Positions 1 through 64,000 of a stretch of DNA of 64,000 nt are shown here, piece by piece (the first letter of the stretch is position 1; each line of letters starts with the position of its first letter). The position numbers and the translations under genes were made by a program. Origin of the DNA: Gammaproteobacteria bacterium (lineage in GTDB: Bacteria; Pseudomonadota; Gammaproteobacteria; Pseudomonadales; Azotimanducaceae). Where the stretch lies: contig JAJFJZ010000002.1 in the NCBI GenBank assembly GCA_021773565.1, forward strand, positions 1-64,000, in the 5' to 3' direction. Below the pieces are notes generated by a model that was not told the DNA's origin, did no database searches, and saw only the letters and a list, made by a program, of their open reading frames with translations.

Positions 1-174
1 GAGGAACTTACGGTCGATCAACGACAGATAGTCGTGTTAAGGGATTATCTGAACTTGTCCTACGCGGAAATTGCCGATGTTCTGGACATAACATCTGGAA
101 CGGTGATGTCACGTTTACATCGCTCAAGATTAGCATTAAAAAAGATACTGACAGGTAATTATTATGGAAACTAG
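1..174 (+). CDS. RNA polymerase sigma-70 family (ECF-type) sigma factor, C-terminal fragment
   Basis: The window opens inside this gene; only the last 57 codons are present. They form a region-4 helix-turn-helix: residues 14-29 ([16 protein letters not shown]) are the first part and [10 protein letters not shown] is the recognition helix, the arrangement typical of ECF sigma factors that bind the -35 element. The stop at 172-174 lies 11 bases inside the next gene, which encodes a zinc-finger anti-sigma-like protein, so the two are translationally coupled as usual for sigma/anti-sigma pairs. The stimulus cannot be told from the fragment. Confidence 0.85.
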
Positions 175-610
175 AAAACCAGATGATCATGTGGCTGAAT
201 TATTGTCCGGCCACCTGGATAAGGAGCTAACACAACAGCAACAGCAGATTGTCGAGGTGCATATTCAAGCCTGCGAAGCATGCAGGCACGATCTCATGGA
301 ATTAACGAAATTACGCAGCAATATAGGAAAAACTGATTTGAGTGTTACACGCGACCATAGTTGGGGTGAAACAATCAATGACGGTGGCGTTCGACTCACG
401 CACAATATCGGTTGGTTACTGTTCCTGGGTGGATTGCTAATTGTTGGTGCCGCAGTTACCTATGAAATATTGTTTATCGATGGCTCAAACATATATGAAA
501 AGCTGATTTTCTTTTCTATTACAGGCGGTATTGGTTTACTGTTTTATTCTGTGTTGCGGCAACGATTAATCGAGCGAAAAACAGACAAATACAAAGATGT
601 GGAGATCTAG
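164..610 (+). CDS. Putative membrane-bound zinc-finger anti-sigma factor
   Basis: 148 aa. The N-terminal region carries His33, Cys37 and Cys40 in [10 protein letters not shown], the HxxxCxxC core of anti-sigma zinc fingers (zf-HC2/ZAS), after an amphipathic stretch with LSGHLDKEL. Two hydrophobic segments follow (about residues 80-105 and 113-134), so the protein probably holds the sigma factor at the inner membrane through its cytoplasmic N-terminus. The start overlaps the sigma-factor stop by 11 bases. The C-terminal tail after the second membrane segment is short, so no large periplasmic sensor domain is present. Family assignment rests on the zinc motif and the gene order. Confidence 0.78.
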
Positions 611-613
611 TAG

Positions 614-934
614 ATGATAGTTGTTACTTCTGAGCACATAGCACATAAGCGCATAGTTAAATCTCTGGGTCTGGTAAGAGGTAACACCGTTCGGGCGCGA
701 CATATAGGAAAAGACATACTCGCGGGTCTGCGCAATATCGTTGGCGGAGAAATCCACGAATACGCAAAGCTCATCGCGGAGAGTCGCGAACAGTGCCTGG
801 ACAGGATGGTAATCGAAGCAGAATCACTAGGCGCCAACGCAATTATTGCTACACGATTTACCACCTCTGTGCTGATGGGAGGGGTAGCTGAGTTGCTGGT
901 GGTAGGTACTGCGGTAATTATAGAAGATGATTAG
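614..934 (+). CDS. YbjQ/UPF0145 family protein
   Basis: 106 aa. The pattern of the YbjQ (DUF74) family is clear: an N-terminal VKSLGLVRGNTVRAR strand region, the IHEYAKLIAESREQCLDRM helix and the LGANAIIATRFTTS segment. The family forms small oligomeric beta-barrel rings; some members are annotated as heavy-metal binding, but no firm biochemical role is known. The gene follows the anti-sigma gene by three bases with GGAG upstream of the ATG, so it is probably part of the same transcript and possibly of the same stress regulon. That regulatory link is inference. Confidence 0.85.
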   Translation: MIVVTSEHIAHKRIVKSLGLVRGNTVRARHIGKDILAGLRNIVGGEIHEYAKLIAESREQCLDRMVIEAESLGANAIIATRFTTSVLMGGVAELLVVGTAVIIEDD

Positions 935-1446
935 CGCCGTCTGGTTTCCTCTTCCAGGCCAAATTTGGTCAGGTTCAAGGCCATTCTGTGCTCGGTGATA
1001 TGTTGCCTCGGGGCAGGCAATGTTCCGGTTTCACCCGTTGCGACAAAGCCCTTTCGGGTATACAAGGCAATAGCGGGTGAATTGTAGTCAGCAACGTCCA
1101 GCACAAGACGGAGAAAGCCGCGGGATCCAGACCACCTTATAACAGCATCAATCAACGAACTACCGACTGTTTTTCCGCGCGCCCCGGGCGCTACCCACAT
1201 GGATATTAAATATGCTTCATCCGTGTCTTCCGTACTTTCAACACCTCGCACGACACCGGCATCCCTTCCCTCCAGCACAGCAATCCAGGTTGGAATGTCT
1301 TTCACTTGCCCCGACCAGTACACATCAGGGTGGCGCTCGGCATCAGCCAATGTGCTGCCAAACGCATCGGGTGCATCGTGCAGGGAAGCAAGGCGGATGT
1401 TGCGCCACCGCTCCCCTTCTGAAGGGTTCAACAATTCAACAGACAT
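931..1446 (-). CDS. GNAT family N-acetyltransferase
   Basis: 171 aa. The start at 1446 (MSVELLNPSEGERW) is chosen because it overlaps the upstream kinase-like gene by 11 bases and the conserved GNAT fold begins there; the open frame continues upstream but only as an antisense-like extension inside the neighbour. Visible GNAT features are the first strand and helix (RWRNIRLASLHDAPDAFG), the substrate strand YLISMWVAP, the acetyl-CoA pyrophosphate loop region APGARGKTVGSSLID (about residues 96-110) and the C-terminal NSPAIALYTRKGFVATGE motif. It probably acetylates a small molecule or protein amine; the substrate is unknown. Its stop region meets the YbjQ gene convergently with a 4-base overlap. 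Confidence 0.85.
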   Translation of the reverse strand: MSVELLNPSEGERWRNIRLASLHDAPDAFGSTLADAERHPDVYWSGQVKDIPTWIAVLEGRDAGVVRGVESTEDTDEAYLISMWVAPGARGKTVGSSLIDAVIRWSGSRGFLRLVLDVADYNSPAIALYTRKGFVATGETGTLPAPRQHITEHRMALNLTKFGLEEETRRR

Positions 1447-1978
1447 ATCGAATTTCGCGCTCGCCAAGCTCTCTATCGTCCGGCGGTTGCCACATACTAT
1501 CGGCGAGGTTAAATACTTCGTCTGAAACGTACATTTTGAAGGTTCCATCACCCTGGGAATTTCTTTCCTGCACCCTTCGCCGCCTTTCTTCTTTTTCAAC
1601 CTGCAAAATATATACTATTAACGGACACCCAACGACATCGACACGACCATAGAAATCTTCCCTGTCCTGCCTTCGAATTAACCCCAGTTCCAAAACAACG
1701 CTCTGTTCAGACACGATCAAATCATTCGCCTGGTTCCATATCTGTGCGATACAGCGACTTTTACGCTCTGCATACCAGGCCATAAATTCCTTCTCGGGCC
1801 GGTCCGGCGAAAACAGCGTTACCATCCACTCATCCAGATTAAATCGCGGAGCCGCATGTGATTGACCAAGCCGTGCGGCATAAGTCGACTTTCCTGCTCC
1901 AACCGGACCCTCTACGAGATGAACGGTTGCCGGAGCTTTTTCCATGAATGCATTGGATCTGTCATCATTTTTATTCAT
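1436..1978 (-). CDS. P-loop ATPase/kinase of the zeta-toxin/AAA_33 type
   Basis: About 180 aa from the ATG at 1978. This start is preferred over the more distant one at 2113 because AAAGGAAC lies just upstream and because a strong terminator hairpin (2017-2053) would otherwise fall inside the coding region. The N-terminus holds a Walker A motif, VEGPVGAGKSTYA, followed by FNLDEWM, the pattern of small kinases that phosphorylate small molecules or nucleotides. An arginine-rich lid segment, EKEERRRRVQERN, lies about two thirds along. It is coupled to the following GNAT gene by an 11-base overlap, suggesting a two-step modification of one substrate or a resistance pair. The substrate is unknown. 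Confidence 0.75.
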   Translation of the reverse strand: MNKNDDRSNAFMEKAPATVHLVEGPVGAGKSTYAARLGQSHAAPRFNLDEWMVTLFSPDRPEKEFMAWYAERKSRCIAQIWNQANDLIVSEQSVVLELGLIRRQDREDFYGRVDVVGCPLIVYILQVEKEERRRRVQERNSQGDGTFKMYVSDEVFNLADSMWQPPDDRELGEREIRYVC

Positions 1979-2016
1979 CAGAGTTCCTTTAATTGATACC
2001 TGGATTTGATTGCCAT

Positions 2017-2053
2017 AAAAAAACGCCCTCCCGGCAAACCGGGAGGGCGTTTT
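2017..2053 (-). terminator. Strong A/T-flanked intrinsic terminator hairpin ahead of the kinase gene
   Basis: An 11-bp perfect GC-rich stem (CGCCCTCCCGG at 2024-2034 with its complement at 2039-2049) closes a 4-base loop. It is flanked by an A-run on one side and a T-run on the other, so it could terminate in either direction. It lies between two divergent genes, where no protein gene ends, so it should end a short minus-strand transcript or act as an attenuator in the kinase leader. Confidence 0.8.
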
Positions 2054-2111
2054 GAAATAGACATTAACCAGCCATGGATTCAATAAGGAACTGGTTCGAA
2101 ATAAAAGAGAC

Positions 2112-2139
2112 ACTATAAACCCCGAAACAAAAATCGCAA
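2112..2139 (-). promoter_or_regulatory. Candidate sigma-70 promoter upstream of the orphan terminator
   Basis: On the minus strand TTGCGA (2139-2134) and TATAGT (2117-2112) are separated by 16 bases. Transcription would begin near 2105 and reach the hairpin at 2053-2017 after roughly 50-90 bases, before the kinase start at 1978. This would give either a small RNA or an attenuated leader. The call rests on sequence match only. Confidence 0.4.
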
Positions 2140-2232
2140 TGTTTTTCAGTTTGGTGAATCAAGCCATTCAAATCACTTGTTGTATCGATCTGCGCTTTGT
2201 TACCATTTTCAGGTCTCTATCAGGTCCCTAAT

Positions 2233-2949
2233 ATGCTCTCACGAAAAATAGTAGATAACTTGCGAAAGCAGAATTGGCTCGCGGTATCACTGGATTTAAT
2301 CGTAGTGGTAGCAGGCATTTTTATTGGCTTACAGGCCTCGGAATGGAACGATAAACGACTAGAGCATCAGGAAGGTCTTTATTATCTCAAGGCACTTCAA
2401 TTCCAACTCCAACATGATATCGAAGAAGGAAAGGCCGAATTGGAGAAATCCAGTGGATATCTAGCATCAACCGGACAGGCTCTCGGCCTGTTGTGGAAGG
2501 ATAAACCGGATGAAGGTGACTTGAAGAGTTTTCAGGAATTACACTTATCAGCGTTTCAACTTTGGGGTCCGATACAAAAACCCGTAACGTTAAGGCAACT
2601 GGTTGACGATGGAAAAATAGATCTCATTCGATCAAAAAAAATCCAGCGCGCTATATTGGACTATGAAAGTGCCTATGTTGATGCCATTCAACAGACGAGC
2701 ACCTCGTATGCATATTCCAGGGACATCACCTTAACCATTATGAATACCCTTGATTACAGGGGACCCGTAATCACCAATACCGTTGAAGAATTGAGAAACA
2801 ACCGGACGCTCGTTTCCGCGATCCGTGCAAAAGCAATCATGCAACGGATTCAACTGCAAGTTCTGGAAAGTGTGCAAAAATCCAACCTCGAATTGGAGGA
2901 AGTTCTGGAATCCTATTTGTCTTCCGAACTAAGTAGTTCTGTCCCTTAA
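2233..2949 (+). CDS. Uncharacterised single-pass membrane protein of the DUF6090 type
   Basis: 238 aa from the ATG at 2233 (an in-frame start at 2197 is possible but has no better ribosome site). The N-terminal NWLAVSLDLIVVVAGIFIGLQASEWN is the hallmark of DUF6090-like proteins: a short basic cytoplasmic stretch, one transmembrane helix and the conserved QxxxWN end. The rest is predicted helical, with charged heptad-like stretches (residues about 45-80 and 185-235). The function of the family is unknown to me. The 3' end overlaps the convergent DUF4199 gene by 21 bases. Confidence 0.65.
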   Translation: MLSRKIVDNLRKQNWLAVSLDLIVVVAGIFIGLQASEWNDKRLEHQEGLYYLKALQFQLQHDIEEGKAELEKSSGYLASTGQALGLLWKDKPDEGDLKSFQELHLSAFQLWGPIQKPVTLRQLVDDGKIDLIRSKKIQRAILDYESAYVDAIQQTSTSYAYSRDITLTIMNTLDYRGPVITNTVEELRNNRTLVSAIRAKAIMQRIQLQVLESVQKSNLELEEVLESYLSSELSSSVP

Positions 2950-3429
2950 AATGAAAGCCGAAACCACACTAACCAACAGCCCAACCGGAAAGATTTCGAT
3001 AAATGTCATGGGTAACCGCAAAACGGGATTTGCATACTGCTGACGCATGGTCTCCATCTCTGCGACCGTGTTAGCCAGTTCTGCAGCCGGCACTCCCCTG
3101 GATCTGGCACCATCGATAATTGCTTGCGTATACAGCTCGATAAAGGCGTAGTCGGTTTGTGCCAGATAGAATTCCCAAACCAGTACGTAAACAAGACTTG
3201 CAACCACCGTTATCCCCAGGCCTACCAAAAAAGCGGTGCTAAATCGGATGACGCCACCCAGCGCTTCATCGCGAACCTGTTTTATAGCCACAAAGATAGA
3301 AGTGAATACCAAAAACATGACAAGAAACCCAAGCCACGCTGTAGCGACGCCCAACTCTATGCTAAGCAGACTGGTGCAGATGATAATAAAACCGGAAATT
3401 AGTCCAAAAACCCAGATTCGTTTTTTCAT
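2929..3429 (-). CDS. DUF4199 family inner-membrane protein
   Basis: 166 aa with four hydrophobic segments (about residues 5-24, 29-49, 66-88 and 140-160). The loop before the last helix holds MRQQYANPVLRLPMTFIEI, which matches the DUF4199 layout (three N-terminal helices, a long extracytoplasmic-looking loop, and a final helix after an F-E-proline region). The family is common in Bacteroidetes and marine gammaproteobacteria and has no assigned function. ATG at 3429 is preceded by AGGAGGAACAGG on the minus strand, a very good ribosome-binding site. Confidence 0.7.
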   Translation of the reverse strand: MKKRIWVFGLISGFIIICTSLLSIELGVATAWLGFLVMFLVFTSIFVAIKQVRDEALGGVIRFSTAFLVGLGITVVASLVYVLVWEFYLAQTDYAFIELYTQAIIDGARSRGVPAAELANTVAEMETMRQQYANPVLRLPMTFIEIFPVGLLVSVVSAFILRDRTT

Positions 3430-3637
3430 AATCCTGTTCCTCCTACAGAGGCTTAAAATATACCAACCGAATCAAGGGTGGTCACCCGGCATTAAATGAA
3501 TTTAGCCAAATGGCATATTCCTTGATCGTGCCATATTATGCTAGGCTCACAAAATGCGTTCCTGATACTAAACTGCGTTAATTGCCACGCCCGCTGCACG
3601 TTCAATGGGTTGTTACGTATTTAATTAAGGAATCATC

Positions 3638-4375
3638 ATGAAGAACTTTGATCGCACCACATTTGGCGAACTCTACGCTGAAAATTACGATGCACAACAC
3701 GATCCCGGCACTACCAATGCTGCAGTGGCCTTGCTGTGGGAGCTTGCAGCGGAAAGAAAGACGCTGGAGCTTGCTATTGGCACCGGCCGGGTAGCCCTGC
3801 CTTTGTTCGAACGTGGACTGGACATTCACGGGATTGAAGCATCAGAAAAAATGCTTTCGAAGCTACGCGCCAAAAAAGGGGGTGCTTCAATTCCTGTGAC
3901 CACAGGTGATATGGCAGACGTAAGAGTGGACAACAATTTCGGCTTTATCTATCTGATTTTCAACACACTATTTAACCTGCAATCCCAGGACGCCCAGGTT
4001 CGGTGTTTCAAAAACACAGCCGGGCATCTGATCCCGGGAGGCATGTTTCTAGTTGAGACCTTTGTACCCGATGTCACGCAATTTACCAGGGGACAAAACC
4101 TGCAAACCCTGCATGTTGACAGGCAGTCGGCAATGCTGGAAGCCACAGTGCACGACCCCCTGCGACAAACCATCGACTATCAACGTATTCGAATCACAGA
4201 CAAGGGCATACAATTAAAACCTCTGCCCATGCGTTATGCGTGGCCAGCAGAAATTGATTTAATGGCCAGACTTGCAGGACTACACCTACATTCGCGCTGG
4301 GGTAGTTGGGACCGTATACCCTTCACCTCAGAAAGCAATATGCACATTTCGATATATAAGAAGGACGAGCAATGA
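3638..4375 (+). CDS. Class I SAM-dependent methyltransferase
   Basis: 245 aa. Motif I is LELAIGTGRVALPL (about residues 44-57), followed by an acidic strand end in IHGIEASEKML and the TGDMADV motif (about residues 88-94), the usual SAM-binding order of the Methyltransf_25/11 families. The C-terminal half has the small beta-sheet cap typical of small-molecule methyltransferases. Its substrate is not evident. Its stop overlaps the following CocE-family hydrolase gene in an ATGA junction, so the two are made together. AAGGA lies seven bases before the ATG. Confidence 0.88.
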   Translation: MKNFDRTTFGELYAENYDAQHDPGTTNAAVALLWELAAERKTLELAIGTGRVALPLFERGLDIHGIEASEKMLSKLRAKKGGASIPVTTGDMADVRVDNNFGFIYLIFNTLFNLQSQDAQVRCFKNTAGHLIPGGMFLVETFVPDVTQFTRGQNLQTLHVDRQSAMLEATVHDPLRQTIDYQRIRITDKGIQLKPLPMRYAWPAEIDLMARLAGLHLHSRWGSWDRIPFTSESNMHISIYKKDEQ

Positions 4376-6147
4376 ATCGATGGGTACGAAATTCACTAAT
4401 GGCGGTTTCGATTCTGTTTCTCACGGGAATAACATTATTCCTCAGTCGAAATGAACTCACCCGTTATTGGGAGGGGCTTCCCGCATTTACCCATAGTTCA
4501 GGCGAAAGCTACTCGGAATGGGTCAGTGTGCAGGATGGCTTAAAACTACATACCACCGTTCAGTTGCCATCCGGGTTGGGTCCCTATCCCACCATATTGA
4601 TCAGAAACCCCTATGCTGAATTCGGTACCATTATGCGCGATACAATGTGTGGTCGTTTTGTGCGTTATGGATACGCCTGCGTTTTTCAGGACGTGCGTGG
4701 GCAGGGATTGTCCGAGGGAGCGTGGCAACCCGGAGTTAACGAAATAGGCGATGGCCGCGACACTCTGAACTGGTTAGTGAAACAAAAATTCCAGGATGGG
4801 AATATTGCCATGGTGGGCGCTTCGTATCTGGCATCCGTGCAATGGGCAGCTGCGATTGGGGGCATGCCAGAAGAAGTAAAAACGTTTGTACCGGCAGTTT
4901 TCGCGACCAACAACCATGCTGTTATGTATCAGGAAGGTATGTTTCGACATGAAACATTCACTGCCTGGGCAAGCATGATGCGCGGCAGCAATTCAGATGC
5001 TGAAGATGCAGGTGGTGACTACCATCGTGCAATTAAACACCTGCCACACAATCAGGTGGACGAACAGATATTCGGGCAAGCCATGCCCTGGTATCAGGAC
5101 ATGATAAATAGTGCATCCCCAACTGCAAAATTCTGGTCTGAGCCAGGCACGGTTCAGCTGCGAGCCATTCCATCTTCACTCGAAGTTCCTATTCTAATGA
5201 TCGGGGGCTGGTATGACGTATTCATCGGCCCACAGCTACAGGACTGGCAACAACTGGCAACCCGCTCGCGTAGCCGTTTTGTAATTGGCCCCTGGACACA
5301 CATTGGTGGTGGGAGTAAAGATCTCGAAACACCGGATGCAGAGGGTGGCCTGAATCAATGGAAAGAAATGCTGCCCTGGCTCGAGCACCATCTAAAAGGT
5401 GGGCCATTGATGCATTCTGCAGGTGTAAAGGCTTACGTGATGCGTGAGAATGTTTGGAAAGAGTACACCCAGTGGCCGCCGACAGGTACGCCAAAACGAT
5501 TTTTTCTGGGTAACCTGGCGCAGGCCAGGGGCTGCACAGGAGGGAGCCTGACGGCCAATCCGCCGCAGACGATGTCCCGGGTCAACTACGAATACAACCC
5601 CAACAATCCGGTACCCACACGTGGGGGCGCCGGTATGCTGGCCTTTATTTTACCCGGCTTTAACGGTGCACCTCCCGCCAATGTATTACAAAACGGCTTG
5701 TGCGAGCGCCAGGACATTCTCAGTTTTACCACCCAAAAACTTGAGTCTGCCCTGAAAATAGCAGGAGACATCAGTGTGTCTTTAAGTGTGTCTTCAAGTG
5801 CCAATGACACTGCTTTTACTGCGAAACTGGTGGAAATACTACCGGACGGGAGAGAAATTAATGTCCGGGATTCCATCACCTCGCTGGCTTATCGTAATGG
5901 TGCTCGGCAACCACTCGTCTATACCGCAAACACACGCGTTGATATAAAGATAAAGTTTTGGCCTATAGAGTGGACCCTGGCAAAGGGTTCACGGTTACGC
6001 CTGGATATTTCTTCCTCAGACTTTCCAAAATTCCACGCACACCGCAATCAGGCTGGAAACTGGGCTGAACACACGCAGATGTTGAGCGCCACGCAATCGA
6101 TATACAGCGGTGAAGCAAGTTGGGTCGAATTCAATAGCGTAATGTAG
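4372..6147 (+). CDS. CocE/NonD family serine hydrolase (S15 type)
   Basis: 591 aa. An N-terminal hydrophobic helix (residues 8-24) anchors or exports the protein. The alpha/beta-hydrolase core has the oxyanion-region RNPYAEFG, the FQDVRGQGLSEG segment and the nucleophile elbow VGASYLASVQ (Ser about residue 147). The acid and base lie in GGWYDVFIGP and GPWTHIGGG. The C-terminal jelly-roll domain of X-Pro dipeptidyl-peptidase/cocaine-esterase relatives follows (about residues 380-591), ending in RLRLDISSSDFPKF. It should cleave an ester or amide in the periplasm; the substrate is unknown. Translationally coupled to the methyltransferase upstream. Confidence 0.88.
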   Translation: MNRWVRNSLMAVSILFLTGITLFLSRNELTRYWEGLPAFTHSSGESYSEWVSVQDGLKLHTTVQLPSGLGPYPTILIRNPYAEFGTIMRDTMCGRFVRYGYACVFQDVRGQGLSEGAWQPGVNEIGDGRDTLNWLVKQKFQDGNIAMVGASYLASVQWAAAIGGMPEEVKTFVPAVFATNNHAVMYQEGMFRHETFTAWASMMRGSNSDAEDAGGDYHRAIKHLPHNQVDEQIFGQAMPWYQDMINSASPTAKFWSEPGTVQLRAIPSSLEVPILMIGGWYDVFIGPQLQDWQQLATRSRSRFVIGPWTHIGGGSKDLETPDAEGGLNQWKEMLPWLEHHLKGGPLMHSAGVKAYVMRENVWKEYTQWPPTGTPKRFFLGNLAQARGCTGGSLTANPPQTMSRVNYEYNPNNPVPTRGGAGMLAFILPGFNGAPPANVLQNGLCERQDILSFTTQKLESALKIAGDISVSLSVSSSANDTAFTAKLVEILPDGREINVRDSITSLAYRNGARQPLVYTANTRVDIKIKFWPIEWTLAKGSRLRLDISSSDFPKFHAHRNQAGNWAEHTQMLSATQSIYSGEASWVEFNSVM

Positions 6148-6218
6148 CGACCACTCCCCTAAATACTTGAAAATATGGTCTAATTGTCGTACAACCTAAC
6201 TGAGCACCTACAATTAAC

Positions 6219-6638
6219 ATGAATTCCGGAACCACAATGTCATTGATACATACCGGTGCGAATCGTAAGTTGGCAAGCGCGCTCGCACTTACCCTATCCT
6301 TGCTACTTTGCGCTAATCTGCAGGCAGCGTCTGATACCTCCTATGATATCGCACAGAGGGCGTATGAGCGGTCTGATTTTAAGGAAGCGGAATCAAGGTT
6401 TCGCACGCTCGCCAACAACGGCCACCCTCCCGCCCAATACAATCTCGGTGTTATGTACACCCGCGGTGAAGGCCTGCCCCAGGATCTGGTACAGGCTTAT
6501 CTATGGTTTAGTCTCGCAGCCAGCAAACGTTATGGTTCTGCTCGCCAAAGCCGCGCAGCGGTACGCCGCGCACTAAATCCGTCTCAGGTAACAGAAGCGC
6601 AACGCCTGATTGATGAGTGGAAGAGCCAGCGCAAGTAA
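6219..6638 (+). CDS. Exported Sel1-like repeat protein
   Basis: 139 aa (or 133 from the ATG at 6237). A signal peptide runs through LASALALTLSLLLCANLQA with cleavage likely after AQA/LQAA. One and a half Sel1/TPR-like repeats follow: AYERSDFKEAESRFRTLA and AQYNLGVMYTRGEGLPQDL with YLWFSLAASK, the standard Sel1 repeat. Such small periplasmic proteins usually act as protein-binding adaptors in the envelope. It stands alone between convergent and co-directional genes, so context gives no partner. Confidence 0.8.
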   Translation: MNSGTTMSLIHTGANRKLASALALTLSLLLCANLQAASDTSYDIAQRAYERSDFKEAESRFRTLANNGHPPAQYNLGVMYTRGEGLPQDLVQAYLWFSLAASKRYGSARQSRAAVRRALNPSQVTEAQRLIDEWKSQRK

Positions 6639-6660
6639 AAAGCACCCCATAAACCGAGTG

Positions 6661-7860
6661 CTACATGGAAAGTTGTTTTTTTACGCGGCCGAAGGCGACG
6701 ATAGCATAGTCCAGATCTTCCTGCGAAAGAGCTGCAGAAATTTGCGTGCGAATTCGTGCCTTGCCCACCGGGACGACGGGAAAAGAAAATGCCACAACGT
6801 AAATTCCCTCCGCCAGCATGGCTTCAGCAAATCGCACCGCAAGGGCGGCGTCATATAACATAACCGGCACAATGGGATGAATGCCGGGTAACAGATCAAA
6901 CCCCAATTCTTCCAGCCCCTGCCGAAACCGGGCTGTGTTACTCGCCAGACGCTCGCGCAAATCGTCTGAATTCTTTACCAGCTCAATGGCTTCAAGCGCA
7001 CCCGCCACTACGGGAGGTGCAACCGTATTGGAAAACAGGTAGGGTCTGGAGCGCTGCCTCAGCAGTTCTACTACTGCCTTTGAGGCGCAGGTAAATCCGC
7101 CGCTGGCTCCCCCCAGAGCTTTTCCCAGTGTCCCAGTCACAATATCGATGCGATGCATACAATTTCGATATTCGTGCGTGCCACGCCCCTTCTTTCCAAC
7201 GAAGCCGGTTGCGTGACAATCGTCAAAATGCACAAGTGCATCATACCTGGTCGCCAGATCGCAGATTTCATCAAGGCGGGCAATGGTGCCATCCATAGAA
7301 AATACACCGTCGGTGGTAATTAACTTGAAGCGCGCTCCTTTTTCCTGTGCAGCAAGCAACTGCTTTTCAAGGTCAGCCATATCATTATTTCGGTATCTGT
7401 AACGCTGCGCCTTGCACAGGCGAATACCGTCTATAATGCTTGCATGGTTTAACTCATCTGAAATTACCGCATCTTCTGCACCCAGCAGTACCTCAAAAAG
7501 CCCACCGTTGGCATCAAAACACGAAGGATAAAGTATGCAAGCCTCAGTGCCCAAAAATTCAGCAAGAGATTGTTCCAACTGCTTATGCAAACTTTGGGTA
7601 CCACAAATAAACCTTACCGATGCCATGCCATAGCCCCATTCCTTCAGGCCTCGTTCAGCAGCTTTGCCAACGGAGCTATGCTGGGCAAGACCCAGATAAT
7701 TATTGGCACACAGGTTGATTACTTTTGCTCCACCCTCAAGACCAACGTGTGCACCCTGGGGCGAGAAAATTTCACGTTCGTTTTTATACAAACCTGCCTC
7801 ACGAATGGCAGATAATTCATTTTCTACAAAGGTGCGGAAGGTATTCTCTTTGTCACTCAT
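6661..7860 (-). CDS. kbl: Glycine C-acetyltransferase (2-amino-3-ketobutyrate CoA ligase)
   Basis: 399 aa, the usual length. A fold-type I PLP enzyme of the alpha-oxoamine synthase family: [11 protein letters not shown] near the N-terminus, the substrate-specificity stretch [29 protein letters not shown], and the PLP lysine in [14 protein letters not shown]. It cleaves 2-amino-3-ketobutyrate with CoA to glycine and acetyl-CoA, the second step of threonine degradation. The gene starts two bases after the tdh stop, so tdh-kbl form one operon as in E. coli. All key motifs are present. Confidence 0.96.
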
Positions 7861-7862
7861 TA

Positions 7863-8888
7863 TTAACTCCAGTTCAATATAACCTTGCTGGCTTCTCCGG
7901 TGTTCATCGCAGCAAATCCCTGACCAAATTCGGTGTAGTGCAAGCGGTGACTAATTACCGCCCCTATGTCCAGTCCGGACTCTATCATTACCGACATTTT
8001 GTACCAGGTTTCAAATATTTCACGCCCGTAAATGCCCTTTATGGTTAACATATTGAATATAACGGTATTCCAGTCCACCGCCATTTCTTCAGAGGGGATA
8101 CCCAACATTGCAATCTTGCCGCCGTGGCACATATTCACCAACATTTCTCGAAAGGCATCCGCACTACCGGACATTTCAAGACCCACATCAAACCCCTCTG
8201 ACATACCGAGTTGTTTTTGTACACTTTCAATGGATTCACTACGTACATCTACCGTACGAGTGGCACCCAACTTACGTGCCAGTTCCAGGCGCACAGGATT
8301 AATATCTGTGATCACGACATGACGCGCACCGGCGTGCCTGCATACCGCAGCAGCCATGGCACCAATAGGTCCGGCACCGGTTATCAGTACATCCTCTCCC
8401 AGCAGGTCATACTGCAGGGCCGTATGCACCGCGTTTCCCAAAGGGTCGAATAAGGCAGCAATGTCCGGATTAATGCCAGGACGATGTTCCCACACATTCG
8501 CCATGGGCAGCGCCAGATATTCAGCAAATGCACCCGGTCGGTCCACACCAATACCACTTGAGTGCGCACACAGGTGCCGTCGACCTGCCAGGCAATTGCG
8601 GCAATGACCACAAACTACGTGTCCTTCGCCAGATACCAGCTGGCCTGCATGAAAGCCATCGACATTGGCTCCAACTTCTATAATCTCGCCAACAAACTCA
8701 TGGCCAACAATCATGGGCACCGGAATGGTTTTTTGAGCCCAACTGTCCCAGTTCCAGATGTGCAGGTCGGTGCCGCAAATAGCAGTACGATCAATTTTGA
8801 TGAGAACATCATTTATGCCATATTCAGGGTCTGGAACGTTTTCCAGAGACAATCCCACTTCAGCATTACGTTTAACCAGCGCTTTCAT
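7863..8888 (-). CDS. tdh: L-threonine 3-dehydrogenase
   Basis: 341 aa, matching E. coli Tdh in length. Zinc-dependent medium-chain dehydrogenase: catalytic zinc ligands in [13 protein letters not shown] and GHEFVGEI, a structural zinc loop [15 protein letters not shown], and the NAD site [10 protein letters not shown]. It oxidises L-threonine to 2-amino-3-ketobutyrate, which kbl then cleaves. The upstream intergenic region (8889-9026) contains repeated GTTTAnTATAC-like sites shared with the divergent XRE-cupin regulator, which probably controls this operon. Confidence 0.96.
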
Positions 8889-8914
8889 GACCCGTGTTTA
8901 CCTGCTAGATTATT

Positions 8915-8963
8915 GTTTAATATACTAGATATTAATCCCGTATAGTAAACACAGATACTAAAC
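8915..8963. promoter_or_regulatory. Repeated operator-like sites between tdh and the XRE-cupin regulator
   Basis: Three related elements lie in the divergent promoter region: GTTTAATATAC (8915-8925), GTATAGTAAAC (8940-8950, the inverted form of GTTTACTATAC) and GATACTAAAC (8954-8963, inverted). Their common core is GTTTAnTATm. Their placement between a regulator and the tdh-kbl operon suggests binding sites for that regulator. This is pattern evidence only. Confidence 0.5.
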
Positions 8964-9026
8964 AATTAGTTCGCATATACAAGAATAATTTCTTATATAT
9001 AAGACAGACAAGACTGGATAAAATTA

Positions 9027-9614
9027 ATGGTGCAAAAATCGCAAACTGGTAATAACGAAGTAGACGGCGTTAGTCAGACTCTGTGTCTGCGGGTTGCTGA
9101 GCTACGCAAAAAACGCGGTCTCACATTGGAACAGCTGGCATCTGCATCCGGTGTCAGCCGTTCGATGTTGAGCCAGATTGAACGTGGGCAAGCCAATCCG
9201 ACACTGGCTGTTACCTACCGGATCGCCGAAGCATTTGGTATGACTATTGGAGAGTTGATCGAGCAACCGTGGAGGTCTTCGTCAATTGAGCGGGTACATG
9301 GTGATGATCCCAACAACCTTTTTCGCTCGGACGGCGAATGTACCATACGTACCCTGTTTCCCCTGCACATGGAAAAAAACATAGAGTTTTACGAGGTGCG
9401 CCTTGCGGCTGATGCGAGTTTGACCAGTGCCCCCCATTTTGAGGGTACCAAGGAATTGCTTACAGTGGTCAGCGGAGCCGCCAGACTACAATCGGGTGAT
9501 AGCCAGTGCAGCTTGTCAGCGGGTGATTCTGCCCATTATCGAGCCGATCTTGCGCACTGCATAGCCAATTGCGGGAAGCATGAACTGGTGTGTTACCTGG
9601 TGGTTACCAGCTAA
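9027..9614 (+). CDS. XRE family transcriptional regulator with C-terminal cupin sensor
   Basis: 195 aa. The N-terminal helix-turn-helix (residues about 18-72) reads LRKKRGLTLEQLASASGVSR and then MLSQIERGQANPTLAV, a classic XRE domain. The C-terminal cupin (about 115-190) has HFEGTKELLTVVSG and the second cupin motif around DSAHYRADLAHCIANCG. Proteins of this HTH_3-cupin_2 architecture regulate amino-acid or amine catabolism. It is divergent to tdh-kbl, so threonine or glycine catabolism is the likely target, with the cupin sensing a metabolite. Its 3' end overlaps the convergent nitroreductase gene by 4 bases. Confidence 0.88.
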   Translation: MVQKSQTGNNEVDGVSQTLCLRVAELRKKRGLTLEQLASASGVSRSMLSQIERGQANPTLAVTYRIAEAFGMTIGELIEQPWRSSSIERVHGDDPNNLFRSDGECTIRTLFPLHMEKNIEFYEVRLAADASLTSAPHFEGTKELLTVVSGAARLQSGDSQCSLSAGDSAHYRADLAHCIANCGKHELVCYLVVTS

Positions 9615-10282
9615 CCCAAAAACATTACACTTTCATCCAGTGTGGCGCGTTCTGTACGTGCCTGGTTGGCAGGTACACTACTGTCCTCATAACCAAAACT
9701 TATGCCGAACAATACCTTGGTTTGCAGGGGTATATTAAAGGTTTCACGCACAAGATCCGGATGGTGTGCCATGGTTCCCTGTGCACAGGAAGCAAGCCCA
9801 TGCGCAGTCATGGAAAGCATCAGGGTCTGGGCATACATCCCCACATCCGCAGCAGATGAAGTACCAAAAACTTCATCCATGCATAAGAAAGCAACATGAG
9901 GCGCATCAAATAATTCGAAATTTCTAAAGGCAGCTCCCGCACGTCCCGACTTATCTTCCCACTCGATGTGCATGGCCTTGTATAGCACCCGTGCACACGC
10001 ACGCCTCCGCTCTCGCCACACCTCCCCCAGGCGACCACGATCCGTATAATCCGGCGTTGGACGCACCTTGTTTTGCGCGCGATTAATAAATTCAGCTTGC
10101 AAGGCGTCCCGCACCGAACCCGAAGCTACATATACCTGCCAGGGCTGGATATTGGTTCCGGAAGGCGACCATCTGGCCAGCTCGAACACACTGCGCAACA
10201 CCTCCTGTGGTACGCGTTCTGGAAGGAATCCGCGTACTGAACGGCGTTCGCGAATAGCATGTTCAAGACTGATGGCGCTCAT
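9611..10282 (-). CDS. Nitroreductase family FMN-dependent oxidoreductase
   Basis: 223 aa. FMN-binding features are clear: IRERRSVRGF at the N-terminus, WSPSGTNIQPWQVYV (about residues 39-53), and the C-terminal GISFGYEDSS region followed by a basic ARTERATL tail. It belongs to the nitroreductase family that reduces nitro compounds, quinones or related acceptors with NAD(P)H; the natural substrate is not known. A perfect 19-bp palindrome (10311-10329) lies just upstream. Confidence 0.9.
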   Translation of the reverse strand: MSAISLEHAIRERRSVRGFLPERVPQEVLRSVFELARWSPSGTNIQPWQVYVASGSVRDALQAEFINRAQNKVRPTPDYTDRGRLGEVWRERRRACARVLYKAMHIEWEDKSGRAGAAFRNFELFDAPHVAFLCMDEVFGTSSAADVGMYAQTLMLSMTAHGLASCAQGTMAHHPDLVRETFNIPLQTKVLFGISFGYEDSSVPANQARTERATLDESVMFLG

Positions 10283-10310
10283 TTTTTTCCTGTATATTGA
10301 TAAAAGCCGC

Positions 10311-10329
10311 GTACTATACCCTATAGTAC
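10311..10329. promoter_or_regulatory. Perfect palindrome upstream of the nitroreductase gene
   Basis: GTACTATA and TATAGTAC form perfect 8-base arms around CCC. It lies between the nitroreductase gene (minus) and the membrane-protein gene (plus). It may be an operator, since the core ACTATAC also appears inverted in the tdh/regulator intergenic region, or a pair of back-to-back -10 hexamers (TATAGT on each strand), or both. Confidence 0.5.
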
Positions 10330-10355
10330 AATTTCAGGAATAGCGTCATTAACAA

Positions 10356-10793
10356 TTGGATGAAATCACATTGAGAATTATCAAAATCCTGGGACGCTGG
10401 TTGCTCGTCATACTATCGGCTGCAACCATCGCACTTATAGTCATACAGGGTACGCGATGGGGCGTTAATCTCGCCGATACCATGTGTTCGGATAACAATA
10501 TGATAGGGGGTGCGTGCGTTGAAGGCTGGCACACCCGCCTGGTGGAAGTAGCAATATATTTTGGTGTAATACTCTGCACACTCGGTTTGACGATAATTCC
10601 ATCTGCGCTTGCGCCCGCGCTCGAGCGGGCAGTTGCTGTCATTGGTAGCCTGGGCTGCCTTGCGGGCCTGGTTTGGTTTTACTCAATAACCAGCTGGCCG
10701 GAACTTTTTTTGCCCATGATAATTTCGGGACTGAGCGCAATCGCCGGTCTATGGTGGGTTTGGTCAAAGGAGAATACAAATGCAGTCGGGTAA
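10356..10793 (+). CDS. Small integral membrane protein of unknown function
   Basis: 145 aa if the TTG at 10356 is used; a TTG at 10371, with GGATGA upstream, is an alternative. There are four hydrophobic segments (about residues 14-32, 64-84, 88-107 and 113-134) and a short loop with two cysteines (MCSDNNMIGGACVEGWH) after the first helix that could form a disulfide outside the membrane. I do not recognise the family. The 3' end overlaps the next gene, an exported protein, by 14 bases, so the three genes 10356-12622 form one operon. Confidence 0.6.
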   Translation: MDEITLRIIKILGRWLLVILSAATIALIVIQGTRWGVNLADTMCSDNNMIGGACVEGWHTRLVEVAIYFGVILCTLGLTIIPSALAPALERAVAVIGSLGCLAGLVWFYSITSWPELFLPMIISGLSAIAGLWWVWSKENTNAVG

Positions 10794-11646
10794 AATTACC
10801 ATCCCAATTCTGGGCTTGATGTTTTTAACAGTATCTGTTCTGGCAGAGGATATTCCACGCACATCACAAGGCAAACCCGACTTTAATGGCGTATGGCAGG
10901 TACTCAACAGCGCCAACTACAATCTTCTGGCCCATTCGGCAAAAGCAGCAATGGCAATGCAACCGGGGCCTTTTGGAGAGGTACCAGCAAAAGAGGTCGT
11001 GGCTTTGGGTGCGGTTGGAGCAGTACCGGCTGGAATGGGTGTCGTGGAAAACAACCATATTCCCTATCTGCCCGAAAGCCTGTTAAAGCAAAAGGAAAAC
11101 AAGGCCAACTGGTTGGAACTGGACCCGGAAATAAAATGCTATTTGCCCGGCGTTCCGCGCGCGACTTACCTTCCCCACCCATTCCAGATTTTGCAAAGTG
11201 GACCCTCGATATTTATCGCCTACGAGTTTGCAGGCGCGACACGCAACCTGCTGTTCGAGGATCCAGGAGAGGCGCCGGTGGATTCATGGATGGGACAGTC
11301 GACCGCCACATGGGACGGAGATACGCTGGTAGTTGTGGTCACCGGGCAAAATGATCAAACCTGGTTTGACCGCAGTGGAAATTTTCACAGTGAGGCATTG
11401 GTAGTTACCGAGCGGTATACGCTATTAAACGCACACGTGATGGAATACGAGGCAAAAATAGAAGACCCGAAAACTTTTTCTGAACCCTGGGTAATTAAAA
11501 TGCCCGTCTACCGACGGGTGGGCGCTGATGCACGGCTGCAACAGTTTAAATGCGTCGAATTTGTTGAAGAACTTTTATATGGGCACCTGCGCAAGGAGCC
11601 AGTAAATGAAGTACCGGAAAATGAGGAGCCAAAAGATCATGAGTAA
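10780..11646 (+). CDS. Exported protein with GDTLVV motif, first of a paralogous pair
   Basis: 288 aa. A signal peptide (residues 1-22, cleavage after VLA) precedes TSQGKPDFNGVWQVL. The core carries STATWDGDTLVVVVTGQN followed by WFDRSGNFHSEALVVTERY, a motif block shared with the next gene and with many exported proteins of marine proteobacteria and Acidobacteria that have no assigned function. AAAGGAG lies eight bases before the ATG. A beta-rich, lipocalin-like ligand-binding fold would fit the pattern but is not demonstrated. Confidence 0.7.
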   Translation: MQSGKITIPILGLMFLTVSVLAEDIPRTSQGKPDFNGVWQVLNSANYNLLAHSAKAAMAMQPGPFGEVPAKEVVALGAVGAVPAGMGVVENNHIPYLPESLLKQKENKANWLELDPEIKCYLPGVPRATYLPHPFQILQSGPSIFIAYEFAGATRNLLFEDPGEAPVDSWMGQSTATWDGDTLVVVVTGQNDQTWFDRSGNFHSEALVVTERYTLLNAHVMEYEAKIEDPKTFSEPWVIKMPVYRRVGADARLQQFKCVEFVEELLYGHLRKEPVNEVPENEEPKDHE

Positions 11647-12622
11647 GGCAATGAAGACTTCCCTGATAACTTTTTGCACCACTATTGTGTTTATGGCTTG
11701 CTCTGCAATTGCTGAAGAAAAGTGGCAGGTACCAAAAACCGACTTTGGCGATCCCGATCTGCAGGGCTTATGGACCAATGCAACTATTACGGCGCTCGAG
11801 CGACCAAAACAATTTGATGCTTTGGTATTGTCTGATACACAAGCTAAAGAATGGGAAACTTCAACCGGAGAGTTTTTTGCTTCCATTGATGAAGTTCCGG
11901 AAGACGGGCTGGAATCCGGGGGTGATGTTGGCGGTTACAACTCGTTCTGGATGGATCCGGGTACCCGTGCACTGCGGGTTAACGGGGAAATCAGAAGCAG
12001 CATTCTTACCTCGCCTGAAAATGGCAAATTACCTTTTCGGCTGGGCGCCCGCATGAAACTCGGCCAGTTCTTTTTGCGCGTTCAAGGTGCATTTGACGGG
12101 CCCGAACAACGCCCATTGGGAGAAAGATGCATAGTCGGTTTTGGCTCTACGGGCGGTCCCCCGATGTTGCCTGTGCTGTACAACAATCACTACCAGATCG
12201 CCCAATCCCCCGGGCATGTACTTATTCATGTGGAAATGAACCACGATGCCAGAATTATACGACTGGACACCGAACATCTACCCGATGATGTGCGACCCTG
12301 GTTAGGCGATTCAATCGGTCACTGGGAAGGCGATACCCTGGTCGTGGAAACCACCAATTTTCACCCGGGCCAGAGTTTTCGCGCCGCAATCAAACATCAG
12401 TTTTATCTTACCAAAGACGCCATTGTCACCGAGCGCTTTCAACGCATCAGTATGAATGAAATTAACTACAGCTTTCAGGTAGAGGATCCAGGTGCCTATA
12501 CCTCTACCTGGGTGGGCGAGCTAACCATGCGTAAAACCAAAGGACCCTTGTACGAATATGCCTGCCATGAAGCTAATTACGCAATGCGCGGAATACTGGC
12601 GGGTGCAAGGATGGAAAACTAA
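11639..12622 (+). CDS. Exported protein with GDTLVV and ACHEANYAM motifs, second of the pair
   Basis: 327 aa from the ATG at 11639, which overlaps the preceding stop by 8 bases and has GAGGAG ten bases upstream; in-frame starts at 11606 and 11621 lie inside the neighbour. The signal peptide is cleaved probably after AIA. Conserved blocks are FGDPDLQGLWTN, ERCIVGFGSTGGPP (here GERC), VLYNNHYQIAQSPG, HWEGDTLVVETTNF, TERFQRISMNEINY and YEYACHEANYAM near the C-terminus. This is the fuller version of the family whose shorter relative lies just upstream. Function unknown; probably periplasmic. Confidence 0.72.
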   Translation: MSKAMKTSLITFCTTIVFMACSAIAEEKWQVPKTDFGDPDLQGLWTNATITALERPKQFDALVLSDTQAKEWETSTGEFFASIDEVPEDGLESGGDVGGYNSFWMDPGTRALRVNGEIRSSILTSPENGKLPFRLGARMKLGQFFLRVQGAFDGPEQRPLGERCIVGFGSTGGPPMLPVLYNNHYQIAQSPGHVLIHVEMNHDARIIRLDTEHLPDDVRPWLGDSIGHWEGDTLVVETTNFHPGQSFRAAIKHQFYLTKDAIVTERFQRISMNEINYSFQVEDPGAYTSTWVGELTMRKTKGPLYEYACHEANYAMRGILAGARMEN

Positions 12623-14112
12623 TTGAAGTTGTCTCCATCCAGGGGATAGATAGGACGCCGTACGTTTTTAAATTCTATCTGGGAATAATCCGAGGTGCAG
12701 ACCCCGCATCCAGCGCATTCCACTACTTCAGCAACAAGATCACGAAAACCAACGCGGTAGTGAATACGACTTTTTAACATCAAAAACCTTCGTTGTTGTG
12801 GGACGATACCCAGCGAGGTAAATACCCCGGGATCGTAGGGCTCTACATGCCTTGATATTACAACGATATCTACCTCCCCTACGCTGAACACCACGCTTAG
12901 GCCCATGCTCATGACCAGGCCCCGGGACATTGCTACCGTTGTAGTAAAGCGGCCATCGGATATCAGTTTAACCCGGCCACTCAGTTGCAAGGGCTGGCTC
13001 TGTTTTTCAAGCGCTGGCATTGCAAGCTTTGCACCCAGGCTCACCGATACCTCGTTACCTACACCCGCATCTGCAATTGTTTGTGCAGCCGCCGGATCGT
13101 AAATAGCAAAAACTGCCACGTCCTTTAAGTCCTGGCGTAGTACCTCTGCCAGAACGTCCGTGGTATCCATGGTGCCCCCGGAAGCAGTGTTGTCGTAGTG
13201 GTCCAGAATAAGGACCGGAGCACCGGGGTTTGCTTCTCCGGCAAGCTTTGCCCGTGTAACAGAATCAACCAAAGGCTCAGGCGTATAGACGAAAGTTTCC
13301 CGAACATTCCATGCAGCTTCCAATAACTCGTCGCGCAGGCGATTTGCCAATGCAGCATCACCATCTACAACTACCACAACCGAAAGTCCGGCATTGACTA
13401 TGTCAGCATGCGGAAATCCGGTAAATAAACTCACTGCCAGAGCATCGGATTTTTCCAATTCCATTGCGCGCGCCTGCAACTCCCTGTTGGGTGAATCATC
13501 AGTGCCCTGACGCATCACATGCGGCAACATGGGTACATTTCCCCATGCCATAAGCGGATTAATTTCACCCGCAATACTTCGTAAGAGTAATTCCCCTGCC
13601 CGCTCAGCGGTGGTATCCATATCAACATGCGGATAGGTGTGATAACCACACACCACCGTAGCCAGCGTTACCATGTCCGGATAAATATTTGCATGCATGT
13701 CCAGACATACCGCAACGGGTACATCGGGCGCAATTTTTCTTATGCGGCGCAAAAGCTCACCTTCCCCGTCCTCAAAACTCTGCGTCACCATGGCACCATG
13801 CAAATCCAGCATAATCGCATCACATCCCGCGCTTATGGCCGTGAGGATTTTTTCGCTTATATACTCATAGGCATCATCAAACACAGGACCACTGGGCGCT
13901 GCACCCCCGGCAACTGCCAGTACAATCTCATGATTTTCGGCTTCACAAACCTTTATATAACCACCCAGGCAACTCGCAGTATCGCGGTAAATATCCAGCG
14001 CCTTTTCACCTTCAGGAGGCAAACCCGATGCGCCTGAAAACCGCGCAAGATCCGTTGGTACTGTCGAATAAGTGTTGGTTTCGTGGCTAAGTTCTGCCAG
14101 TACAATTTTCAA
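12619..14112 (-). CDS. M81 family metallopeptidase (MlrC-like)
   Basis: 497 aa; the start codon is TTG (14112). M81 features are the N-terminal AELSHETNTYS, the metal-region DAIMLDLHGAMVTQ and VCLDMHANIYPDM, and the C-terminal domain beginning near PVLILDHYDNTASGGTMDTT. MlrC opens linearised microcystin peptides, and relatives act on cyclic or modified peptides and related amides; the substrate here is unknown. It faces the exported-protein operon convergently with a 4-base overlap and is the last gene of the minus run starting with the enoyl-CoA hydratase. Confidence 0.88.
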   Translation of the reverse strand: MKIVLAELSHETNTYSTVPTDLARFSGASGLPPEGEKALDIYRDTASCLGGYIKVCEAENHEIVLAVAGGAAPSGPVFDDAYEYISEKILTAISAGCDAIMLDLHGAMVTQSFEDGEGELLRRIRKIAPDVPVAVCLDMHANIYPDMVTLATVVCGYHTYPHVDMDTTAERAGELLLRSIAGEINPLMAWGNVPMLPHVMRQGTDDSPNRELQARAMELEKSDALAVSLFTGFPHADIVNAGLSVVVVVDGDAALANRLRDELLEAAWNVRETFVYTPEPLVDSVTRAKLAGEANPGAPVLILDHYDNTASGGTMDTTDVLAEVLRQDLKDVAVFAIYDPAAAQTIADAGVGNEVSVSLGAKLAMPALEKQSQPLQLSGRVKLISDGRFTTTVAMSRGLVMSMGLSVVFSVGEVDIVVISRHVEPYDPGVFTSLGIVPQQRRFLMLKSRIHYRVGFRDLVAEVVECAGCGVCTSDYSQIEFKNVRRPIYPLDGDNFN

Positions 14113-14138
14113 TCTATTTCTCTCAAATCACCTGGGGA

Positions 14139-14792
14139 TCATGCAATATAGGCCAGTGAAATGGCCAGGGCAAACTGGGCGCCATAGTACAGAGGCAAGC
14201 CCAACAAGGGATTAACGAAGGATCTGCTTACAAAGCGTTGCCTGACAACCAATAGATCGGAAAGGAAAAAGCCGAGGGCACCACCCACAATCAGTGCCCG
14301 GGCTACCATCGGAACCTGGTCATTGAATGCGAGTGCACAGGCTGCAAATACCATACTGGAGATTGCCAGAACGTACAGTACAACGGGAAAACGCATCTCC
14401 CCCAGATAAGGACTTAACCACCGCATCACTGCCACGATGCCCACCAGCAAAAAAATTACTACAACGATAAGCATATTGGCAAATATCGCCAAACCAGCGA
14501 ATGCCGCGATGTAAAAAAGATGCCCGCACAGGAAACTGGCCAGCCCGGCGGAAAACGTCATTTTTTTTTCGGGGATAAGTAAAACATCTCCCAGAAAACA
14601 ACAAAAAAAGCCCGCCAACATCAATAGTTCAAAATTACCCCAGCTTTGGGCATTGAGCATGCCGCATAGAACAAAGGCAGCAGAAAGTGCAGGTTTACAT
14701 AGCCACACACCGGTTCGGGAGCCGCTTTTTCTGCTGATCAATAACAGTACCAGCAGTAGGGGTGACGCAAGGTAGACTGCCATCAGCGTCAT
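14139..14792 (-). CDS. YhhN/TMEM86 family membrane protein (putative lysoplasmalogenase)
   Basis: 217 aa from the ATG at 14792 (AGGA upstream); an in-frame ATG at 14891 would run 70 bases into the enoyl-CoA hydratase gene. It is strongly hydrophobic with seven to eight transmembrane helices. GFFCCFLGDVLLIP and ALGFFLSDLLVV carry the two conserved intramembrane aspartates (GD and SD) of the YhhN family. Animal homologues hydrolyse the vinyl ether of lysoplasmalogens; bacterial members may act on related ether lipids. The activity is inferred from family only. Confidence 0.82.
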   Translation of the reverse strand: MTLMAVYLASPLLLVLLLISRKSGSRTGVWLCKPALSAAFVLCGMLNAQSWGNFELLMLAGFFCCFLGDVLLIPEKKMTFSAGLASFLCGHLFYIAAFAGLAIFANMLIVVVIFLLVGIVAVMRWLSPYLGEMRFPVVLYVLAISSMVFAACALAFNDQVPMVARALIVGGALGFFLSDLLVVRQRFVSRSFVNPLLGLPLYYGAQFALAISLAYIA

Positions 14793-14817
14793 CGCCTGGT
14801 TCCTGGATGGCCGCAGT

Positions 14818-15636
14818 TTATCGTCCGGTAAATTTCGGTTTTCTGCGCTCCAGAAATGATTGCACGCCCTCTTCGAAGTCTTCGCTGGCAAACATACCGC
14901 TCAGGTGCATCATCAGTTGGTCAACCGAAGTATCGTAAGACTGTTCCAGTCCCATTCGCATCATTCGTTTGGTTGTCTGTACAGCCAGTGGTGCATTGTC
15001 TGCTATGTCACGCGCCCATTCCATGGCAGTGTCCATCAACTGATCATCCGGTACAACGGTGTTTACCAAACCAATTTCCAAACACTCCGGTGCCAGCACC
15101 ACGCGACCCCGATAGTATAGTTCCGAGGCCTTTGCCCAGCCTATCAGCCTCGGCAATAACCAGGTTCCACCACTCTCGGGTACGACAGCACGTTTTGCCG
15201 TTACTGCTGCCATCTTGGATGATTCCGCCGCAATTCGGATATCACACAACAGGGCAATATCCATCCCATAACCCGCAGCGGCGCCATTAAGTGCACACAC
15301 TATGGGTGTATCAATATTCCACATTACGGTAATTGGCGCATCTCGCAGGTTAAAAAGTTGCCTGGGACGATTACTGCCCTTTTTGGATTTGCTACCTATG
15401 CCGCCCTGGCTCACATCTACCAGATCCAGTCCGGCGCAAAAACCCTTACCAGCACCCGTCAGGATAATACACCGCACGTCAGGGTCCTGATCGGCTTCGA
15501 CAATTTTGTCTGAAAGCTCCTGTAGCATTTCCCTGCTAATGGCATTCAGGCGATCCGGCCGGTTTAGCGTAATAACGACTATATTGTCGCTCTGATCAAT
15601 CAGCAGCTCACCTGTTGTAGACGCACTAATAGCCAT
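14818..15636 (-). CDS. Enoyl-CoA hydratase/isomerase family protein
   Basis: 272 aa crotonase fold: VVITLNRPDRLNAISREM at the N-terminus, the first oxyanion-hole loop GAGKGFCAGLDL and the second ALNGAAAGYGMDIALLCD. In hydratases the position after GYG/GGG is usually Glu; here it is Met-Asp, which leaves the exact reaction open (hydratase, isomerase or other crotonase). GGTWLLPRLIGWAKA closely resembles the same segment in the enoyl-CoA hydratase at 54601-55410, so the two are related. It lies upstream of the YhhN and M81 genes on one strand. Confidence 0.88.
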   Translation of the reverse strand: MAISASTTGELLIDQSDNIVVITLNRPDRLNAISREMLQELSDKIVEADQDPDVRCIILTGAGKGFCAGLDLVDVSQGGIGSKSKKGSNRPRQLFNLRDAPITVMWNIDTPIVCALNGAAAGYGMDIALLCDIRIAAESSKMAAVTAKRAVVPESGGTWLLPRLIGWAKASELYYRGRVVLAPECLEIGLVNTVVPDDQLMDTAMEWARDIADNAPLAVQTTKRMMRMGLEQSYDTSVDQLMMHLSGMFASEDFEEGVQSFLERRKPKFTGR

Positions 15637-15737
15637 TTCTTTCCCCTTGCGGACTGGTTAACACAATTGTCCAATTACCATAAACGCTGTCGCCCCGCTT
15701 TTGAAGGTCCACCGAACAAAAAATGGAGTAAACCGGC

Positions 15738-17138
15738 CTAACATTCAATAATGTTGACAGGAACCTCCACGACGTTTATTGCCAAACCGCCTCTGGCCGT
15801 TTCCTTATATTTGTCCTGCATGTCCCGGCCGGTATCACGCATGGTTTTGATCACCTTGTCCAGAGAAACGAAGTGTGAGCCATCTCCCCTCAAGGCCATG
15901 CGCGCCGCACTGATAGCCTTTATAGCACCCATTGCATTGCGTTCTATACAGGGCACCTGAACAAGCCCACCAATCGGATCACAGGTTAAACCCAGGTTGT
16001 GTTCCATCGCTATCTCGGCTGCATTCTCTACCTGTTGCGGGCTTCCACCCAGAACCTCGGCGAGCGCTCCGGCAGCCATAGAACAGGCCGATCCCACTTC
16101 ACCCTGGCAACCAACTTCAGCCCCGCTTATGGACGCATTCTCTTTATACAATATTCCAATCGCCGCTGCTGTCAGTAAAAACCGGATCACACCCGAGTCT
16201 TCAGCGCCCGGCACAAAATGCACGTAATAATGCATGACCGCGGGGATGATACCTGCTGCGCCATTGGTGGGTGCGGTAACGACGCGCCCCCCGGAGGCAT
16301 TTTCCTCATTTACCGCCAGCGCATACAGGGTTACCCAATCCAGTACAGTGAGCGGATCCGCCAGGTCTGATTGCGGCTTTTGCAAAAGTTTTTTATACAA
16401 CTCTGCCGCTCGACGCTTTACTTTTAATCCACCTGGCAAAATTCCTTCTACTTCACAACCTCTTTGTACACACGCTTGCATCACTTCCCAAAGCGCAAGC
16501 AGATCTGTACGAATTTCATCTTCTTCACGCCACGACAGTTCATTTTTGAGCATCAGTTCAGAAATACTGAAACCTGTAGATTCACAGAGCGCTAACAACT
16601 CTGTACCAGTAGTAAACGGATATTTGCAGGGGCGGACATTATCAATTACCGGGTCGCTTTCAGATACCGGTTCTTCCACAACAAATCCACCACCAACAGA
16701 GTAAAAGGTTTTACATAGTAGTACGCTCCCTTCTCCATTAAAGGCAGTAAACAACATGCCATTGGGATGCAAAGGCAGGGCATTGCGGCTATCCAGTACA
16801 AGATCTGTATTCTCATCAAAACTGATCGACTTGAGCCCAGCCAGCATCAGGCGTTTGTGCTCACGAACTGCATTTACCCGTTGCGCCATGCAGGAAACAT
16901 CAATCTGTTCCGGAGTTTCTCCTTCCAGCCCCAGGATTACCGCGCGAGGCGTTCCATGACCAAGGCCCGTTGCACCGAGAGACCCGTACATTTCAGCTTT
17001 AACCCGTGTCACTGACTTAAACGCATCTGCCACTTGCAACTCCCTGGCAAATATTCCAGCCGCATGCATAGGTCCGACGGTATGAGAACTGGAAGGGCCG
17101 ATACCAATCTTTAACAGATCAAAAACACTGATGGTCAT
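15738..17138 (-). CDS. sdaA: L-serine ammonia-lyase, iron-sulfur type, single chain
   Basis: 466 aa, typical of the fused alpha/beta enzyme. The N-terminal beta domain begins [20 protein letters not shown]. The catalytic alpha domain has [13 protein letters not shown] (about residue 288), the Fe-S cysteines in [11 protein letters not shown] and [18 protein letters not shown]. It deaminates L-serine to pyruvate and ammonia with a [4Fe-4S] cluster, and is therefore oxygen-sensitive. It overlaps the preceding lipoprotein gene by 4 bases (ATGA). Together with tdh-kbl it indicates active use of threonine, glycine and serine as carbon sources. Confidence 0.95.
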
Positions 17139-18412
17139 AGGTGGCTTCGGCCTGTGGAAAGCGCTGCGGCAAAGACTTGCTTGTGGGTGGAGTCTGTCCA
17201 GGCGAAGAAAAGCTGTCCGTCAAAACCAATCATCTGTGGAAAGCCGGCACTTCGGCTGTTTTCAAGACGTATTATTTCGGTCGCAGTCAATGCATCTGAT
17301 ACTTGATGATCCCGATCAACATAGGTGATCATCAATCTCGCCTGTTCTTCCCCGGGCGGTACTTCCAGCCAGCTTACGGCAGCCTGTCCTTCGCTAATCA
17401 ACACAACGTCTACCCTGCCCTGTGTGCCTGTTGAAGCAATTTCTACAGGCTTAAAAAAGTCGAGACCGCCATTATCCGACCAGGCAAGGTTTACCCTTGC
17501 GCGATCCTGTGCACGCGTAAACCAGGCCACAACAACCCGATTACCGAGCGAGTCCAGAGTGGGCCCGTTTACCGGGCAGCCCTCAATCACCCAGTTGTCC
17601 GGCGCTATCTGGAAAGGCGCACTCCAAGCAGATTTTGTTAGGTGGGCAGCTGATATATCCCGAACTTCATCCTCGCTTCTGTCACGGTACACCACCATGG
17701 GGCCATGTTTTGTTGGTGCGACATCAGTCCCACAACAATCACAGGTAAAACTGTCTACCTGCAATGGCCGTTCAATAAACCCTTCAGGTAGAATCCGCGC
17801 AGAGCGCAGGGTCATCCCACGCTCCGGCTTCGGCACATTTTGCAGCAGCGTATTGCGACCATCGAGCCAAACCGCTGCAGCTTCGCCTTCATCGGAGTAC
17901 AGGGATACAAAACCGTGTTCGGATGCAGTGCCATCGGAATGAATTTTACGGGATGGCTGCCAGGTAATACCCGCATCAACGGAAAGGGCAACGAAAACAT
18001 CGTAGGCATAATGTTGATCCGCACTTTGCACCAGCCAGTGTGCTGCCCATAATTCTCCGTTTATAGGCACGACTGAGGGAAAGTCCGCCCAGTTGTTAAA
18101 CCAGTTATCGCCGGAAGCTACCAGGGATTCCGGCGACCACGCAGAACCATCCCAGGAGGAAAAATACAAACCGCTCACGTCCCCGGAACGACGCACCCAA
18201 CTCATTACCGGACCACTCGCGCCCACGCTTAGATGGGGCGTGGAACTATTTTTACCCGATGAAAAGTCCAGAATATTCAGTTTGTTTGGTGCCGATTCAG
18301 TTTGAGCACTTCCACCATCCGTATCAGTACACGACCCCAGCAGGATGAGGCAAAGGGAAAAGACTAATAGCGGGTAGTGAAACCTAGTGGGCGTGCGCCG
18401 AATCCGGAACAA
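17135..18412 (-). CDS. Exported lipoprotein with sialidase-like beta-propeller repeats
   Basis: About 425 aa if translation starts at TTG 18412, which leaves a compact lipoprotein signal; an ATG at 18466 would overlap the cation-transporter gene by 83 bases. The lipobox is LILLGSC. The mature part has Asp-box-type repeats, [11 protein letters not shown] being an exact SxDxGxTW motif and [12 protein letters not shown] a second, as in sialidase/BNR propellers. A CDCCG cluster in the middle could bind metal or form disulfides. No catalytic set for a sialidase is evident, so a binding role is as likely as hydrolysis. The gene ends within the sdaA start. Confidence 0.68.
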
Positions 18413-19025
18413 CGGTACCAGTCGCGAGTTCCCTGCGGGCTTGCTGAATAATTTGTGTAGCACCATATAAAAACAAACTCGCCATAAACAATGCTACCAC
18501 CAGGTCTGGCAGTGCAGAATCAGTTTCCCACACGCCCCATGCAGCTATCAATACCGCAACGTTACCAATCGCGTCGTTTCTGCTACAAATCCATACGGAT
18601 CGTACGTTGGAATCTCCATCACGAAATCTGATCAGGATAAACACACTGGCAAGATTGGCAGCCAGCGCAAGACTGGCCGTCCACCCCATAATTTCCGCGA
18701 CCGGAGTGTCGCCATAAAACAGATGATAAAAAGTAGACAATAGAACCCAAAGGCCCATGATGGCAAGGCTGCTACCCTTAAAAAGTGCCGCGCTGGCACG
18801 TGCTTTGAGGCTTTTTCCGACAACCAGTATAGTAATGGTGTAGGTTACCGAATCAGCAAGAAAATCCAGCGCATCAGCCTGCAGGGCCTGGCTACCGGAA
18901 AAGATGCTGGCGCCAACCTCAACAACAAACATGCTGATATTAATTGCGATAACGGCCCACAGGGCACGCTTGTAGCGCACACTATCACCATCAAAGGTCA
19001 CGTCTTCACAACAACTGGCCGACAC
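18384..19025 (-). CDS. Cation diffusion facilitator-like metal exporter
   Basis: 213 aa; the start is GTG at 19025. There are five to six transmembrane helices. ALQADALDFLADS in the second helix corresponds to the metal-binding (H/D)xxxD pair of CDF transporters, and CSRNDAIGNVAVL to the second pair with its NDxxxN core. The N-terminal SCCED and the C-terminal HAH end could also bind metal. It lacks the usual long C-terminal cytoplasmic domain, which marks the short CDF subgroup often next to MerR regulators. It is divergent to a CadR-like regulator and carries a MerR-type promoter, so Cd, Pb, Zn or Co export is likely. Confidence 0.85.
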   Translation of the reverse strand: MSASCCEDVTFDGDSVRYKRALWAVIAINISMFVVEVGASIFSGSQALQADALDFLADSVTYTITILVVGKSLKARASAALFKGSSLAIMGLWVLLSTFYHLFYGDTPVAEIMGWTASLALAANLASVFILIRFRDGDSNVRSVWICSRNDAIGNVAVLIAAWGVWETDSALPDLVVALFMASLFLYGATQIIQQARRELATGTVVPDSAHAH

Positions 19026-19054
19026 AGCGCTACCACTAATATTCAGGAAGAGGT

Positions 19055-19085
19055 ATTCTAAAACCTACAACGAATGTAGGTTCAA
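19055..19085 (-). promoter_or_regulatory. MerR-type promoter/operator for the metal exporter
   Basis: On the minus strand TTGAAC (19085-19080) and TAGAAT (19060-19055) are separated by 19 bases, the over-long spacing typical of MerR-activated promoters. The spacer contains a perfect 8-base inverted repeat, AACCTACA and TGTAGGTT around ACGAA (19062-19082 on the plus strand). The regulator gene begins eight bases beyond it. Confidence 0.88.
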
Positions 19086-19092
19086 GCACTTT

Positions 19093-19512
19093 ATGTCGTA
19101 TTCTATTGGAACACTGTCACAAAATGCCGGATGTGCCAGCCAGACTATTCGCTATTATGAAGAAATTGGCCTTTTGTCCCCTCCTTCGCGCACCGAAGGC
19201 AACCAGCGACGATTTACCGACAAACACATGGAAGAACTAACTTTCATTCGGCATGGGCGTGAACTGGGTTTTTCCCTGGATGCGCTGAGAGAACTCATGC
19301 ATATGGCAAGCAAGCCACAGGCATCCTGTCATGTAGCAGATAGTATCGCGCGCAAACAACTGGAAGAAGTTAACAGTAAAATTACGCGCCTGAATGCCCT
19401 GAAAGTTGAGCTCGAGCGTATGGTTGTGGAATGCAATCACGGCAACATTGCCACCTGTCGTGTCCTTGAAATTCTGTCCAACCACGAATTGTGCAAATCG
19501 CATTCCCACTGA
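19093..19512 (+). CDS. MerR family heavy-metal-responsive regulator (CadR/PbrR-like)
   Basis: 139 aa. N-terminal MerR helix-turn-helix: IGTLSQNAGCASQTIRYYEE and IGLLSPPSRTEGNQRRF, followed by the dimerisation helix. Metal-binding candidates match the CadR pattern: Cys in PQASCHVADS (about residue 79), then CNHGNIATC near residues 115-123, and a His/Cys-containing tail CKSHSH. It should bend the 19-bp-spaced promoter of the divergent exporter when Cd(II), Pb(II) or Zn(II) binds. Exact metal preference cannot be read from sequence alone. Confidence 0.9.
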   Translation: MSYSIGTLSQNAGCASQTIRYYEEIGLLSPPSRTEGNQRRFTDKHMEELTFIRHGRELGFSLDALRELMHMASKPQASCHVADSIARKQLEEVNSKITRLNALKVELERMVVECNHGNIATCRVLEILSNHELCKSHSH

Positions 19513-19524
19513 AAAAGTACTGTA

Positions 19525-22500
19525 CTACATGTTGCGCCGGTACTTTCCTCCCACTTGATACAGGGCGTCCGTAATTTCACCCAAAGTACAATGTCTAACG
19601 GCCCGTACCAATTCCTCAAATACATTGTCGTAATCAATTGCAGCTTGCTTCAGACGGTCCAGCGCGATGCTACTTTCATCTATATTTCGTGCTTTAAAAT
19701 CACGCAGGCGTTTTATCTGACTCTTCTTTTCAGAGTCTGTTGAACGCGCCAGTTCTATCTCCCTGTGTTCATCAGGTTCGGGATTTTCAAACATATTCAC
19801 ACCCACAATAGGTAAACTGCCATCGTGCTTTTTGTGCTCATAATACATGGATTCCTCCTGAATTTTTCCACGCTGGTACCCTGTCTCCATCGCACCGAGC
19901 ACGCCACCGCGTTCTGCGATGCGCTCGAACTCTTTAAGAACCGCTTCCTCCACCAAATCTGTGAGTTCCTCAATAACAAAAGCGCCCTGGGTAGGGTTTT
20001 CGTTTTTTGACAAACCCCATTCCCGGTTAATTATTAACTGTATGGCGATTGCACGTCGCACCGATTCCTCTGTTGGAGTGGTTACCGCCTCGTCATAGGC
20101 ATTGGTATGCAAGCTGTTGCAATTATCGTAATTACCTATGAGTGCCTGCAGCGTGGTACGAATATCATTGAACGACATTTCCTGCGCATGCAATGAACGC
20201 CCGGAAGTTTGCGCATGATATTTCAGTTTCTGGCCCCGCTCGCTGGCACCATATTTATCGCGCATCGCGATCGCCCAGATTCTGCGCGCCACCCTGCCCA
20301 GCACGGTATATTCAGGATCCATACCTATTGAAAAGAAAAATGACAAATTGGATGCAAAATCATCAATGTGCATGCCGCGTGCAAGGTAGGTTTCCACATA
20401 GGTAAAACCGTTAGCAAGCGTAAATGCTAATTGTGAAATGGGGTTCGCACCCGCTTCTGCTATGTGATATCCCGATATAGATACCGAATAAAAATTTCTT
20501 ACCTTGTTCGCCACAAAATAGGCCTGAATATCGCCCATTACTTTCAGACTGAACTCAGTAGAATAAATACAGGTATTTTGCCCCTGGTCTTCTTTTAGAA
20601 TATCGGCCTGCACCGTTCCGCGAACATTCTCCAGTGCATAGCTGTTTATCTCGTCCAGCTCCGCTGCATCAGGATCACGCTTATGTTCCAGCCGAAATTT
20701 CTCAGCCTGTTGATCCATTGCCACATTTAGAAACTGTGCCAGAATCGTAGGAGCGGGCCCATTGATGGTCATTGAAACCGAAGTCGCAGGATCACAGAGA
20801 TCAAAACCATCATACAAAACCTTAAGATCATCCAGTGTCGCAATGGATACTCCGGAGTTACCCACCTTGCCGTAAATGTCAGGCCGCTCATCAGGGTCTG
20901 TTCCATATAGCGTTACCGAATCAAATGCAGTGGACAGCCGCTTGGCCACTGCATGTTCAGACAGTCTTTTGAAGCGCTTGTTTGTACGAAAGGCATCCCC
21001 TTCACCCGCAAACATACGGGTAGGATCTTCGCCTTCCCGCTTAAAGGGAAATACTCCGGCCGTAAAGGGGAATCTTCCCGGAAGGTTTTCCAGCAGCATC
21101 CACTTTAACAAATCACCATGATCTTCATACTTTGGTAATACCACCTTGGGCAAACGGGTTCCCGAAAGGCTGGTGGTAGTGAGCGCTGTGCGAACTTCAC
21201 GCGAACCCGAAGTGCTTACATATTCATCCCCTGAATAACTTTCCTGCGTTTGGGACCAGCCGTCCAGCAAGCTACGCAAGGCGGGTTCACTGCGTGCAGT
21301 ACGCGCTTCAATCAAGGCATCCAGGCTGGGCGTTGTATTGTCTCCCAACATTCTGGCACTGGCTTGCAGTTGCTGCATTTCCCGCGCCAATGTGGATTGC
21401 TCTCGCACACGCTTGTGATAGGCGCGTATATCATCGGCAATCTCCGCAAGGTAACGTGCCCGCGCTGCAGGCACAATGACGGCTTCACCGGTGGAACACC
21501 GGCCCTGGATTACAGGCAACCTGCCTTCTACCTGTTTTAACCCCAGCGTACACAAGACCTTTACCAAACCCTGATACAGGGCAGTTACACCATCGTCGTT
21601 GAAGTGCGAGGCAACCGTTCCATAAACTGGCATCTGGTCGGTAGGTGTATCGAAAGCTTCCCTGTTTCGTTGCACCTGTTTTGCGACATCACGCAATGCG
21701 TCAGGACCGCCACTACGCTCAAATTTGTTTATTGCCACCAGATCTGCAAAGTCCAGCATATCAATCTTTTCCAGCTGGCTGGCTGCACCAAAATCGGGTG
21801 TCATTACATACAGGGAACAGTCCACGAAAGGCACTACACCAGCATCTCCTTGCCCAATACCCGGTGTTTCGACAACTATAAGATCAACGCCAGACAATTT
21901 GGCGACATCTATAATAGTGCTCAGGTGCGCGGGAACCTCTGTAAGGGTTGAACGCGTGGCAATAGAGCGCATAAAAATATTATCGCTCTCGATTGCATTC
22001 ATGCGTATGCGGTCTCCCAGCAAAGCCCCGCCTGTTTTGCGACGCGTCGGGTCGATTGCAATAATGCAAATTTTCAGGTCATCATCGTAATCCAGTCTAA
22101 AGCGGCGAATCAGTTCATCCGTTAGCGAAGATTTACCGGCCCCGCCTGTTCCGGTAATGCCCAGTACGGGTACCGCTTGCTCAAGTGCTGCAATGGATGT
22201 TGCCAGTTTCGCCTGATCTGCTTCGCTAAAACTGCTATTTTCAATTGCAGTAATTCTGCGTGCCAGTTCTGACCATTTGTCAGTATTCAGTTTTTGTTCG
22301 CTGGTCTGCTTAATTTGTGCCGGATCAAAACGACAGTGAGAAACCATGTCCTCGATCATGCCTTTAAGGCCCATTTTTTGACCATCTTCAGGCGTATAAA
22401 TACGCGCTACACCGTAGTCTTCCAATGCTTTCACTTCCGAGGCAATGATCACGCCGCCACCACCGCCAAATACACGAATATGTTCTGCACCACGCTCTTT

Positions 22501-22782
22501 CAACATATCCAGCATGTATTGAAAAAACTCGATATGGCCACCCTGGTATGAACTTATAGCAATTCCCTGCACATCTTCCTGGATGGCTGCATTCACGATT
22601 TCCTGCACGGAACGGTTGTGTCCCAAATGAATTACTTCAACACCAAGACCCTGCAAAATTCGCCGCATTATATTGATGGCAGCATCATGGCCATCAAACA
22701 GGCTTGCTGCGGTTACAAAACGCACCGGTATAGTTGTGTCCTGATCTGTTGTAGTGCTGATACTCGTTACGGCTGTACTCAT
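19525..22782 (-). CDS. icmF: Fused isobutyryl-CoA mutase (IcmF), B12-dependent with built-in G-protein chaperone
   Basis: 1085 aa. Domain order: B12-binding domain (about 20-150; FDGHDAA with His32 as cobalt ligand), MeaB-like GTPase (about 200-420; P-loop GTGGAGKSS at 211-219, NKFE at 352-355), and the TIM-barrel mutase domain (about 540-1085). The active-site residues that separate isobutyryl- from methylmalonyl-CoA mutases are Phe591 (MFAGEG) and Gln735 (GQNTC) rather than Tyr and Arg, so isobutyryl-CoA/n-butyryl-CoA (or pivalyl-CoA) isomerisation is favoured. The start overlaps the TetR gene by 4 bases. Adenosylcobalamin can be supplied by the adenosyltransferase at 26348-26935. Confidence 0.95.
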
Positions 22783-23426
22783 GTCTGTTTATGACCTCCG
22801 GCATCGCCGCACAACGCTATATGCGTTGAGCGCTTTAGTTGGGTGTGCAGCGATTCAATTTCTTCATGGGCATCTCCCATTATCAACCACTGATAAACTA
22901 TTCCAATTATAGTGGCGCAAAACTGCAAAGCGATTGCAGCTGTATCCACATCACCACTAATCTGACCATTCTGGATGCCCTGGGTAATCCATTGTTCAAC
23001 ATCCCTTCGGCGTCTCTCATGAATCTTTTCAATCACTGCTTTTACTTCCGAGTTTGGTCCGATTGATTCAAACCACAGCGTATAAAACGCGCGTACGTGG
23101 TCTGGTGCCTCTACACAAAATTTGTAGTGCGCATCAGTAGCCGCGTCTATTGCCTCAAGCCCCGCCTTACCACGTGTAACGGCGGTAAGATCTGACAACC
23201 ATTCCTTACTGACTGACAAGACAACAAATATCAGCAGACCTTCCTTGGAGCCAAAACGGGAACCGGCAAGCCCCCTGCTATATCCAGCGATTTCCCCCAC
23301 CGCCTTTAGTGTTGTGCGCTCTGTACCATACTCACAAATGAGTTTGATTGCGGTGTCCAACATCTGGGCATCGGAAAGCGCTGTCCTTTCTGCCTGGGTA
23401 CGCCTGATTTCTAGACTTTCAGCCAT
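22779..23426 (-). CDS. TetR family transcriptional regulator of the icmF/acyl-CoA dehydrogenase locus
   Basis: 215 aa. The N-terminal helix-turn-helix spans [30 protein letters not shown]. The C-terminal ligand domain is helical, with a conserved Trp-rich stretch IGIVYQWL. It precedes icmF in one operon and is divergent to an acyl-CoA dehydrogenase gene with a TetR-like palindrome in between, so it most likely represses both transcripts and is released by an acyl-CoA or branched acid. The ligand is inferred from context. Confidence 0.9.
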
Positions 23427-23471
23427 AAATTACTTTGGTTCCAGTAGTTGGGCGGAATACACAGTCATGAT

Positions 23472-23492
23472 ACTTGTTTGCAACAAGCAAGT
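23472..23492. promoter_or_regulatory. TetR-type operator between icmF regulator and acyl-CoA dehydrogenase
   Basis: An imperfect 21-bp palindrome, with arms ACTTG.TTG and CAA.CAAGT around a short centre, sits in the 125-bp divergent region. Its length, symmetry and position are typical of TetR-family operators. Confidence 0.6.
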
Positions 23493-23551
23493 AAAATCAC
23501 TAAACTTGCTTTTTACCCGACCTATTTTCGACCAGAGCAGGAAATACTCCT

Positions 23552-24724
23552 ATGGATTTTTCCCTGAGTGAAGAACAAACACTGATACAGGACACCGCAC
23601 GGGCCTTTGCAAAAGAAGAGCTTGCCCCTATTGCTGCTGAACTGGATTCAACAGGGAATCATGCACTAATGCTTCCCAAGCTGAACAAGCTGGCACGAAT
23701 GGGATTCATGGGTCTGAACATTCAATCCAGGTACGGTGGGTCTGAAGTGGGTACCGTCGCATTCAGTCTTACCATCACCGAGATTGCTCGCGCATGTGCA
23801 TCAACAGCGGTAACCACGTCTGTAACCAATCTGGTTGCCGAGGTCATTCAAAGTGTCGGAAACGAAGTTCAAAAACAGAAATATCTACCCCGTATCTGCA
23901 ATGGAGAGTATGCAGCAGCCGGTTTTTGCCTGTCCGAATCAGAGGCAGGTTCTGATCCAGCCGCTATGCGAACCCAGGCCCAAAAACGAACAGATAAAAA
24001 ACACCCGGGTTATGTGCTTAATGGAAACAAGGTGTTCATTACCAGTGGCAGCTACGCAGGATTGTTCGTTGTATGGGCGGTCACCAACCCGGATGCACCC
24101 AGAGGCAAGGGTATCTCTGCATTTCTGGTTGAGGCAGATACGCCGGGGCTGGTAGTTGGTCCGGCCGAATCGAAACTGGGACAGATCGGCAGCGCTACCA
24201 ACGAGATTCGTTTCGAAAACTGTGAGATTCCAGCGGATTGCCTGCTGGGCAAGGAAAATGACGGATTTCGCATAGCGGTAGGAGAATTGTGTGGAGGCCG
24301 CATTGGTGTAGGAAGTCTTGCACTTGGCATTGGTCTCGCTGCGATGGATTACGCAAGGGACTACATACTGGAGCGAAAACAATTTGGCAAACGACTGGCA
24401 GATTTTCAGGGCTTACAATGGAAAATGGCAGATCGCTATACTGAACTGGAGTGCGCAAGACTTTTATTAATGCAGGCCGCCTGTCTAAAGGATGCAGGCT
24501 TACCCTACGCAACTGCAGCCTCAATGGCTAAATTAACGGCTACCGAAAATGCCAACACAGCCTGTTACGATGCCTTGCAAATGTTAGGTGGTGCAGGATA
24601 CACCAAGCATTTTCCACTGGAACGCATGACACGCGACGTACGGGTCACTTCCATATATGAAGGCACAAGTGAGATACAAAGGTTGATAATAGCGCGTTCG
24701 TTACTGGAAGATTCTAGCCCCTGA
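23552..24724 (+). CDS. Acyl-CoA dehydrogenase
   Basis: 390 aa, standard size. Features: N-terminal DFSLSEEQTLIQDTARAFAKEE, the signature AGFCLSESEAGSDPA (flavin/substrate loop), QFGKRLADFQGLQWKMAD, and the C-terminal QMLGGAGYTKHFPLERMTRDVRVTSIYEGTSEIQ with the catalytic Glu in YEGTSE (about residue 376). It catalyses FAD-dependent alpha,beta-dehydrogenation of an acyl-CoA. Divergent to TetR-icmF, so a short or branched acyl-CoA such as isobutyryl- or butyryl-CoA is a sensible substrate, though this is inference. Confidence 0.94.
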   Translation: MDFSLSEEQTLIQDTARAFAKEELAPIAAELDSTGNHALMLPKLNKLARMGFMGLNIQSRYGGSEVGTVAFSLTITEIARACASTAVTTSVTNLVAEVIQSVGNEVQKQKYLPRICNGEYAAAGFCLSESEAGSDPAAMRTQAQKRTDKKHPGYVLNGNKVFITSGSYAGLFVVWAVTNPDAPRGKGISAFLVEADTPGLVVGPAESKLGQIGSATNEIRFENCEIPADCLLGKENDGFRIAVGELCGGRIGVGSLALGIGLAAMDYARDYILERKQFGKRLADFQGLQWKMADRYTELECARLLLMQAACLKDAGLPYATAASMAKLTATENANTACYDALQMLGGAGYTKHFPLERMTRDVRVTSIYEGTSEIQRLIIARSLLEDSSP

Positions 24725-24798
24725 CATAGATCAAAAGGACGCTCCCCGGGATTCGTCATATCGCTGGATGGCGACCACGTTTTGCCTGCCGATGGGCT

Positions 24799-26196
24799 CT
24801 AGGGAAACTCCTTGGGGTGCATCGGGTGTTCACTCTGCTGTTCAATATAATGCCCTATCTTCAATAAGAGTGATTCCTCAAACGCTCTCCCGATAAGCTG
24901 CACACCTACTGGAATTTTTTCGCTTCCGATTCGCCACGGCAAAGACAGGGTAGGATTACCAGAATAATCATATGGCGCAGTAAATTTTAGCGTGTCAGCC
25001 ATATTTTGTTCTGCCGCATCCATCTCGGCTGAACCTTCTTTGGGTAGGGCATAAAATGGCATGGAAGGACAAAGAATAATATCAACTTTCTGGTATATAT
25101 CCGCCAGCAGCGCTTTTAGTTCACGACGCCCCATTTCAATTTGCATGTAGCTTGCTGCATCAATGGTCTGGCCTAACTGCAACAAAGCTCCAATCGGACC
25201 ATATTCCTCCTTACGAGAAGGAAATGTTTCGTTATGTGCATGAAGCGCTTCAACCGCGGTTGTTATCGCCCATCCTTCGCAACTGCTTTCATAGGGGATG
25301 GTGATATCAACAATCTTGCCACCGGCACCAACCAGACAATCAGCTACTTCCATGACGGCTGCTACCGCTTCGGGGTGGGTATTTTTTTCAATATACGATC
25401 GATCAATCCCGATTGTTAATTCAGATGGCATCCCGTTCAATGCAGACAGATAATCCGGGACATCTTTTGGACTGCTCGTGAGGTCTCTCTCATCGCTACC
25501 AGCTATGATCCCGAGCATTGCCGCAGCATCACCAACTGATCGGGTCATTGGTCCAATATGATCAAGAGAATATGCAAGTGGAAATACGCCTGCACGACTA
25601 ACCCGCCCCCAGGTAGGTTTTAATCCAACAATACCGTTAGCGGCGGATGGAAAACGTATGCTACCACCCGTGTCACTGCCAATGCTCCCAAAACACAGAC
25701 CTGCGGCAGTGGCAACCCCGGATCCGGAAGAAGATGCTCCCACCCAGCAGTTAGCGTTCCACGGATTAACCGGTGGCGAAACATCGGGATGATGTTTGGA
25801 GTAAGCACCTTCCGTTAACTTCAGCTTACCCAGCAAAACAGTACCTGCATTGGCAAGCTTTTGAATTACCGTGGCATTGTTGGAAGGAACATTGTTATTG
25901 TTTAACGGCATGCCGTAAGTAGTGGGTATTCCTTTCGTATCCAACAGGTCTTTCACCGCAACTGGCACACCATGTAGCGGAGAAAGAATGACACCTTCAG
26001 CAATCGACTTGTCTGCGGCTTCAGCTTGCGCAATTGCGGTTGCTTCAGTTAGCCGAACATATGCGCCAAGATCAGCATCAACTTCCATGATTCTGCGCAA
26101 CAGTGCTTCTGTGACCCGCACCGAGGTAGTCTCACCACAATGAATTTTTGTGGCAACCGAAAGCGCATCTTCGTAATGCAAGGGGATGTTCGTCAT
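24799..26196 (-). CDS. Amidase (amidase signature family)
   Basis: 465 aa. The Ser-cisSer-Lys triad is visible: Lys in PVAVKDLLDTKG, cis-Ser in WVGASSSGSGVATAAG and the nucleophile in GSDTGGSIRFP, followed by NGIVGLKPTWGRVS. It hydrolyses a carboxamide or aryl amide; GatA is less likely because no gatB/gatC are nearby and the length and context differ. It stands between the acyl-CoA dehydrogenase and the adenosyltransferase genes. Substrate unknown. Confidence 0.9.
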   Translation of the reverse strand: MTNIPLHYEDALSVATKIHCGETTSVRVTEALLRRIMEVDADLGAYVRLTEATAIAQAEAADKSIAEGVILSPLHGVPVAVKDLLDTKGIPTTYGMPLNNNNVPSNNATVIQKLANAGTVLLGKLKLTEGAYSKHHPDVSPPVNPWNANCWVGASSSGSGVATAAGLCFGSIGSDTGGSIRFPSAANGIVGLKPTWGRVSRAGVFPLAYSLDHIGPMTRSVGDAAAMLGIIAGSDERDLTSSPKDVPDYLSALNGMPSELTIGIDRSYIEKNTHPEAVAAVMEVADCLVGAGGKIVDITIPYESSCEGWAITTAVEALHAHNETFPSRKEEYGPIGALLQLGQTIDAASYMQIEMGRRELKALLADIYQKVDIILCPSMPFYALPKEGSAEMDAAEQNMADTLKFTAPYDYSGNPTLSLPWRIGSEKIPVGVQLIGRAFEESLLLKIGHYIEQQSEHPMHPKEFP

Positions 26197-26347
26197 CGTA
26201 ACTCCATTGTCCTGGTTTGCTAACGATCAAACGGCATCGTTGGCAAATTGGCTAGCTATCGCATCTGGATCATAGTCATTGTCATTGTCGCAAGCCACAG
26301 CATACAGCTTCATTATGTGTATAGAGAGGGCGAGCCCCGAAACAGGA

Positions 26348-26935
26348 CTACCTGGAACCGGGTCGCTTAATGCTGCCCTTTTGTTGCCAGATCACCTCTT
26401 CTTTCCCTTCAGCAACGATTACATAACGCGAGAGCACGAACAGGAAATCGGAAAGCCGATTTATAAACTGTACTGACACGGGGTTTACCGGGTCTTTCTC
26501 TATCAGGGCAAACATCAGCCGTTCTGCGCGTCGGCAACAGGTTCTGGACAGATGGACCTGGGAGGCACAGTTGCTACCCCCAGGTAAGACAAAGTTCTTC
26601 AGAGGTTCAAGCGTATCGTTTATCAAATCAATGTGTTGCTCTACCAGGGTAACATCATCTTCATCAATCAGCGTACTCCCGGGAATGGCCAATTCGCCCC
26701 CCAAATCGAACAGAGTGTGTTGTAAACCCGATAAATAGTTTTTTGCTTTTCCAAGCTTTTCATCACGTTCTGCAGGCAATACGCTAATTACCGCACCAAC
26801 CCAGGAATTCAGTTCATCTATGGTGCCAATAACATCCATGCGCATCGCAGACTTTTTTATGCGTGTGCCATCAGCAAGCCCCGTTTCTCCCTTATCCCCT
26901 GTTTTGGTATATATTTTGGATAGCCTGAAACCCAT
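26348..26935 (-). CDS. Cob(I)alamin adenosyltransferase, PduO type
   Basis: 195 aa. The N-terminal KIYTKTGDKGETGLADGTRIKKS is the ATP-binding signature of PduO/MMAB enzymes. DELNSWVGAV and the LSRTCCRRAERLM helix with its conserved RTxCRRAER pattern complete the active site. It makes adenosylcobalamin from cob(I)alamin and ATP and loads it onto mutases; icmF 3.6 kb away is the obvious client. It is divergent to the candidate selenoprotein gene. Confidence 0.95.
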   Translation of the reverse strand: MGFRLSKIYTKTGDKGETGLADGTRIKKSAMRMDVIGTIDELNSWVGAVISVLPAERDEKLGKAKNYLSGLQHTLFDLGGELAIPGSTLIDEDDVTLVEQHIDLINDTLEPLKNFVLPGGSNCASQVHLSRTCCRRAERLMFALIEKDPVNPVSVQFINRLSDFLFVLSRYVIVAEGKEEVIWQQKGSIKRPGSR

Positions 26936-27035
26936 AGGTAATTCCTGTGTGCCTTGAAAGAAGTAATATTAACCCTGTCGCTTTCACCTTAATAGTTGGA
27001 TAAAGTTAAGCTGATCCAGTTAAAAGGTGCACCAA

Positions 27036-27833
27036 GTGGCAGACCAGATAGCCAATATCATGCCTGATTCACCCGTCAAGTATATAGACAGAACCCGAGC
27101 CTACTATTTGTCCCAGGGCTTTCCCACACCCTACGAATGGGCCCAAAATACGGACATACCGTTTACGCAGACAGCCAAACCGGTAGCAAAATCCAGGCTC
27201 GCGCTCATTACCACTGCAACACCTGTAGACACGATTGGTGAAAAACGCCAATTACACATAAGAGCCACAAGACCCTTGCCTGAAAAAATGCATACCAATG
27301 ACCTTGCATGGGACAAGGAAACAACACACACCGACGATCTTGACTCTTTTTTTCCCATGCAGCATCTGTTGGACATGCAACACAGTAAGCGCATAGGTTC
27401 AATTGCCCAGCACTACTACTGCGTCCCTACCCTGTTTAGCCAGAACCATACCTGTACGGTTGATGCACCCAACATTCTGGAGGGGCTGCGCGCAGACCAT
27501 GTTGACATCGCCCTGCTGGTGCCTCTGTGACCTGTTTGTCATCAAACCGTGTGTTTGACTGCAAGACATCTGGAAGCTAATGGTATTGCCACAGTAATCA
27601 TCGGTTCCGCACTGGATATTGTGACCCATTGTGGCGCGCCGCGATATTTGTTTACCGACCTGCCACTGGGAAATCCCTGTGGTGTGCCTTACAAGCCCGA
27701 TATGCAAAAAGACATTCTTCATCGCGCATTAATGCTGTACGAAACGGCAACAAAACCGGGAACCGTGGAAAATACACCACACCAGTGGCCGGGAAATCCC
27801 GATTGGCGTGCTACCTATGCACGTGTAAAGTAA
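27036..27833 (+). CDS. Candidate selenoprotein of the glycine/sarcosine/betaine reductase B (GrdB) family, read through in-frame UGA
   Basis: Reading from GTG 27036 (AAAAGG eight bases upstream) the frame is open to a UGA at 27528-27530 and then, in the same frame, to a TAA at 27831-27833, giving 265 aa with the UGA at residue 165. The residues after UGA, PVCHQT, place the UGA at the first position of a UxxC redox motif. The downstream part (LTARHLEANGIATV, CGAPRYLFTDLPLGNP) is as family-like as the upstream part (PVKYIDRTRAYYLS). A stem-loop starts 11 bases after the UGA, with its loop after 17 bases, as expected of a bacterial SECIS. Selenocysteine insertion is the best explanation; a nonsense pseudogene is the alternative. 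GrdB-family members outside amino-acid reductase operons have no settled function. Confidence 0.78.
27531..27563 (+). promoter_or_regulatory. Putative bacterial SECIS element
   Basis: Directly after the UGA, a 6-bp perfect stem TCAAAC (27542-27547) with GTTTGA (27553-27558) closes a loop CGTGT containing the G/U bases expected in SelB-binding loops. Outside two mismatches the pairing continues with TGT and GCA. Seventeen bases separate the UGA from the loop, the same as I count in E. coli fdhF. A competing 5-bp hairpin, GTTTG with CAAAC (27533-27547), is possible. Confidence 0.65.
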
Positions 27834-27860
27834 GAGGCGCGGTTCACCAGACTCGTTTTA

Positions 27861-29063
27861 CTATGCTATGCGCCCCAGACGAACCTCGTTACCTGCGGCA
27901 GGATGCTCGGGCACATTTGTTGCGAGTATCAGGGAGGCAACTGCAAACAGGGTGCCAATTAGAAACACCATGGAATGTGAGACCACCCAAACCAGGCCCA
28001 GCACTGCAGGAACAACTACCGCAGCAATATGATTAATAGTGAACGAAACACCTGCAGAAGATGCCAGATCAGCAGGATTGGCAATCTTCTGAAAATAGGT
28101 ACTCACTGCAATGGCCAGAGCAAAGAACATGTGATCTACAATGTACAGGCCAGCTGCCACATTCGCATTTTCCACAAAAGCGTAGGCGGTAAAAACAACA
28201 ATGAGCCCGAGATACTCTATGATAAGGGCCCGCTGCTCACCGATTCTACCAATCAGGCGTCCAATTTTTTCTGCGAACAGCCAGTTGAAGGCGTAGTTAA
28301 TCAAAAACAGCAGAACAATATCGGAAGCTGAATAGCCAAATTTTTCGACCATCATGAACCCGGCAAAAACCATAAATATTTGTCTGCGCGCGCCCGAGAA
28401 AAAGGTCAGGGCATAGTACAGCCAATAACGTCTTCTCAGGATCAACTTCTGGGTTTGTTCCACGGGAGTGGAAAAATAAGGAAACCCGCGCCACATAAAT
28501 ACAGCAAGTAAGGTACACAGGCCCCCGGCCAACAGATAAATCCAGCGGTAATCTATTCCGGCAATTTCAAGCATCAGCCACAATACAAGGTATACGCCGA
28601 GAGAAGTTAGAGAGCCTATAGAAATCAGGCGCCCCAGCACCTGGGGTGCACGTTTTTTATCCAGCCATTGCAGCGAAAGGGAAGTCTTCGCTGCTTCAAA
28701 ATAGTGAAATCCTACTGACATCAAGATCGTAGTGGTATACAAACCAAGTTCAGAGGGGAAATACCCCGTGCTGGCCACACCCACGCCTAACAGAAGCAGG
28801 CTTATTACGGCAAAGTTCTGCTCGCGGATATAAAACAACAGAAAAATCATGGTAAAAGTGAGGAACCCGGGTACTTCCCGAAAGCTCTGAAGCAACCCCA
28901 GCTCAACACCGGTAAAACCGGCACGTTCCACCACAAAGTTATTTAACAAGGCAGCCCAGGTAGAAAAGGCTACCGGCATGGCTACTGACATCAAAACCAG
29001 AAGTAGTTCCGGTGTCTGCCAGCTGGCCCGATCACCAGTAGCTGTTCCAGCTTTATCCTGCAT
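27861..29063 (-). CDS. MFS transporter
   Basis: 400 aa, about twelve transmembrane helices. It begins after a short polar stretch with LLLVLMSVAMPVAFSTWAALLNNFVVE, and the central loop is near YFSTPVEQTQKLILRRRY. Hydrophobic helices and arginine-containing cytoplasmic loops fit the major facilitator fold, but I see no motif that fixes a substrate. It starts eleven bases after the peroxiredoxin stop and is the last gene of the rsgA-peroxiredoxin-MFS run. Confidence 0.82.
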   Translation of the reverse strand: MQDKAGTATGDRASWQTPELLLVLMSVAMPVAFSTWAALLNNFVVERAGFTGVELGLLQSFREVPGFLTFTMIFLLFYIREQNFAVISLLLLGVGVASTGYFPSELGLYTTTILMSVGFHYFEAAKTSLSLQWLDKKRAPQVLGRLISIGSLTSLGVYLVLWLMLEIAGIDYRWIYLLAGGLCTLLAVFMWRGFPYFSTPVEQTQKLILRRRYWLYYALTFFSGARRQIFMVFAGFMMVEKFGYSASDIVLLFLINYAFNWLFAEKIGRLIGRIGEQRALIIEYLGLIVVFTAYAFVENANVAAGLYIVDHMFFALAIAVSTYFQKIANPADLASSAGVSFTINHIAAVVVPAVLGLVWVVSHSMVFLIGTLFAVASLILATNVPEHPAAGNEVRLGRIA

Positions 29064-29074
29064 GTGTTACTGCT

Positions 29075-29521
29075 CTATTCGGCTATAATTTTCTTGATAA
29101 ATTCGATGTGACTACCTGCAAAGAGATCAGAGACTACCCTTTGCGCGATTCGTCCATCCTTATCGATTAGGAAAGTAACACGTCGTACGCCTATCCCCAA
29201 CGGGCCGTTTACGCCATATGCGTCAATGAGTTTTTTCCCTGCGTCATGCACAAGCGGAAACGGTAGCGCATAACGGTCCTTAAACCGTTTATGGGATTCC
29301 TCACTCTGGGGGCTAACACCAACTACTCGCATGCCAACACTGCTAATATCCGAATAGATATCCCGGATTCCACATGCTTCCTTTGTGCATACTGCTGTGA
29401 AATCTGCAGGATAGAAATACAAAATCAGAGGTCCGTCCTGCAACAGCTCACCCAATGACTGCGTGTCACCCTGCTCGTTGACTAAATCAAACGAAGGCGC
29501 CTGGTCTCCTCTTGCTAACAT
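29075..29521 (-). CDS. Peroxiredoxin, Bcp/PrxQ type
   Basis: 148 aa. The thioredoxin-like fold carries the peroxidatic cysteine in PADFTAVCTKEACGIRD; a second cysteine five residues later is the intramolecular resolving cysteine of PrxQ/Bcp enzymes. Pro and Thr of PxxxTxxC and the conserved Arg in IGVRRVTFLID complete the active site. It reduces hydrogen peroxide and lipid peroxides using thioredoxin. Located between rsgA and an MFS gene on one strand. Confidence 0.93.
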   Translation of the reverse strand: MLARGDQAPSFDLVNEQGDTQSLGELLQDGPLILYFYPADFTAVCTKEACGIRDIYSDISSVGMRVVGVSPQSEESHKRFKDRYALPFPLVHDAGKKLIDAYGVNGPLGIGVRRVTFLIDKDGRIAQRVVSDLFAGSHIEFIKKIIAE

Positions 29522-29561
29522 GCGGTTTGTACTCTTTTAGCTGGTTGAATGAAAAATGTGC

Positions 29562-30617
29562 TTACTTCCGGGCCTTGATGTCCACTGCCTGCTTTGCCAT
29601 CTTACCCCACTCTCGAAAACGCTTGTGGCGTTCCGCAATGGTCTCATTGGCAAATTGTTGTTCCCGGGCCAGTTTACGGTAACTATCCAGTCGGCGGCTT
29701 TCCATCTCGCCACTCTCGATGGCCTCAACCACCTTACAACCAGGTTCACTGATGTGCGCACAATCTGAAAACTTGCATTGTATCGCCAGGGCATCAATAT
29801 CGTCGAACAGATCAGCCAGCCCTGTTTCCGAATCAGCCATTTGAAGTTCGCGCATGCCTGGACTGTCCAACACCATTCCACCCCCGGGTAATAAATGCAG
29901 GGAGCGGTGCGAGGTAGTGTGTTTGCCATGTTTGTCAGAGTCGCGTACAGCACCGGTAACCTGCAAATCTTTTTGTGAGAGGGTGTTTAACAATGTTGAT
30001 TTACCTACACCGGATGAGCCCACCAGGGCAATGGTCTGACCCACATCGCACCAGCTTTTTATGCCAGACAACGTTTCGAGATCGAGTGCGTTAACCACTT
30101 CCACGTGGCCAACAGATGTTAGTTTTCGGGTTTCATCCACATAGTGGTCGGTATTTTCAGCCAGATCTGATTTGGTAAGCACAACTACTGTATCAACAGA
30201 TGCCTCCGTACCAAGTGACAGAAAGCGTTCAAGCCTTGAAAGATTAAACTCTTCATTGCATGAGCTAACGACGAACAGGGTATCTATGTTTGCACCAAGT
30301 AATTGCAATTCCGGATTGTTTCCAGCTCCCATACGCTTGAAAAGACTTTTGCGCTCCAGCAAGCGCTCGATGAGCACCAGGTCTGCATCCAGTAATACCC
30401 AGTCTCCGATGGTTGGCCGTTGTTCCGGATCAAATTCAAACCACTTTCCCGCAAGCGCAATGTTGAGTTCGCATGATTGTGTTGTAATGTTCAAGCCGGA
30501 GCGATGAACCGCAGTGATGCGACCGGGAATGCTGTTTTCCCGCTCACGGTCATCCAGTTGTTGTTGAAAAAATGGACACCAGCCAAGCTGGTGCAGACGA
30601 TCTTTCGATTGTTTCAT
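29562..30617 (-). CDS. rsgA: Ribosome small-subunit-dependent GTPase A
   Basis: 351 aa. An N-terminal OB fold is followed by a circularly permuted GTPase domain: G4 TKSD (about 148-151) comes before G1 GSSGVGKST (about 199-207) and G3 DSPGM (about 251-255). A C-terminal zinc finger follows, CKFSDCAHISEPGC. It is a 30S-subunit maturation factor that releases RbfA. It heads an operon with the peroxiredoxin and MFS genes. Length and motifs are standard. Confidence 0.96.
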   Translation of the reverse strand: MKQSKDRLHQLGWCPFFQQQLDDRERENSIPGRITAVHRSGLNITTQSCELNIALAGKWFEFDPEQRPTIGDWVLLDADLVLIERLLERKSLFKRMGAGNNPELQLLGANIDTLFVVSSCNEEFNLSRLERFLSLGTEASVDTVVVLTKSDLAENTDHYVDETRKLTSVGHVEVVNALDLETLSGIKSWCDVGQTIALVGSSGVGKSTLLNTLSQKDLQVTGAVRDSDKHGKHTTSHRSLHLLPGGGMVLDSPGMRELQMADSETGLADLFDDIDALAIQCKFSDCAHISEPGCKVVEAIESGEMESRRLDSYRKLAREQQFANETIAERHKRFREWGKMAKQAVDIKARK

Positions 30618-30711
30618 TCTAATACCTTGCCTGCCGCCCGGAAAAAGAATCAGGGCAGATAATTGGAGTTATACCAAATCATGCAAGCAGGTAAACGGAA
30701 GTTAATCGCGC

Positions 30712-30765
30712 TTAAAAAACACCACTTGCAGGGGTGGTTACGGATTTCTTCTTACGAACAATCAT
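30712..30765 (-). CDS. Possible 17-codon ORF with strong ribosome site, ending in a terminator
   Basis: ATG at 30765 is preceded by GGAGGA with five bases of spacing, far better than most genes here. It encodes 17 residues (MIVRKKKSVTTPASGVF), basic at the N-terminus, and its stop lies in the T-run of an intrinsic terminator. A longer upstream frame exists but shows no coding character. It could be a leader peptide, a small basic peptide, or a ribosome-binding small RNA. Note that it lies in the gap upstream of rsgA on the same strand. Confidence 0.4.
   Translation of the reverse strand: MIVRKKKSVTTPASGVF
30713..30738 (-). terminator. Intrinsic terminator overlapping the 17-codon ORF
   Basis: On the minus strand ACCAC (30738-30734) pairs with GTGGT (30725-30721) around an eight-base loop, followed by G and six T. 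The stem is short, so termination may be partial, leaving some read-through toward rsgA. Confidence 0.45.
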
Positions 30766-30893
30766 AAAATTCCTCCAATTTCTTTCAGCTTTGTCTATGG
30801 CAGCGGAGCTTGCGCAATTTATTGTTTGCATGCAACTAATTAGTTTAGCCAAAAAGGTATACTGGTTGGCCATCATAACCCTTAAAGTACACC

Positions 30894-31709
30894 ATGCACG
30901 TAGACCTGCACTGCCACACCATGCATTCTGATGGTGTTTTGACACCTTCCGAACTCATAGAACGTGCTTGTAAGAATGGCGTTGAATTGCTTTCCATTAC
31001 TGATCATGACACTTTGGCTGCATACCTTGAACCGTTAGACACAGGGGGCTTAACCCTGATTCCGGGTATCGAACTGTCCACCACCTGGAAGAACATAAAT
31101 GTACATATACTGGGTTTAAATGTAGATCCGGGTTCAAAGGCCATGCGGGAAGCAACGTCACTTCAGTCTGATGCGCGTGACCAGCGTGCCGAACTCATAT
31201 CAAAGGCCCTGGCGAAAAAAGGCCTGACGGACACACTTCAGGGTGCTCGCCAGATTGCAGGAACCAGCCAGATTGGCCGCCCGCATTTCGCCAGACATCT
31301 GGTCGACACAGGCAAATGTGCCAGTCTGAAGGCTGCATATAAAAAGTATCTGGGCGCAGGGAAAGCAGGAGATATCAAAAGCCTCTGGGCAGAAATGGAC
31401 ACCGTTATAAAATGGATTACAAAATCAGGTGGGCTGCCCGTGCTGGCACATCCTGCCAAATACAAACTCACCCGTACCCGGCTCCGGTCACTGGTGAAAG
31501 ACTTTACGGCACAGGGGGGAACAGGACTGGAAGTAGTGTCAGGGTCGCAGCAGCAAGATATCACTACTACGCTTGGAAGCCTGGCAGACGATTTTGACCT
31601 GTTAGCTTCCTGTGGTTCTGATTTTCATACGCCGGAAAATTCCTGGACGGAGCTGGGCAAGATATCACCCCTGCCTTCTAATAGCCGACCGGTATGGAAT
31701 GGCTGGTAA
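30894..31709 (+). CDS. PHP-domain phosphoesterase, 3',5'-nucleoside bisphosphate phosphatase/RNase AM-like
   Basis: 271 aa. PHP motifs in order: DLHCHTMHSDG at the N-terminus, LLSITDHDTL, the catalytic region IPGIELSTTW, and the C-terminal LAHPAKY and SCGSDFHTPENSW. These bind a trinuclear metal centre. E. coli YciV (RnmA) is the closest known type; it removes nucleotides from 5' ends of short RNAs and hydrolyses pAp. The 3' end overlaps the convergent GIY-YIG gene by 32 bases. Confidence 0.9.
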   Translation: MHVDLHCHTMHSDGVLTPSELIERACKNGVELLSITDHDTLAAYLEPLDTGGLTLIPGIELSTTWKNINVHILGLNVDPGSKAMREATSLQSDARDQRAELISKALAKKGLTDTLQGARQIAGTSQIGRPHFARHLVDTGKCASLKAAYKKYLGAGKAGDIKSLWAEMDTVIKWITKSGGLPVLAHPAKYKLTRTRLRSLVKDFTAQGGTGLEVVSGSQQQDITTTLGSLADDFDLLASCGSDFHTPENSWTELGKISPLPSNSRPVWNGW

Positions 31710-31959
31710 TAAGTGATTTTTTTTGCGTTCTACTGAGTTTTTTTAACGCAGCCTCCCGCTTCGACGCACTACTGCGGGAATGGCCCGGTTCCACAAAAAC
31801 AACTTTTTCAGGACGTCTACCATAAAAATATTTGGCACCCGGCCCCAAACCCACGGTGTGCATATTTTCGTGTTCTGCAAACCGACGCTGTACATCGGTC
31901 GTGATGCCTGTATACAGGCTTTTGTCGCTGCAATGAATTATATAGACACTCCAGCACAT
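31678..31959 (-). CDS. GIY-YIG nuclease superfamily protein, YhbQ-like
   Basis: 93 aa. The GIY-YIG pair is modified to VYII and YTG in WSVYIIHCSDKSLYTGITTDVQRRFAEHE, with the conserved Arg and the His/Glu helix after it; KREAALKKLSRTQKKSLI is the C-terminal helix with the metal-region Glu. Small stand-alone members are of unclear function, probably DNA repair or DNA binding. Overlaps the PHP gene at its 3' end. Confidence 0.88.
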   Translation of the reverse strand: MCWSVYIIHCSDKSLYTGITTDVQRRFAEHENMHTVGLGPGAKYFYGRRPEKVVFVEPGHSRSSASKREAALKKLSRTQKKSLITSHSIPVGY

Positions 31960-32093
31960 AAGTGGATCCTGATAAAATGAAATAAATCTAGTCTAAAGTA
32001 GCGCTGTCCACAAGATTATATAGAAGATGTTAGTGGCTTCCTCCCTGGTTTATATTCCGAACTTTTCAGCCCACAATCCGGCAAAATTAGTGC

Positions 32094-32121
32094 TTGATCT
32101 GAGACTCCAAAAAGGCATAAT
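32094..32121 (+). promoter_or_regulatory. Candidate promoter of the 75-base small transcript
   Basis: TTGATC (32094-32099) and CATAAT (32116-32121) are separated by 16 bases. Transcription would start near 32128 and end at the terminator at 32203. Confidence 0.5.
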
Positions 32122-32155
32122 CGTGCCATCTCTGGCTATTTAAAAGGAGGTGATA

Positions 32156-32188
32156 ATGATATCTGTAGCAAGGGGGCTGGTCTTTTGA
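32156..32188 (+). CDS. Possible 10-codon ORF with a full-length Shine-Dalgarno match
   Basis: The ATG at 32156 follows AAGGAGGTGAT (32144-32154), a match of eleven bases to the complement of the 16S rRNA 3' end. The frame encodes MISVARGLVF and stops inside the hairpin of a strong terminator. The unit (promoter, ribosome site, mini-ORF, terminator) is about 75 bases and stands alone between the GIY-YIG and Nudix genes. Either a translated micro-peptide or a small RNA that binds the 30S subunit is possible. The real product is unknown. Confidence 0.4.
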   Translation: MISVARGLVF

Positions 32189-32203
32189 CCAGCCCTTTTT
32201 TTT
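32174..32203 (+). terminator. Strong intrinsic terminator
   Basis: A 9-bp perfect stem, GGGCTGGTC with GACCAGCCC, around TTTT, followed by eight T. It ends the small transcript from 32128 and lies downstream of no larger plus-strand gene nearer than 31709. Confidence 0.9.
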
Positions 32204-32235
32204 CGCTGAAGGCTCTTTTTGCGCTGAAGGCTCTA

Positions 32236-33009
32236 TCAAGCTGGTAGCACCGGGCGAAAAACAGGAAAATCTCTGGCATCCAGCCGTGCTTTGGACAAGC
32301 TCGCAAGATTTTTAAACTCCAATAGACTCTCCAGCTGGATACGGGTAACCGCCATCAGTCCAAACTTCTTTTCTGCGTGCAACTTAAGCGCATCGTTTGG
32401 AGAAATCCATAAACTGTCAACGGTTTCTTTTTGATCATGCTCACCCCTTTGATTCATGGGCGCTTCGGCAATAAAAAAACGTGTATCAAACCTGCGAGGC
32501 CTGCCTTGCGGAGTAATCCATCGATTAAAATAGTGTACGTGGTCTACTGCAAGCTTCAGGGATGCATTCTGACACACGTCGGCGAGGCTGCACCTGCCTT
32601 CGTGAATATCGTGTCGCCAACGGTTAAACTTTTCGGCGGTAGCATCATTTTCATACTCAAACAATTTGCCATTGCTGTCATATGCGAGCAACAGACCACT
32701 CTCCTCAAAACATTCTCGAATGGCTGCTACCCAAAAACCACGCCACTCATTGCCTATAGCTGCTTGTTGCGCAGCCTGCGCAGGATTAGGTCCTTCGCGC
32801 AAATCATCATAACTGTGCAGATGGTCATCACCTTCAACTCGACCACCGGGAAATACATACATATCTGCAGCAAAACTGGCTTTACTGGTGCGGCGTAACA
32901 TAAATATTTCAAGTCCATCCTCGGAATCCACATCTGCCTCGCGGGCAATAATAACGGTAGCCGCAGGGCTTATGCGCCGCACCATGCGCTGTCTGGTGTT
33001 GTTATTCAT
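32236..33009 (-). CDS. Nudix hydrolase, NUDT19-like
   Basis: 257 aa from the ATG at 33009, which overlaps the ribA stop by 8 bases; in-frame starts at 33033 and 33051 lie inside ribA. The Nudix box is interrupted: FPGGRVEG is followed by an insert of about 40 residues before AAIRECFEESGLLLAYD. That spacing is seen in eukaryotic NUDT7/NUDT19-type CoA-diphosphatase relatives. It would hydrolyse a nucleoside-diphosphate-linked compound, perhaps a CoA ester. Translational coupling to ribA hints at a flavin link, but none is shown. Confidence 0.85.
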   Translation of the reverse strand: MNNNTRQRMVRRISPAATVIIAREADVDSEDGLEIFMLRRTSKASFAADMYVFPGGRVEGDDHLHSYDDLREGPNPAQAAQQAAIGNEWRGFWVAAIRECFEESGLLLAYDSNGKLFEYENDATAEKFNRWRHDIHEGRCSLADVCQNASLKLAVDHVHYFNRWITPQGRPRRFDTRFFIAEAPMNQRGEHDQKETVDSLWISPNDALKLHAEKKFGLMAVTRIQLESLLEFKNLASLSKARLDARDFPVFRPVLPA

Positions 33010-33850
33010 TTCTGGCAGACCCGGGTTTTCCATCCGTTTCCAGGTCTGCATCCTCCAGTTTGTGTCCCCAGGCCTGCTTGGCTGAAAGATACTTTTTGTT
33101 CCAGCGGCCTACTCCAATCAAATGTTTAACGGGTTCAATATCGTTCAGACCAAAATTGTGCAGGTCATTGATCTTTTTGGGGTTATTGGTTAACAGGCGA
33201 AACTTCTTTCCCTTCACAAAGTAGTGCAATAACGCGGCTGCATCGCTGAAGTCCCTGCAGTCGTCGGGCAAACCCAAAGAACGATTCGCCTGGTAGGTAT
33301 CTTCACCCGCATCCTGCAGGAGGTAAGTGGCCGCCTTCGCCCACAGACCAATACCGCGTCCCTCGTGTCCAGACATATAAATTAACATGCCACCCTGTTC
33401 ATCCTGTGCAATGCTTTCAAGCGCAGCCTGCATCTGGGGCCCACATTCACATCTTTCGGAACCAAATACGTCTCCGGTAAGACAACTGGAATGTACCCGT
33501 ACCAATGGGTTTTCCCAGGATTCAGGATCTCCGGATATCAACACACTATTCACGGCCATGGAGGAAGCCAGTGAGGCAAACAGGTGCTGACCTCCTGATT
33601 CTCTCAAATTGCTGGCCAGCTCTTCTACCTTGCTAAGCTCTGTATTGCGAACACAGGCATACCAATGCACATTCATTTTCCCGGTCGGTAAGTCCAGCGG
33701 TAGAGGAATAGGCCCCAGTACATTTACCGAAAGTTTTCCGGGTTGCGGGACCGCATCGGCCTGCAGCAGTTTTCCCAATGCATCGATTCGCTTCAGTTTT
33801 CCCTCTGCTATCAGGCGTTTGCGAACAGTTGAATCAATATATGTAAACAT
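33002..33850 (-). CDS. ribA: GTP cyclohydrolase II
   Basis: 282 aa. The zinc ligands are in CLTGDVFGSERCECGPQ, the catalytic region is SGHEGRGIGLWAKAATY with the conserved Arg, and LLTNNPKKI near the end is also diagnostic. It opens the GTP ring to start riboflavin synthesis. The N-terminal 80-90 residues are longer than in E. coli RibA and have no DHBP-synthase motifs, so it is not the fused RibBA. It precedes and overlaps the Nudix gene by 8 bases. Confidence 0.93.
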   Translation of the reverse strand: MFTYIDSTVRKRLIAEGKLKRIDALGKLLQADAVPQPGKLSVNVLGPIPLPLDLPTGKMNVHWYACVRNTELSKVEELASNLRESGGQHLFASLASSMAVNSVLISGDPESWENPLVRVHSSCLTGDVFGSERCECGPQMQAALESIAQDEQGGMLIYMSGHEGRGIGLWAKAATYLLQDAGEDTYQANRSLGLPDDCRDFSDAAALLHYFVKGKKFRLLTNNPKKINDLHNFGLNDIEPVKHLIGVGRWNKKYLSAKQAWGHKLEDADLETDGKPGSARNE

Positions 33851-33945
33851 CGTATGAGCGTAACATGCCTTTTATATGCACGTCTTCACAACTCTGTCAG
33901 TTTTCGTTTACAGTTTCACAAAACAATAACAATGGTTCATGCCAC

Positions 33946-35178
33946 ATGGCGAATGCTTCGATCTCCCCAAATGCCTTCAAATTTATTCTGGCAACGGTAT
34001 TCATAGATACCATAGGGCTGGGTATTATTATCCCGGTACTTCCAGAACTGATAATGACTCTAACCGACAAGGGCATCGGCACAGCGGCCTTGTACGGTGG
34101 CTGGTTTATGGTGATCTATGCCGGTATGCAGTTCATCTTCGCCCCTGTAATCGGCAACTTGAGTGATCGTTTTGGGCGCCGCCCTGTATTACTGCTTTCA
34201 TTGCTTGGATTTGGTCTGGATTATCTGTTAATGGCCCTCGCACCCAGCATTATATGGCTCGTGATTGGGCGTACTGTAGCTGGCATTACGGGTGCATCCT
34301 ATGCCACAGCCAACGCTGCCATTGCTGACATCAGCCCGGAGGACAAACGCGCAGGAAACTTTGGCATGCTGGGTGCCGCCTGGGGTCTTGGATTTATAGC
34401 TGGTCCTGCAATTGGTGGCTTATTGGGCGACCTTGGCCCACGCACACCTTTTTACGCAGCAGCCGCACTGGCTTTCGCCAACGTAAGCTTTGGTTATTTT
34501 GTCTTTCCCGAAACGCTCGCTAACACCAAACGCAGGGTTTTTTCCATGCGGCGTGCCAACCCTGTTGGAGCACTACTGCAAATGAAAAAATTTCCTCTGG
34601 TATTCGGGCTACTGGGGGCAATGATTTTCTTTCAGCTGGCGCATGATGCAAATCCGAGTGTGTGGACATATTACGTATTGGAAAAATTTCAGTGGAGCAA
34701 ATCGCAAATTGGCCTGTCACTGGCTTTTGTTGGTATTGGAATTGCCCTTGTGCAGGGGGGTCTCATTCGCTTTCTTATCCCAAAGCTGGGCGAGCGCAAA
34801 ACCATTTATTTCGGCTTGAGTATGATGGCGATTGGATTTATCGGCTTCGCATTTTCCTCCAGGGGATGGATGATGTACGCCTTCACCATACCATTTTCGT
34901 TAGGTGGGCTAGCCGGGCCAGCGCTGCGCAGCATCATGGCTGGTCGAGTAGGTGAGTCTGGTCAGGGAGAATTGCAAGGTGCGCTCTCAAGCCTGGTGGG
35001 TCTTACGGCGCTATTTGCTCCCCTGATAATGACCGGACTCTTTTTCTATTACAGCGCGCCTGATAATGGCCTGTATTTCCCCGGAGCGGCTTTTTTTGCA
35101 GCTGGAATTCTGGTTGTCACTGGACTTTTTATAACGCAGCGACTATTCCGACTGCATTCCAACCAGGCAATAATGTGA
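33946..35178 (+). CDS. MFS drug efflux transporter, DHA1/TetA-like
   Basis: 410 aa from the ATG at 33946 (an in-frame upstream ATG at 33865 adds a polar stretch and is not favoured). Twelve hydrophobic segments. Motif [15 protein letters not shown] sits between helices 2 and 3, and [18 protein letters not shown] is the motif of helix 5 in TetA-type antiporters. The substrate could be a tetracycline-like or other hydrophobic compound, but resistance is not established. No TetR-type regulator is next to it. Confidence 0.88.
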
Positions 35179-35195
35179 GTTGGCGCAGGGCGTCC

Positions 35196-36770
35196 CTAGT
35201 GAAAAGCCATGTCAGAATCCTGCGAAGGCGGCTTCGTGTTTAACAAATGCGTCGCCTGGGCAATCCAGTCATCCCTCTGAAAACGACCCTTTAACTTCTT
35301 AAGCTGATTTTCTACCCAATCGATATTGCCTTCATCAAAAGCAGCAATTTGCTGAAAGTGATATATCCCCAGACTATTTAATTGTCTTTCTGCCGCCACA
35401 CCCAGACCCTTGATCTGTTTTAGATTATCCACACGCTCTGGAGACTCCTCGTACAAAACCGCAGGTTCAGAAGGCAGGGATGCTTGTTCCAGTTTTTCAA
35501 TAATTTGTTCCAGATCCCGGTGACGTTGTACGAGTCGTATCTCTGTTTCGCGGGCATCTTTCAATTGTTGGCCAAGTATCTCTAGAGACTTGTGTTGTAG
35601 CGCCCCCTCAGACTCGAGTTTTTTCACCTGGGCTTCCAGGGAGTGTTGCGTTTCAAGGTGCAGCTCAATACGTGCCTCATGCCGGGATAATTCTGACTGG
35701 TCTGCTACAGGTTCAGCAACCTGATCCTGCAGCGCCTGCAACTGTTTTCGCGCGTCCATACCTTCGTTGTAACCCGTTGCCAGCTTAAGTTGTGCCTGTC
35801 GGGAACGGGTGAGCTGGTCTTCCAGACCTGCATTGCGTTTTTCCACCAGAGATAGTTCCTTCGTTTGACTATCCAGCCTGGACTGGATCTCGGCTAACTC
35901 CCTCTCTGCAAGTACCTGGCGTGAATCCGACTCCAATTGTAATTTGCTGAGCGCGGCTTCCAGAGCATGCACTTCCTGACCCAAGTTATGGGCGTTTTCC
36001 AGCTCATGCTCAAGTTTAATGCGTGACTGTTTAAGCGCATCAAATTCGTCCTCGATCCTTGTCATTTCTGTTTCATGCTGGCTTTCAGCCGACCGTAGCT
36101 CAGAGACTTCATCTGTCAATGTGCGTATACACGTCTCGCTTTCATTCTGTGCGCTAACAAATGTGGCCACCTGGACCTGTTCTTCCTCGAGCATCTCTTC
36201 CAGAGTAGCTAACTGGCTCAGGTACCGGGCCTCTATGGATGTTATTTCCTTCGCCTCTGCCTCTTCGCGTATCTCAGCCTCACTAATCAACTTATCCTGT
36301 ACATCAAGCCGGGCTTCAAGTTGTGACATCAGTTTTTTCTGCTCGCGCAGGGCTTCATCTTTTTCAGTAAGCGCTTTTTGATAGCCTGAATGCGAATCCG
36401 GAGATTCATCTATATAGAAATCTCCCTTTTGAGTTGAGGTCGATTTCAAAATTTCCAAACTGTTGCCAAGGCTGGTAATTTTTCGGTCGCGCTCAACAAT
36501 TTCATGATCGCGCTTTTCTATAATGCTACCGGCAGACGCAAACTTTCTGTCAATATCTTCAAGTTCCTGTCTGAGCCGCGCGCAATCTACTTCGCGGCTT
36601 TTAAGCGAGGCTTCCAACTGCGGCACACGGCTACGCGCCGCATTAAGTTGTTTTTGTATTTCCGCCGCCCGCTTGGCAGCGCCCACCTGGCGCACATACC
36701 AACCAACGCCAAAACCCAATACCGCCGCTGCAACAAGAAACAACATAATTCTGAACAGTAAATACAACAT
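35196..36770 (-). CDS. Membrane-anchored coiled-coil protein with C-terminal helix-hairpin-helix
   Basis: 524 aa from the ATG at 36770, which shares its A with the OmpA gene stop (TGATG). A hydrophobic helix (about residues 3-25) is followed by roughly 380 residues of nearly continuous coiled coil, rich in Glu, Gln, Leu and Arg. The C-terminus (about 440-510) has QIKGLGVAAERQLNSLGI and WVENQLKKLKGRFQRDDWI, a helix-hairpin-helix of the type seen at the C-termini of DUF4332 and ribosomal L21-like fusion proteins. It probably spans the periplasm or cytoplasm from the inner membrane. Always paired here with the OmpA-domain gene; function unknown. Confidence 0.72.
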   Translation of the reverse strand: MLYLLFRIMLFLVAAAVLGFGVGWYVRQVGAAKRAAEIQKQLNAARSRVPQLEASLKSREVDCARLRQELEDIDRKFASAGSIIEKRDHEIVERDRKITSLGNSLEILKSTSTQKGDFYIDESPDSHSGYQKALTEKDEALREQKKLMSQLEARLDVQDKLISEAEIREEAEAKEITSIEARYLSQLATLEEMLEEEQVQVATFVSAQNESETCIRTLTDEVSELRSAESQHETEMTRIEDEFDALKQSRIKLEHELENAHNLGQEVHALEAALSKLQLESDSRQVLAERELAEIQSRLDSQTKELSLVEKRNAGLEDQLTRSRQAQLKLATGYNEGMDARKQLQALQDQVAEPVADQSELSRHEARIELHLETQHSLEAQVKKLESEGALQHKSLEILGQQLKDARETEIRLVQRHRDLEQIIEKLEQASLPSEPAVLYEESPERVDNLKQIKGLGVAAERQLNSLGIYHFQQIAAFDEGNIDWVENQLKKLKGRFQRDDWIAQATHLLNTKPPSQDSDMAFH

Positions 36771-37456
36771 CAAGTTCTTCCCGTAACCCTGATTTCTATG
36801 CGTCGGTTTTTCTCACGACCAGAAACAGTGGAGTTGTTCGCTATGGGTCGAGTCTCACCGTAACCCACTGCGGTAACCTGGTCGTCAGGTACACCACGGG
36901 CGAGCATTTGTTTTCGCACGTTTCTGGCACGCACTGTACTCAGGAGCAAATTGCGCGCAGCGTCTCCTTGTGAATCGGTATGTCCGGTAATTCGTATTTT
37001 GGCATTACAGTTGCGGGCAATGTCAGAAAGTCGATCAATCATCGGAATGCTTGCTGGCAAAATTCCGGAACCCGCACTATCAAACTCGATCGACCCCACT
37101 GACAGGTAACGGTCGAATTCCTGTTGGCAGGTATTGGATTCGCCCAACAATAAAATTTTGTTTTGGACTTCGCTTACACCCCAAATGTTTTCGGCATACT
37201 CAACGACATCGCGACGATCACCAAAATAAGGTGCACTACCCGACAGGATCAAATTCTGTCCGTCGGCCTCTACACTTAACCAGTCAAAACCGGATTGGCT
37301 GGCATAGTTCTCTACCTGCCCGGCAAGGTCTCTTTCTATCTGTCCAGCCTCAATAAACAAACAAGCCGCCAGAAGTACACCCAATATCGCACAACCCACT
37401 CCAACCATAGCCCTGGGTGAGCTTTGTATACCCTTATCCGGTGCTTCGCCTGTCAT
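36770..37456 (-). CDS. Inner-membrane protein with BON-like region and OmpA C-terminal domain
   Basis: 228 aa. One transmembrane helix (about residues 18-35), then a BON-like stretch (about 50-103, GFDWLSVEADGQNLILSG), then the OmpA peptidoglycan-binding domain (about 120-226) with ITGHTDSQGDAARNLLLS, RARNVRKQMLARG and GREKNRRIEIRV. The OmpA domain should bind the cell wall. It is translated with the coiled-coil protein (shared stop/start base), so both likely form one envelope complex joining membrane and peptidoglycan. Role unknown. Confidence 0.85.
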   Translation of the reverse strand: MTGEAPDKGIQSSPRAMVGVGCAILGVLLAACLFIEAGQIERDLAGQVENYASQSGFDWLSVEADGQNLILSGSAPYFGDRRDVVEYAENIWGVSEVQNKILLLGESNTCQQEFDRYLSVGSIEFDSAGSGILPASIPMIDRLSDIARNCNAKIRITGHTDSQGDAARNLLLSTVRARNVRKQMLARGVPDDQVTAVGYGETRPIANNSTVSGREKNRRIEIRVTGRT

Positions 37457-37665
37457 CTTCCCGTTCCAGAGAGCTTATATCGCCAATATTTTGCGACGAA
37501 TATTCAATGGGAACAGGTGCTTAAGTCCCATTTGGCAGAGTTTTGGAGAGGCCGTCCTTTTACACCGTGACACAAGTCACAATTACCGGGAATTGCTTGC
37601 CGGTTGCAAGCAGCGATACAGTCTGAGATATTTCTGCCCATCACTTTTTTCTATGGGCTTTAATC

Positions 37666-38532
37666 ATGAAAACAGCAGTTGTTACCGGAACCAATTCGGG
37701 CATTGGTCTTGCCACTTCACTACACCTGGCGAGACACGGGTACCGCGTATTTGCAGGAATGCGAAATCTGGCAAAATCCAATACCTTGCAGCAAGCAGCA
37801 CAGGCTGAGTCTTTACCAATTGAAGTCGTAGAAATGGATGTAACCAGCACCAGCTCCGTTGCCGCCGCGTTCGCGCATATTACCACTTCGGGGCCCGTCG
37901 ACGTATTGGTTAACAATGCAGGAATTGGCGGGGCAACCCCACTGGAGGAAACTCCAGAGGCAGAACACCGGCAAATTTTTGATACCAACTATTTTGGCAC
38001 GGTTAATTGCATCCAGGCCGTTCTCCCACATATGCGGGAGCGTAAATCAGGTACCATAGTCAACATTAGTTCAATTGTTGGACTACTGGCCACACCCAAC
38101 CAGATACCTTATAGCGCGTCAAAATGGGCGGTAGAATGTCTGGGAGAGGGTCTGGCACACGAAGTCTACAGATTCGGGATACGCGTCGTGAATGTTGAAC
38201 CAGGCGTATTTATGACTTCAATATTTGAAAATTCGCAAGAAGCCACGCGCTACGACAAACAATCTGCCTACCAACCCATAATGCGTCGCAATGGAAAATT
38301 ATACGCTGCAGGTTTTCAAAACAATGCGCAACCCGAAACCGTTGCAGAAACCATTCTCAAGGCAATAGAGTCAGAAGAATACAAGCTGCGCTGGCCGGTA
38401 GGGAAGGATGCATTCGGAATTCACGCAGGACGCCCAAAAATAGCCGATGAAGCGTGGGTAAGTATGGGTGACGACCTCAGCGACGAAGAATATGGCGACC
38501 GATTTGAGGCCTACTTCGGATTCAGGGTTTAA
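37666..38532 (+). CDS. Short-chain dehydrogenase/reductase (SDR)
   Basis: 288 aa. Classical SDR motifs: nucleotide site TGTNSGIGLATS at the N-terminus, NNAGIGG, the catalytic Ser in INISSIVGL and YSASKWAVE (Tyr and Lys). Longer than the usual 250 aa, with a C-terminal extension after residue 250. Substrate unknown. It ends eight bases from the convergent phosphatase gene. Confidence 0.92.
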   Translation: MKTAVVTGTNSGIGLATSLHLARHGYRVFAGMRNLAKSNTLQQAAQAESLPIEVVEMDVTSTSSVAAAFAHITTSGPVDVLVNNAGIGGATPLEETPEAEHRQIFDTNYFGTVNCIQAVLPHMRERKSGTIVNISSIVGLLATPNQIPYSASKWAVECLGEGLAHEVYRFGIRVVNVEPGVFMTSIFENSQEATRYDKQSAYQPIMRRNGKLYAAGFQNNAQPETVAETILKAIESEEYKLRWPVGKDAFGIHAGRPKIADEAWVSMGDDLSDEEYGDRFEAYFGFRV

Positions 38533-38540
38533 CCCGCGTT

Positions 38541-39056
38541 CTACTTTATGGCGTGGTGTTTTTTTGCGTATTCTCGAATAGCAGCAACGCTGGAACTGCG
38601 TGTGGCAACCGACTTCACCTGTTCCAGTGCTTCATCAAGAGCAAGGCCCTGATCCAGCAAATGTGCTGCCCAAAGAATTCCGACACGGTTTCCGGAAGCA
38701 CAGTGAATCAGCACCTGTTTATTCTCGTATTGAGACACTAGTCTGGAGAACCGCGCAACGGTGTCAGGCGCAGGCACACCCCCGCCTATAGGGAAGTTTT
38801 CATAATGCATGCCCGCTTGTTCTATGAGGGGCCCTTCTTCATATTTGCTTTCTTTTGGAAAGCGCAAGTTGAAAACCGCATCCACGCCTGAGGCTGCTAT
38901 TTCAGTTGTCCTATCCGGATCGAGTACACCTGCTGTGTAAACGCCCGGAGAAATATGTTGTACGTTAACTCCCCACTGCGAGTAATCCTGCTTTTCAGCA
39001 CTATGGGCAGAAAGGGACAACAAAACCACACATATCCAAATTCCGTTTTTATTCAA
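38541..39056 (-). CDS. Exported DUF442-type tyrosine-phosphatase-like protein
   Basis: 171 aa; the start is TTG at 39056 with GAGG five bases upstream. Residues 1-20 are a signal peptide ending SAHSA. The active-site loop is VLIHCASGNRVGILW, the CxxxxxR phosphatase loop with Cys and Arg both present. The family includes the beta-lactamase-hydrolase-like (Blh) phosphatases. It lies 52 bases downstream of a TonB receptor on the same strand, so it probably shares its transcript. The physiological substrate is unknown. Confidence 0.82.
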   Translation of the reverse strand: MNKNGIWICVVLLSLSAHSAEKQDYSQWGVNVQHISPGVYTAGVLDPDRTTEIAASGVDAVFNLRFPKESKYEEGPLIEQAGMHYENFPIGGGVPAPDTVARFSRLVSQYENKQVLIHCASGNRVGILWAAHLLDQGLALDEALEQVKSVATRSSSVAAIREYAKKHHAIK

Positions 39057-39108
39057 AATAACCTCAAGCTTCTGATGATGATAAATTATTTATATCGTGC
39101 CTCGCGTT

Positions 39109-41640
39109 CTAGAAGGAAGTTGAAACACTGGCATACACACGACGACCATTATACCCATGGGCAGAATAATTTGAGAAAGGATAGATCTGGTCAAAAACAG
39201 AACTCTGTGCTCCAACCGGCAGCACATCAGGATAAACATCCAGAACGTTGTTGGAACCAACCACAAGGCTTATCGTCTCGGTAGCCTGGTAACGTACGGA
39301 TAAATCCAGCAACCACATAGCGCCCAACTTTCTATCCTGTACAGCGTCATCTGCTGCAACGACTGTTTTTCCCAGCGCTGTTAATTTTACTGTCGCCCGC
39401 ATTCGTTCTTTTTGCCACTGGGCACTCAGCATAAGGCGGCTATCTGGTACGCCTTTTTCCAGTTGTTTTTGTTCACGGCGACCAAAACGATTCGCACCGG
39501 ATGAGGACAAAATAGTGGATTCGTGCACCTTCTCTACTTTGTTACTATTAAAATTTAGCACAGCAGAGAGCAAGAGCGCGCCATGGGTGGCCATGTCCAA
39601 TGTATATCTGGAAGAGAGGTCCAGGCCGCGCGTGCGCGTATCCACGCCATTGTGAAAATAGCGCACACCGGTAACAGACGTGATACCAGCAGCGGTCAAT
39701 AGACTTGATACCCCTGCCCCCGCAAGTTCATCTGAAAGTACAATACGATCATCAATACTGATTTGGTAAATATTTAACGAGAGTTCCAGGCCTTCTGCGA
39801 GGGACTCCTCCGGCACCACGAAATCCAAACCGAAATTGAAATCCAGGCTTTGTTCAAAATCAAGTTTGGTGCTTCCCAACGTTGTGGCGATTGCGCTTTG
39901 TACAGGGTAAATTCCTGACTCCAACAATAAACCCGTGTCCAGAATGCTTTGGCTTGCGCGATAATATTGTTGTGCGATATCGGGTGCTCTAAATCCATTA
40001 CCGACAGAAGCATGAAGCGATAACTGTCGGTTAAACGCATAGCCAAGCGCCAGTTTCAAACTTCCCTGGCCCCCCGTATCAGAGTAATCGTCATATCTGG
40101 CAGAGAACATCAGCCGCAAAGATGCACTGGGCTCCGCGCCAAGGTTGACATACAAGGCGATGTTGTCTCTGCCCTCATCAAATTCGTCCACTGGCCGGAT
40201 GCCCGGAAAACCCTGGGAACCGATCGCTCCGGGCTGCCCAAGCTGGTTTAAAAATCCGCCATCCAAAAAAGAAGCCGGTTCACCTCGTTCAATTTCATAG
40301 GACTGCTTGCTCAATTCGAAACCTGCCAACACATTTATCGGGAACGCAAGCAAGCCGCCATCAAATGAACGCTGTAGTTCAATATTAAATATCTGTTGGT
40401 GATTCTCATTGTTGCCAACACCAAATTCAAGGGGACTGTTCGAGCCCAGAGAAACATTCAGGCTATCATGGAGCTTGAGGTCTATTTCATTATTTGCGTC
40501 GGTGTAACTAAGGTCCCATTGCCAACCCAGCTTTTCTCCACGAAATCCCAGCGTTACCGATACATCATCTACATTCGATTCTATTCGGGGTAAAAATCCA
40601 TCCGGATACAAGTCGGTAACATTCCGTTCGTCTAGCGCACGCCGATAATCCAGCCCATTGAGCGCCTTGCGTTTACCATGACTGCCAAAAAAATAGACCT
40701 CAACGTCACTCGTTACCGGGTAAGCTGCGTTAACGAAAAAATTAATGTCTTCAATCTCTGCGCTACCATGCTGATGGCTAAAACGATCAAATGTGAGTTC
40801 CCTGATATCAAATGACCCATCACCCAAAAGTGCGTACTGCTGACGGGTATCAAAACCGGTTCTATCCGTATCTTCACTGTCACGAAACTCTGCACTAAAA
40901 TGCACAAATCCCTCTCGGCCCAGGCGAAAGCCCCAGTCGCCCGCAACAGATAATACATTTCCATCCCCATCGTCGGGATTGCGATCACCGGCAGCGTCAA
41001 ACAACAAGGCACCATTCGTGCTACCCACTTCCAGTAAATCGGGAACATCGGTCACTTCTGTCAGGTGCGTGCCAAGATGAACGGCAAATGATCCTCCGGT
41101 GTCTTCTTTAAGCTGAAAGTTCACTACCCCAGCAACCGCATCACTACCAAATGAAGCTGAAGCGCCTTCAGGACTTACTTCAATGCGCTCTACCGCTACC
41201 GCTGGAATCATGTTGAAATCAACGCCAAGTGCACCTCTGCCAACAATATTATTTATGTGTAAAAGTGCCGCTTTATGGCGCCGTTTTCCGTTTACAAGCA
41301 CCAGCGTATGGTCTGGTGACAGGCCACGCATAATCACAGGACGAAACTGGGCGGAGAGTCCGGCATTGGAAACAGGGGGATACGAAAAATAGGGCAAAAT
41401 GCTTTCCAGAATTTCGCTGGTATCCATATTACCCGCCTCGCTGCCTGCCGAACCTGGATCAATAATCGTGTCCGCTACCAGAACCTTGTTCGAAAATGCG
41501 CTCAAACGGGATGCAAAAGTGGAATCTTCATCGCCATTATCTGGTACTTCTGATGCCTCAATCTGAGGATAAATGGAACAGGCAAGACATAATAATGTAC
41601 CAAAATGAAACGCCTTCCTTTGCATTCGGGAGTGAATCAA
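39109..41640 (-). CDS. TonB-dependent outer-membrane receptor
   Basis: 843 aa. The signal peptide (residues 1-29) is followed by a plug domain with VIMRGLSPDHTLVLVNGKRRH, PAVAVERIEVSPEGASASFG and SDAVAGVVNFQLK. A long beta-barrel follows, with its aromatic C-terminus ASVSTSF. Compared with siderophore receptors, the plug lacks a recognisable TonB box near the N-terminus. Substrate is unknown; carbohydrate, peptide or vitamin uptake all remain possible. It is followed by the DUF442 phosphatase gene. Confidence 0.94.
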   Translation of the reverse strand: MIHSRMQRKAFHFGTLLCLACSIYPQIEASEVPDNGDEDSTFASRLSAFSNKVLVADTIIDPGSAGSEAGNMDTSEILESILPYFSYPPVSNAGLSAQFRPVIMRGLSPDHTLVLVNGKRRHKAALLHINNIVGRGALGVDFNMIPAVAVERIEVSPEGASASFGSDAVAGVVNFQLKEDTGGSFAVHLGTHLTEVTDVPDLLEVGSTNGALLFDAAGDRNPDDGDGNVLSVAGDWGFRLGREGFVHFSAEFRDSEDTDRTGFDTRQQYALLGDGSFDIRELTFDRFSHQHGSAEIEDINFFVNAAYPVTSDVEVYFFGSHGKRKALNGLDYRRALDERNVTDLYPDGFLPRIESNVDDVSVTLGFRGEKLGWQWDLSYTDANNEIDLKLHDSLNVSLGSNSPLEFGVGNNENHQQIFNIELQRSFDGGLLAFPINVLAGFELSKQSYEIERGEPASFLDGGFLNQLGQPGAIGSQGFPGIRPVDEFDEGRDNIALYVNLGAEPSASLRLMFSARYDDYSDTGGQGSLKLALGYAFNRQLSLHASVGNGFRAPDIAQQYYRASQSILDTGLLLESGIYPVQSAIATTLGSTKLDFEQSLDFNFGLDFVVPEESLAEGLELSLNIYQISIDDRIVLSDELAGAGVSSLLTAAGITSVTGVRYFHNGVDTRTRGLDLSSRYTLDMATHGALLLSAVLNFNSNKVEKVHESTILSSSGANRFGRREQKQLEKGVPDSRLMLSAQWQKERMRATVKLTALGKTVVAADDAVQDRKLGAMWLLDLSVRYQATETISLVVGSNNVLDVYPDVLPVGAQSSVFDQIYPFSNYSAHGYNGRRVYASVSTSF

Positions 41641-41815
41641 AGCTGTGATCTCCTAAAGATGTTGAATATGTGAACCAGACACAAAATATTTATTTGTCTG
41701 CAGTGTATCAATTATTAGCCCGCCGGCACGCGCTAGGCTCCCATTTCTCTTCAGTTTTTTTCCATTTGTGTCGGTCAACATGCGCTCTGAAACAGAATTG
41801 ATACAATTCGGCATC

Positions 41816-41843
41816 TTCACAATGGAGAAAAAATGGATATAAT
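41816..41843 (+). promoter_or_regulatory. Promoter of the sphingolipid-type operon
   Basis: TTCACA (41816-41821) and a perfect TATAAT (41838-41843) are 16 bases apart, about 60 bases before the acyl-AMP ligase ATG. It is the best sigma-70 match I found in the 265-bp gap between this gene and the divergent TonB receptor; I see no further gene in that gap. Confidence 0.7.
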
Positions 41844-41905
41844 GGCGCAGATTATGAAGCCGCAAGCTAAATAATAATAAATTTCAACAAGTTACGACAA
41901 ATTTG

Positions 41906-43666
41906 ATGCATCCGACTAAACACAATCGAACATTGCCGCTCGAGAATACCGAATTTACCAATCTTTCGGAGGCGCTTGAGTACGCCGCCAAAGGTGATAG
42001 TGGCTACAATTTCTATGATGGTCGTGGCCGTCTGGAATTTGTGCTGCCTTATTCGGAACTGCTGGTAGAAGCAAAAATTCTGGCGCGAAAACTCGTAGCA
42101 CTGGGCTGTGCCCGTGGTTCAGTGGTAGGCATTGTTGCTGAAACACACCCGCTTTTTCACCGCTTTTTCTTTGCCTGTCAATATGCCGGGCTTATCCCGG
42201 TAGCTTTACCCGCCGGTGTTCAACTGGGTGCGCACAATATCTATATCGAACAAATTGCGCGGATGCTGGAAGGTTGTAACGCTAAAATAGCGGTTGCACC
42301 CGACACACACACTACATTTCTTTCAGAAGCCTCTGCAAAGCTCGACCTGGTGATGTCTGGTTCCAGCAGTGATTTCGATGCCCTGCCCTATGATGAAAAC
42401 ATTGAGTTGCATCCCTTCACAGCTGATGAACCTGCGTATCTGCAATTCACCTCAGGTAGCACCCAGTTTCCTCGCGGAGTGGAGATTACCCAGACAACCG
42501 TAATGTCAAATCTCACTGAGATAGCAATTCATGGTCTGAAACTTGGACGAAGCGACCGCTTTGTATCGTGGTTACCGTTCTACCATGATATGGGCCTGGT
42601 TGGATTTGTACTGGTGCCACTTAATAGTCAGCTTTCAGCAGATTATATGAGTCCCCGTACATTCGCGATGCGCCCACGGCTCTGGCTAAAAGTTATTTCT
42701 GACAACCGGGGTACTGTCTCCTCCAGCCCAACATTCGGCTACGCACTGTGTGCCAAAAGGCTTAGGCCTTCTGACACTGAACGCTACGACCTGAGTTCAT
42801 GGCGGGCGGCCTGTGTTGGCGCTGAGCGCGTTAACCATGAAACCATGGAAAAGTTTGCCGACGCCCTGAGTGCAACAGGATTTAACCGTAATGCTTTTGT
42901 TGCCTGTTATGGTATGGCGGAATGTGTACTGGCTATCAGCTTTGCACCGTTAAATGCCGGGCTGAGTGTGGACTACGTTGATAAACACGCGCTTGGCACT
43001 TCTGGAAAAGCCATTCCAGCAACAGCTGATGCGGCCCCTTATGTTGACTGTGGGTCCATTCTGCCAAGTTTTGAATACGCCATACGTGATGATGCAGGAA
43101 ATGACCTGGGTGAACGTCAGTGTGGAAGAATTTGTCTCAAGGGCCCGTCGGTAATGTCGGGTTACTACCAGAACCAGGCTGCTACCGATGAAGTACTATC
43201 GGCGGATGGCTGGCTTGACACGGGTGACATTGGTTATCTGATTGGATCGCACATTGTTATCACTGCGCGCCGCAAGGATGTCATCATCATCAATGGTCGT
43301 AACATCTGGCCGCAAGATCTGGAAATGCTTGCTGAGAATACCAGTGGTGTCCGCCTGGGTGGCGTTTCAGCATTTGGTGTAACTGATGATGCGCAGCTGG
43401 AACATGCCGTTCTGGTGGTTGAAACCCGTGATAAGGACCAGGCCTCAAGGTTTGATCTGATTGAGCGTCTTGCGCATGCACTGCAGTTGAATTTTGGGCT
43501 CAAGGTTCACATTGAACTGACCTTGCCCGGTACGCTTCGCCGTACATCTTCCGGGAAACTTTCACGTTCACAGACACGAGATGGTTTCCTAAAGCGCTCT
43601 TCCGTTGCCAAGTTGGTCATTCAACAGGCCTCTGAAGGCCAATTCGCCGAAAGGGCGCATGCCTGA
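41906..43666 (+). CDS. Fatty acyl-AMP ligase (acyl-ACP loading) of the sphingolipid-type operon
   Basis: 586 aa. ANL-superfamily motifs: LQFTSGSTQFPRGVEIT (ATP loop), FVSWLPFYHDMGLVGF (fatty acyl-AMP-ligase variant of the substrate region), CYGMAECVLAISF, DGWLDTGDIGYL (hinge Asp region) and RRTSSGKLSRSQ (C-terminal Lys). The FAAL-like features and the adjacent ACP gene suggest it adenylates a fatty acid and loads it on the carrier protein. In Caulobacter-type ceramide loci a similar gene stands next to spt and acpR. ATG 41906 is preceded by a TTG in frame. The 3' end overlaps the next gene by 8 bases. Confidence 0.87.
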   Translation: MHPTKHNRTLPLENTEFTNLSEALEYAAKGDSGYNFYDGRGRLEFVLPYSELLVEAKILARKLVALGCARGSVVGIVAETHPLFHRFFFACQYAGLIPVALPAGVQLGAHNIYIEQIARMLEGCNAKIAVAPDTHTTFLSEASAKLDLVMSGSSSDFDALPYDENIELHPFTADEPAYLQFTSGSTQFPRGVEITQTTVMSNLTEIAIHGLKLGRSDRFVSWLPFYHDMGLVGFVLVPLNSQLSADYMSPRTFAMRPRLWLKVISDNRGTVSSSPTFGYALCAKRLRPSDTERYDLSSWRAACVGAERVNHETMEKFADALSATGFNRNAFVACYGMAECVLAISFAPLNAGLSVDYVDKHALGTSGKAIPATADAAPYVDCGSILPSFEYAIRDDAGNDLGERQCGRICLKGPSVMSGYYQNQAATDEVLSADGWLDTGDIGYLIGSHIVITARRKDVIIINGRNIWPQDLEMLAENTSGVRLGGVSAFGVTDDAQLEHAVLVVETRDKDQASRFDLIERLAHALQLNFGLKVHIELTLPGTLRRTSSGKLSRSQTRDGFLKRSSVAKLVIQQASEGQFAERAHA

Positions 43667-44642
43667 AGCTAAACCGCTCCTGGTTTTGACAGGCGCTACC
43701 GGTTTTGTTGGAAGAACGCTTCAGGGACTAGCGCTACAGGCGGGATTTACTCCAAGGGCGCTGGTTCGCAAGGAACTGGACAACAATCCCCACTTACTCA
43801 CGCAAACCGAACAGGTTTGCGTAAACCTTGTACCTGAAAACCCACGGCAGGAGCAGCAACTGTCCAATGCTCTAGTTGGAGCCGATGCGGTGATATATTG
43901 TGCCGGAAGTGTGCGCGGTGCCCGACTGGAAGACTTTCTTGAGGCCAACCAAATAGGCCTGGCGTCAATCGTGCAGCGTCTGGAAGCGCTACCCGAACCA
44001 CCGCCCCTGTTACTCATATCCTCAATTGCCGCCAGTCGTCCAGGTATATCTGACTACGCGCAAAGTAAACACCTGGGAGAGCGTGTGCTTTCAGGCTCTT
44101 CCAGGATTCCCTGGACAATTATCCGACCCACCGCCATCTATGGCCCCGGAGACACTGAAATGCAGCCGCTGTTTGACCTGGGCAAACGCGGTATACTTCC
44201 GGTTCTGGGTCCTGCCGGACAACGTATATCATTATTGCATGTAGACGATGCAGGCCGGGCCGCAGTGGCCTGGTTAAAATCCTGGAAAAATTGTCACCAC
44301 GCTTCATACACCCTGGACGATGGCAAAGACGGTGGATACACCTGGCAGATGGTAAGCGAGATAATACTGGAGGCTCTCCGGGCAACCAATAACGAGGCTT
44401 CTGAGAACATAAAAAAAGTCAGGCTTGTCAGAATTCCACGATGGGCGCTTTCTGTATTCGCCTATACTAATCGTACTTTTGCAAGGCTACTAAGGTATGC
44501 ACCCATGCTGACACCCGGAAAGGTTAATGAACTGACACAGGCCCAATGGTTAGGCGACAACACTGATTTTACCCGGGCTACCGGCTGGGAACCGGGAATC
44601 AGATTGGAAGCCGGTTTAAAGACCATGTACTCTTTTTTTTAA
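43659..44642 (+). CDS. NAD-dependent epimerase/reductase, likely 3-ketosphinganine reductase (CerR-like)
   Basis: 327 aa from the ATG at 43659, which overlaps the ligase stop by 8 bases. Extended SDR: VLTGATGFVGRTLQG at the N-terminus, LISSIAASRPGISDY with the catalytic Ser, YAQSKHLGER (Tyr-Lys), and a substrate domain after residue 170. In bacterial sphingolipid loci a protein of this type reduces the 3-keto base made by serine palmitoyltransferase. Its position between the acyl-AMP ligase and ACP agrees. Assigned by order and fold; specificity is inferred. Confidence 0.8.
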   Translation: MPEAKPLLVLTGATGFVGRTLQGLALQAGFTPRALVRKELDNNPHLLTQTEQVCVNLVPENPRQEQQLSNALVGADAVIYCAGSVRGARLEDFLEANQIGLASIVQRLEALPEPPPLLLISSIAASRPGISDYAQSKHLGERVLSGSSRIPWTIIRPTAIYGPGDTEMQPLFDLGKRGILPVLGPAGQRISLLHVDDAGRAAVAWLKSWKNCHHASYTLDDGKDGGYTWQMVSEIILEALRATNNEASENIKKVRLVRIPRWALSVFAYTNRTFARLLRYAPMLTPGKVNELTQAQWLGDNTDFTRATGWEPGIRLEAGLKTMYSFF

Positions 44643-44673
44643 GATCCCTAACTGAGAAACGAAAGGAAATCCC

Positions 44674-44934
44674 GTGACCGCTATTGACGATATTGCCTGC
44701 AGGCTATCCAGCCTGTTAGTTACCTACATCAAGGAAAATGTAGCAGACAAAATAGCTACAGAAATTGGCCCGGACACAGACCTTACCAGCGATCTTGAGC
44801 TGGAATCCATCCAGATTATGGAATACGTCGTTGAGATTGAAGATGATTACGATATCTCCATTGATCTGGAAAGTTTATCCAATGCAAAAACTATCCTGGA
44901 CCTGGCAGGCATTGTTGCACGCCAACTGAATTAA
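44674..44934 (+). CDS. Acyl carrier protein of the sphingolipid-type operon
   Basis: 86 aa; the start is GTG with AAAGGA upstream. Acidic helices and the phosphopantetheine Ser in SDLELESIQIMEY (the usual DSL is here ESI). The sequence differs from housekeeping AcpP. It lies between the reductase and SPT-like genes and probably carries the acyl group that SPT condenses with serine, as AcpR does in Caulobacter. An ACP holo-synthase for it is not in the window. Confidence 0.9.
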   Translation: MTAIDDIACRLSSLLVTYIKENVADKIATEIGPDTDLTSDLELESIQIMEYVVEIEDDYDISIDLESLSNAKTILDLAGIVARQLN

Positions 44935-44959
44935 GCCATACATTCAAATCCAACCAATC

Positions 44960-46165
44960 ATGCCTAGAAGCCCTGCCATGAACGAATCAAAATCCCTGTT
45001 CGACAAATTTGCCGCTTCCGCTGCGGTGCAAAAACAGCTCGAAGCTTCCGGACTGGACCCGACCCATGTAGTGATCGAAGAAATACTTTCCGCTACCGAG
45101 GGCAAAATACAGGGCAAAACAACGATTCTGGCTGGTACCAACAATTACCTTGGTCTCACTTTTAACGAGCAGTGCATTGAAGCAGGCCGGGAATCCTTAC
45201 GCACTCAAGGGACAGGAACCACCGGCTCGCGTATGGCAAATGGATCGTTTGACGGACATGTGGCTCTCGAGCGGGAGCTCGCCGAATTCTATGGCACAAA
45301 ACATTGCATGATCTTTTCTACAGGTTACACGGCAAATCTGGGAATTCTCTCTGCCCTGCTGGAACCGGGGGATGCTGTATTACTGGACGCGGATGCACAC
45401 GCCAGCCTCTATGACGGCTGCCGAATGAGCGGTGCAGACGTTTATCGATTTAAGCACAACGATGTGGAAGCACTGGAAAAACGCCTCAGACGCCTGGGTG
45501 CGCGGGCCCATCGTTGCCTGATAATTACGGAAGGCATGTACAGCATACTCGGTGACTGCGCCCCGCTGGCAGAAATGGTAGAACTCAAGGAAAAATATGG
45601 CGCCTATCTGTTTGTTGATGAAGCACATTCACTGGGTGTGTTCGGACAGACCGGCCGGGGGGTAGCTGAAGAACTCGGGCTTGACGAAAAAATTGATTTC
45701 ATTGTGGGCACCTTTAGTAAAAGTCTCGGTGCTACGGGCGGATACTGTGTCAGTAATCACGACGAGCTCAATCTTGTTCGTTATGCATCGCGGCCTTATA
45801 TTTTTACTGCATCTCCTAGCCCCTCTGTCATCGCGACTACGCGTGCGGCGCTTAAACAACTGAAAAGCCACCCCGAATTACGCGAACAACTTTGGGCCAA
45901 TGCCAACCAGCTGTACACAGGGCTTAAGGCGCTAAATTTACATCTTGGGCCCGACATAAGCCCTGTTGTCGCAGTACGCATGCAGGATAACGAATCTGCG
46001 CTTGCAGGCTGGAAAAATCTGATCGAACAAGGCGTTTACACGAATATGATCGTGCCTCCCGCCTCTCCCGATGGCAGCAGTTTTCTAAGATGTTCTGTGA
46101 GTGCCGCCCACACGAAAGAACAGATCGACAAAATTATTAAAGCCTTTAGCCAAATAAGTGGATGA
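44960..46165 (+). CDS. Serine palmitoyltransferase-like PLP enzyme (alpha-oxoamine synthase)
   Basis: 401 aa (start at 44960 or 44978). The order of motifs matches bacterial SPT: TNNYLGLTFNEQ, TTGSRMANGSFDGHVALE, DEAHSLGVFGQTG, the PLP Lys in VGTFSKSLGATGGYC, then RPYIFTASPSPSV and RCSVSAAHT, which are very close to Sphingomonas SPT. One difference: the Arg before PPATP in Sphingomonas (Arg378) is Val here (NMIVPPASPDG), while the Arg twelve residues later is kept. It should condense serine with an acyl thioester to a 3-keto base. Kbl, a sister enzyme, is already present at 6661-7860, so this is not Kbl. Confidence 0.85.
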   Translation: MPRSPAMNESKSLFDKFAASAAVQKQLEASGLDPTHVVIEEILSATEGKIQGKTTILAGTNNYLGLTFNEQCIEAGRESLRTQGTGTTGSRMANGSFDGHVALERELAEFYGTKHCMIFSTGYTANLGILSALLEPGDAVLLDADAHASLYDGCRMSGADVYRFKHNDVEALEKRLRRLGARAHRCLIITEGMYSILGDCAPLAEMVELKEKYGAYLFVDEAHSLGVFGQTGRGVAEELGLDEKIDFIVGTFSKSLGATGGYCVSNHDELNLVRYASRPYIFTASPSPSVIATTRAALKQLKSHPELREQLWANANQLYTGLKALNLHLGPDISPVVAVRMQDNESALAGWKNLIEQGVYTNMIVPPASPDGSSFLRCSVSAAHTKEQIDKIIKAFSQISG

Positions 46166-46211
46166 TTAGCTAAATAAGCAGATGATTAGCCGAATTAGCG
46201 GATGACTAGTT
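46152..46211. repeat. Three tandem copies of a 20-base unit over the convergent stop codons
   Basis: Units 46152-46171, 46172-46191 and 46192-46211 share the pattern aaTwAGyrGATGAyTAGyy; the first two differ at only a few positions. The first contains the SPT-like gene stop and the third the stop of the minus-strand flippase gene. Probably slipped-strand duplication of a gene end. Confidence 0.7.
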
Positions 46212-47486
46212 TGGCCTGACGCCCGCTATTTTGGAAAGCATCCCAAGCATCCCAAGCAGTGCACAGGTCGAAGCAACAATGGCTGCGATACCTGGCCCCG
46301 TCAGGCCTAATACCGGTGCCAACAGCACAAACAAAAGCAGATACAGCCCCACGCATAACAAATGAATGTTTAACACTGAAACTGCCTTACCTACCGCGTA
46401 GGCCGCACTTCGTACGGGTGCGGCCGCTAAATCCAGACTCGCACTGGCAAGCAAAAGGCTTAACAATAGCGCGGCATGTGCATAGTCTTCGCCAATCAAA
46501 CCAAGCAAATGCGGACCCAGGGGCAGGGACAGGGCAACCAGCAACAGCCCACCCAGACCGGCCGAAATACTGATTCGATAGGCTTTACTCTTAAGATTTT
46601 CCTCACCTGTATGCCACGCCCGCGTTAACTCAGGAAACAAGACCTGGCGCATAAGTACCGCAGGTGTTGAAAGAATATTGGCAAAATCTTTAGCTACCCT
46701 GAACAGGCCAGCGGCTGAGGGTCCAAGCAGGAATCCAGCAAGTAAGGTATTGGTATTTTTATTTATCAGATCGAGTTGCGTCTGCCCATAAATCACAAAG
46801 GAGAAATGCCAGAAATCTCCCGGCACTGACAAAATACTTTGTAAACTCTGGCCGCGCCATATGGCATTCGTCTTATGCCTGCGCAATTCCAGATGGCCGC
46901 GTATCATCAGATAAACATGCCCTGAAACCAGCGCAAGCGCCCACACAAACATGAATGCTTTCATGTCAGCGTCAAAATACGCAGCCATAAGCACTCCACA
47001 GAAACGTACCGTTGGAGCCACCACCAATTGAACACCGAGTGCATCAAATCGATCATGCAGGCGCAGAATACCTTTTGCCGTACCCGTTCCGGTTAACAAC
47101 AGCACAAGACTGTAAAGTACGGCTACCTCTGCCAGTTCCACGTCCCATTCAAGGTAAGCCGACACGACAGGGACCAGCAGTATGGCACTCAAGGTCGCGA
47201 CAATACTTGTCGATACATCAATAATTCGCGTCAGGCAAAGAAGGCTGGACAAGCGCTCGTGATTACCATCCTCCATAAACGGAACGCCAAATCGAACGAT
47301 CGGCTCAAAAGGCTTAAACTGGAACAGACCCCTTACCACCACAACATAGGTGTGCATGAGCACAACCATGCCAAAATCCTGTACCGACAAAACAGTTGCC
47401 ACAATGGCCGTGGAGGCCAGCGTCAAAATCGCAGCGACGCCCCGGCCCTGCAACAGGGTAAAAAAGTTTTTCCAGATGCTGTTCAT
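46206..47486 (-). CDS. Polysaccharide/lipid flippase of the Wzx/MATE-like (MVF) superfamily
   Basis: 426 aa from the ATG at 47486; a TTG at 47498 is also in frame. Twelve to fourteen hydrophobic segments. The N-terminal MNSIWKNFFTLLQGRGVAAIL and the central FVIYGQTQLDLINKNTNTLLAGFLLGP are typical of Wzx-type O-antigen and lipid flippases. It ends the minus-strand lipid module (CDP-alcohol transferase, Tam41-like, flippase), with fifteen bases between the previous stop and its ATG. It may move the finished lipid or its headgroup intermediate across the inner membrane. Confidence 0.82.
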   Translation of the reverse strand: MNSIWKNFFTLLQGRGVAAILTLASTAIVATVLSVQDFGMVVLMHTYVVVVRGLFQFKPFEPIVRFGVPFMEDGNHERLSSLLCLTRIIDVSTSIVATLSAILLVPVVSAYLEWDVELAEVAVLYSLVLLLTGTGTAKGILRLHDRFDALGVQLVVAPTVRFCGVLMAAYFDADMKAFMFVWALALVSGHVYLMIRGHLELRRHKTNAIWRGQSLQSILSVPGDFWHFSFVIYGQTQLDLINKNTNTLLAGFLLGPSAAGLFRVAKDFANILSTPAVLMRQVLFPELTRAWHTGEENLKSKAYRISISAGLGGLLLVALSLPLGPHLLGLIGEDYAHAALLLSLLLASASLDLAAAPVRSAAYAVGKAVSVLNIHLLCVGLYLLLFVLLAPVLGLTGPGIAAIVASTCALLGMLGMLSKIAGVRPN

Positions 47487-47501
47487 TTTCCCCTGCAATA
47501 G

Positions 47502-48521
47502 TTACTTAAATGCGCCATGCCGATACAGCCGCCAGAGTAACGGCCAGGCAAAGATCAATGGATAGCGCAATTGTCGATCTGTTGGCGGGAAATAGACGCC
47601 CGAGTGGCGCTGAATTTTCCAAAGCAGATATTCCAGTGCATCTTCAAAGGTAGTTGCGGCTTTCAATAAGCGGGCGACTGACAAAAACTTACCCTGGAAT
47701 CTACGCAGGGCCCAGGAGAAACCGGCAATCTGACGCTCGCGTCTGGCAATACTGGCTTCAAACTGGCTGCTGGATGTTTTAATCACGGAGTCGTTAGGCG
47801 CATAATTTTCGAGCAGGGGCGTACCCTGGGCGACAGCCTGGGTGAGTTGTAAAAAATATTCTGCATTTGCCTCGCTTAACTTCTTTGCCTGCTGGCTTGA
47901 TTCGGCACGTAATTCACACCGATACGTTTGCGATAAACCCAGCTCCCAGAAATCCTGGGAAGAAAATGGATTTACCGTGAGGGGTAGTACCCGTTTAAAA
48001 AAAGTACAGACAGAATCACGTAGAGCAGTTAACACCCTTAACGTTGTTTGTTCATCCTTGACAAATACCAGACCGCAGGGCTGGGCGAATCGCGCCCAGA
48101 AATAGGAGTGAAACTGACCCGTCATGGCCTTTTCAAATTGCCTGAGACTTAATGCTGCGTATTTTGCACGCGCCTGATCCGGAATCTTACCCACACAAAT
48201 GTTGTAAACGTTAGGTGCCAATATATGTGCCGTATACGCATGCCAGGACTTTGGCATGTTCGAAAAGTCATCCAGCAACACATAAAAATCCAGCAAGGTA
48301 TCGCGCTTTCCTCTCAGGTAGGACCCATATACCAGTATCGCTGCAACGCCAGGCGCATGCCCTAACGCGTTAACACCTGCTGCACCGGCATGACGGCGAT
48401 GAATCTCCGCCAGGAGTAGTTTCATGGGATCATCAGGTTGCGCAGATTGTCCCGGGATAGCTTGCCCCGTGGACAGGTCAAGCACCCGATTACGGATAAC
48501 GCTTAGAACAGGGTCATTCAC
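47502..48521 (-). CDS. Tam41-like cytidylyltransferase-fold protein (putative CDP-lipid synthase)
   Basis: 339 aa; the start is GTG, overlapping the upstream stop by 4 bases. After about 60 residues it shows AAILVYGSYLRGKRDTLLDF followed by YVLLDD and WHAY, the GS..LDFxxxxDD..WH layout of the mitochondrial CDP-diacylglycerol synthase Tam41 and its bacterial relatives. Further along, FHSYFWARFAQP and SQTYRCELRAE resemble Tam41 segments. Tam41 makes CDP-diacylglycerol from phosphatidate and CTP. Here, between a CDP-alcohol phosphatidyltransferase and a flippase, it may activate the lipid of this locus with CMP. The assignment comes from motif recall and needs structural comparison. Confidence 0.6.
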   Translation of the reverse strand: MNDPVLSVIRNRVLDLSTGQAIPGQSAQPDDPMKLLLAEIHRRHAGAAGVNALGHAPGVAAILVYGSYLRGKRDTLLDFYVLLDDFSNMPKSWHAYTAHILAPNVYNICVGKIPDQARAKYAALSLRQFEKAMTGQFHSYFWARFAQPCGLVFVKDEQTTLRVLTALRDSVCTFFKRVLPLTVNPFSSQDFWELGLSQTYRCELRAESSQQAKKLSEANAEYFLQLTQAVAQGTPLLENYAPNDSVIKTSSSQFEASIARRERQIAGFSWALRRFQGKFLSVARLLKAATTFEDALEYLLWKIQRHSGVYFPPTDRQLRYPLIFAWPLLWRLYRHGAFK

Positions 48522-49738
48522 ACTGAGCTTTCTACTTCTTTATAGGCTGCACGAGTACCACCAAACACTGCATAGGCGTTTGCATGTTTTTCACTCACAT
48601 CAGTATCCGCCAACCATGAACTTAAGGGCCCATCCTTTAGTCTGATTACAGTTCCGTGAAATAATCGTAGCAGAAGCTGGGCTGAAGACAGTATTGTCCA
48701 GACAAATACCCCAACAAACCCCCATACCGGGGATCCCAACAATATGCTCACACTTAGTATTATGAGACAGGGATTTCTACGCGCGGTAAACAATCGAACC
48801 CAGGCATCAAAAGGGCGCCAGGTAAACACGCCGCAACTTCCCAATAGTTGAAACAGACCTTCCACAATACGGCCGGCTATATAGCCCACAATTATCCAGT
48901 TGATCATTTCAGGAACAGAAAACCCAAATACCGGACCCGAATTTACCAGTGACATTCCCCAAAAGTAGTACCAGAACGGAGGATGCACCAGGTCAATTCC
49001 GTGATCGAAGAAATGCCCGAATGGGCTGGACTGAACTGTAACTCGCGCCAGTTTGCCATCCACGGTGTCCAGAAAGGTCATGATCCAGCCACACAACAAA
49101 CCGGTCGCATAATATCCATGCAAAAACAGATAACAGGCTGCAATGACCAGTAAAAACCCGAAACTGGTTACCATATTGGGGCTAATTCCCAGCATGGCAC
49201 ACAACTTTACACCATAACGCGCAGGCCGCGGCCATGCCCACTTGGTTACCAGGTCGGTAATACCTTTATAGGAATTACCGTACAACTGGGATTCCAGAGC
49301 CTGTTTACGGTCTGTGGTAACGAGTTCCAATAGTGGTGGATCAGAGCGCCGCAAGCGATCATCGAAGGCATTCAGGTCATCCGTACAAATTTCATCCAGC
49401 CCTGAGGGCAGATCGCCCGCGCCTTCTGAACCAAAATACACTTTGGCACCTTCCACATGTTCTGCATCCACTACTGCCGCTGCCGGGCGTCCATTCAGAG
49501 AAAGCACCGTATTGTTCCGAGCCAGCAACTCGGACAGGGTTCGGGGTTCAAAAAGAAAATTGGCATCAATGAACAATTGTTGCCCCGAAGTCGATTCAGT
49601 TGTTGTGTCCAGGCCGGATGCTGATCCTTCGATTTCGAGCCCTCCAACCTGCCTGAACTGTCGTTTAAGGCGCTCACGGGCACTCAAGCCCCATAATCGC
49701 GTAGGCGAGTCTCGCAATAGACACACTTCTACCGTCAT
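48518..49738 (-). CDS. CDP-alcohol phosphatidyltransferase with an extra N-terminal domain
   Basis: 406 aa from the ATG at 49738 (GGGGAA upstream; an in-frame ATG at 49780 adds 14 residues). The C-terminal membrane domain holds the family signature DTVDGKLARVTVQSSPFGHF followed by FDHGIDL: D..DG..AR, eight residues, G...D...D, all kept. Several transmembrane helices follow. The first 170 residues are not the usual short cytoplasmic tail; LSARERLKRQFRQVGG and the stretch around FIDANFLFEPRTL suggest a degenerate nucleotidyltransferase-like fold, as in bifunctional inositol-phosphate cytidylyltransferase fusions. It should join a CDP-activated lipid to an alcohol phosphate. Confidence 0.82.
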   Translation of the reverse strand: MTVEVCLLRDSPTRLWGLSARERLKRQFRQVGGLEIEGSASGLDTTTESTSGQQLFIDANFLFEPRTLSELLARNNTVLSLNGRPAAAVVDAEHVEGAKVYFGSEGAGDLPSGLDEICTDDLNAFDDRLRRSDPPLLELVTTDRKQALESQLYGNSYKGITDLVTKWAWPRPARYGVKLCAMLGISPNMVTSFGFLLVIAACYLFLHGYYATGLLCGWIMTFLDTVDGKLARVTVQSSPFGHFFDHGIDLVHPPFWYYFWGMSLVNSGPVFGFSVPEMINWIIVGYIAGRIVEGLFQLLGSCGVFTWRPFDAWVRLFTARRNPCLIILSVSILLGSPVWGFVGVFVWTILSSAQLLLRLFHGTVIRLKDGPLSSWLADTDVSEKHANAYAVFGGTRAAYKEVESSV

Positions 49739-49874
49739 AGGATGATTCCCCGGGCAGGCAATGGTTTTTTGATTGTACAAAGATCAGCTAAACTAGCGAC
49801 TCTACTAATTACTACATCGATTATTATGATACCCACCGCCATGCTTATAGAAACGGCGAATTATAGATTGCCAG

Positions 49875-50792
49875 ATGAATAGCGGTAAAGGCGCAAAGCG
49901 CGTGCGTTTCATACATCTTACCGATCCACACCTCACGAGTCTGGGTGCTACGTCCTTCACGGCCCAGCGTGGTAAGCGAAAACTGGGCTATTTGTCATGG
50001 AAACGAAAACGTCGATATATCCATCTAAGGGAAATTCTGGACCAGGTAACAAACGCGATACTGGCAGAAGGTGCGGATCAAATCCTTATCACCGGTGACC
50101 TGGTGCATATTTGCATCCCCGATGAAATTCAACAGGCACAGTCATGGCTAAATTCTCTGGGCAGCCCGGAACAGATAACCCTGGTACCCGGTAACCATGA
50201 TATTTACCAATCCGGCTGTTGGCAGAACATCGCTGCAGCGTGGGGGTCCTACCTTGGGCTCACATCCCCTCCAGAGTCAGAATTACCCGCCGACAGTTAC
50301 CCTATGGTGAAACAAATAGGCAACTTTAATCTGGTTAGTCTTTCTTCCAGTGAGCCAATGCCCTTCTACTCAGCCCAGGGTAGGCTGGGGAAAACACAGA
50401 TTAAAAAGTTCACGCACATGCTGGACACACTTTCCGGACAGTCTACCGGCTGGCTGATTCACCACCCGCCCCTGCCCGGCCTGACAGGTAATCGCCGTGC
50501 TCTCGCTGAGACCGCCGAACTAAAAGAACTCATAGAACAGTACCAGCCTGTTTTTGTACTTTATGGCCACAATCACCGTAATGTGCAAACACGCATACAC
50601 AATACCCGTGTACTGGGTACAGCGAGTGCATCGAGCAAGTACGATGCCAGTTACCGGGTGATAGATATATTCACCGATGAGAGCCCGGTGCAGATAAAGA
50701 TGTCACTGCACCAAAGAACACCTGATAGCGGTACATTTTCTGAAATTGCTACCGAGTACTGGGCCGGGGGTCAAGTGGTCGCAGCATTGTGA
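49875..50792 (+). CDS. Calcineurin-like metallophosphoesterase
   Basis: 305 aa. Metal-binding motifs in order: FIHLTDPHLTS, LITGDLVHI, LVPGNHDIYQ, WLIHHPPLPG and LYGHNHRNVQT, the complete set for a binuclear metallophosphatase. It is divergent to the CDP-alcohol transferase gene and next to the lipid locus, so it may remove a phosphate from the headgroup or intermediate; a housekeeping nucleotide phosphatase (CpdA-like) is an alternative. Confidence 0.88.
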   Translation: MNSGKGAKRVRFIHLTDPHLTSLGATSFTAQRGKRKLGYLSWKRKRRYIHLREILDQVTNAILAEGADQILITGDLVHICIPDEIQQAQSWLNSLGSPEQITLVPGNHDIYQSGCWQNIAAAWGSYLGLTSPPESELPADSYPMVKQIGNFNLVSLSSSEPMPFYSAQGRLGKTQIKKFTHMLDTLSGQSTGWLIHHPPLPGLTGNRRALAETAELKELIEQYQPVFVLYGHNHRNVQTRIHNTRVLGTASASSKYDASYRVIDIFTDESPVQIKMSLHQRTPDSGTFSEIATEYWAGGQVVAAL

Positions 50793-50923
50793 CGGCCCCA
50801 ACGCGGTTGCCGGTTAAATCCTGCTGTCCCGACCAATAATCCCTTTCTAAAAATGAATCCAGTATCGATTTACTGAATGATTTACTGACGCGACCATCTA
50901 CTAAGGCCCAGTTATTGCGGTAG

Positions 50924-51814
50924 CTACTCGCCTGCACTTGTGAAGTGCTGGTCCATCTCTTGCACAATCTGGGGCACCACTTTTGGTGGAAGGTCATGCC
51001 CCATACCTTCAACAACAATGAACTTCGACCCTTTGATAAGTTCATGGGTATGTTGACCGTGTTCTTTCGGCATCAGGTTGTCTTGCGCGCCGTGAATCAC
51101 AAGCGTTGGCGCGCTGATTTGAGACACCTTGTCTGAACGATCACCGGCAGCAACGATGGCCGTCACCTGGCGTGGCATGGCGCTCGGGAACATACCGTTT
51201 TCTTCGAGCTCCGCTTGCATTTCTCCCTCAGTATCGGCCACCTGAAGTAACCCGCCTTGCGAATCTCCTTGTGCTCTTGGCAAATGTGAGGCGCCGGTTG
51301 TCGACATGATAGAAACCAGCGACTGTGCTCTTTGTGGATAGTCTGCTGCAATGATCTGAGCGATCATTCCACCCATCGAAGCGCCGACAATGTGTGCACG
51401 CTCGATGTTCAGTGCATTCAGTAAACCGATGGCATCTGCCGCCATATCATTTAAGCTGTAAGGTGCGTCAACGGCGAAGCCCAGGGTTGCCTTCACCGTT
51501 AGCCACAACAAGCTTGGGTTGCCCAGATCGTCAAGCCTTGTCGATTCGCCAGTATCGCGGTTATCAAAAAGCACCACACGGTAACCAGCATCAACAATGC
51601 CATTCACAAAGTCTTCGTCCCATAGACGATGCGAAGCGGATAATCCGGTGATCAGGAGTACAGTCGGTGCGCTATCACTGCTAGCCAGGGTGTACGCAAT
51701 ATCGATACCGTTTGCTGTTACTTTCGTCATGGCTTGATCACGGTTATATTCAGCAAAGACAAATGATGTCCAAAGCAGAGCTGTGGTGCTAACGAATAGT
51801 ATCAGTGCTTTCAT
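50924..51814 (-). CDS. Exported alpha/beta hydrolase
   Basis: 296 aa. Residues 1-21 are a signal peptide ending FVFA. The fold shows VLLITGLSASHRLWD, LFDNRDTGEST, the nucleophile elbow IVGASMGGMIAQ (Ser about 146), the acid in VIHGAQDNLMP and the His in VEGMGHDLPP. Probably a periplasmic esterase. It is the last gene of the minus run with the acyl-CoA synthetase (12-base gap), so both may act on one ester-linked substrate. Confidence 0.9.
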   Translation of the reverse strand: MKALILFVSTTALLWTSFVFAEYNRDQAMTKVTANGIDIAYTLASSDSAPTVLLITGLSASHRLWDEDFVNGIVDAGYRVVLFDNRDTGESTRLDDLGNPSLLWLTVKATLGFAVDAPYSLNDMAADAIGLLNALNIERAHIVGASMGGMIAQIIAADYPQRAQSLVSIMSTTGASHLPRAQGDSQGGLLQVADTEGEMQAELEENGMFPSAMPRQVTAIVAAGDRSDKVSQISAPTLVIHGAQDNLMPKEHGQHTHELIKGSKFIVVEGMGHDLPPKVVPQIVQEMDQHFTSAGE

Positions 51815-51826
51815 GCTGTATACGCC

Positions 51827-53434
51827 CTAAACAATGCGGGAATCGGTTTTACCCCAATAACGGTCCTTAAGGATGCGTTTGTAGAGCTTGCCCGTTGGTA
51901 AACGAGGCAGCTCGTTCTCGAAGTCAATGCTGTGCGGACATTTGTAGTGGGCGATCTGTTCGCGGGTATAGGCCAGGATTTCCTGCGCAACCGTTTCTTG
52001 TGGGCTAACGCTCGGAATCAGCTGCACAACGGCTTTCACCTCTTCGCCCATTTCTTCGTTTGGAACGCCAATAACGGCAACGTCCTGAACCTTGGGATGC
52101 ATGATGATGACATCTTCAATTTCTTGGGGGTAGATGTTGACACCACCAGAAATGATCATGAATGTGGCTCTGTCAGTTAGAAACAGGAAGCCGTCTTCGT
52201 CGACATGACCGACGTCACCGAGCGCGGACCAGTTTGAGTATTTGGGATGTTGGGCGCTGCGGGTTTTTTCATCGTCATTAAGGTACCGAAAAGGCAACTC
52301 GGGTAACTCAAAGTAAACCAGGCCAGTTTCCCCCGTCGGCAGTTCTTTGCCTTCCTCATTGCAGATGTGCAGCACGCCAAGAATTGACTGGCCTACTGTG
52401 CCTGGCTTGGCTAACCAATTCTCTGGGGTAACGTGGGTAAGCCCGTTGCCCTCGGTGCCGCCATAAAACTCGTAGATGATCGGTCCCCACCACTTAAGCA
52501 TTTGCTGCTTAACGCCTAACGGGCAGGGTGCTGCGGCGTGAATAGCTACGCGGTGACTGGATAAATCAAACCTTTGCTGTTCTGTCTCGTTCAGTTTCAG
52601 CATGCGTGAAAACATGGTTGGCACCCATTGCGAGTGGGTGACGTGAAACTGTTCGATGGCGGCCAATGCGTTGCGGGCATCAAATCGCGGCATCATGATC
52701 ACCGTACCACCGCTGGCTTGGGCGGCTATCGCAAACCCGATTGGGGCTGAGTGATAAAGTGGGGCCGATGATAGATAGACTGTGTTTTCATCGAATCCCC
52801 AGATCTCTCGCTGCAGTGCGCCTACACCGCATTCACTGATACTTTGCTCTGCTAGTGGTTTGACAATGCCCTTGGGTCTGCCGGTGGTGCCAGATGAGTA
52901 CAACATCATGCCACCCATAGGCTCTTCGCTGAGCGGCGCTGCAGGGTGCGCCTTAAGTGCATTGTAGTAATGCTCGTAGGGGTGCACAACGTGCTCTGAA
53001 TCACCCAGCATCAGCCATCTTTCAACTTTTGGGCAGCGCTCCGGCAAGTCGTTGGAATCGCCCATTTTCGTGCTGGACGTAATGACGATGCGTGATTCTG
53101 AGTTATCAATAATGTAGGCGGCTTCCTCATTAGTCAGGTGAGAGTTGACCGTTGTAATGTACAGACCAGAGCGAAGTGCGGCCCACACCACAACAAAGTA
53201 GCGGACGTCGTTTTCCATGAGGATCGCGCAATGATCACCGCGGCGAAGGCCGTGCGCATACATCAGTTGTGCTAGTTGGTTGGATTGCCCATCGAGTTCA
53301 GCGTGGGTGAGGCTTGCCCCGCTGACGCTATCAATCACGGCGTGTTTGTCCGGACTTAGTTTTGCCCAGTGTCTCGGGTACATGTGCCTGGCCTTTAGAT
53401 GTTCGACAGAAAGGTTATCATTTAAAAAATCCAT
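51827..53434 (-). CDS. Acyl-CoA synthetase (AMP-forming)
   Basis: 535 aa. ANL motifs: MMLYSSGTTGRPKGIVK, the substrate strand YEFYGGTEGNGLTHV, LGDVGHVDEDGFLFLTDR and the C-terminal PRLPTGKLYKRILKDRYW with the catalytic Lys. It activates a carboxylic acid to its CoA ester. It heads the minus run and is divergent to the MDR reductase gene across a 60-bp gap carrying direct repeats. With the neighbouring enoyl-CoA hydratases it would start a beta-oxidation-like pathway. Confidence 0.92.
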   Translation of the reverse strand: MDFLNDNLSVEHLKARHMYPRHWAKLSPDKHAVIDSVSGASLTHAELDGQSNQLAQLMYAHGLRRGDHCAILMENDVRYFVVVWAALRSGLYITTVNSHLTNEEAAYIIDNSESRIVITSSTKMGDSNDLPERCPKVERWLMLGDSEHVVHPYEHYYNALKAHPAAPLSEEPMGGMMLYSSGTTGRPKGIVKPLAEQSISECGVGALQREIWGFDENTVYLSSAPLYHSAPIGFAIAAQASGGTVIMMPRFDARNALAAIEQFHVTHSQWVPTMFSRMLKLNETEQQRFDLSSHRVAIHAAAPCPLGVKQQMLKWWGPIIYEFYGGTEGNGLTHVTPENWLAKPGTVGQSILGVLHICNEEGKELPTGETGLVYFELPELPFRYLNDDEKTRSAQHPKYSNWSALGDVGHVDEDGFLFLTDRATFMIISGGVNIYPQEIEDVIIMHPKVQDVAVIGVPNEEMGEEVKAVVQLIPSVSPQETVAQEILAYTREQIAHYKCPHSIDFENELPRLPTGKLYKRILKDRYWGKTDSRIV

Positions 53435-53442
53435 GATATAAG

Positions 53443-53463
53443 ATATTAGCTATACATATTAGC
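53443..53463. repeat. Direct repeats in the acyl-CoA synthetase/reductase divergent promoter
   Basis: ATATTAGC occurs at 53443-53450 and 53456-53463, thirteen bases apart, in the A/T-rich gap between two divergent genes. Possible regulator sites. Confidence 0.35.
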
Positions 53464-53494
53464 ATAATGATTATCGATGAGAGATGAGGGAGCG

Positions 53495-54517
53495 ATGTCG
53501 AATCGTAAAAATGGCCAATGGCGGCTTAAAACCCGTCCGGTCGGCATGGTCAAAACAACAGACTTTGAATTTGTTACTGAACCCGTGCCAGATTTAAAAG
53601 CTAACGAGTTTTTGGTACGCAATCTGTATTTTTCCTTTGAGCCCGCTATGCGCGGCTGGCTGAACGATGTCGAAAGCTATGTACCTCCGGTTCAAGTTAA
53701 CGAAGTCATGCGTGCGTTTACTGTCGGACAGGTCATCGAGTCCGATTCCGCTGATTTCAGTCCGGGTGATTTTGTCCAAGGCATGCTGGGCTGGCAGGAG
53801 TATGTCACCTGCGGTGGGCCGCCGGGCGTGAGCAAATTATCTGAAGGCATACCACCGCACCTGGCTTTAAGTGTTTTGGGTGGTACCGGGCTCACGGCGT
53901 ATTTTGGCTTGCTCGATATAGGTAAACCCAAGCAAGGTGATGTGGTGGTTGTGTCTGGTGCAGCCGGGGCTACGGGATCTGTTGCCGGACAAATTGCAAA
54001 AATTAAAGGTGCTTCGAAAGTTGTCGGCATTGCTGGTGGCGCTGAGAAGTGCGTCTGGTTAACGGACGAGTTGGGCTTCGATGCGGCAATCGATTACAAA
54101 ACTGAAAATGTTGAGGATCGACTTGCAACGCTATGCCCTGAAGGAATAAATATTTTCTTTGATAACGTTGGCGGCTCTATTCTTGATGACGCGCTTACTA
54201 ACATGGCAATGCACGGTCGGGTCGTATTGTGTGGTGCTATCTCGGGTTACAACGATGAAGACCTGCCGCCGGGTCCGAAAAACTATACGCAGTTGATTGT
54301 GCAACGCGGCCGGATGGAAGGTTTTATCGTCTTTGACTATATGCACAAAGCCAGCGAGGCGATGCAGGATTTGAGCGCCTGGCTAAGCGAAGGGCGCATC
54401 AAACATACTGAAGACATACAGGAAGGCATTGAGAACGCGCCGGTAACATTCTTGCGCTTGTTCCAGGGCAAAAATAAAGGCAAACAGCTCCTTAAGATTG
54501 CCGATGCGCCGATTTAG
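53495..54517 (+). CDS. NADP-dependent MDR oxidoreductase, 2-alkenal/curcumin reductase-like
   Basis: 340 aa from the ATG at 53495 (GAGGGAG upstream). Zinc-free MDR: EPAMRGWLNDVESYVPPVQV near the N-terminus and the NADP site VVVSGAAGATGSVAGQIAKI, with KVVGIAGGAEKC. The C-terminal PRGRMEGFIVFDY-like segment (QRGRMEGFIVFDY) is typical of the leukotriene B4 dehydrogenase/PTGR group. It reduces the double bond of an alpha,beta-unsaturated carbonyl. First gene of the plus run ending with the MFS symporter. Confidence 0.92.
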   Translation: MSNRKNGQWRLKTRPVGMVKTTDFEFVTEPVPDLKANEFLVRNLYFSFEPAMRGWLNDVESYVPPVQVNEVMRAFTVGQVIESDSADFSPGDFVQGMLGWQEYVTCGGPPGVSKLSEGIPPHLALSVLGGTGLTAYFGLLDIGKPKQGDVVVVSGAAGATGSVAGQIAKIKGASKVVGIAGGAEKCVWLTDELGFDAAIDYKTENVEDRLATLCPEGINIFFDNVGGSILDDALTNMAMHGRVVLCGAISGYNDEDLPPGPKNYTQLIVQRGRMEGFIVFDYMHKASEAMQDLSAWLSEGRIKHTEDIQEGIENAPVTFLRLFQGKNKGKQLLKIADAPI

Positions 54518-54600
54518 CAACTTGGAGCGCTCACCTCGCGCAAACGCGGCTGGTATTGGAGCACCGATTTAACCCACCCATTTCCCACCCAGGAGTATCT

Positions 54601-55410
54601 ATGGAATATGAGGACGTGCGTGTCGAGACACGCGGAGCCAGTAGTTGGATCTACTTGAATCGCCCAGAGCAGATGAATGCGATCCGTCCACGAACCCACC
54701 CCGAGCTTGTCCACGCTTTTGAGCAGGCAGATGCGGATCCTGAGACGAGTTTCATCGTATTTACCGGCGCCGGGCGTGGGTTTTGTGCAGGTGATGATTT
54801 CCAGGAGATATTCTTCTCTGAGGACGGCCCGGGCAAGCGATCTGATGCTTCGCTCAATCGCTATCGAACCAGGCATGGTGCTGCAACTCCGCTGTTAGAT
54901 ATCATCATGCGCTGTACGAAGCCCACTATTGCTGCAGTGAACGGGGCAGCCGTGGGTATTGGTATGGATCTGGCATTGCTGTGTGATATGCGGGTCGCTG
55001 GAGAGAGCGCCAAGATGGGGTCATTCTTTGTGCGCCGTGGCGTCGTCGGTACAGGCGCGGGAACCTGGCTGCTGCCGCGGATGATTGGGGTCTCGCGTGC
55101 GATGGAGCTGTTGTTGTCGGGTGAGCTTTTAGACGCAGCAGCGTGTGAACGCTTGTCATTGGTCTCCAGAGTTGTACCCGATGCTGATCTGGAAGATGCG
55201 GTCATGGAATTGATTGAAAAGTTGTCCTGGGGGGCACCTTTGGCGCAGCGCGCCATCAAACGTTGCGTACAGCGCGGTCTCGAAAGCACGTTTGATGACA
55301 CTGAAGAGTATGGTCGCCTGCTGTCGGACGAACTGTGGCGAACCGACGATCACATGGAAGGCGTGATGTCGCATGTAGAGAAGCGCAAACCCTCATACAA
55401 AGGCAGTTAA
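54601..55410 (+). CDS. Enoyl-CoA hydratase/isomerase family protein
   Basis: 269 aa; the ATG at 54601 has AGGAG upstream, and the in-frame upstream start has no support. The fold shows WIYLNRPEQMNAIRP, the oxyanion loops GAGRGFCAGDDFQE and AVNGAAVGIGMDLALLCD, and GTWLLPRMIGVSRAMELL. As in the enzyme at 14818-15636 the Glu after the second loop is Met-Asp, and the two share the WLLPRxIG segment, so they probably arose by duplication. It acts on an unsaturated acyl-CoA; the precise reaction is open. Confidence 0.9.
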   Translation: MEYEDVRVETRGASSWIYLNRPEQMNAIRPRTHPELVHAFEQADADPETSFIVFTGAGRGFCAGDDFQEIFFSEDGPGKRSDASLNRYRTRHGAATPLLDIIMRCTKPTIAAVNGAAVGIGMDLALLCDMRVAGESAKMGSFFVRRGVVGTGAGTWLLPRMIGVSRAMELLLSGELLDAAACERLSLVSRVVPDADLEDAVMELIEKLSWGAPLAQRAIKRCVQRGLESTFDDTEEYGRLLSDELWRTDDHMEGVMSHVEKRKPSYKGS

Positions 55411-55467
55411 AGTCTTCGTGAACGTGGACCGTTTAATAACCATCGTATACTGGCAAGGATCAAGAAT

Positions 55468-56916
55468 TTGAGCGAACCAAGACACCTGTCGGCACCCACC
55501 ATGGCTGCGTTCGGAACAGGTGAAATAGCTGGCGCATTCATGAATGTAGGCTGGAGTGTACTGCTGCTTTTCTACTATCAGCAGATTGTTGGTGTTGAGG
55601 CAGCGTTGGTGGGTTTAGCGATCGGCATTGCTATCCTGGTTGACGGCATCACAGATCCACTTATCGGTGCGTTGTCTGATCGGATTCAGTCCCGCTGGGG
55701 CCGTCGCCACCCCATGCTGCTGTTTTCTACGGTGCCGCTGGCGGTGAGTTTTGTGCTTCTGTTTCATCCACCCCAGGGTATGTCTGATCTCGGCGGGTTC
55801 CTGTGGCTGACGGTGTTCGGCATTCTGGTTCGAGCAAGTTACACTTTTTACAATATCCCCCATCTGTCTCTCGGTGCAGAGATGGCCAGCGGATATCACC
55901 AGCGTTCTACACTGTTCGGATACTCGGCGTTTTTTGCCGCCATGTCGATTGCTGTGGCCTACGGCCTGATTACGGGTTACTACTTCCCAACAACCGAGCA
56001 GTTTGATCCTGGTTTTCTCGATGCGTCCGGCTACACGCGCATGAGTCTGACTTTTGCAGCGGTGATGGTTGGCGCCATTTTGCTCTGTGTTGTTGGAACA
56101 CGTAATCAGATTCCCTATCTCAGGGAAACCATGCAGCGCGAACCACTGACCCTGTTAGGACTGTTCCGGGAGATGAAGGCTGTACTTGCCAGCAAGTCAT
56201 TTCGTGCTGTGTTTATCGGCGCTTTGCTCAGCGCCGTTATCACCGGTATAGAATCTGCTTTTATGCCATTCATGGGCATCCATTTCTGGGGTTTTCGAAC
56301 GGAACAATTGTTATATCTGGCTTTTCTGGGTCTCATCTTGTATCCGATTTCTTTTGCACTTATACCGATGCTGACAAGATGGTTGGATAAGAAATACGTT
56401 GTGATTGCTGCCCTCGGCAGTTGGGTTGTTGCAACCAACATACCTATCTGCCTGCGGCTGTTAGAGGTTTCCTGGTTCCCGGGTAACGATTCGCCTTGGA
56501 TTTTGTGGATTTTTCTGGGTGCTTCGGCGGTTGGTGGGCTGGCGTCTCCGATTATTGCCGCAACTGTCAACTCCATGTTGGCGGATCTGTCGGATGAGCA
56601 CGAACTGGACACCGGAGTTCGTCGGGAAGGTGTTATTTATGCGTTCCGCGCCTTTTCTCTGAAGGCGAGCGGTGCAATCGGTATTGTTCTTGGTGGTGTT
56701 ATGCTATCGCTGATAGAGTTTCCAACAGGGGCTACACGTGGCGAGGTGGTATCGGAAACGGTATGGAACCTTGGCCTTATCGCCGGTCCGGCAACTTCAA
56801 TATTCTCCCTGTTGGCGCTGGTTTTCTACTTTCGTTATCGCATCAACTATCGGCGCCACCAGGAGATTGTATCTGAGCTTGAAACACGTCGGGAGGCTGC
56901 GGCAGGGGCCGGTTGA
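55468..56916 (+). CDS. MFS transporter of the GPH (MelB-like) cation symporter group
   Basis: 482 aa; the start is TTG at 55468 with AAGGA eight bases before (an ATG at 55501 is the alternative). Twelve transmembrane helices. IAILVDGITDPLIGALSDRIQSRWGRRHP is the GPH signature in loop 2-3 (given here in two parts: DGITDPLIGALSD and SRWGRRHP). Members import sugars, glucuronides or steroid-like compounds with a cation. It follows the enoyl-CoA hydratase on the same strand, so it may import the substrate of the pathway. Confidence 0.9.
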   Translation: MSEPRHLSAPTMAAFGTGEIAGAFMNVGWSVLLLFYYQQIVGVEAALVGLAIGIAILVDGITDPLIGALSDRIQSRWGRRHPMLLFSTVPLAVSFVLLFHPPQGMSDLGGFLWLTVFGILVRASYTFYNIPHLSLGAEMASGYHQRSTLFGYSAFFAAMSIAVAYGLITGYYFPTTEQFDPGFLDASGYTRMSLTFAAVMVGAILLCVVGTRNQIPYLRETMQREPLTLLGLFREMKAVLASKSFRAVFIGALLSAVITGIESAFMPFMGIHFWGFRTEQLLYLAFLGLILYPISFALIPMLTRWLDKKYVVIAALGSWVVATNIPICLRLLEVSWFPGNDSPWILWIFLGASAVGGLASPIIAATVNSMLADLSDEHELDTGVRREGVIYAFRAFSLKASGAIGIVLGGVMLSLIEFPTGATRGEVVSETVWNLGLIAGPATSIFSLLALVFYFRYRINYRRHQEIVSELETRREAAAGAG

Positions 56917-56939
56917 GGTTTTCAGATTGGTCAGTTCTG

Positions 56940-57617
56940 TTAGGTTGAGGGCTTATAGAAAAAGCCGTCTCCGTACGTTTTGTAAGACTTGCTGAACGTA
57001 GGTGCCAGTCGAACACCTGCATCATAAAGCTCGTACCCCAGGGCAACATGTTTCGAGTCTTCTAAGTGTTTCTGCACGGCGGTTTGGTCAGTACAACCCA
57101 TGATAAAAATAATGTCCCCAGACTTGATGTCGAGTTCACTCTCGCTGTAATTGGTCACAATGCCGGCACTGTATATCAGGGTGTCGGGCTCTGCGACCCA
57201 GCAGTAAGTTGCATGATTTTGGGAAAGCTTAATGAAGCCTTGCCGGTGTCCTTCGTCTGGAAATCGTAAACAAGTCATGGAGAGGTTGAGATGACCTTGT
57301 TGTGGCCCTACCAGGTTTCTCGACCACCAGCCGAAACCATCAATGTCGTGACACTCAATCTGCATAGCGCTCACTTGTCCGTTTGCAGACGCTGGCTGAT
57401 AGGGTCGGGGTGTGCTGCTGCCAGCGGTATGTCGTTCATAAATCAGCAACGAGGAATCGTTCTCATCTGAGAGAGCTGCTTCGTGAGCCGAGACAAGGGT
57501 TGCAGAATTGAGCGCATCCAAGGCGCTTGAACGCCAGTGGCCGAGCCATTTGTCGATCGATGCTGGGTCAACCTGATACTCGGTCAAAATTGTTTTGGAC
57601 GCGTTAGCATTAGGCAT
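56940..57617 (-). CDS. Uncharacterised protein with two ABM-like halves
   Basis: 225 aa. I do not recognise a named family. The N-terminal half (ILTEYQVDPASIDKWLGHWR, then LLIYERHTAG) and the C-terminal half (a Cys-containing strand MGCTDQTAVQKHLEDSKHVALGYEL) both look like antibiotic-biosynthesis-monooxygenase/dimeric alpha-beta barrel half-folds, suggesting an internal duplication. It could be a small oxygenase or a ligand-binding protein. It is transcribed toward the MFS gene, next to a TetR regulator on the same strand. Confidence 0.55.
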   Translation of the reverse strand: MPNANASKTILTEYQVDPASIDKWLGHWRSSALDALNSATLVSAHEAALSDENDSSLLIYERHTAGSSTPRPYQPASANGQVSAMQIECHDIDGFGWWSRNLVGPQQGHLNLSMTCLRFPDEGHRQGFIKLSQNHATYCWVAEPDTLIYSAGIVTNYSESELDIKSGDIIFIMGCTDQTAVQKHLEDSKHVALGYELYDAGVRLAPTFSKSYKTYGDGFFYKPST

Positions 57618-57645
57618 GTCTGCTCCAACATTGTTTGTTTTGGAT

Positions 57646-58248
57646 TCAGGCGACGGCTACCTTGCGCGCGCTGAAATCTTTGCCTAATGATTCCCGGGTC
57701 ACGTCAACCACCTCAAGGAGCGAGGCGATAAATTTTTTCTTATCCATACGCTTGCCAGCCCAACTCAGGGCAACATGGGCGTTTCCGCCGATCAATGCGC
57801 TGGCGATAAGTACAGGGCGAAGGTCGTTGTCCACATTGACGCCCAGGTCCTCTGCTATGACGTCGGCCAAGACTTCCCTTAATTCACGAATCGCCGCTTC
57901 TCCTTCAGGAGTAACCGCAGGAAATCGGTAGGAGTCGGATGGGAAAACCAGCATATCAGGCGTTTCGTTTGCGGTCAGCTCTAGCCAGGCGCGCCAGGTA
58001 CTCAATGCGTCCATGTTTCTTTCGCGCAAGAACTTTTTGAAATGTTTCGCGGTGAGAATGTGAATGTCTGCCATCAAATCGCCCTTGGTTGGAAAGTGGC
58101 GAATGAGTGTCTGCAGGTGTACTCCTGCCGTGTCGGATATCTCTGCCAGGGTTGCGCGTTCAAAGCCTGACCGAGTAAAAACGGTTAAGGCAGCTTGCCG
58201 AATCTTTCTGCGGGTTTCTTCGCTGCGGGGTCTGTGTGACGAACTCAT
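57646..58248 (-). CDS. TetR family regulator of the catabolic island
   Basis: 200 aa. Helix-turn-helix in ATLAEISDTAGVHLQTLIRHFPTKGDL. The C-terminal domain is about 150 residues of helix with a Trp in TWRAWLEL. The 239-bp divergent region before the oxygenase gene is A/T-rich and contains repeated TAGTAT-like elements. It probably controls the oxygenase/hydratase genes, perhaps also the receptor at 61605, but this is inference. Confidence 0.88.
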   Translation of the reverse strand: MSSSHRPRSEETRRKIRQAALTVFTRSGFERATLAEISDTAGVHLQTLIRHFPTKGDLMADIHILTAKHFKKFLRERNMDALSTWRAWLELTANETPDMLVFPSDSYRFPAVTPEGEAAIRELREVLADVIAEDLGVNVDNDLRPVLIASALIGGNAHVALSWAGKRMDKKKFIASLLEVVDVTRESLGKDFSARKVAVA

Positions 58249-58291
58249 GTTTGGGTCTCTCGCGATTGTATTTGGTAGATCATCAATCCAA

Positions 58292-58341
58292 ATAGTATTT
58301 ATGACTAGTAAGGATAGTATATAAAGACTTATAGAATACTA
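58292..58341. promoter_or_regulatory. A/T-rich repeats before the oxygenase gene
   Basis: ATAGTAT (58292-58298), ACTAGTA (58304-58310), GATAGTAT (58313-58320) and the inverted AATACTA (58335-58341) lie between the TetR and oxygenase genes. TAGTAT and ATACTA form an inverted repeat. Similar ACTAGT and ATAGTAT sites are found before the TonB receptor. Probably TetR sites or promoter elements. Confidence 0.4.
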
Positions 58342-58487
58342 CAGTTAGTTGCGTCACATATCGAGTTTTCAAAGGAAAAACTGGTTGCTCCGCCGGGGAG
58401 GTTATCAAAATGATTTGATTTATAAAGAATAAAATATATAAACTATTATGCAAATCTGTCTACTATATATCTTTACCGGGAGTCCTG

Positions 58488-59366
58488 ATGAGTAACCAAC
58501 AAACTGAAACTGCGGATCAGCAGATCGCTGCAGTGCGGCAACCTTTTGAGTTATCCGATGAACTGTCTGAGAAAGTCACGGCGCTTGGTCTTGAAGAGGC
58601 TGTGCAACAGGTCGAAGAAAGCGGCTATGGCTACATACATGACCTGGCGCCGATGGAATTCATCCAACGTCTTCGTGAGGTCGTTTTGGACCTTCCGAGC
58701 ACCATTCCCGACGTGGGCCTACCCGTTGCGTTTAATGTGAATATGCTGCTGCACAAACACCCGATTTTCGAAGAAGTTGTACTCAACCCGAAGTTGCTCG
58801 CAATGGCTGAGGTGATGTGCGGTAAGGGTGCATTGCTTTCCCAGTTGATTGCGAGCGTCAAGACAAAAACTGACGCGCCCGGCGATGGCAAGGGTGCTTT
58901 GCATGCAGATCAATCTTTTATGGCGGCACCTTTCCCCGTGCATAACCATATTGCAACGTTCTGTTGGGCCTGTGATGAGTTCTCTGAACGTGCAGGCTCA
59001 ACACGCCTTGTACCCGGCTCTCACGAACATCGACGCCACCCGAACGAGGAGGAGATGGTAACCGAAGCGGGTGCTATTCATACTGAGTGTCCGGCCGGCT
59101 CTGTTGCCTTCTGGGATGGCTCAACCTGGCATACCGGCAACGCGCCGCGCAGGATCGACGGTAAGCGTGTGGTTGTGCATGTCAGCTACAGCCGCCTTGC
59201 CCTCCGCCCAGTCGAATCTTATGACTTCCTCGGCGAGGACTGGCTGGAAAACAAACCCTTTGAGATGCGCGTGTTACTTGGGCGTGAAGACTTTCTCAAC
59301 ACACCTGACGGCGCGTTTGCCGATATCAATAAAATTGCACGCACCCAGGAGTGGGCCAAAACCTGA
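58488..59366 (+). CDS. Phytanoyl-CoA dioxygenase family oxygenase
   Basis: 292 aa; CGGGAG lies five bases before the ATG. Non-heme iron 2-oxoglutarate-type fold with the HxD pair in GALHADQSFM and the distal His in STWHTGNAPRR; the 2-oxoglutarate Arg is probably in NAPRRIDGKRVVVHV. VPGSHEHRR is another conserved PhyH element. It hydroxylates an organic substrate, perhaps an acyl-CoA, since enoyl-CoA hydratase and acyl-CoA synthetase genes surround it. Followed by the next enoyl-CoA hydratase gene on the same strand. Confidence 0.9.
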   Translation: MSNQQTETADQQIAAVRQPFELSDELSEKVTALGLEEAVQQVEESGYGYIHDLAPMEFIQRLREVVLDLPSTIPDVGLPVAFNVNMLLHKHPIFEEVVLNPKLLAMAEVMCGKGALLSQLIASVKTKTDAPGDGKGALHADQSFMAAPFPVHNHIATFCWACDEFSERAGSTRLVPGSHEHRRHPNEEEMVTEAGAIHTECPAGSVAFWDGSTWHTGNAPRRIDGKRVVVHVSYSRLALRPVESYDFLGEDWLENKPFEMRVLLGREDFLNTPDGAFADINKIARTQEWAKT

Positions 59367-59404
59367 ACAAATGCCCATTGGACCGCCCCGACGAGGAGTT
59401 ATTT

Positions 59405-60247
59405 ATGAGTGAAACGTACCCCGACTATGAGATGGTTGAAGTAGATTTTCCAGCTGAAACCCTTCTGCGCATCACCCTCAATCGCCCGGAGAAGCGCAAT
59501 GCGATGAATAATCATCTTCGCGGCGAGTTGTTTGATGCATTGATGCGTGCCGATCAGGACAAAGATATCAAAGTCATGATCATTCGCGGTGCAGGTTCCT
59601 GTTTCTCAGCGGGTTACGATCTGACCGCCAACCTGCACGGAGATCAGCCGTTCTACACCGCAGGAGGAATGGGCAACTGGCCAAGACACGTCACCGAAGG
59701 TTGCTTTCGCATCTGGGATTTGAGTAAGCCCGTCATCGCCCAGGTGCACGGTTATTGCCTTGCCGGTGGCAGCGAATTGGCTTCCGCCTGTGATCTGATT
59801 TACGTCGCAGACAGCGCGCGCATCGGTTATCCGCCGGTGCGCTCAATCAGTCCGCCTGACAATCAGATTTTCCCCTGGGTGGTGGGTATGCGCCGGTCGA
59901 TGGAGATGATGCTCACAGGGGACGCGATCACTGGCGAAGAAGCGGTTGAATACGGTTTTGCCAATCGGTGTTTCTCCGAAGATGAGCTTGAAGGTAAAGT
60001 GCTGGAAATGGCGTCCCGAGTGGCCAGCATTCCCGCAGACATCCAACAAATCAACAAACGGGCTGTACACCGGCAGATGGACGCTATGGGCATTCGCGCA
60101 GGCATACGCGCAGGTACAGAAATGCAAATGCTTGCCTCCCTTACGCCTTCCACGCAACAGTACTATGCAGAAATGCAGAAAGGACTTACCGCTGCGTTAA
60201 CCAAACGCGATGAAAAGTTTGGTGACTATCGAACCAAAAAAGATTGA
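59405..60247 (+). CDS. Enoyl-CoA hydratase/isomerase family protein
   Basis: 280 aa; the ATG at 59405 has GAGGAG upstream. Features: LLRITLNRPEKRNAMN, the first oxyanion loop RGAGSCFSAGYDL and the second QVHGYCLAGGSELASACD, which keeps Glu in GGSEL as in true hydratases. The second catalytic Glu position (ARIGYPPVRSISPPDN) is not obvious. Distinct from the hydratase at 54601-55410. Encoded 38 bases after the oxygenase stop, so the two are probably co-transcribed. Confidence 0.88.
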   Translation: MSETYPDYEMVEVDFPAETLLRITLNRPEKRNAMNNHLRGELFDALMRADQDKDIKVMIIRGAGSCFSAGYDLTANLHGDQPFYTAGGMGNWPRHVTEGCFRIWDLSKPVIAQVHGYCLAGGSELASACDLIYVADSARIGYPPVRSISPPDNQIFPWVVGMRRSMEMMLTGDAITGEEAVEYGFANRCFSEDELEGKVLEMASRVASIPADIQQINKRAVHRQMDAMGIRAGIRAGTEMQMLASLTPSTQQYYAEMQKGLTAALTKRDEKFGDYRTKKD

Positions 60248-60275
60248 GTAAGCCCAAACCCTATAGTTCTGGGGG

Positions 60276-61403
60276 TCACACACGCAGATGGTTAAAATCG
60301 ACGGGCGTAAGCTTCGTCGATTTTTCCGTCACGATGTCCTGCATGCCTTCCCACTCATGCCACATGTTAGTCAGGGCGTGTTTTGAGCGCTCCCAGGGGT
60401 TGTTACCTTCTTCGTATTCGAGCCACTCGCCCATTTGACCGCGATCTGGATGGTCAGAAACCCCAGTAGCTATTTTGTCTGGCTGACGTTGTTTGTTACG
60501 AATGCGGAAAATCATATTCTTGCGTGATTCAGTGCCAAATTCGTTACGTGTACCGGTATGTGGCATGTTAAAGAGCGTGATAGCAGCATCACCCGGTTCC
60601 ATCATGATTTGAATTGGTCTTGGCCACCGCCGCCCATCCGGGGTGGTGTCCAGATCGTTCGGATTCAACTCCATGAGTTTGTCCTGCACAGGCTGTGGTA
60701 GCAGGATGTGTCCGGCACGGTTTGGCGTATCGTGGTCAAAGCGTGGCCAGCCTGGTCCTTCCGGACCGATGCAACCGCTTTGCTCAAGTTGCCAGCGGTA
60801 AAATGCCTCCAGCACACGGTGGCCGCCGGGTACTACCGAAGTTTGGCCAACGCCTGCGCGGGTCTGATCGTTGAGGGGAACGATGGCAAAAGCGGTAAAG
60901 CTGCCGATCGAGAGCGTCAACTCGGGATCCTGGAACAAAGGATCACTGTTGATGCCAATAACATCCGCACAGCGCCCAATTTCACCTTTTGGACCGGATG
61001 AAATCATATGGTGGTAGATCTCTTCTGGCGTACCAGTCATGGTTTGTTGAGGTGATACACCAGCAAATAGACCTTCAGCGTGCAGGCCGTGGCCAAAATA
61101 GGGCAGATCTTTTTCGCGGTAGCCCAGGGCTGTGAACTGATCTTTGGGGGGTGTCTGCTTAATCACCCCAACCTGTGCCCGGCTTGGTGGGTCGAACTGC
61201 CCCATTGCTTCGTGCAGAATTGGCGTGATGGAGGATTTGTTGACGAGGTCTGTCATCTCGCTGGCTGTCGTTAGGTTTTCTCCTTTGCTCGCGGACTTGA
61301 TGCGCGCCCTCGCTGCGTCGACCAAGTTCTGGGGTACCACGTTTTTTAAAATGATGTAGCCGTCATGGAAAAGCTGGCGCTTTTGCTCGCTTGTTAAGTG
61401 CAT
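60276..61403 (-). CDS. Phytanoyl-CoA dioxygenase family protein, second in the island
   Basis: 375 aa from the ATG at 61403 (GGGGA upstream; an in-frame GTG at 61418 is the other option). The PhyH fold begins LTSEQKRQLFHDGYIILKNVV. The expected HxD is seen as HAEG (in GHGLHAEGLFAG) or is elsewhere; a distal His is in FNMPHTGTRNE, with RKNMIFRIRNK after it. SVVPGGHRVLEAFY is conserved. The iron ligands therefore differ from the usual HxD and need checking. Larger than the first oxygenase and transcribed toward it. Confidence 0.82.
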   Translation of the reverse strand: MHLTSEQKRQLFHDGYIILKNVVPQNLVDAARARIKSASKGENLTTASEMTDLVNKSSITPILHEAMGQFDPPSRAQVGVIKQTPPKDQFTALGYREKDLPYFGHGLHAEGLFAGVSPQQTMTGTPEEIYHHMISSGPKGEIGRCADVIGINSDPLFQDPELTLSIGSFTAFAIVPLNDQTRAGVGQTSVVPGGHRVLEAFYRWQLEQSGCIGPEGPGWPRFDHDTPNRAGHILLPQPVQDKLMELNPNDLDTTPDGRRWPRPIQIMMEPGDAAITLFNMPHTGTRNEFGTESRKNMIFRIRNKQRQPDKIATGVSDHPDRGQMGEWLEYEEGNNPWERSKHALTNMWHEWEGMQDIVTEKSTKLTPVDFNHLRV

Positions 61404-61464
61404 TGTAAAGATCCCCACACGTCTATTGGACGTCCCCGTTAAGGAAATTCGAGTTGCTAGTCAG

Positions 61465-61479
61465 ACTAGTTAATAGTAT
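61465..61479. promoter_or_regulatory. ACTAGT/ATAGTAT element before the TonB receptor
   Basis: ACTAGT (61465-61470) and ATAGTAT (61473-61479) repeat the pair found before the oxygenase gene at 58304-58320, in the divergent gap between the second oxygenase and the receptor. A shared regulator is plausible. Confidence 0.35.
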
Positions 61480-61604
61480 TAGATTGTAATTGATATAATG
61501 TTTTACTTAAAGATATACTGATGACGAGATGCTGACTCGGAAACGCAGTTGCTTAAACTGTCTCTTCGCAGTCTGGTCTAAATCAAATCATGAGGGGAGA
61601 GATC

Positions 61605-63983
61605 GTGAGCATATCTAGGAAAGCAGTGCGTCAGTTGGCCGCAAGTGCAGGATTGGCCGCCCTAATCACAAGTTACGGGCTTGCAGCGGCGGAAACAGAG
61701 CGGCCCGTGATAGAAGAGATTATCGTCACCGCAACATTGCGCGAATCCAATCTAATGGAAACCCCCCAGGCGATCAGCGCGGTGAGCGCAGAGCAGATTG
61801 ATGCCCTGGGTGCGATCAGCATGGACGATTTATTTCGTAACATTGCCGGTCTTAACGCCACCGAAGGTGCCGCAACGGGCAGCAAGCGCTACACCATCCG
61901 CGGTGTGGGTTCGCAAACGGGTACTGATGCTTTTGCGCAGACATTTGCAGCAGTATCGGTTTACATCGATGACACCCCTATGACCGCCAGTGGGGGCCCC
62001 GCGCGCCAGATTGCCGGTAATCTGTTTGACATCGACCGTGTCGAAGTACTTAAAGGACCGCAAGGTACTTTGTTTGGCGAAGGTTCAGTCGGTGGCACTA
62101 TCCGGTTTATTCAGAACAAGCCCGACGTCGATAGCTTTGACTGGAAGGTTAAAGCCGGCTTGAACGCGCGTGATGAATCCGACGACCTCGGCCACCGCCT
62201 TGACGCTATGGTTAACATTCCCATTGCTGACAACTTCGCTGTGCGCATCAATGGCTATACCAACGAGCGAGCTGGCTGGATCGACAAGACTGATCTGGGT
62301 GAGGACGATGTTAATAGCGAAACGACTCTAGGCGGTCGCATAGCCGCGTTGTGGCTGGCGAGCGAACGTCTCACTGTTGAAGCGGGCATAGCCATTTCTG
62401 AAACTGAAACCGAAGGCGGAATAGCCACACAACGTTTATACGAAGATTTCCGCAACATCCGTCAGCCTGGTCGTGACCCGTTCTCCGAAGATGAAACGAG
62501 TATTTATACTCTGGATCTTGACTACGAGTTTGATTTCGCGACGTTACAGACGTCGTTTTCGTACCTTGACCGAGAAACCGTGCGTGAGACTGAATCGCCT
62601 TTGTCCAACGCTGCGTTTTTCGATTCGTTTGTCCAACTCTTTGTGCTGTTTCGCGGCCCCAGCAACCCACTCGAGGTGCCGGCACTTGTGTCCGAAGGTT
62701 GGGTCATAAATCCCGATTTCGCCACGGCCAGCAATCTTTTTGCCCTCAACGTAAACGATACAGCGAAAACGGAGCGTACTACTTTTGAAGCCAAGCTGCT
62801 ATCCAACGGCGAGGGTAACCTGCGCTGGGTCGCCGGAATATTCGTTAAGGAGAGCGACGACCTTCGCCTGGCTTTCCAACCCTTCCAGCTGCGACCCGAC
62901 CTCGATACTGTCAGTGCGCCAACCGTCAACGCAACGTACCTGGCGTTCTTCACCGACCCTGCCAACAACAATGCCTCTACCCTGGATGAGGTGAGTGTCT
63001 TCGGTGAGGCGACCTACGCCTTTCTTGACGACGCCATGGAAATCACCATCGGCGGTCGTTATACCGATATGAAGCAATCGTTGGATGACAGCAACGCCAA
63101 AACCACCGACAAGGTGTTCTCACCTAAATTCGGGATTTCATGGGTGCCACGAGAAGGCCTGCTGACCTACTTTAACATCACAACCGGTTTCCGACCAGGT
63201 AACGTTAACCCTGGCCAGGAGTTTAACGTGCGATTATTGAGTGGTGCTGGCGACAATATTATACCGGCCAATCCGTTTGTACCGAACCCGGACGACCTCA
63301 CCGGTAACGAGGCCGCGGCACTGGCGCAATCGCTTATCTCCTTCGAAGGCGACTCAGTGGTGAGCTACGAGCTGGGCCTAAAGGCACGACTGTTTGATAA
63401 TCGCTGGAACGTGGCCGCATCGATATACTATTTCGATTGGGAAGACACCATTCTGAGTTTCAACCAATTCAACTTGCCAAGCTTAAACCGGTTTTACAAC
63501 GACAATGCCGGTGCTGCCCATACTCAGGGCATCGAGCTGGAACTGGTTGGTAACATTACTGATAACCTGCGCTTGCGTTTGGGTGGCGATCTGAACGAGT
63601 CTGAGCTGGACGAGATGGCAGGAGTCGTCCCCAAGGGTACGGATCTACCGCGTTCGCCAGAATGGTCAGCCAACGCAACACTCGATTACACCTGGCAACT
63701 GTCTAATGGTATTGCTGTCAATTGGATGGTTAACCACACCAGAGTTGCTTCTCAACTTGCCAATCTGGGTTTGCCTGATCGTTTGCCAAAAACCGAACAA
63801 ACCGATACACGGATTTCAGTCTCCAGCCCCAACGATACCTGGCAGGTGTCGGTGTTTGCCACCAACCTAACCGGTGAGGACGAGGTGGTGTTTGACTGCA
63901 GCTCGTTTGGTACCGGGCCGTGTTTTGGCAATCAGGCACCACGTTTGATTGGTCTTGAGTTCACTTTCAGACCACAACAATAA
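61605..63983 (+). CDS. TonB-dependent receptor of the catabolic island
   Basis: 792 aa from the GTG at 61605, which has GGGGAGAG just upstream; an ATG at 61590 lacks a ribosome site. The signal peptide ends at LAAA. EEIIVTATLRESNLMETPQAI is split here as a TonB-box-like region and the start of the plug; RYTIRGVGSQTGTDAF and EVLKGPQGTLFGEGSVGG are plug motifs, and the C-terminus is FTFRPQQ with a FTF end. It resembles receptors next to degradation genes for terpenoid or aromatic compounds in marine proteobacteria. It probably imports the island's substrate through the outer membrane. Confidence 0.93.
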   Translation: MSISRKAVRQLAASAGLAALITSYGLAAAETERPVIEEIIVTATLRESNLMETPQAISAVSAEQIDALGAISMDDLFRNIAGLNATEGAATGSKRYTIRGVGSQTGTDAFAQTFAAVSVYIDDTPMTASGGPARQIAGNLFDIDRVEVLKGPQGTLFGEGSVGGTIRFIQNKPDVDSFDWKVKAGLNARDESDDLGHRLDAMVNIPIADNFAVRINGYTNERAGWIDKTDLGEDDVNSETTLGGRIAALWLASERLTVEAGIAISETETEGGIATQRLYEDFRNIRQPGRDPFSEDETSIYTLDLDYEFDFATLQTSFSYLDRETVRETESPLSNAAFFDSFVQLFVLFRGPSNPLEVPALVSEGWVINPDFATASNLFALNVNDTAKTERTTFEAKLLSNGEGNLRWVAGIFVKESDDLRLAFQPFQLRPDLDTVSAPTVNATYLAFFTDPANNNASTLDEVSVFGEATYAFLDDAMEITIGGRYTDMKQSLDDSNAKTTDKVFSPKFGISWVPREGLLTYFNITTGFRPGNVNPGQEFNVRLLSGAGDNIIPANPFVPNPDDLTGNEAAALAQSLISFEGDSVVSYELGLKARLFDNRWNVAASIYYFDWEDTILSFNQFNLPSLNRFYNDNAGAAHTQGIELELVGNITDNLRLRLGGDLNESELDEMAGVVPKGTDLPRSPEWSANATLDYTWQLSNGIAVNWMVNHTRVASQLANLGLPDRLPKTEQTDTRISVSSPNDTWQVSVFATNLTGEDEVVFDCSSFGTGPCFGNQAPRLIGLEFTFRPQQ

Positions 63984-64000
63984 AGGCGAGTGGAGTGGCG

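Follow-up and report, generated by a model that had tools for sequence, protein, structure and literature searches.

Does a frame of the window, by which we mean the whole 64,000-nucleotide stretch of DNA analysed here, encode a selenoprotein across a single in-frame UGA, and what would such a protein do? A sequence-only reading had taken the frame for a hidden selenoprotein of the GrdB family. With this gene, one can ask in a single-gene case what these bacteria gain from selenium. Here, we follow the frame, its homologues, its putative partners and its marine relatives.

The interrupted frame and the selenocysteine machinery

Between the GTG start and the TAA stop (27831–27833), translation gives exactly one in-frame stop, a TGA as residue 165, and the codons directly 3′ of it read PVCHQT. 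The single interrupted frame and the UxxC motif claimed earlier are thus both borne out (Table 1). Elsewhere in the window, TGA is used as an ordinary stop. Counted over both strands, open frames with 250 codons or more end in TAA, TAG and TGA 13 times each.

Standard gene calling would split the gene in two. The pieces expected with translation table 11 come to 167 and 94 aa, close to the 164 and about 95 residues foreseen from the sequence. The read-through protein has PrdB as its best NCBIfam model with 71 bits; taken alone, the 3′ piece scores 37 and the 5′ piece 11 bits. Because the PrdB match spans the read-through frame and the homologues keep the UGA, the frame is more than chance.

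The true start codon may be GTG 27036 or ATG 27060. An AAAAGG stretch at 27022–27027 lies upstream of the GTG. The ATG is aligned with the starts chosen for the homologues, a weak pointer because the start-picking script preferred starts that gave about a preset length. The product is predicted at 29.8 kDa from the GTG and at 29.0 kDa from the ATG, and either agrees with the mass of about 29 kDa proposed before.

Table 1. Coordinates of the features at the locus, in the genome of the window (G000) and in related genomes; positions without a contig or locus name are those of the window.
Feature	Location	Strand	Remark
PrdB-like selenoprotein CDS	27036..27833	+	GTG start, TAA stop, 265 aa with Sec165
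In-frame UGA (selenocysteine)	27528..27530	+	opens U-P-V-C-H-Q; UGA conserved, Cys in two others
Alternative ATG start	27060..27062	+	
5′ piece expected from automated annotation	27027..27530	+	
3′ piece expected from automated annotation	27549..27833	+	
SECIS-like hairpin	27542..27558	+	UCAAAC(CGUGU)GUUUGA, 6 pairs, loop 17 nt after UGA, G second in loop
Fused isobutyryl-CoA mutase IcmF	19525-22782	minus	
PduO-type cobalamin adenosyltransferase	26348-26935	minus	
Peroxiredoxin-like gene	29075-29521		
selA	G000 C11:116690-118039		over family cut-off
selB	G000 C11:118072-119943		over family cut-off
tRNA-Sec (selC)	G000 C11:120004-120092		anticodon tca
selD	G000 C12:295182-296105		over family cut-off; in-frame TGA
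Second PrdB-like selenoprotein gene	L039 9230-10162 (G000:C8)		
Genes of the apparent GrdA, GrdE-type and GrdB set of G016	L152 1495-2745 and 155-1489	minus	
PrdB-like homologue of G057	L150 6429-6947 onward		UPVCNQ
Loci with HpcH/HpaI aldolase-like gene	L070, L071, L080, L082, L087, L093, L094, L095, L118, L128, L130, L136		

The genome of the window is a draft assembly of 4.23 Mb with an estimated completeness of 98.4%. The selenocysteine machinery, suggested as a check of the selenoprotein claim, is all there: selA, selB, selC and selD each score over the family cut-off, and selA-selB-selC are consecutive on one contig. The selD gene has a SECIS-like hairpin after its own UGA at the same 17-nt spacing as the window gene.

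At least one homologue occurs in 33 of 58 genomes, namely that of the window plus relatives. In this set selA is found in 32 of the 33 genomes with a homologue versus 6 of the 25 without (Fisher p 3e-9, relatedness uncorrected). In three of the 32, selA is found only as fragments below the cut-off, and the sole exception, G028, is 85% complete.

In G057, a homologue lies next to selA in divergent orientation, and the set to which they belong has tRNA-Sec at its end. The gene between selA and the tRNA would be selB, judged from its position. This set is a possible link between the PrdB-like family and the selenocysteine machinery.

The conserved UGA and the hairpin behind it

The homologues examined all have UGA at this place or, in two cases, Cys, the replacement that the sequence-only reading had proposed to look for. 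Of 31 sequences from the related genomes, among them the window gene and a second copy in the same genome, L030 has Cys and the other 30 have U. In the GTDB genomes, U is found in 79 of 80 loci and Cys in Bradyrhizobium pachyrhizi (L091). These loci are the best 80 of at least 590 relatives from an alignment-based search of the genome contigs, and partly overlap with the related-genome set.

A single-protein query of the same contigs found no relative, unlike the alignment-based search. The source labels of the best 80 of at least 590 include Gammaproteobacteria, Alphaproteobacteria, Deltaproteobacteria, Myxococcales, Candidatus Binatia, Chloroflexota, Acidimicrobiaceae and others. The sources are mostly metagenome bins, and some of the taxon labels look unreliable.

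Further stops do not pile up among the listed matches, where G003:C134 is the one with two TGA and only G027:C181 is without an internal TGA. In the tree, the two Cys forms do not group together: each has Sec forms beside it, with sister supports of 0.917 and 0.777, which suggests that the change from Sec to Cys happened twice independently.

Behind the UGA lies a SECIS-like hairpin, to which the general rules of SECIS loop and spacing were applied. We compared a stretch of 48 bases, beginning at the UGA, position by position and gap-free, counting the U of UGA as 0, in 109 UGA sequences that collapse to 99 distinct stretches. The seven pairs from 13-31 to 19-25 are standard in 94.1% of the cells of these 99. 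Slid partners give 15.4–48.3% as a control, and 200 synonymous-codon reshuffles reach a mean of 64.6% and a maximum of 69.0%.

The inner six pairs are all formed in 83 of the 99, versus at most 12 of 99 in the reshuffles; at least one inner pair is missing in the other 16 Sec forms. At position 21, which is the second base of the loop when the loop has five bases, 98 of the 99 have G. A cruder hairpin scan scores 10 or more at 98% of the 109 true places versus 32% of control places. Rfam at the gathering threshold gave no match in the window and is uninformative on SECIS.

The hairpin covaries. Double changes from G-C to A-U occur, the window gene among them: its pair 17-27 is A-U, against G-C in 77 of the 99. 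The seventh and outermost pair of the window hairpin is A-C and is not formed. For the Cys forms, L091 lacks one of the seven pairs and L030 two, a weak signal given these small losses that hints at hairpin decay after Sec loss.

Could the frame be a pseudogene or a sequencing error, its UGA an ordinary stop? The window copy has the shortest stretch from Sec to the end among 111 sequences (101 residues versus a median of 130). Its terminal branch, of length 0.78, ranks fifth in length among the 111. Against decay, the UGA and the hairpin are kept across many lineages, the window stem carries the A-U pair where most have G-C, and all 23 residues that are invariant elsewhere are retained. We find a dead or misread gene scarcely credible.

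By the machinery in the genome, the UGA conserved or replaced by Cys and the covarying SECIS-like hairpin, the interrupted frame very probably encodes a selenoprotein, and the earlier claim is sustained in this respect.

The same genome has a second PrdB-like selenoprotein gene, 36% identical. Its product ends in C-x-x-C-I-W, and the gene has a SECIS-like hairpin of its own, whose loop has three bases.

Relation to PrdB and GrdB and their partner subunits

An alignment (A1) of 30 rows includes the window protein, taken from ATG 27060. The homologue L026 has undetermined bases and is out of A1, and is kept in the counts for the hairpin, the tree and the UGA in related genomes. The TIGR04483 (PrdB) and TIGR01918 models match all 30 rows at E <= 0.01, and Pfam GRDB matches 13 of the 30.

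The window protein is homologous with the D-proline reductase PrdB over model positions 25-234 of 238 and shares Sec in UxxC, but its score is 71 bits against an equivalog cut-off of 300. It similarly falls below the cut-offs of PF07355 GRDB (13.7 versus 22 bits; 15.8 for the 5′ piece alone) and TIGR01918 (22.6 versus 65.45 bits).

To the GrdB of G016, the likeness covers the C-terminal half: hhalign aligns the window-type family there with a probability of 98.7%, Sec over Sec. The window protein is without the N-terminal half of GrdB. It is also without the STUG motif, named at the Sec of GrdB in a passage of PMC10838667; it reads VPLUPVC at the Sec whereas the GrdB of G016 has STUGTC.

The window protein is, as judged by these profile comparisons, a distant homologue of PrdB and GrdB, nearer to PrdB than to GrdB. 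The GrdB-family assignment thus survives as distant homology, and fails as membership by the three cut-offs, the missing STUG motif and the want of any detected partner.

In profile searches the genome of the window gave no match to GrdA (PF04723), GrdE-type (PF09338) or PrdA. PF09338 and PrdA match in 1 of 58 genomes each, both on the same gene of G016, and 32 of the 33 homologue-bearing genomes have no match to the GrdE-type or PrdA models. GrdA was searched in the window's genome and G016 and found in the latter.

The PrdA model has no match in 14 control genomes, and matches the GrdE-type gene of G016 at 1.2e-7, so relatives of PrdA are detectable. Since the GrdA, PF09338 and PrdA models each give a match in G016, the searches can find such genes.

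G016, a same-family relative, carries an apparent set of GrdA, GrdE-type and GrdB (STUGTC) genes (L152, L153; G016:C195). Its GrdB scores 555.7 bits with TIGR01918, the GrdE-type gene adjoins it and the GrdA gene is near on the same contig. The best model for the GrdE-type gene is the sarcosine subunit GrdG, below its cut-off. The Sec region of this GrdB has weak similarity to the UGSC family (seleno)protein NF041046, which is not among the NCBIfam matches of the window protein at E <= 1.

A true subunit of D-proline or glycine/sarcosine/betaine reductase, acting together with a pyruvoyl partner like those of clostridia, would fit the choice of PrdB as the best model, which reaches 1.8e-50 as the best E among the A1 rows. 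Such genes are also labelled proline reductase PrdB in passages of the marine surveys. This reading runs against the score far under the PrdB equivalog cut-off, the lack of any PrdA, PF09338 or GrdA match in the genome and the confinement of PF09338 and PrdA to G016 while homologues occur in 33 genomes. We consider it very improbable.

The AlphaFold2 model (mean pLDDT 92) predicts a Rossmann-like alpha/beta domain. Sec157, in the numbering from ATG 27060, lies between strand 150-154 and helix 158-173. Residues invariant in the 30 A1 rows include Y16, Y25, D93, S127, Sec/Cys157, C160, H161 and Q162 and further R169, E172, R195, Q216 and W249; 23 residues show no variation in the other 29 rows, and the window protein keeps them all.

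Searches for structural relatives returned little: phmmer against the PDB gave four matches with a best E of 0.2 and no convincing relative, a profile search for solved structures gave none at E <= 1 and Foldseek gave no match at E <= 0.001. Kinship by fold was considered and dropped, as the 50 rows shown by VIA-align 2 are generic Rossmann-like and periplasmic-binding folds, which are common (best Z 8.7).

Neighbouring genes, proposed chemistry and marine relatives

No general operon partner appears in the 18 related-genome loci and the 80 GTDB loci (the best 80 of at least 590). An HpcH/HpaI aldolase-like gene lies directly downstream in 12 loci, all within one clade of 14 (support 0.999), and 11 of these 12 also have a hydrolase-like gene upstream. 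The HpcH gene is named by Pfam in L070 and by clustering in the others, and the hydrolase name is a reading of its sequence. The HpcH/HpaI aldolase-like product seems to start with a signal peptide. PADLOC gave no match.

The nearest-neighbour scan covered 126 of 146, with 20 from ten of these loci omitted and genes of more than 700 aa or less than 150 aa omitted earlier. The 25 commonest families include AMP-binding enzymes of the acyl-CoA ligase type (6 of 126), short-chain dehydrogenases (4 of 126) and luciferase-like monooxygenases (4 of 126). Their catabolic flavour is only a hint, because the frequencies come without a background comparison.

These three neighbour families would suit a selenolate-dependent cleavage of an activated C-X bond (halide, amine or thioether) in a catabolic intermediate, loosely FarB/FarE-like. 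A passage of PMC10838667 puts forward a GrdB/GrdE-like pair for cleavage of the C-F bond in fluoroacetate. But FarB pairs with FarE and no PF09338-type gene was found in the genome of the window, and the neighbours are diverse, so that we regard such cleavage as unlikely.

Another candidate role is the reduction of peroxides or disulfides, as a selenoprotein of the general UxxC kind. The UxxC at the predicted strand-to-helix junction and the want of a general neighbour would agree with it, as would the peroxiredoxin-like gene nearby, which scores below the family cut-offs and comes with no evidence of conserved linkage. Against it, the matches shown include no thioredoxin or peroxiredoxin relationship, and the other invariant residues (Y, D, S, R, W) suggest a specific substrate. 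We think this role improbable too.

A Schiff-base step is described for glycine and sarcosine reduction in a passage of PMC10838667, and also belongs to the knowledge on the family. As no pyruvoyl-type partner was found, this step could not run in its usual form, and a stand-alone reductase is therefore favoured. Likewise, the pyruvoyl-dependent glycine or D-proline reductase reaction is not expected of the window protein because neither the pyruvoyl-type partner nor GrdA was found. The protein could have a partner of another kind, unrelated to PrdA, GrdE and GrdA.

We propose that the gene encodes a PrdB-like selenoprotein that is probably a stand-alone UxxC selenol-thiol reductase. SelB and Sec-tRNA would decode the UGA with the aid of the hairpin, a part suggested by its conservation. 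Sec would thereby be placed at the predicted strand-helix junction, with the likely resolving Cys three residues on (U-PV-C-HQ).

The selenolate would attack a small organic substrate at an electrophilic atom, and the Se-S bond to the UxxC cysteine would close to a selenenylsulfide intermediate. A general thiol donor, for example thioredoxin or glutathione, could then reopen it. This putative redox role rests on the family chemistry.

UxxC selenoproteins of the PrdB type are already reported, in passages of earlier papers, to be abundant in marine metagenomes. There, PMC1088965 (2005) gives 42 Sec 'proline reductase PrdB' genes with UxxC from the Sargasso Sea, and PMC2398784 (2008) gives 235 Sec versus 110 Cys forms of 'proline reductase PrdB' in GOS. 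According to passages of a 2021 survey (PMC9402790), proline reductase makes up 6.4% of the marine selenoprotein genes.

In other passages, a 2026 review (PMC13188914) enters D-proline reductase under TIGR04483 with UxxC. Passages of PMC5029168 place the Sec proline reductase in 110 organisms and describe Sec users as aerobic as well as anaerobic, and one of PMC1794560 places it in several, mainly anaerobic bacteria.

The marine 'PrdB' of the Sargasso and GOS passages and the window protein have UxxC and PrdB-type homology in common, a likeness by description rather than sequence. Those passages assign the family the D-proline reaction or only the name, and partners go unmentioned in them. Our literature search, with subscription papers outside its scope, found no published account of a stand-alone PrdB-like family.

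We lean slightly towards the view that the marine "proline reductase" selenoproteins include, or largely are, a separate U-PVC-HQ family. It would have no pyruvoyl subunit or GrdA, act as a stand-alone selenium-dependent reductase and keep its Sec across many proteobacterial and other lineages. If the family members lack a reductase partner, the 'proline reductase' label misleads inference on marine proline metabolism.

Divergent to the selenoprotein gene in the window is a PduO-type cobalamin adenosyltransferase gene, and further left of the latter is that of a fused isobutyryl-CoA mutase IcmF. The two are perhaps a B12-related pair.
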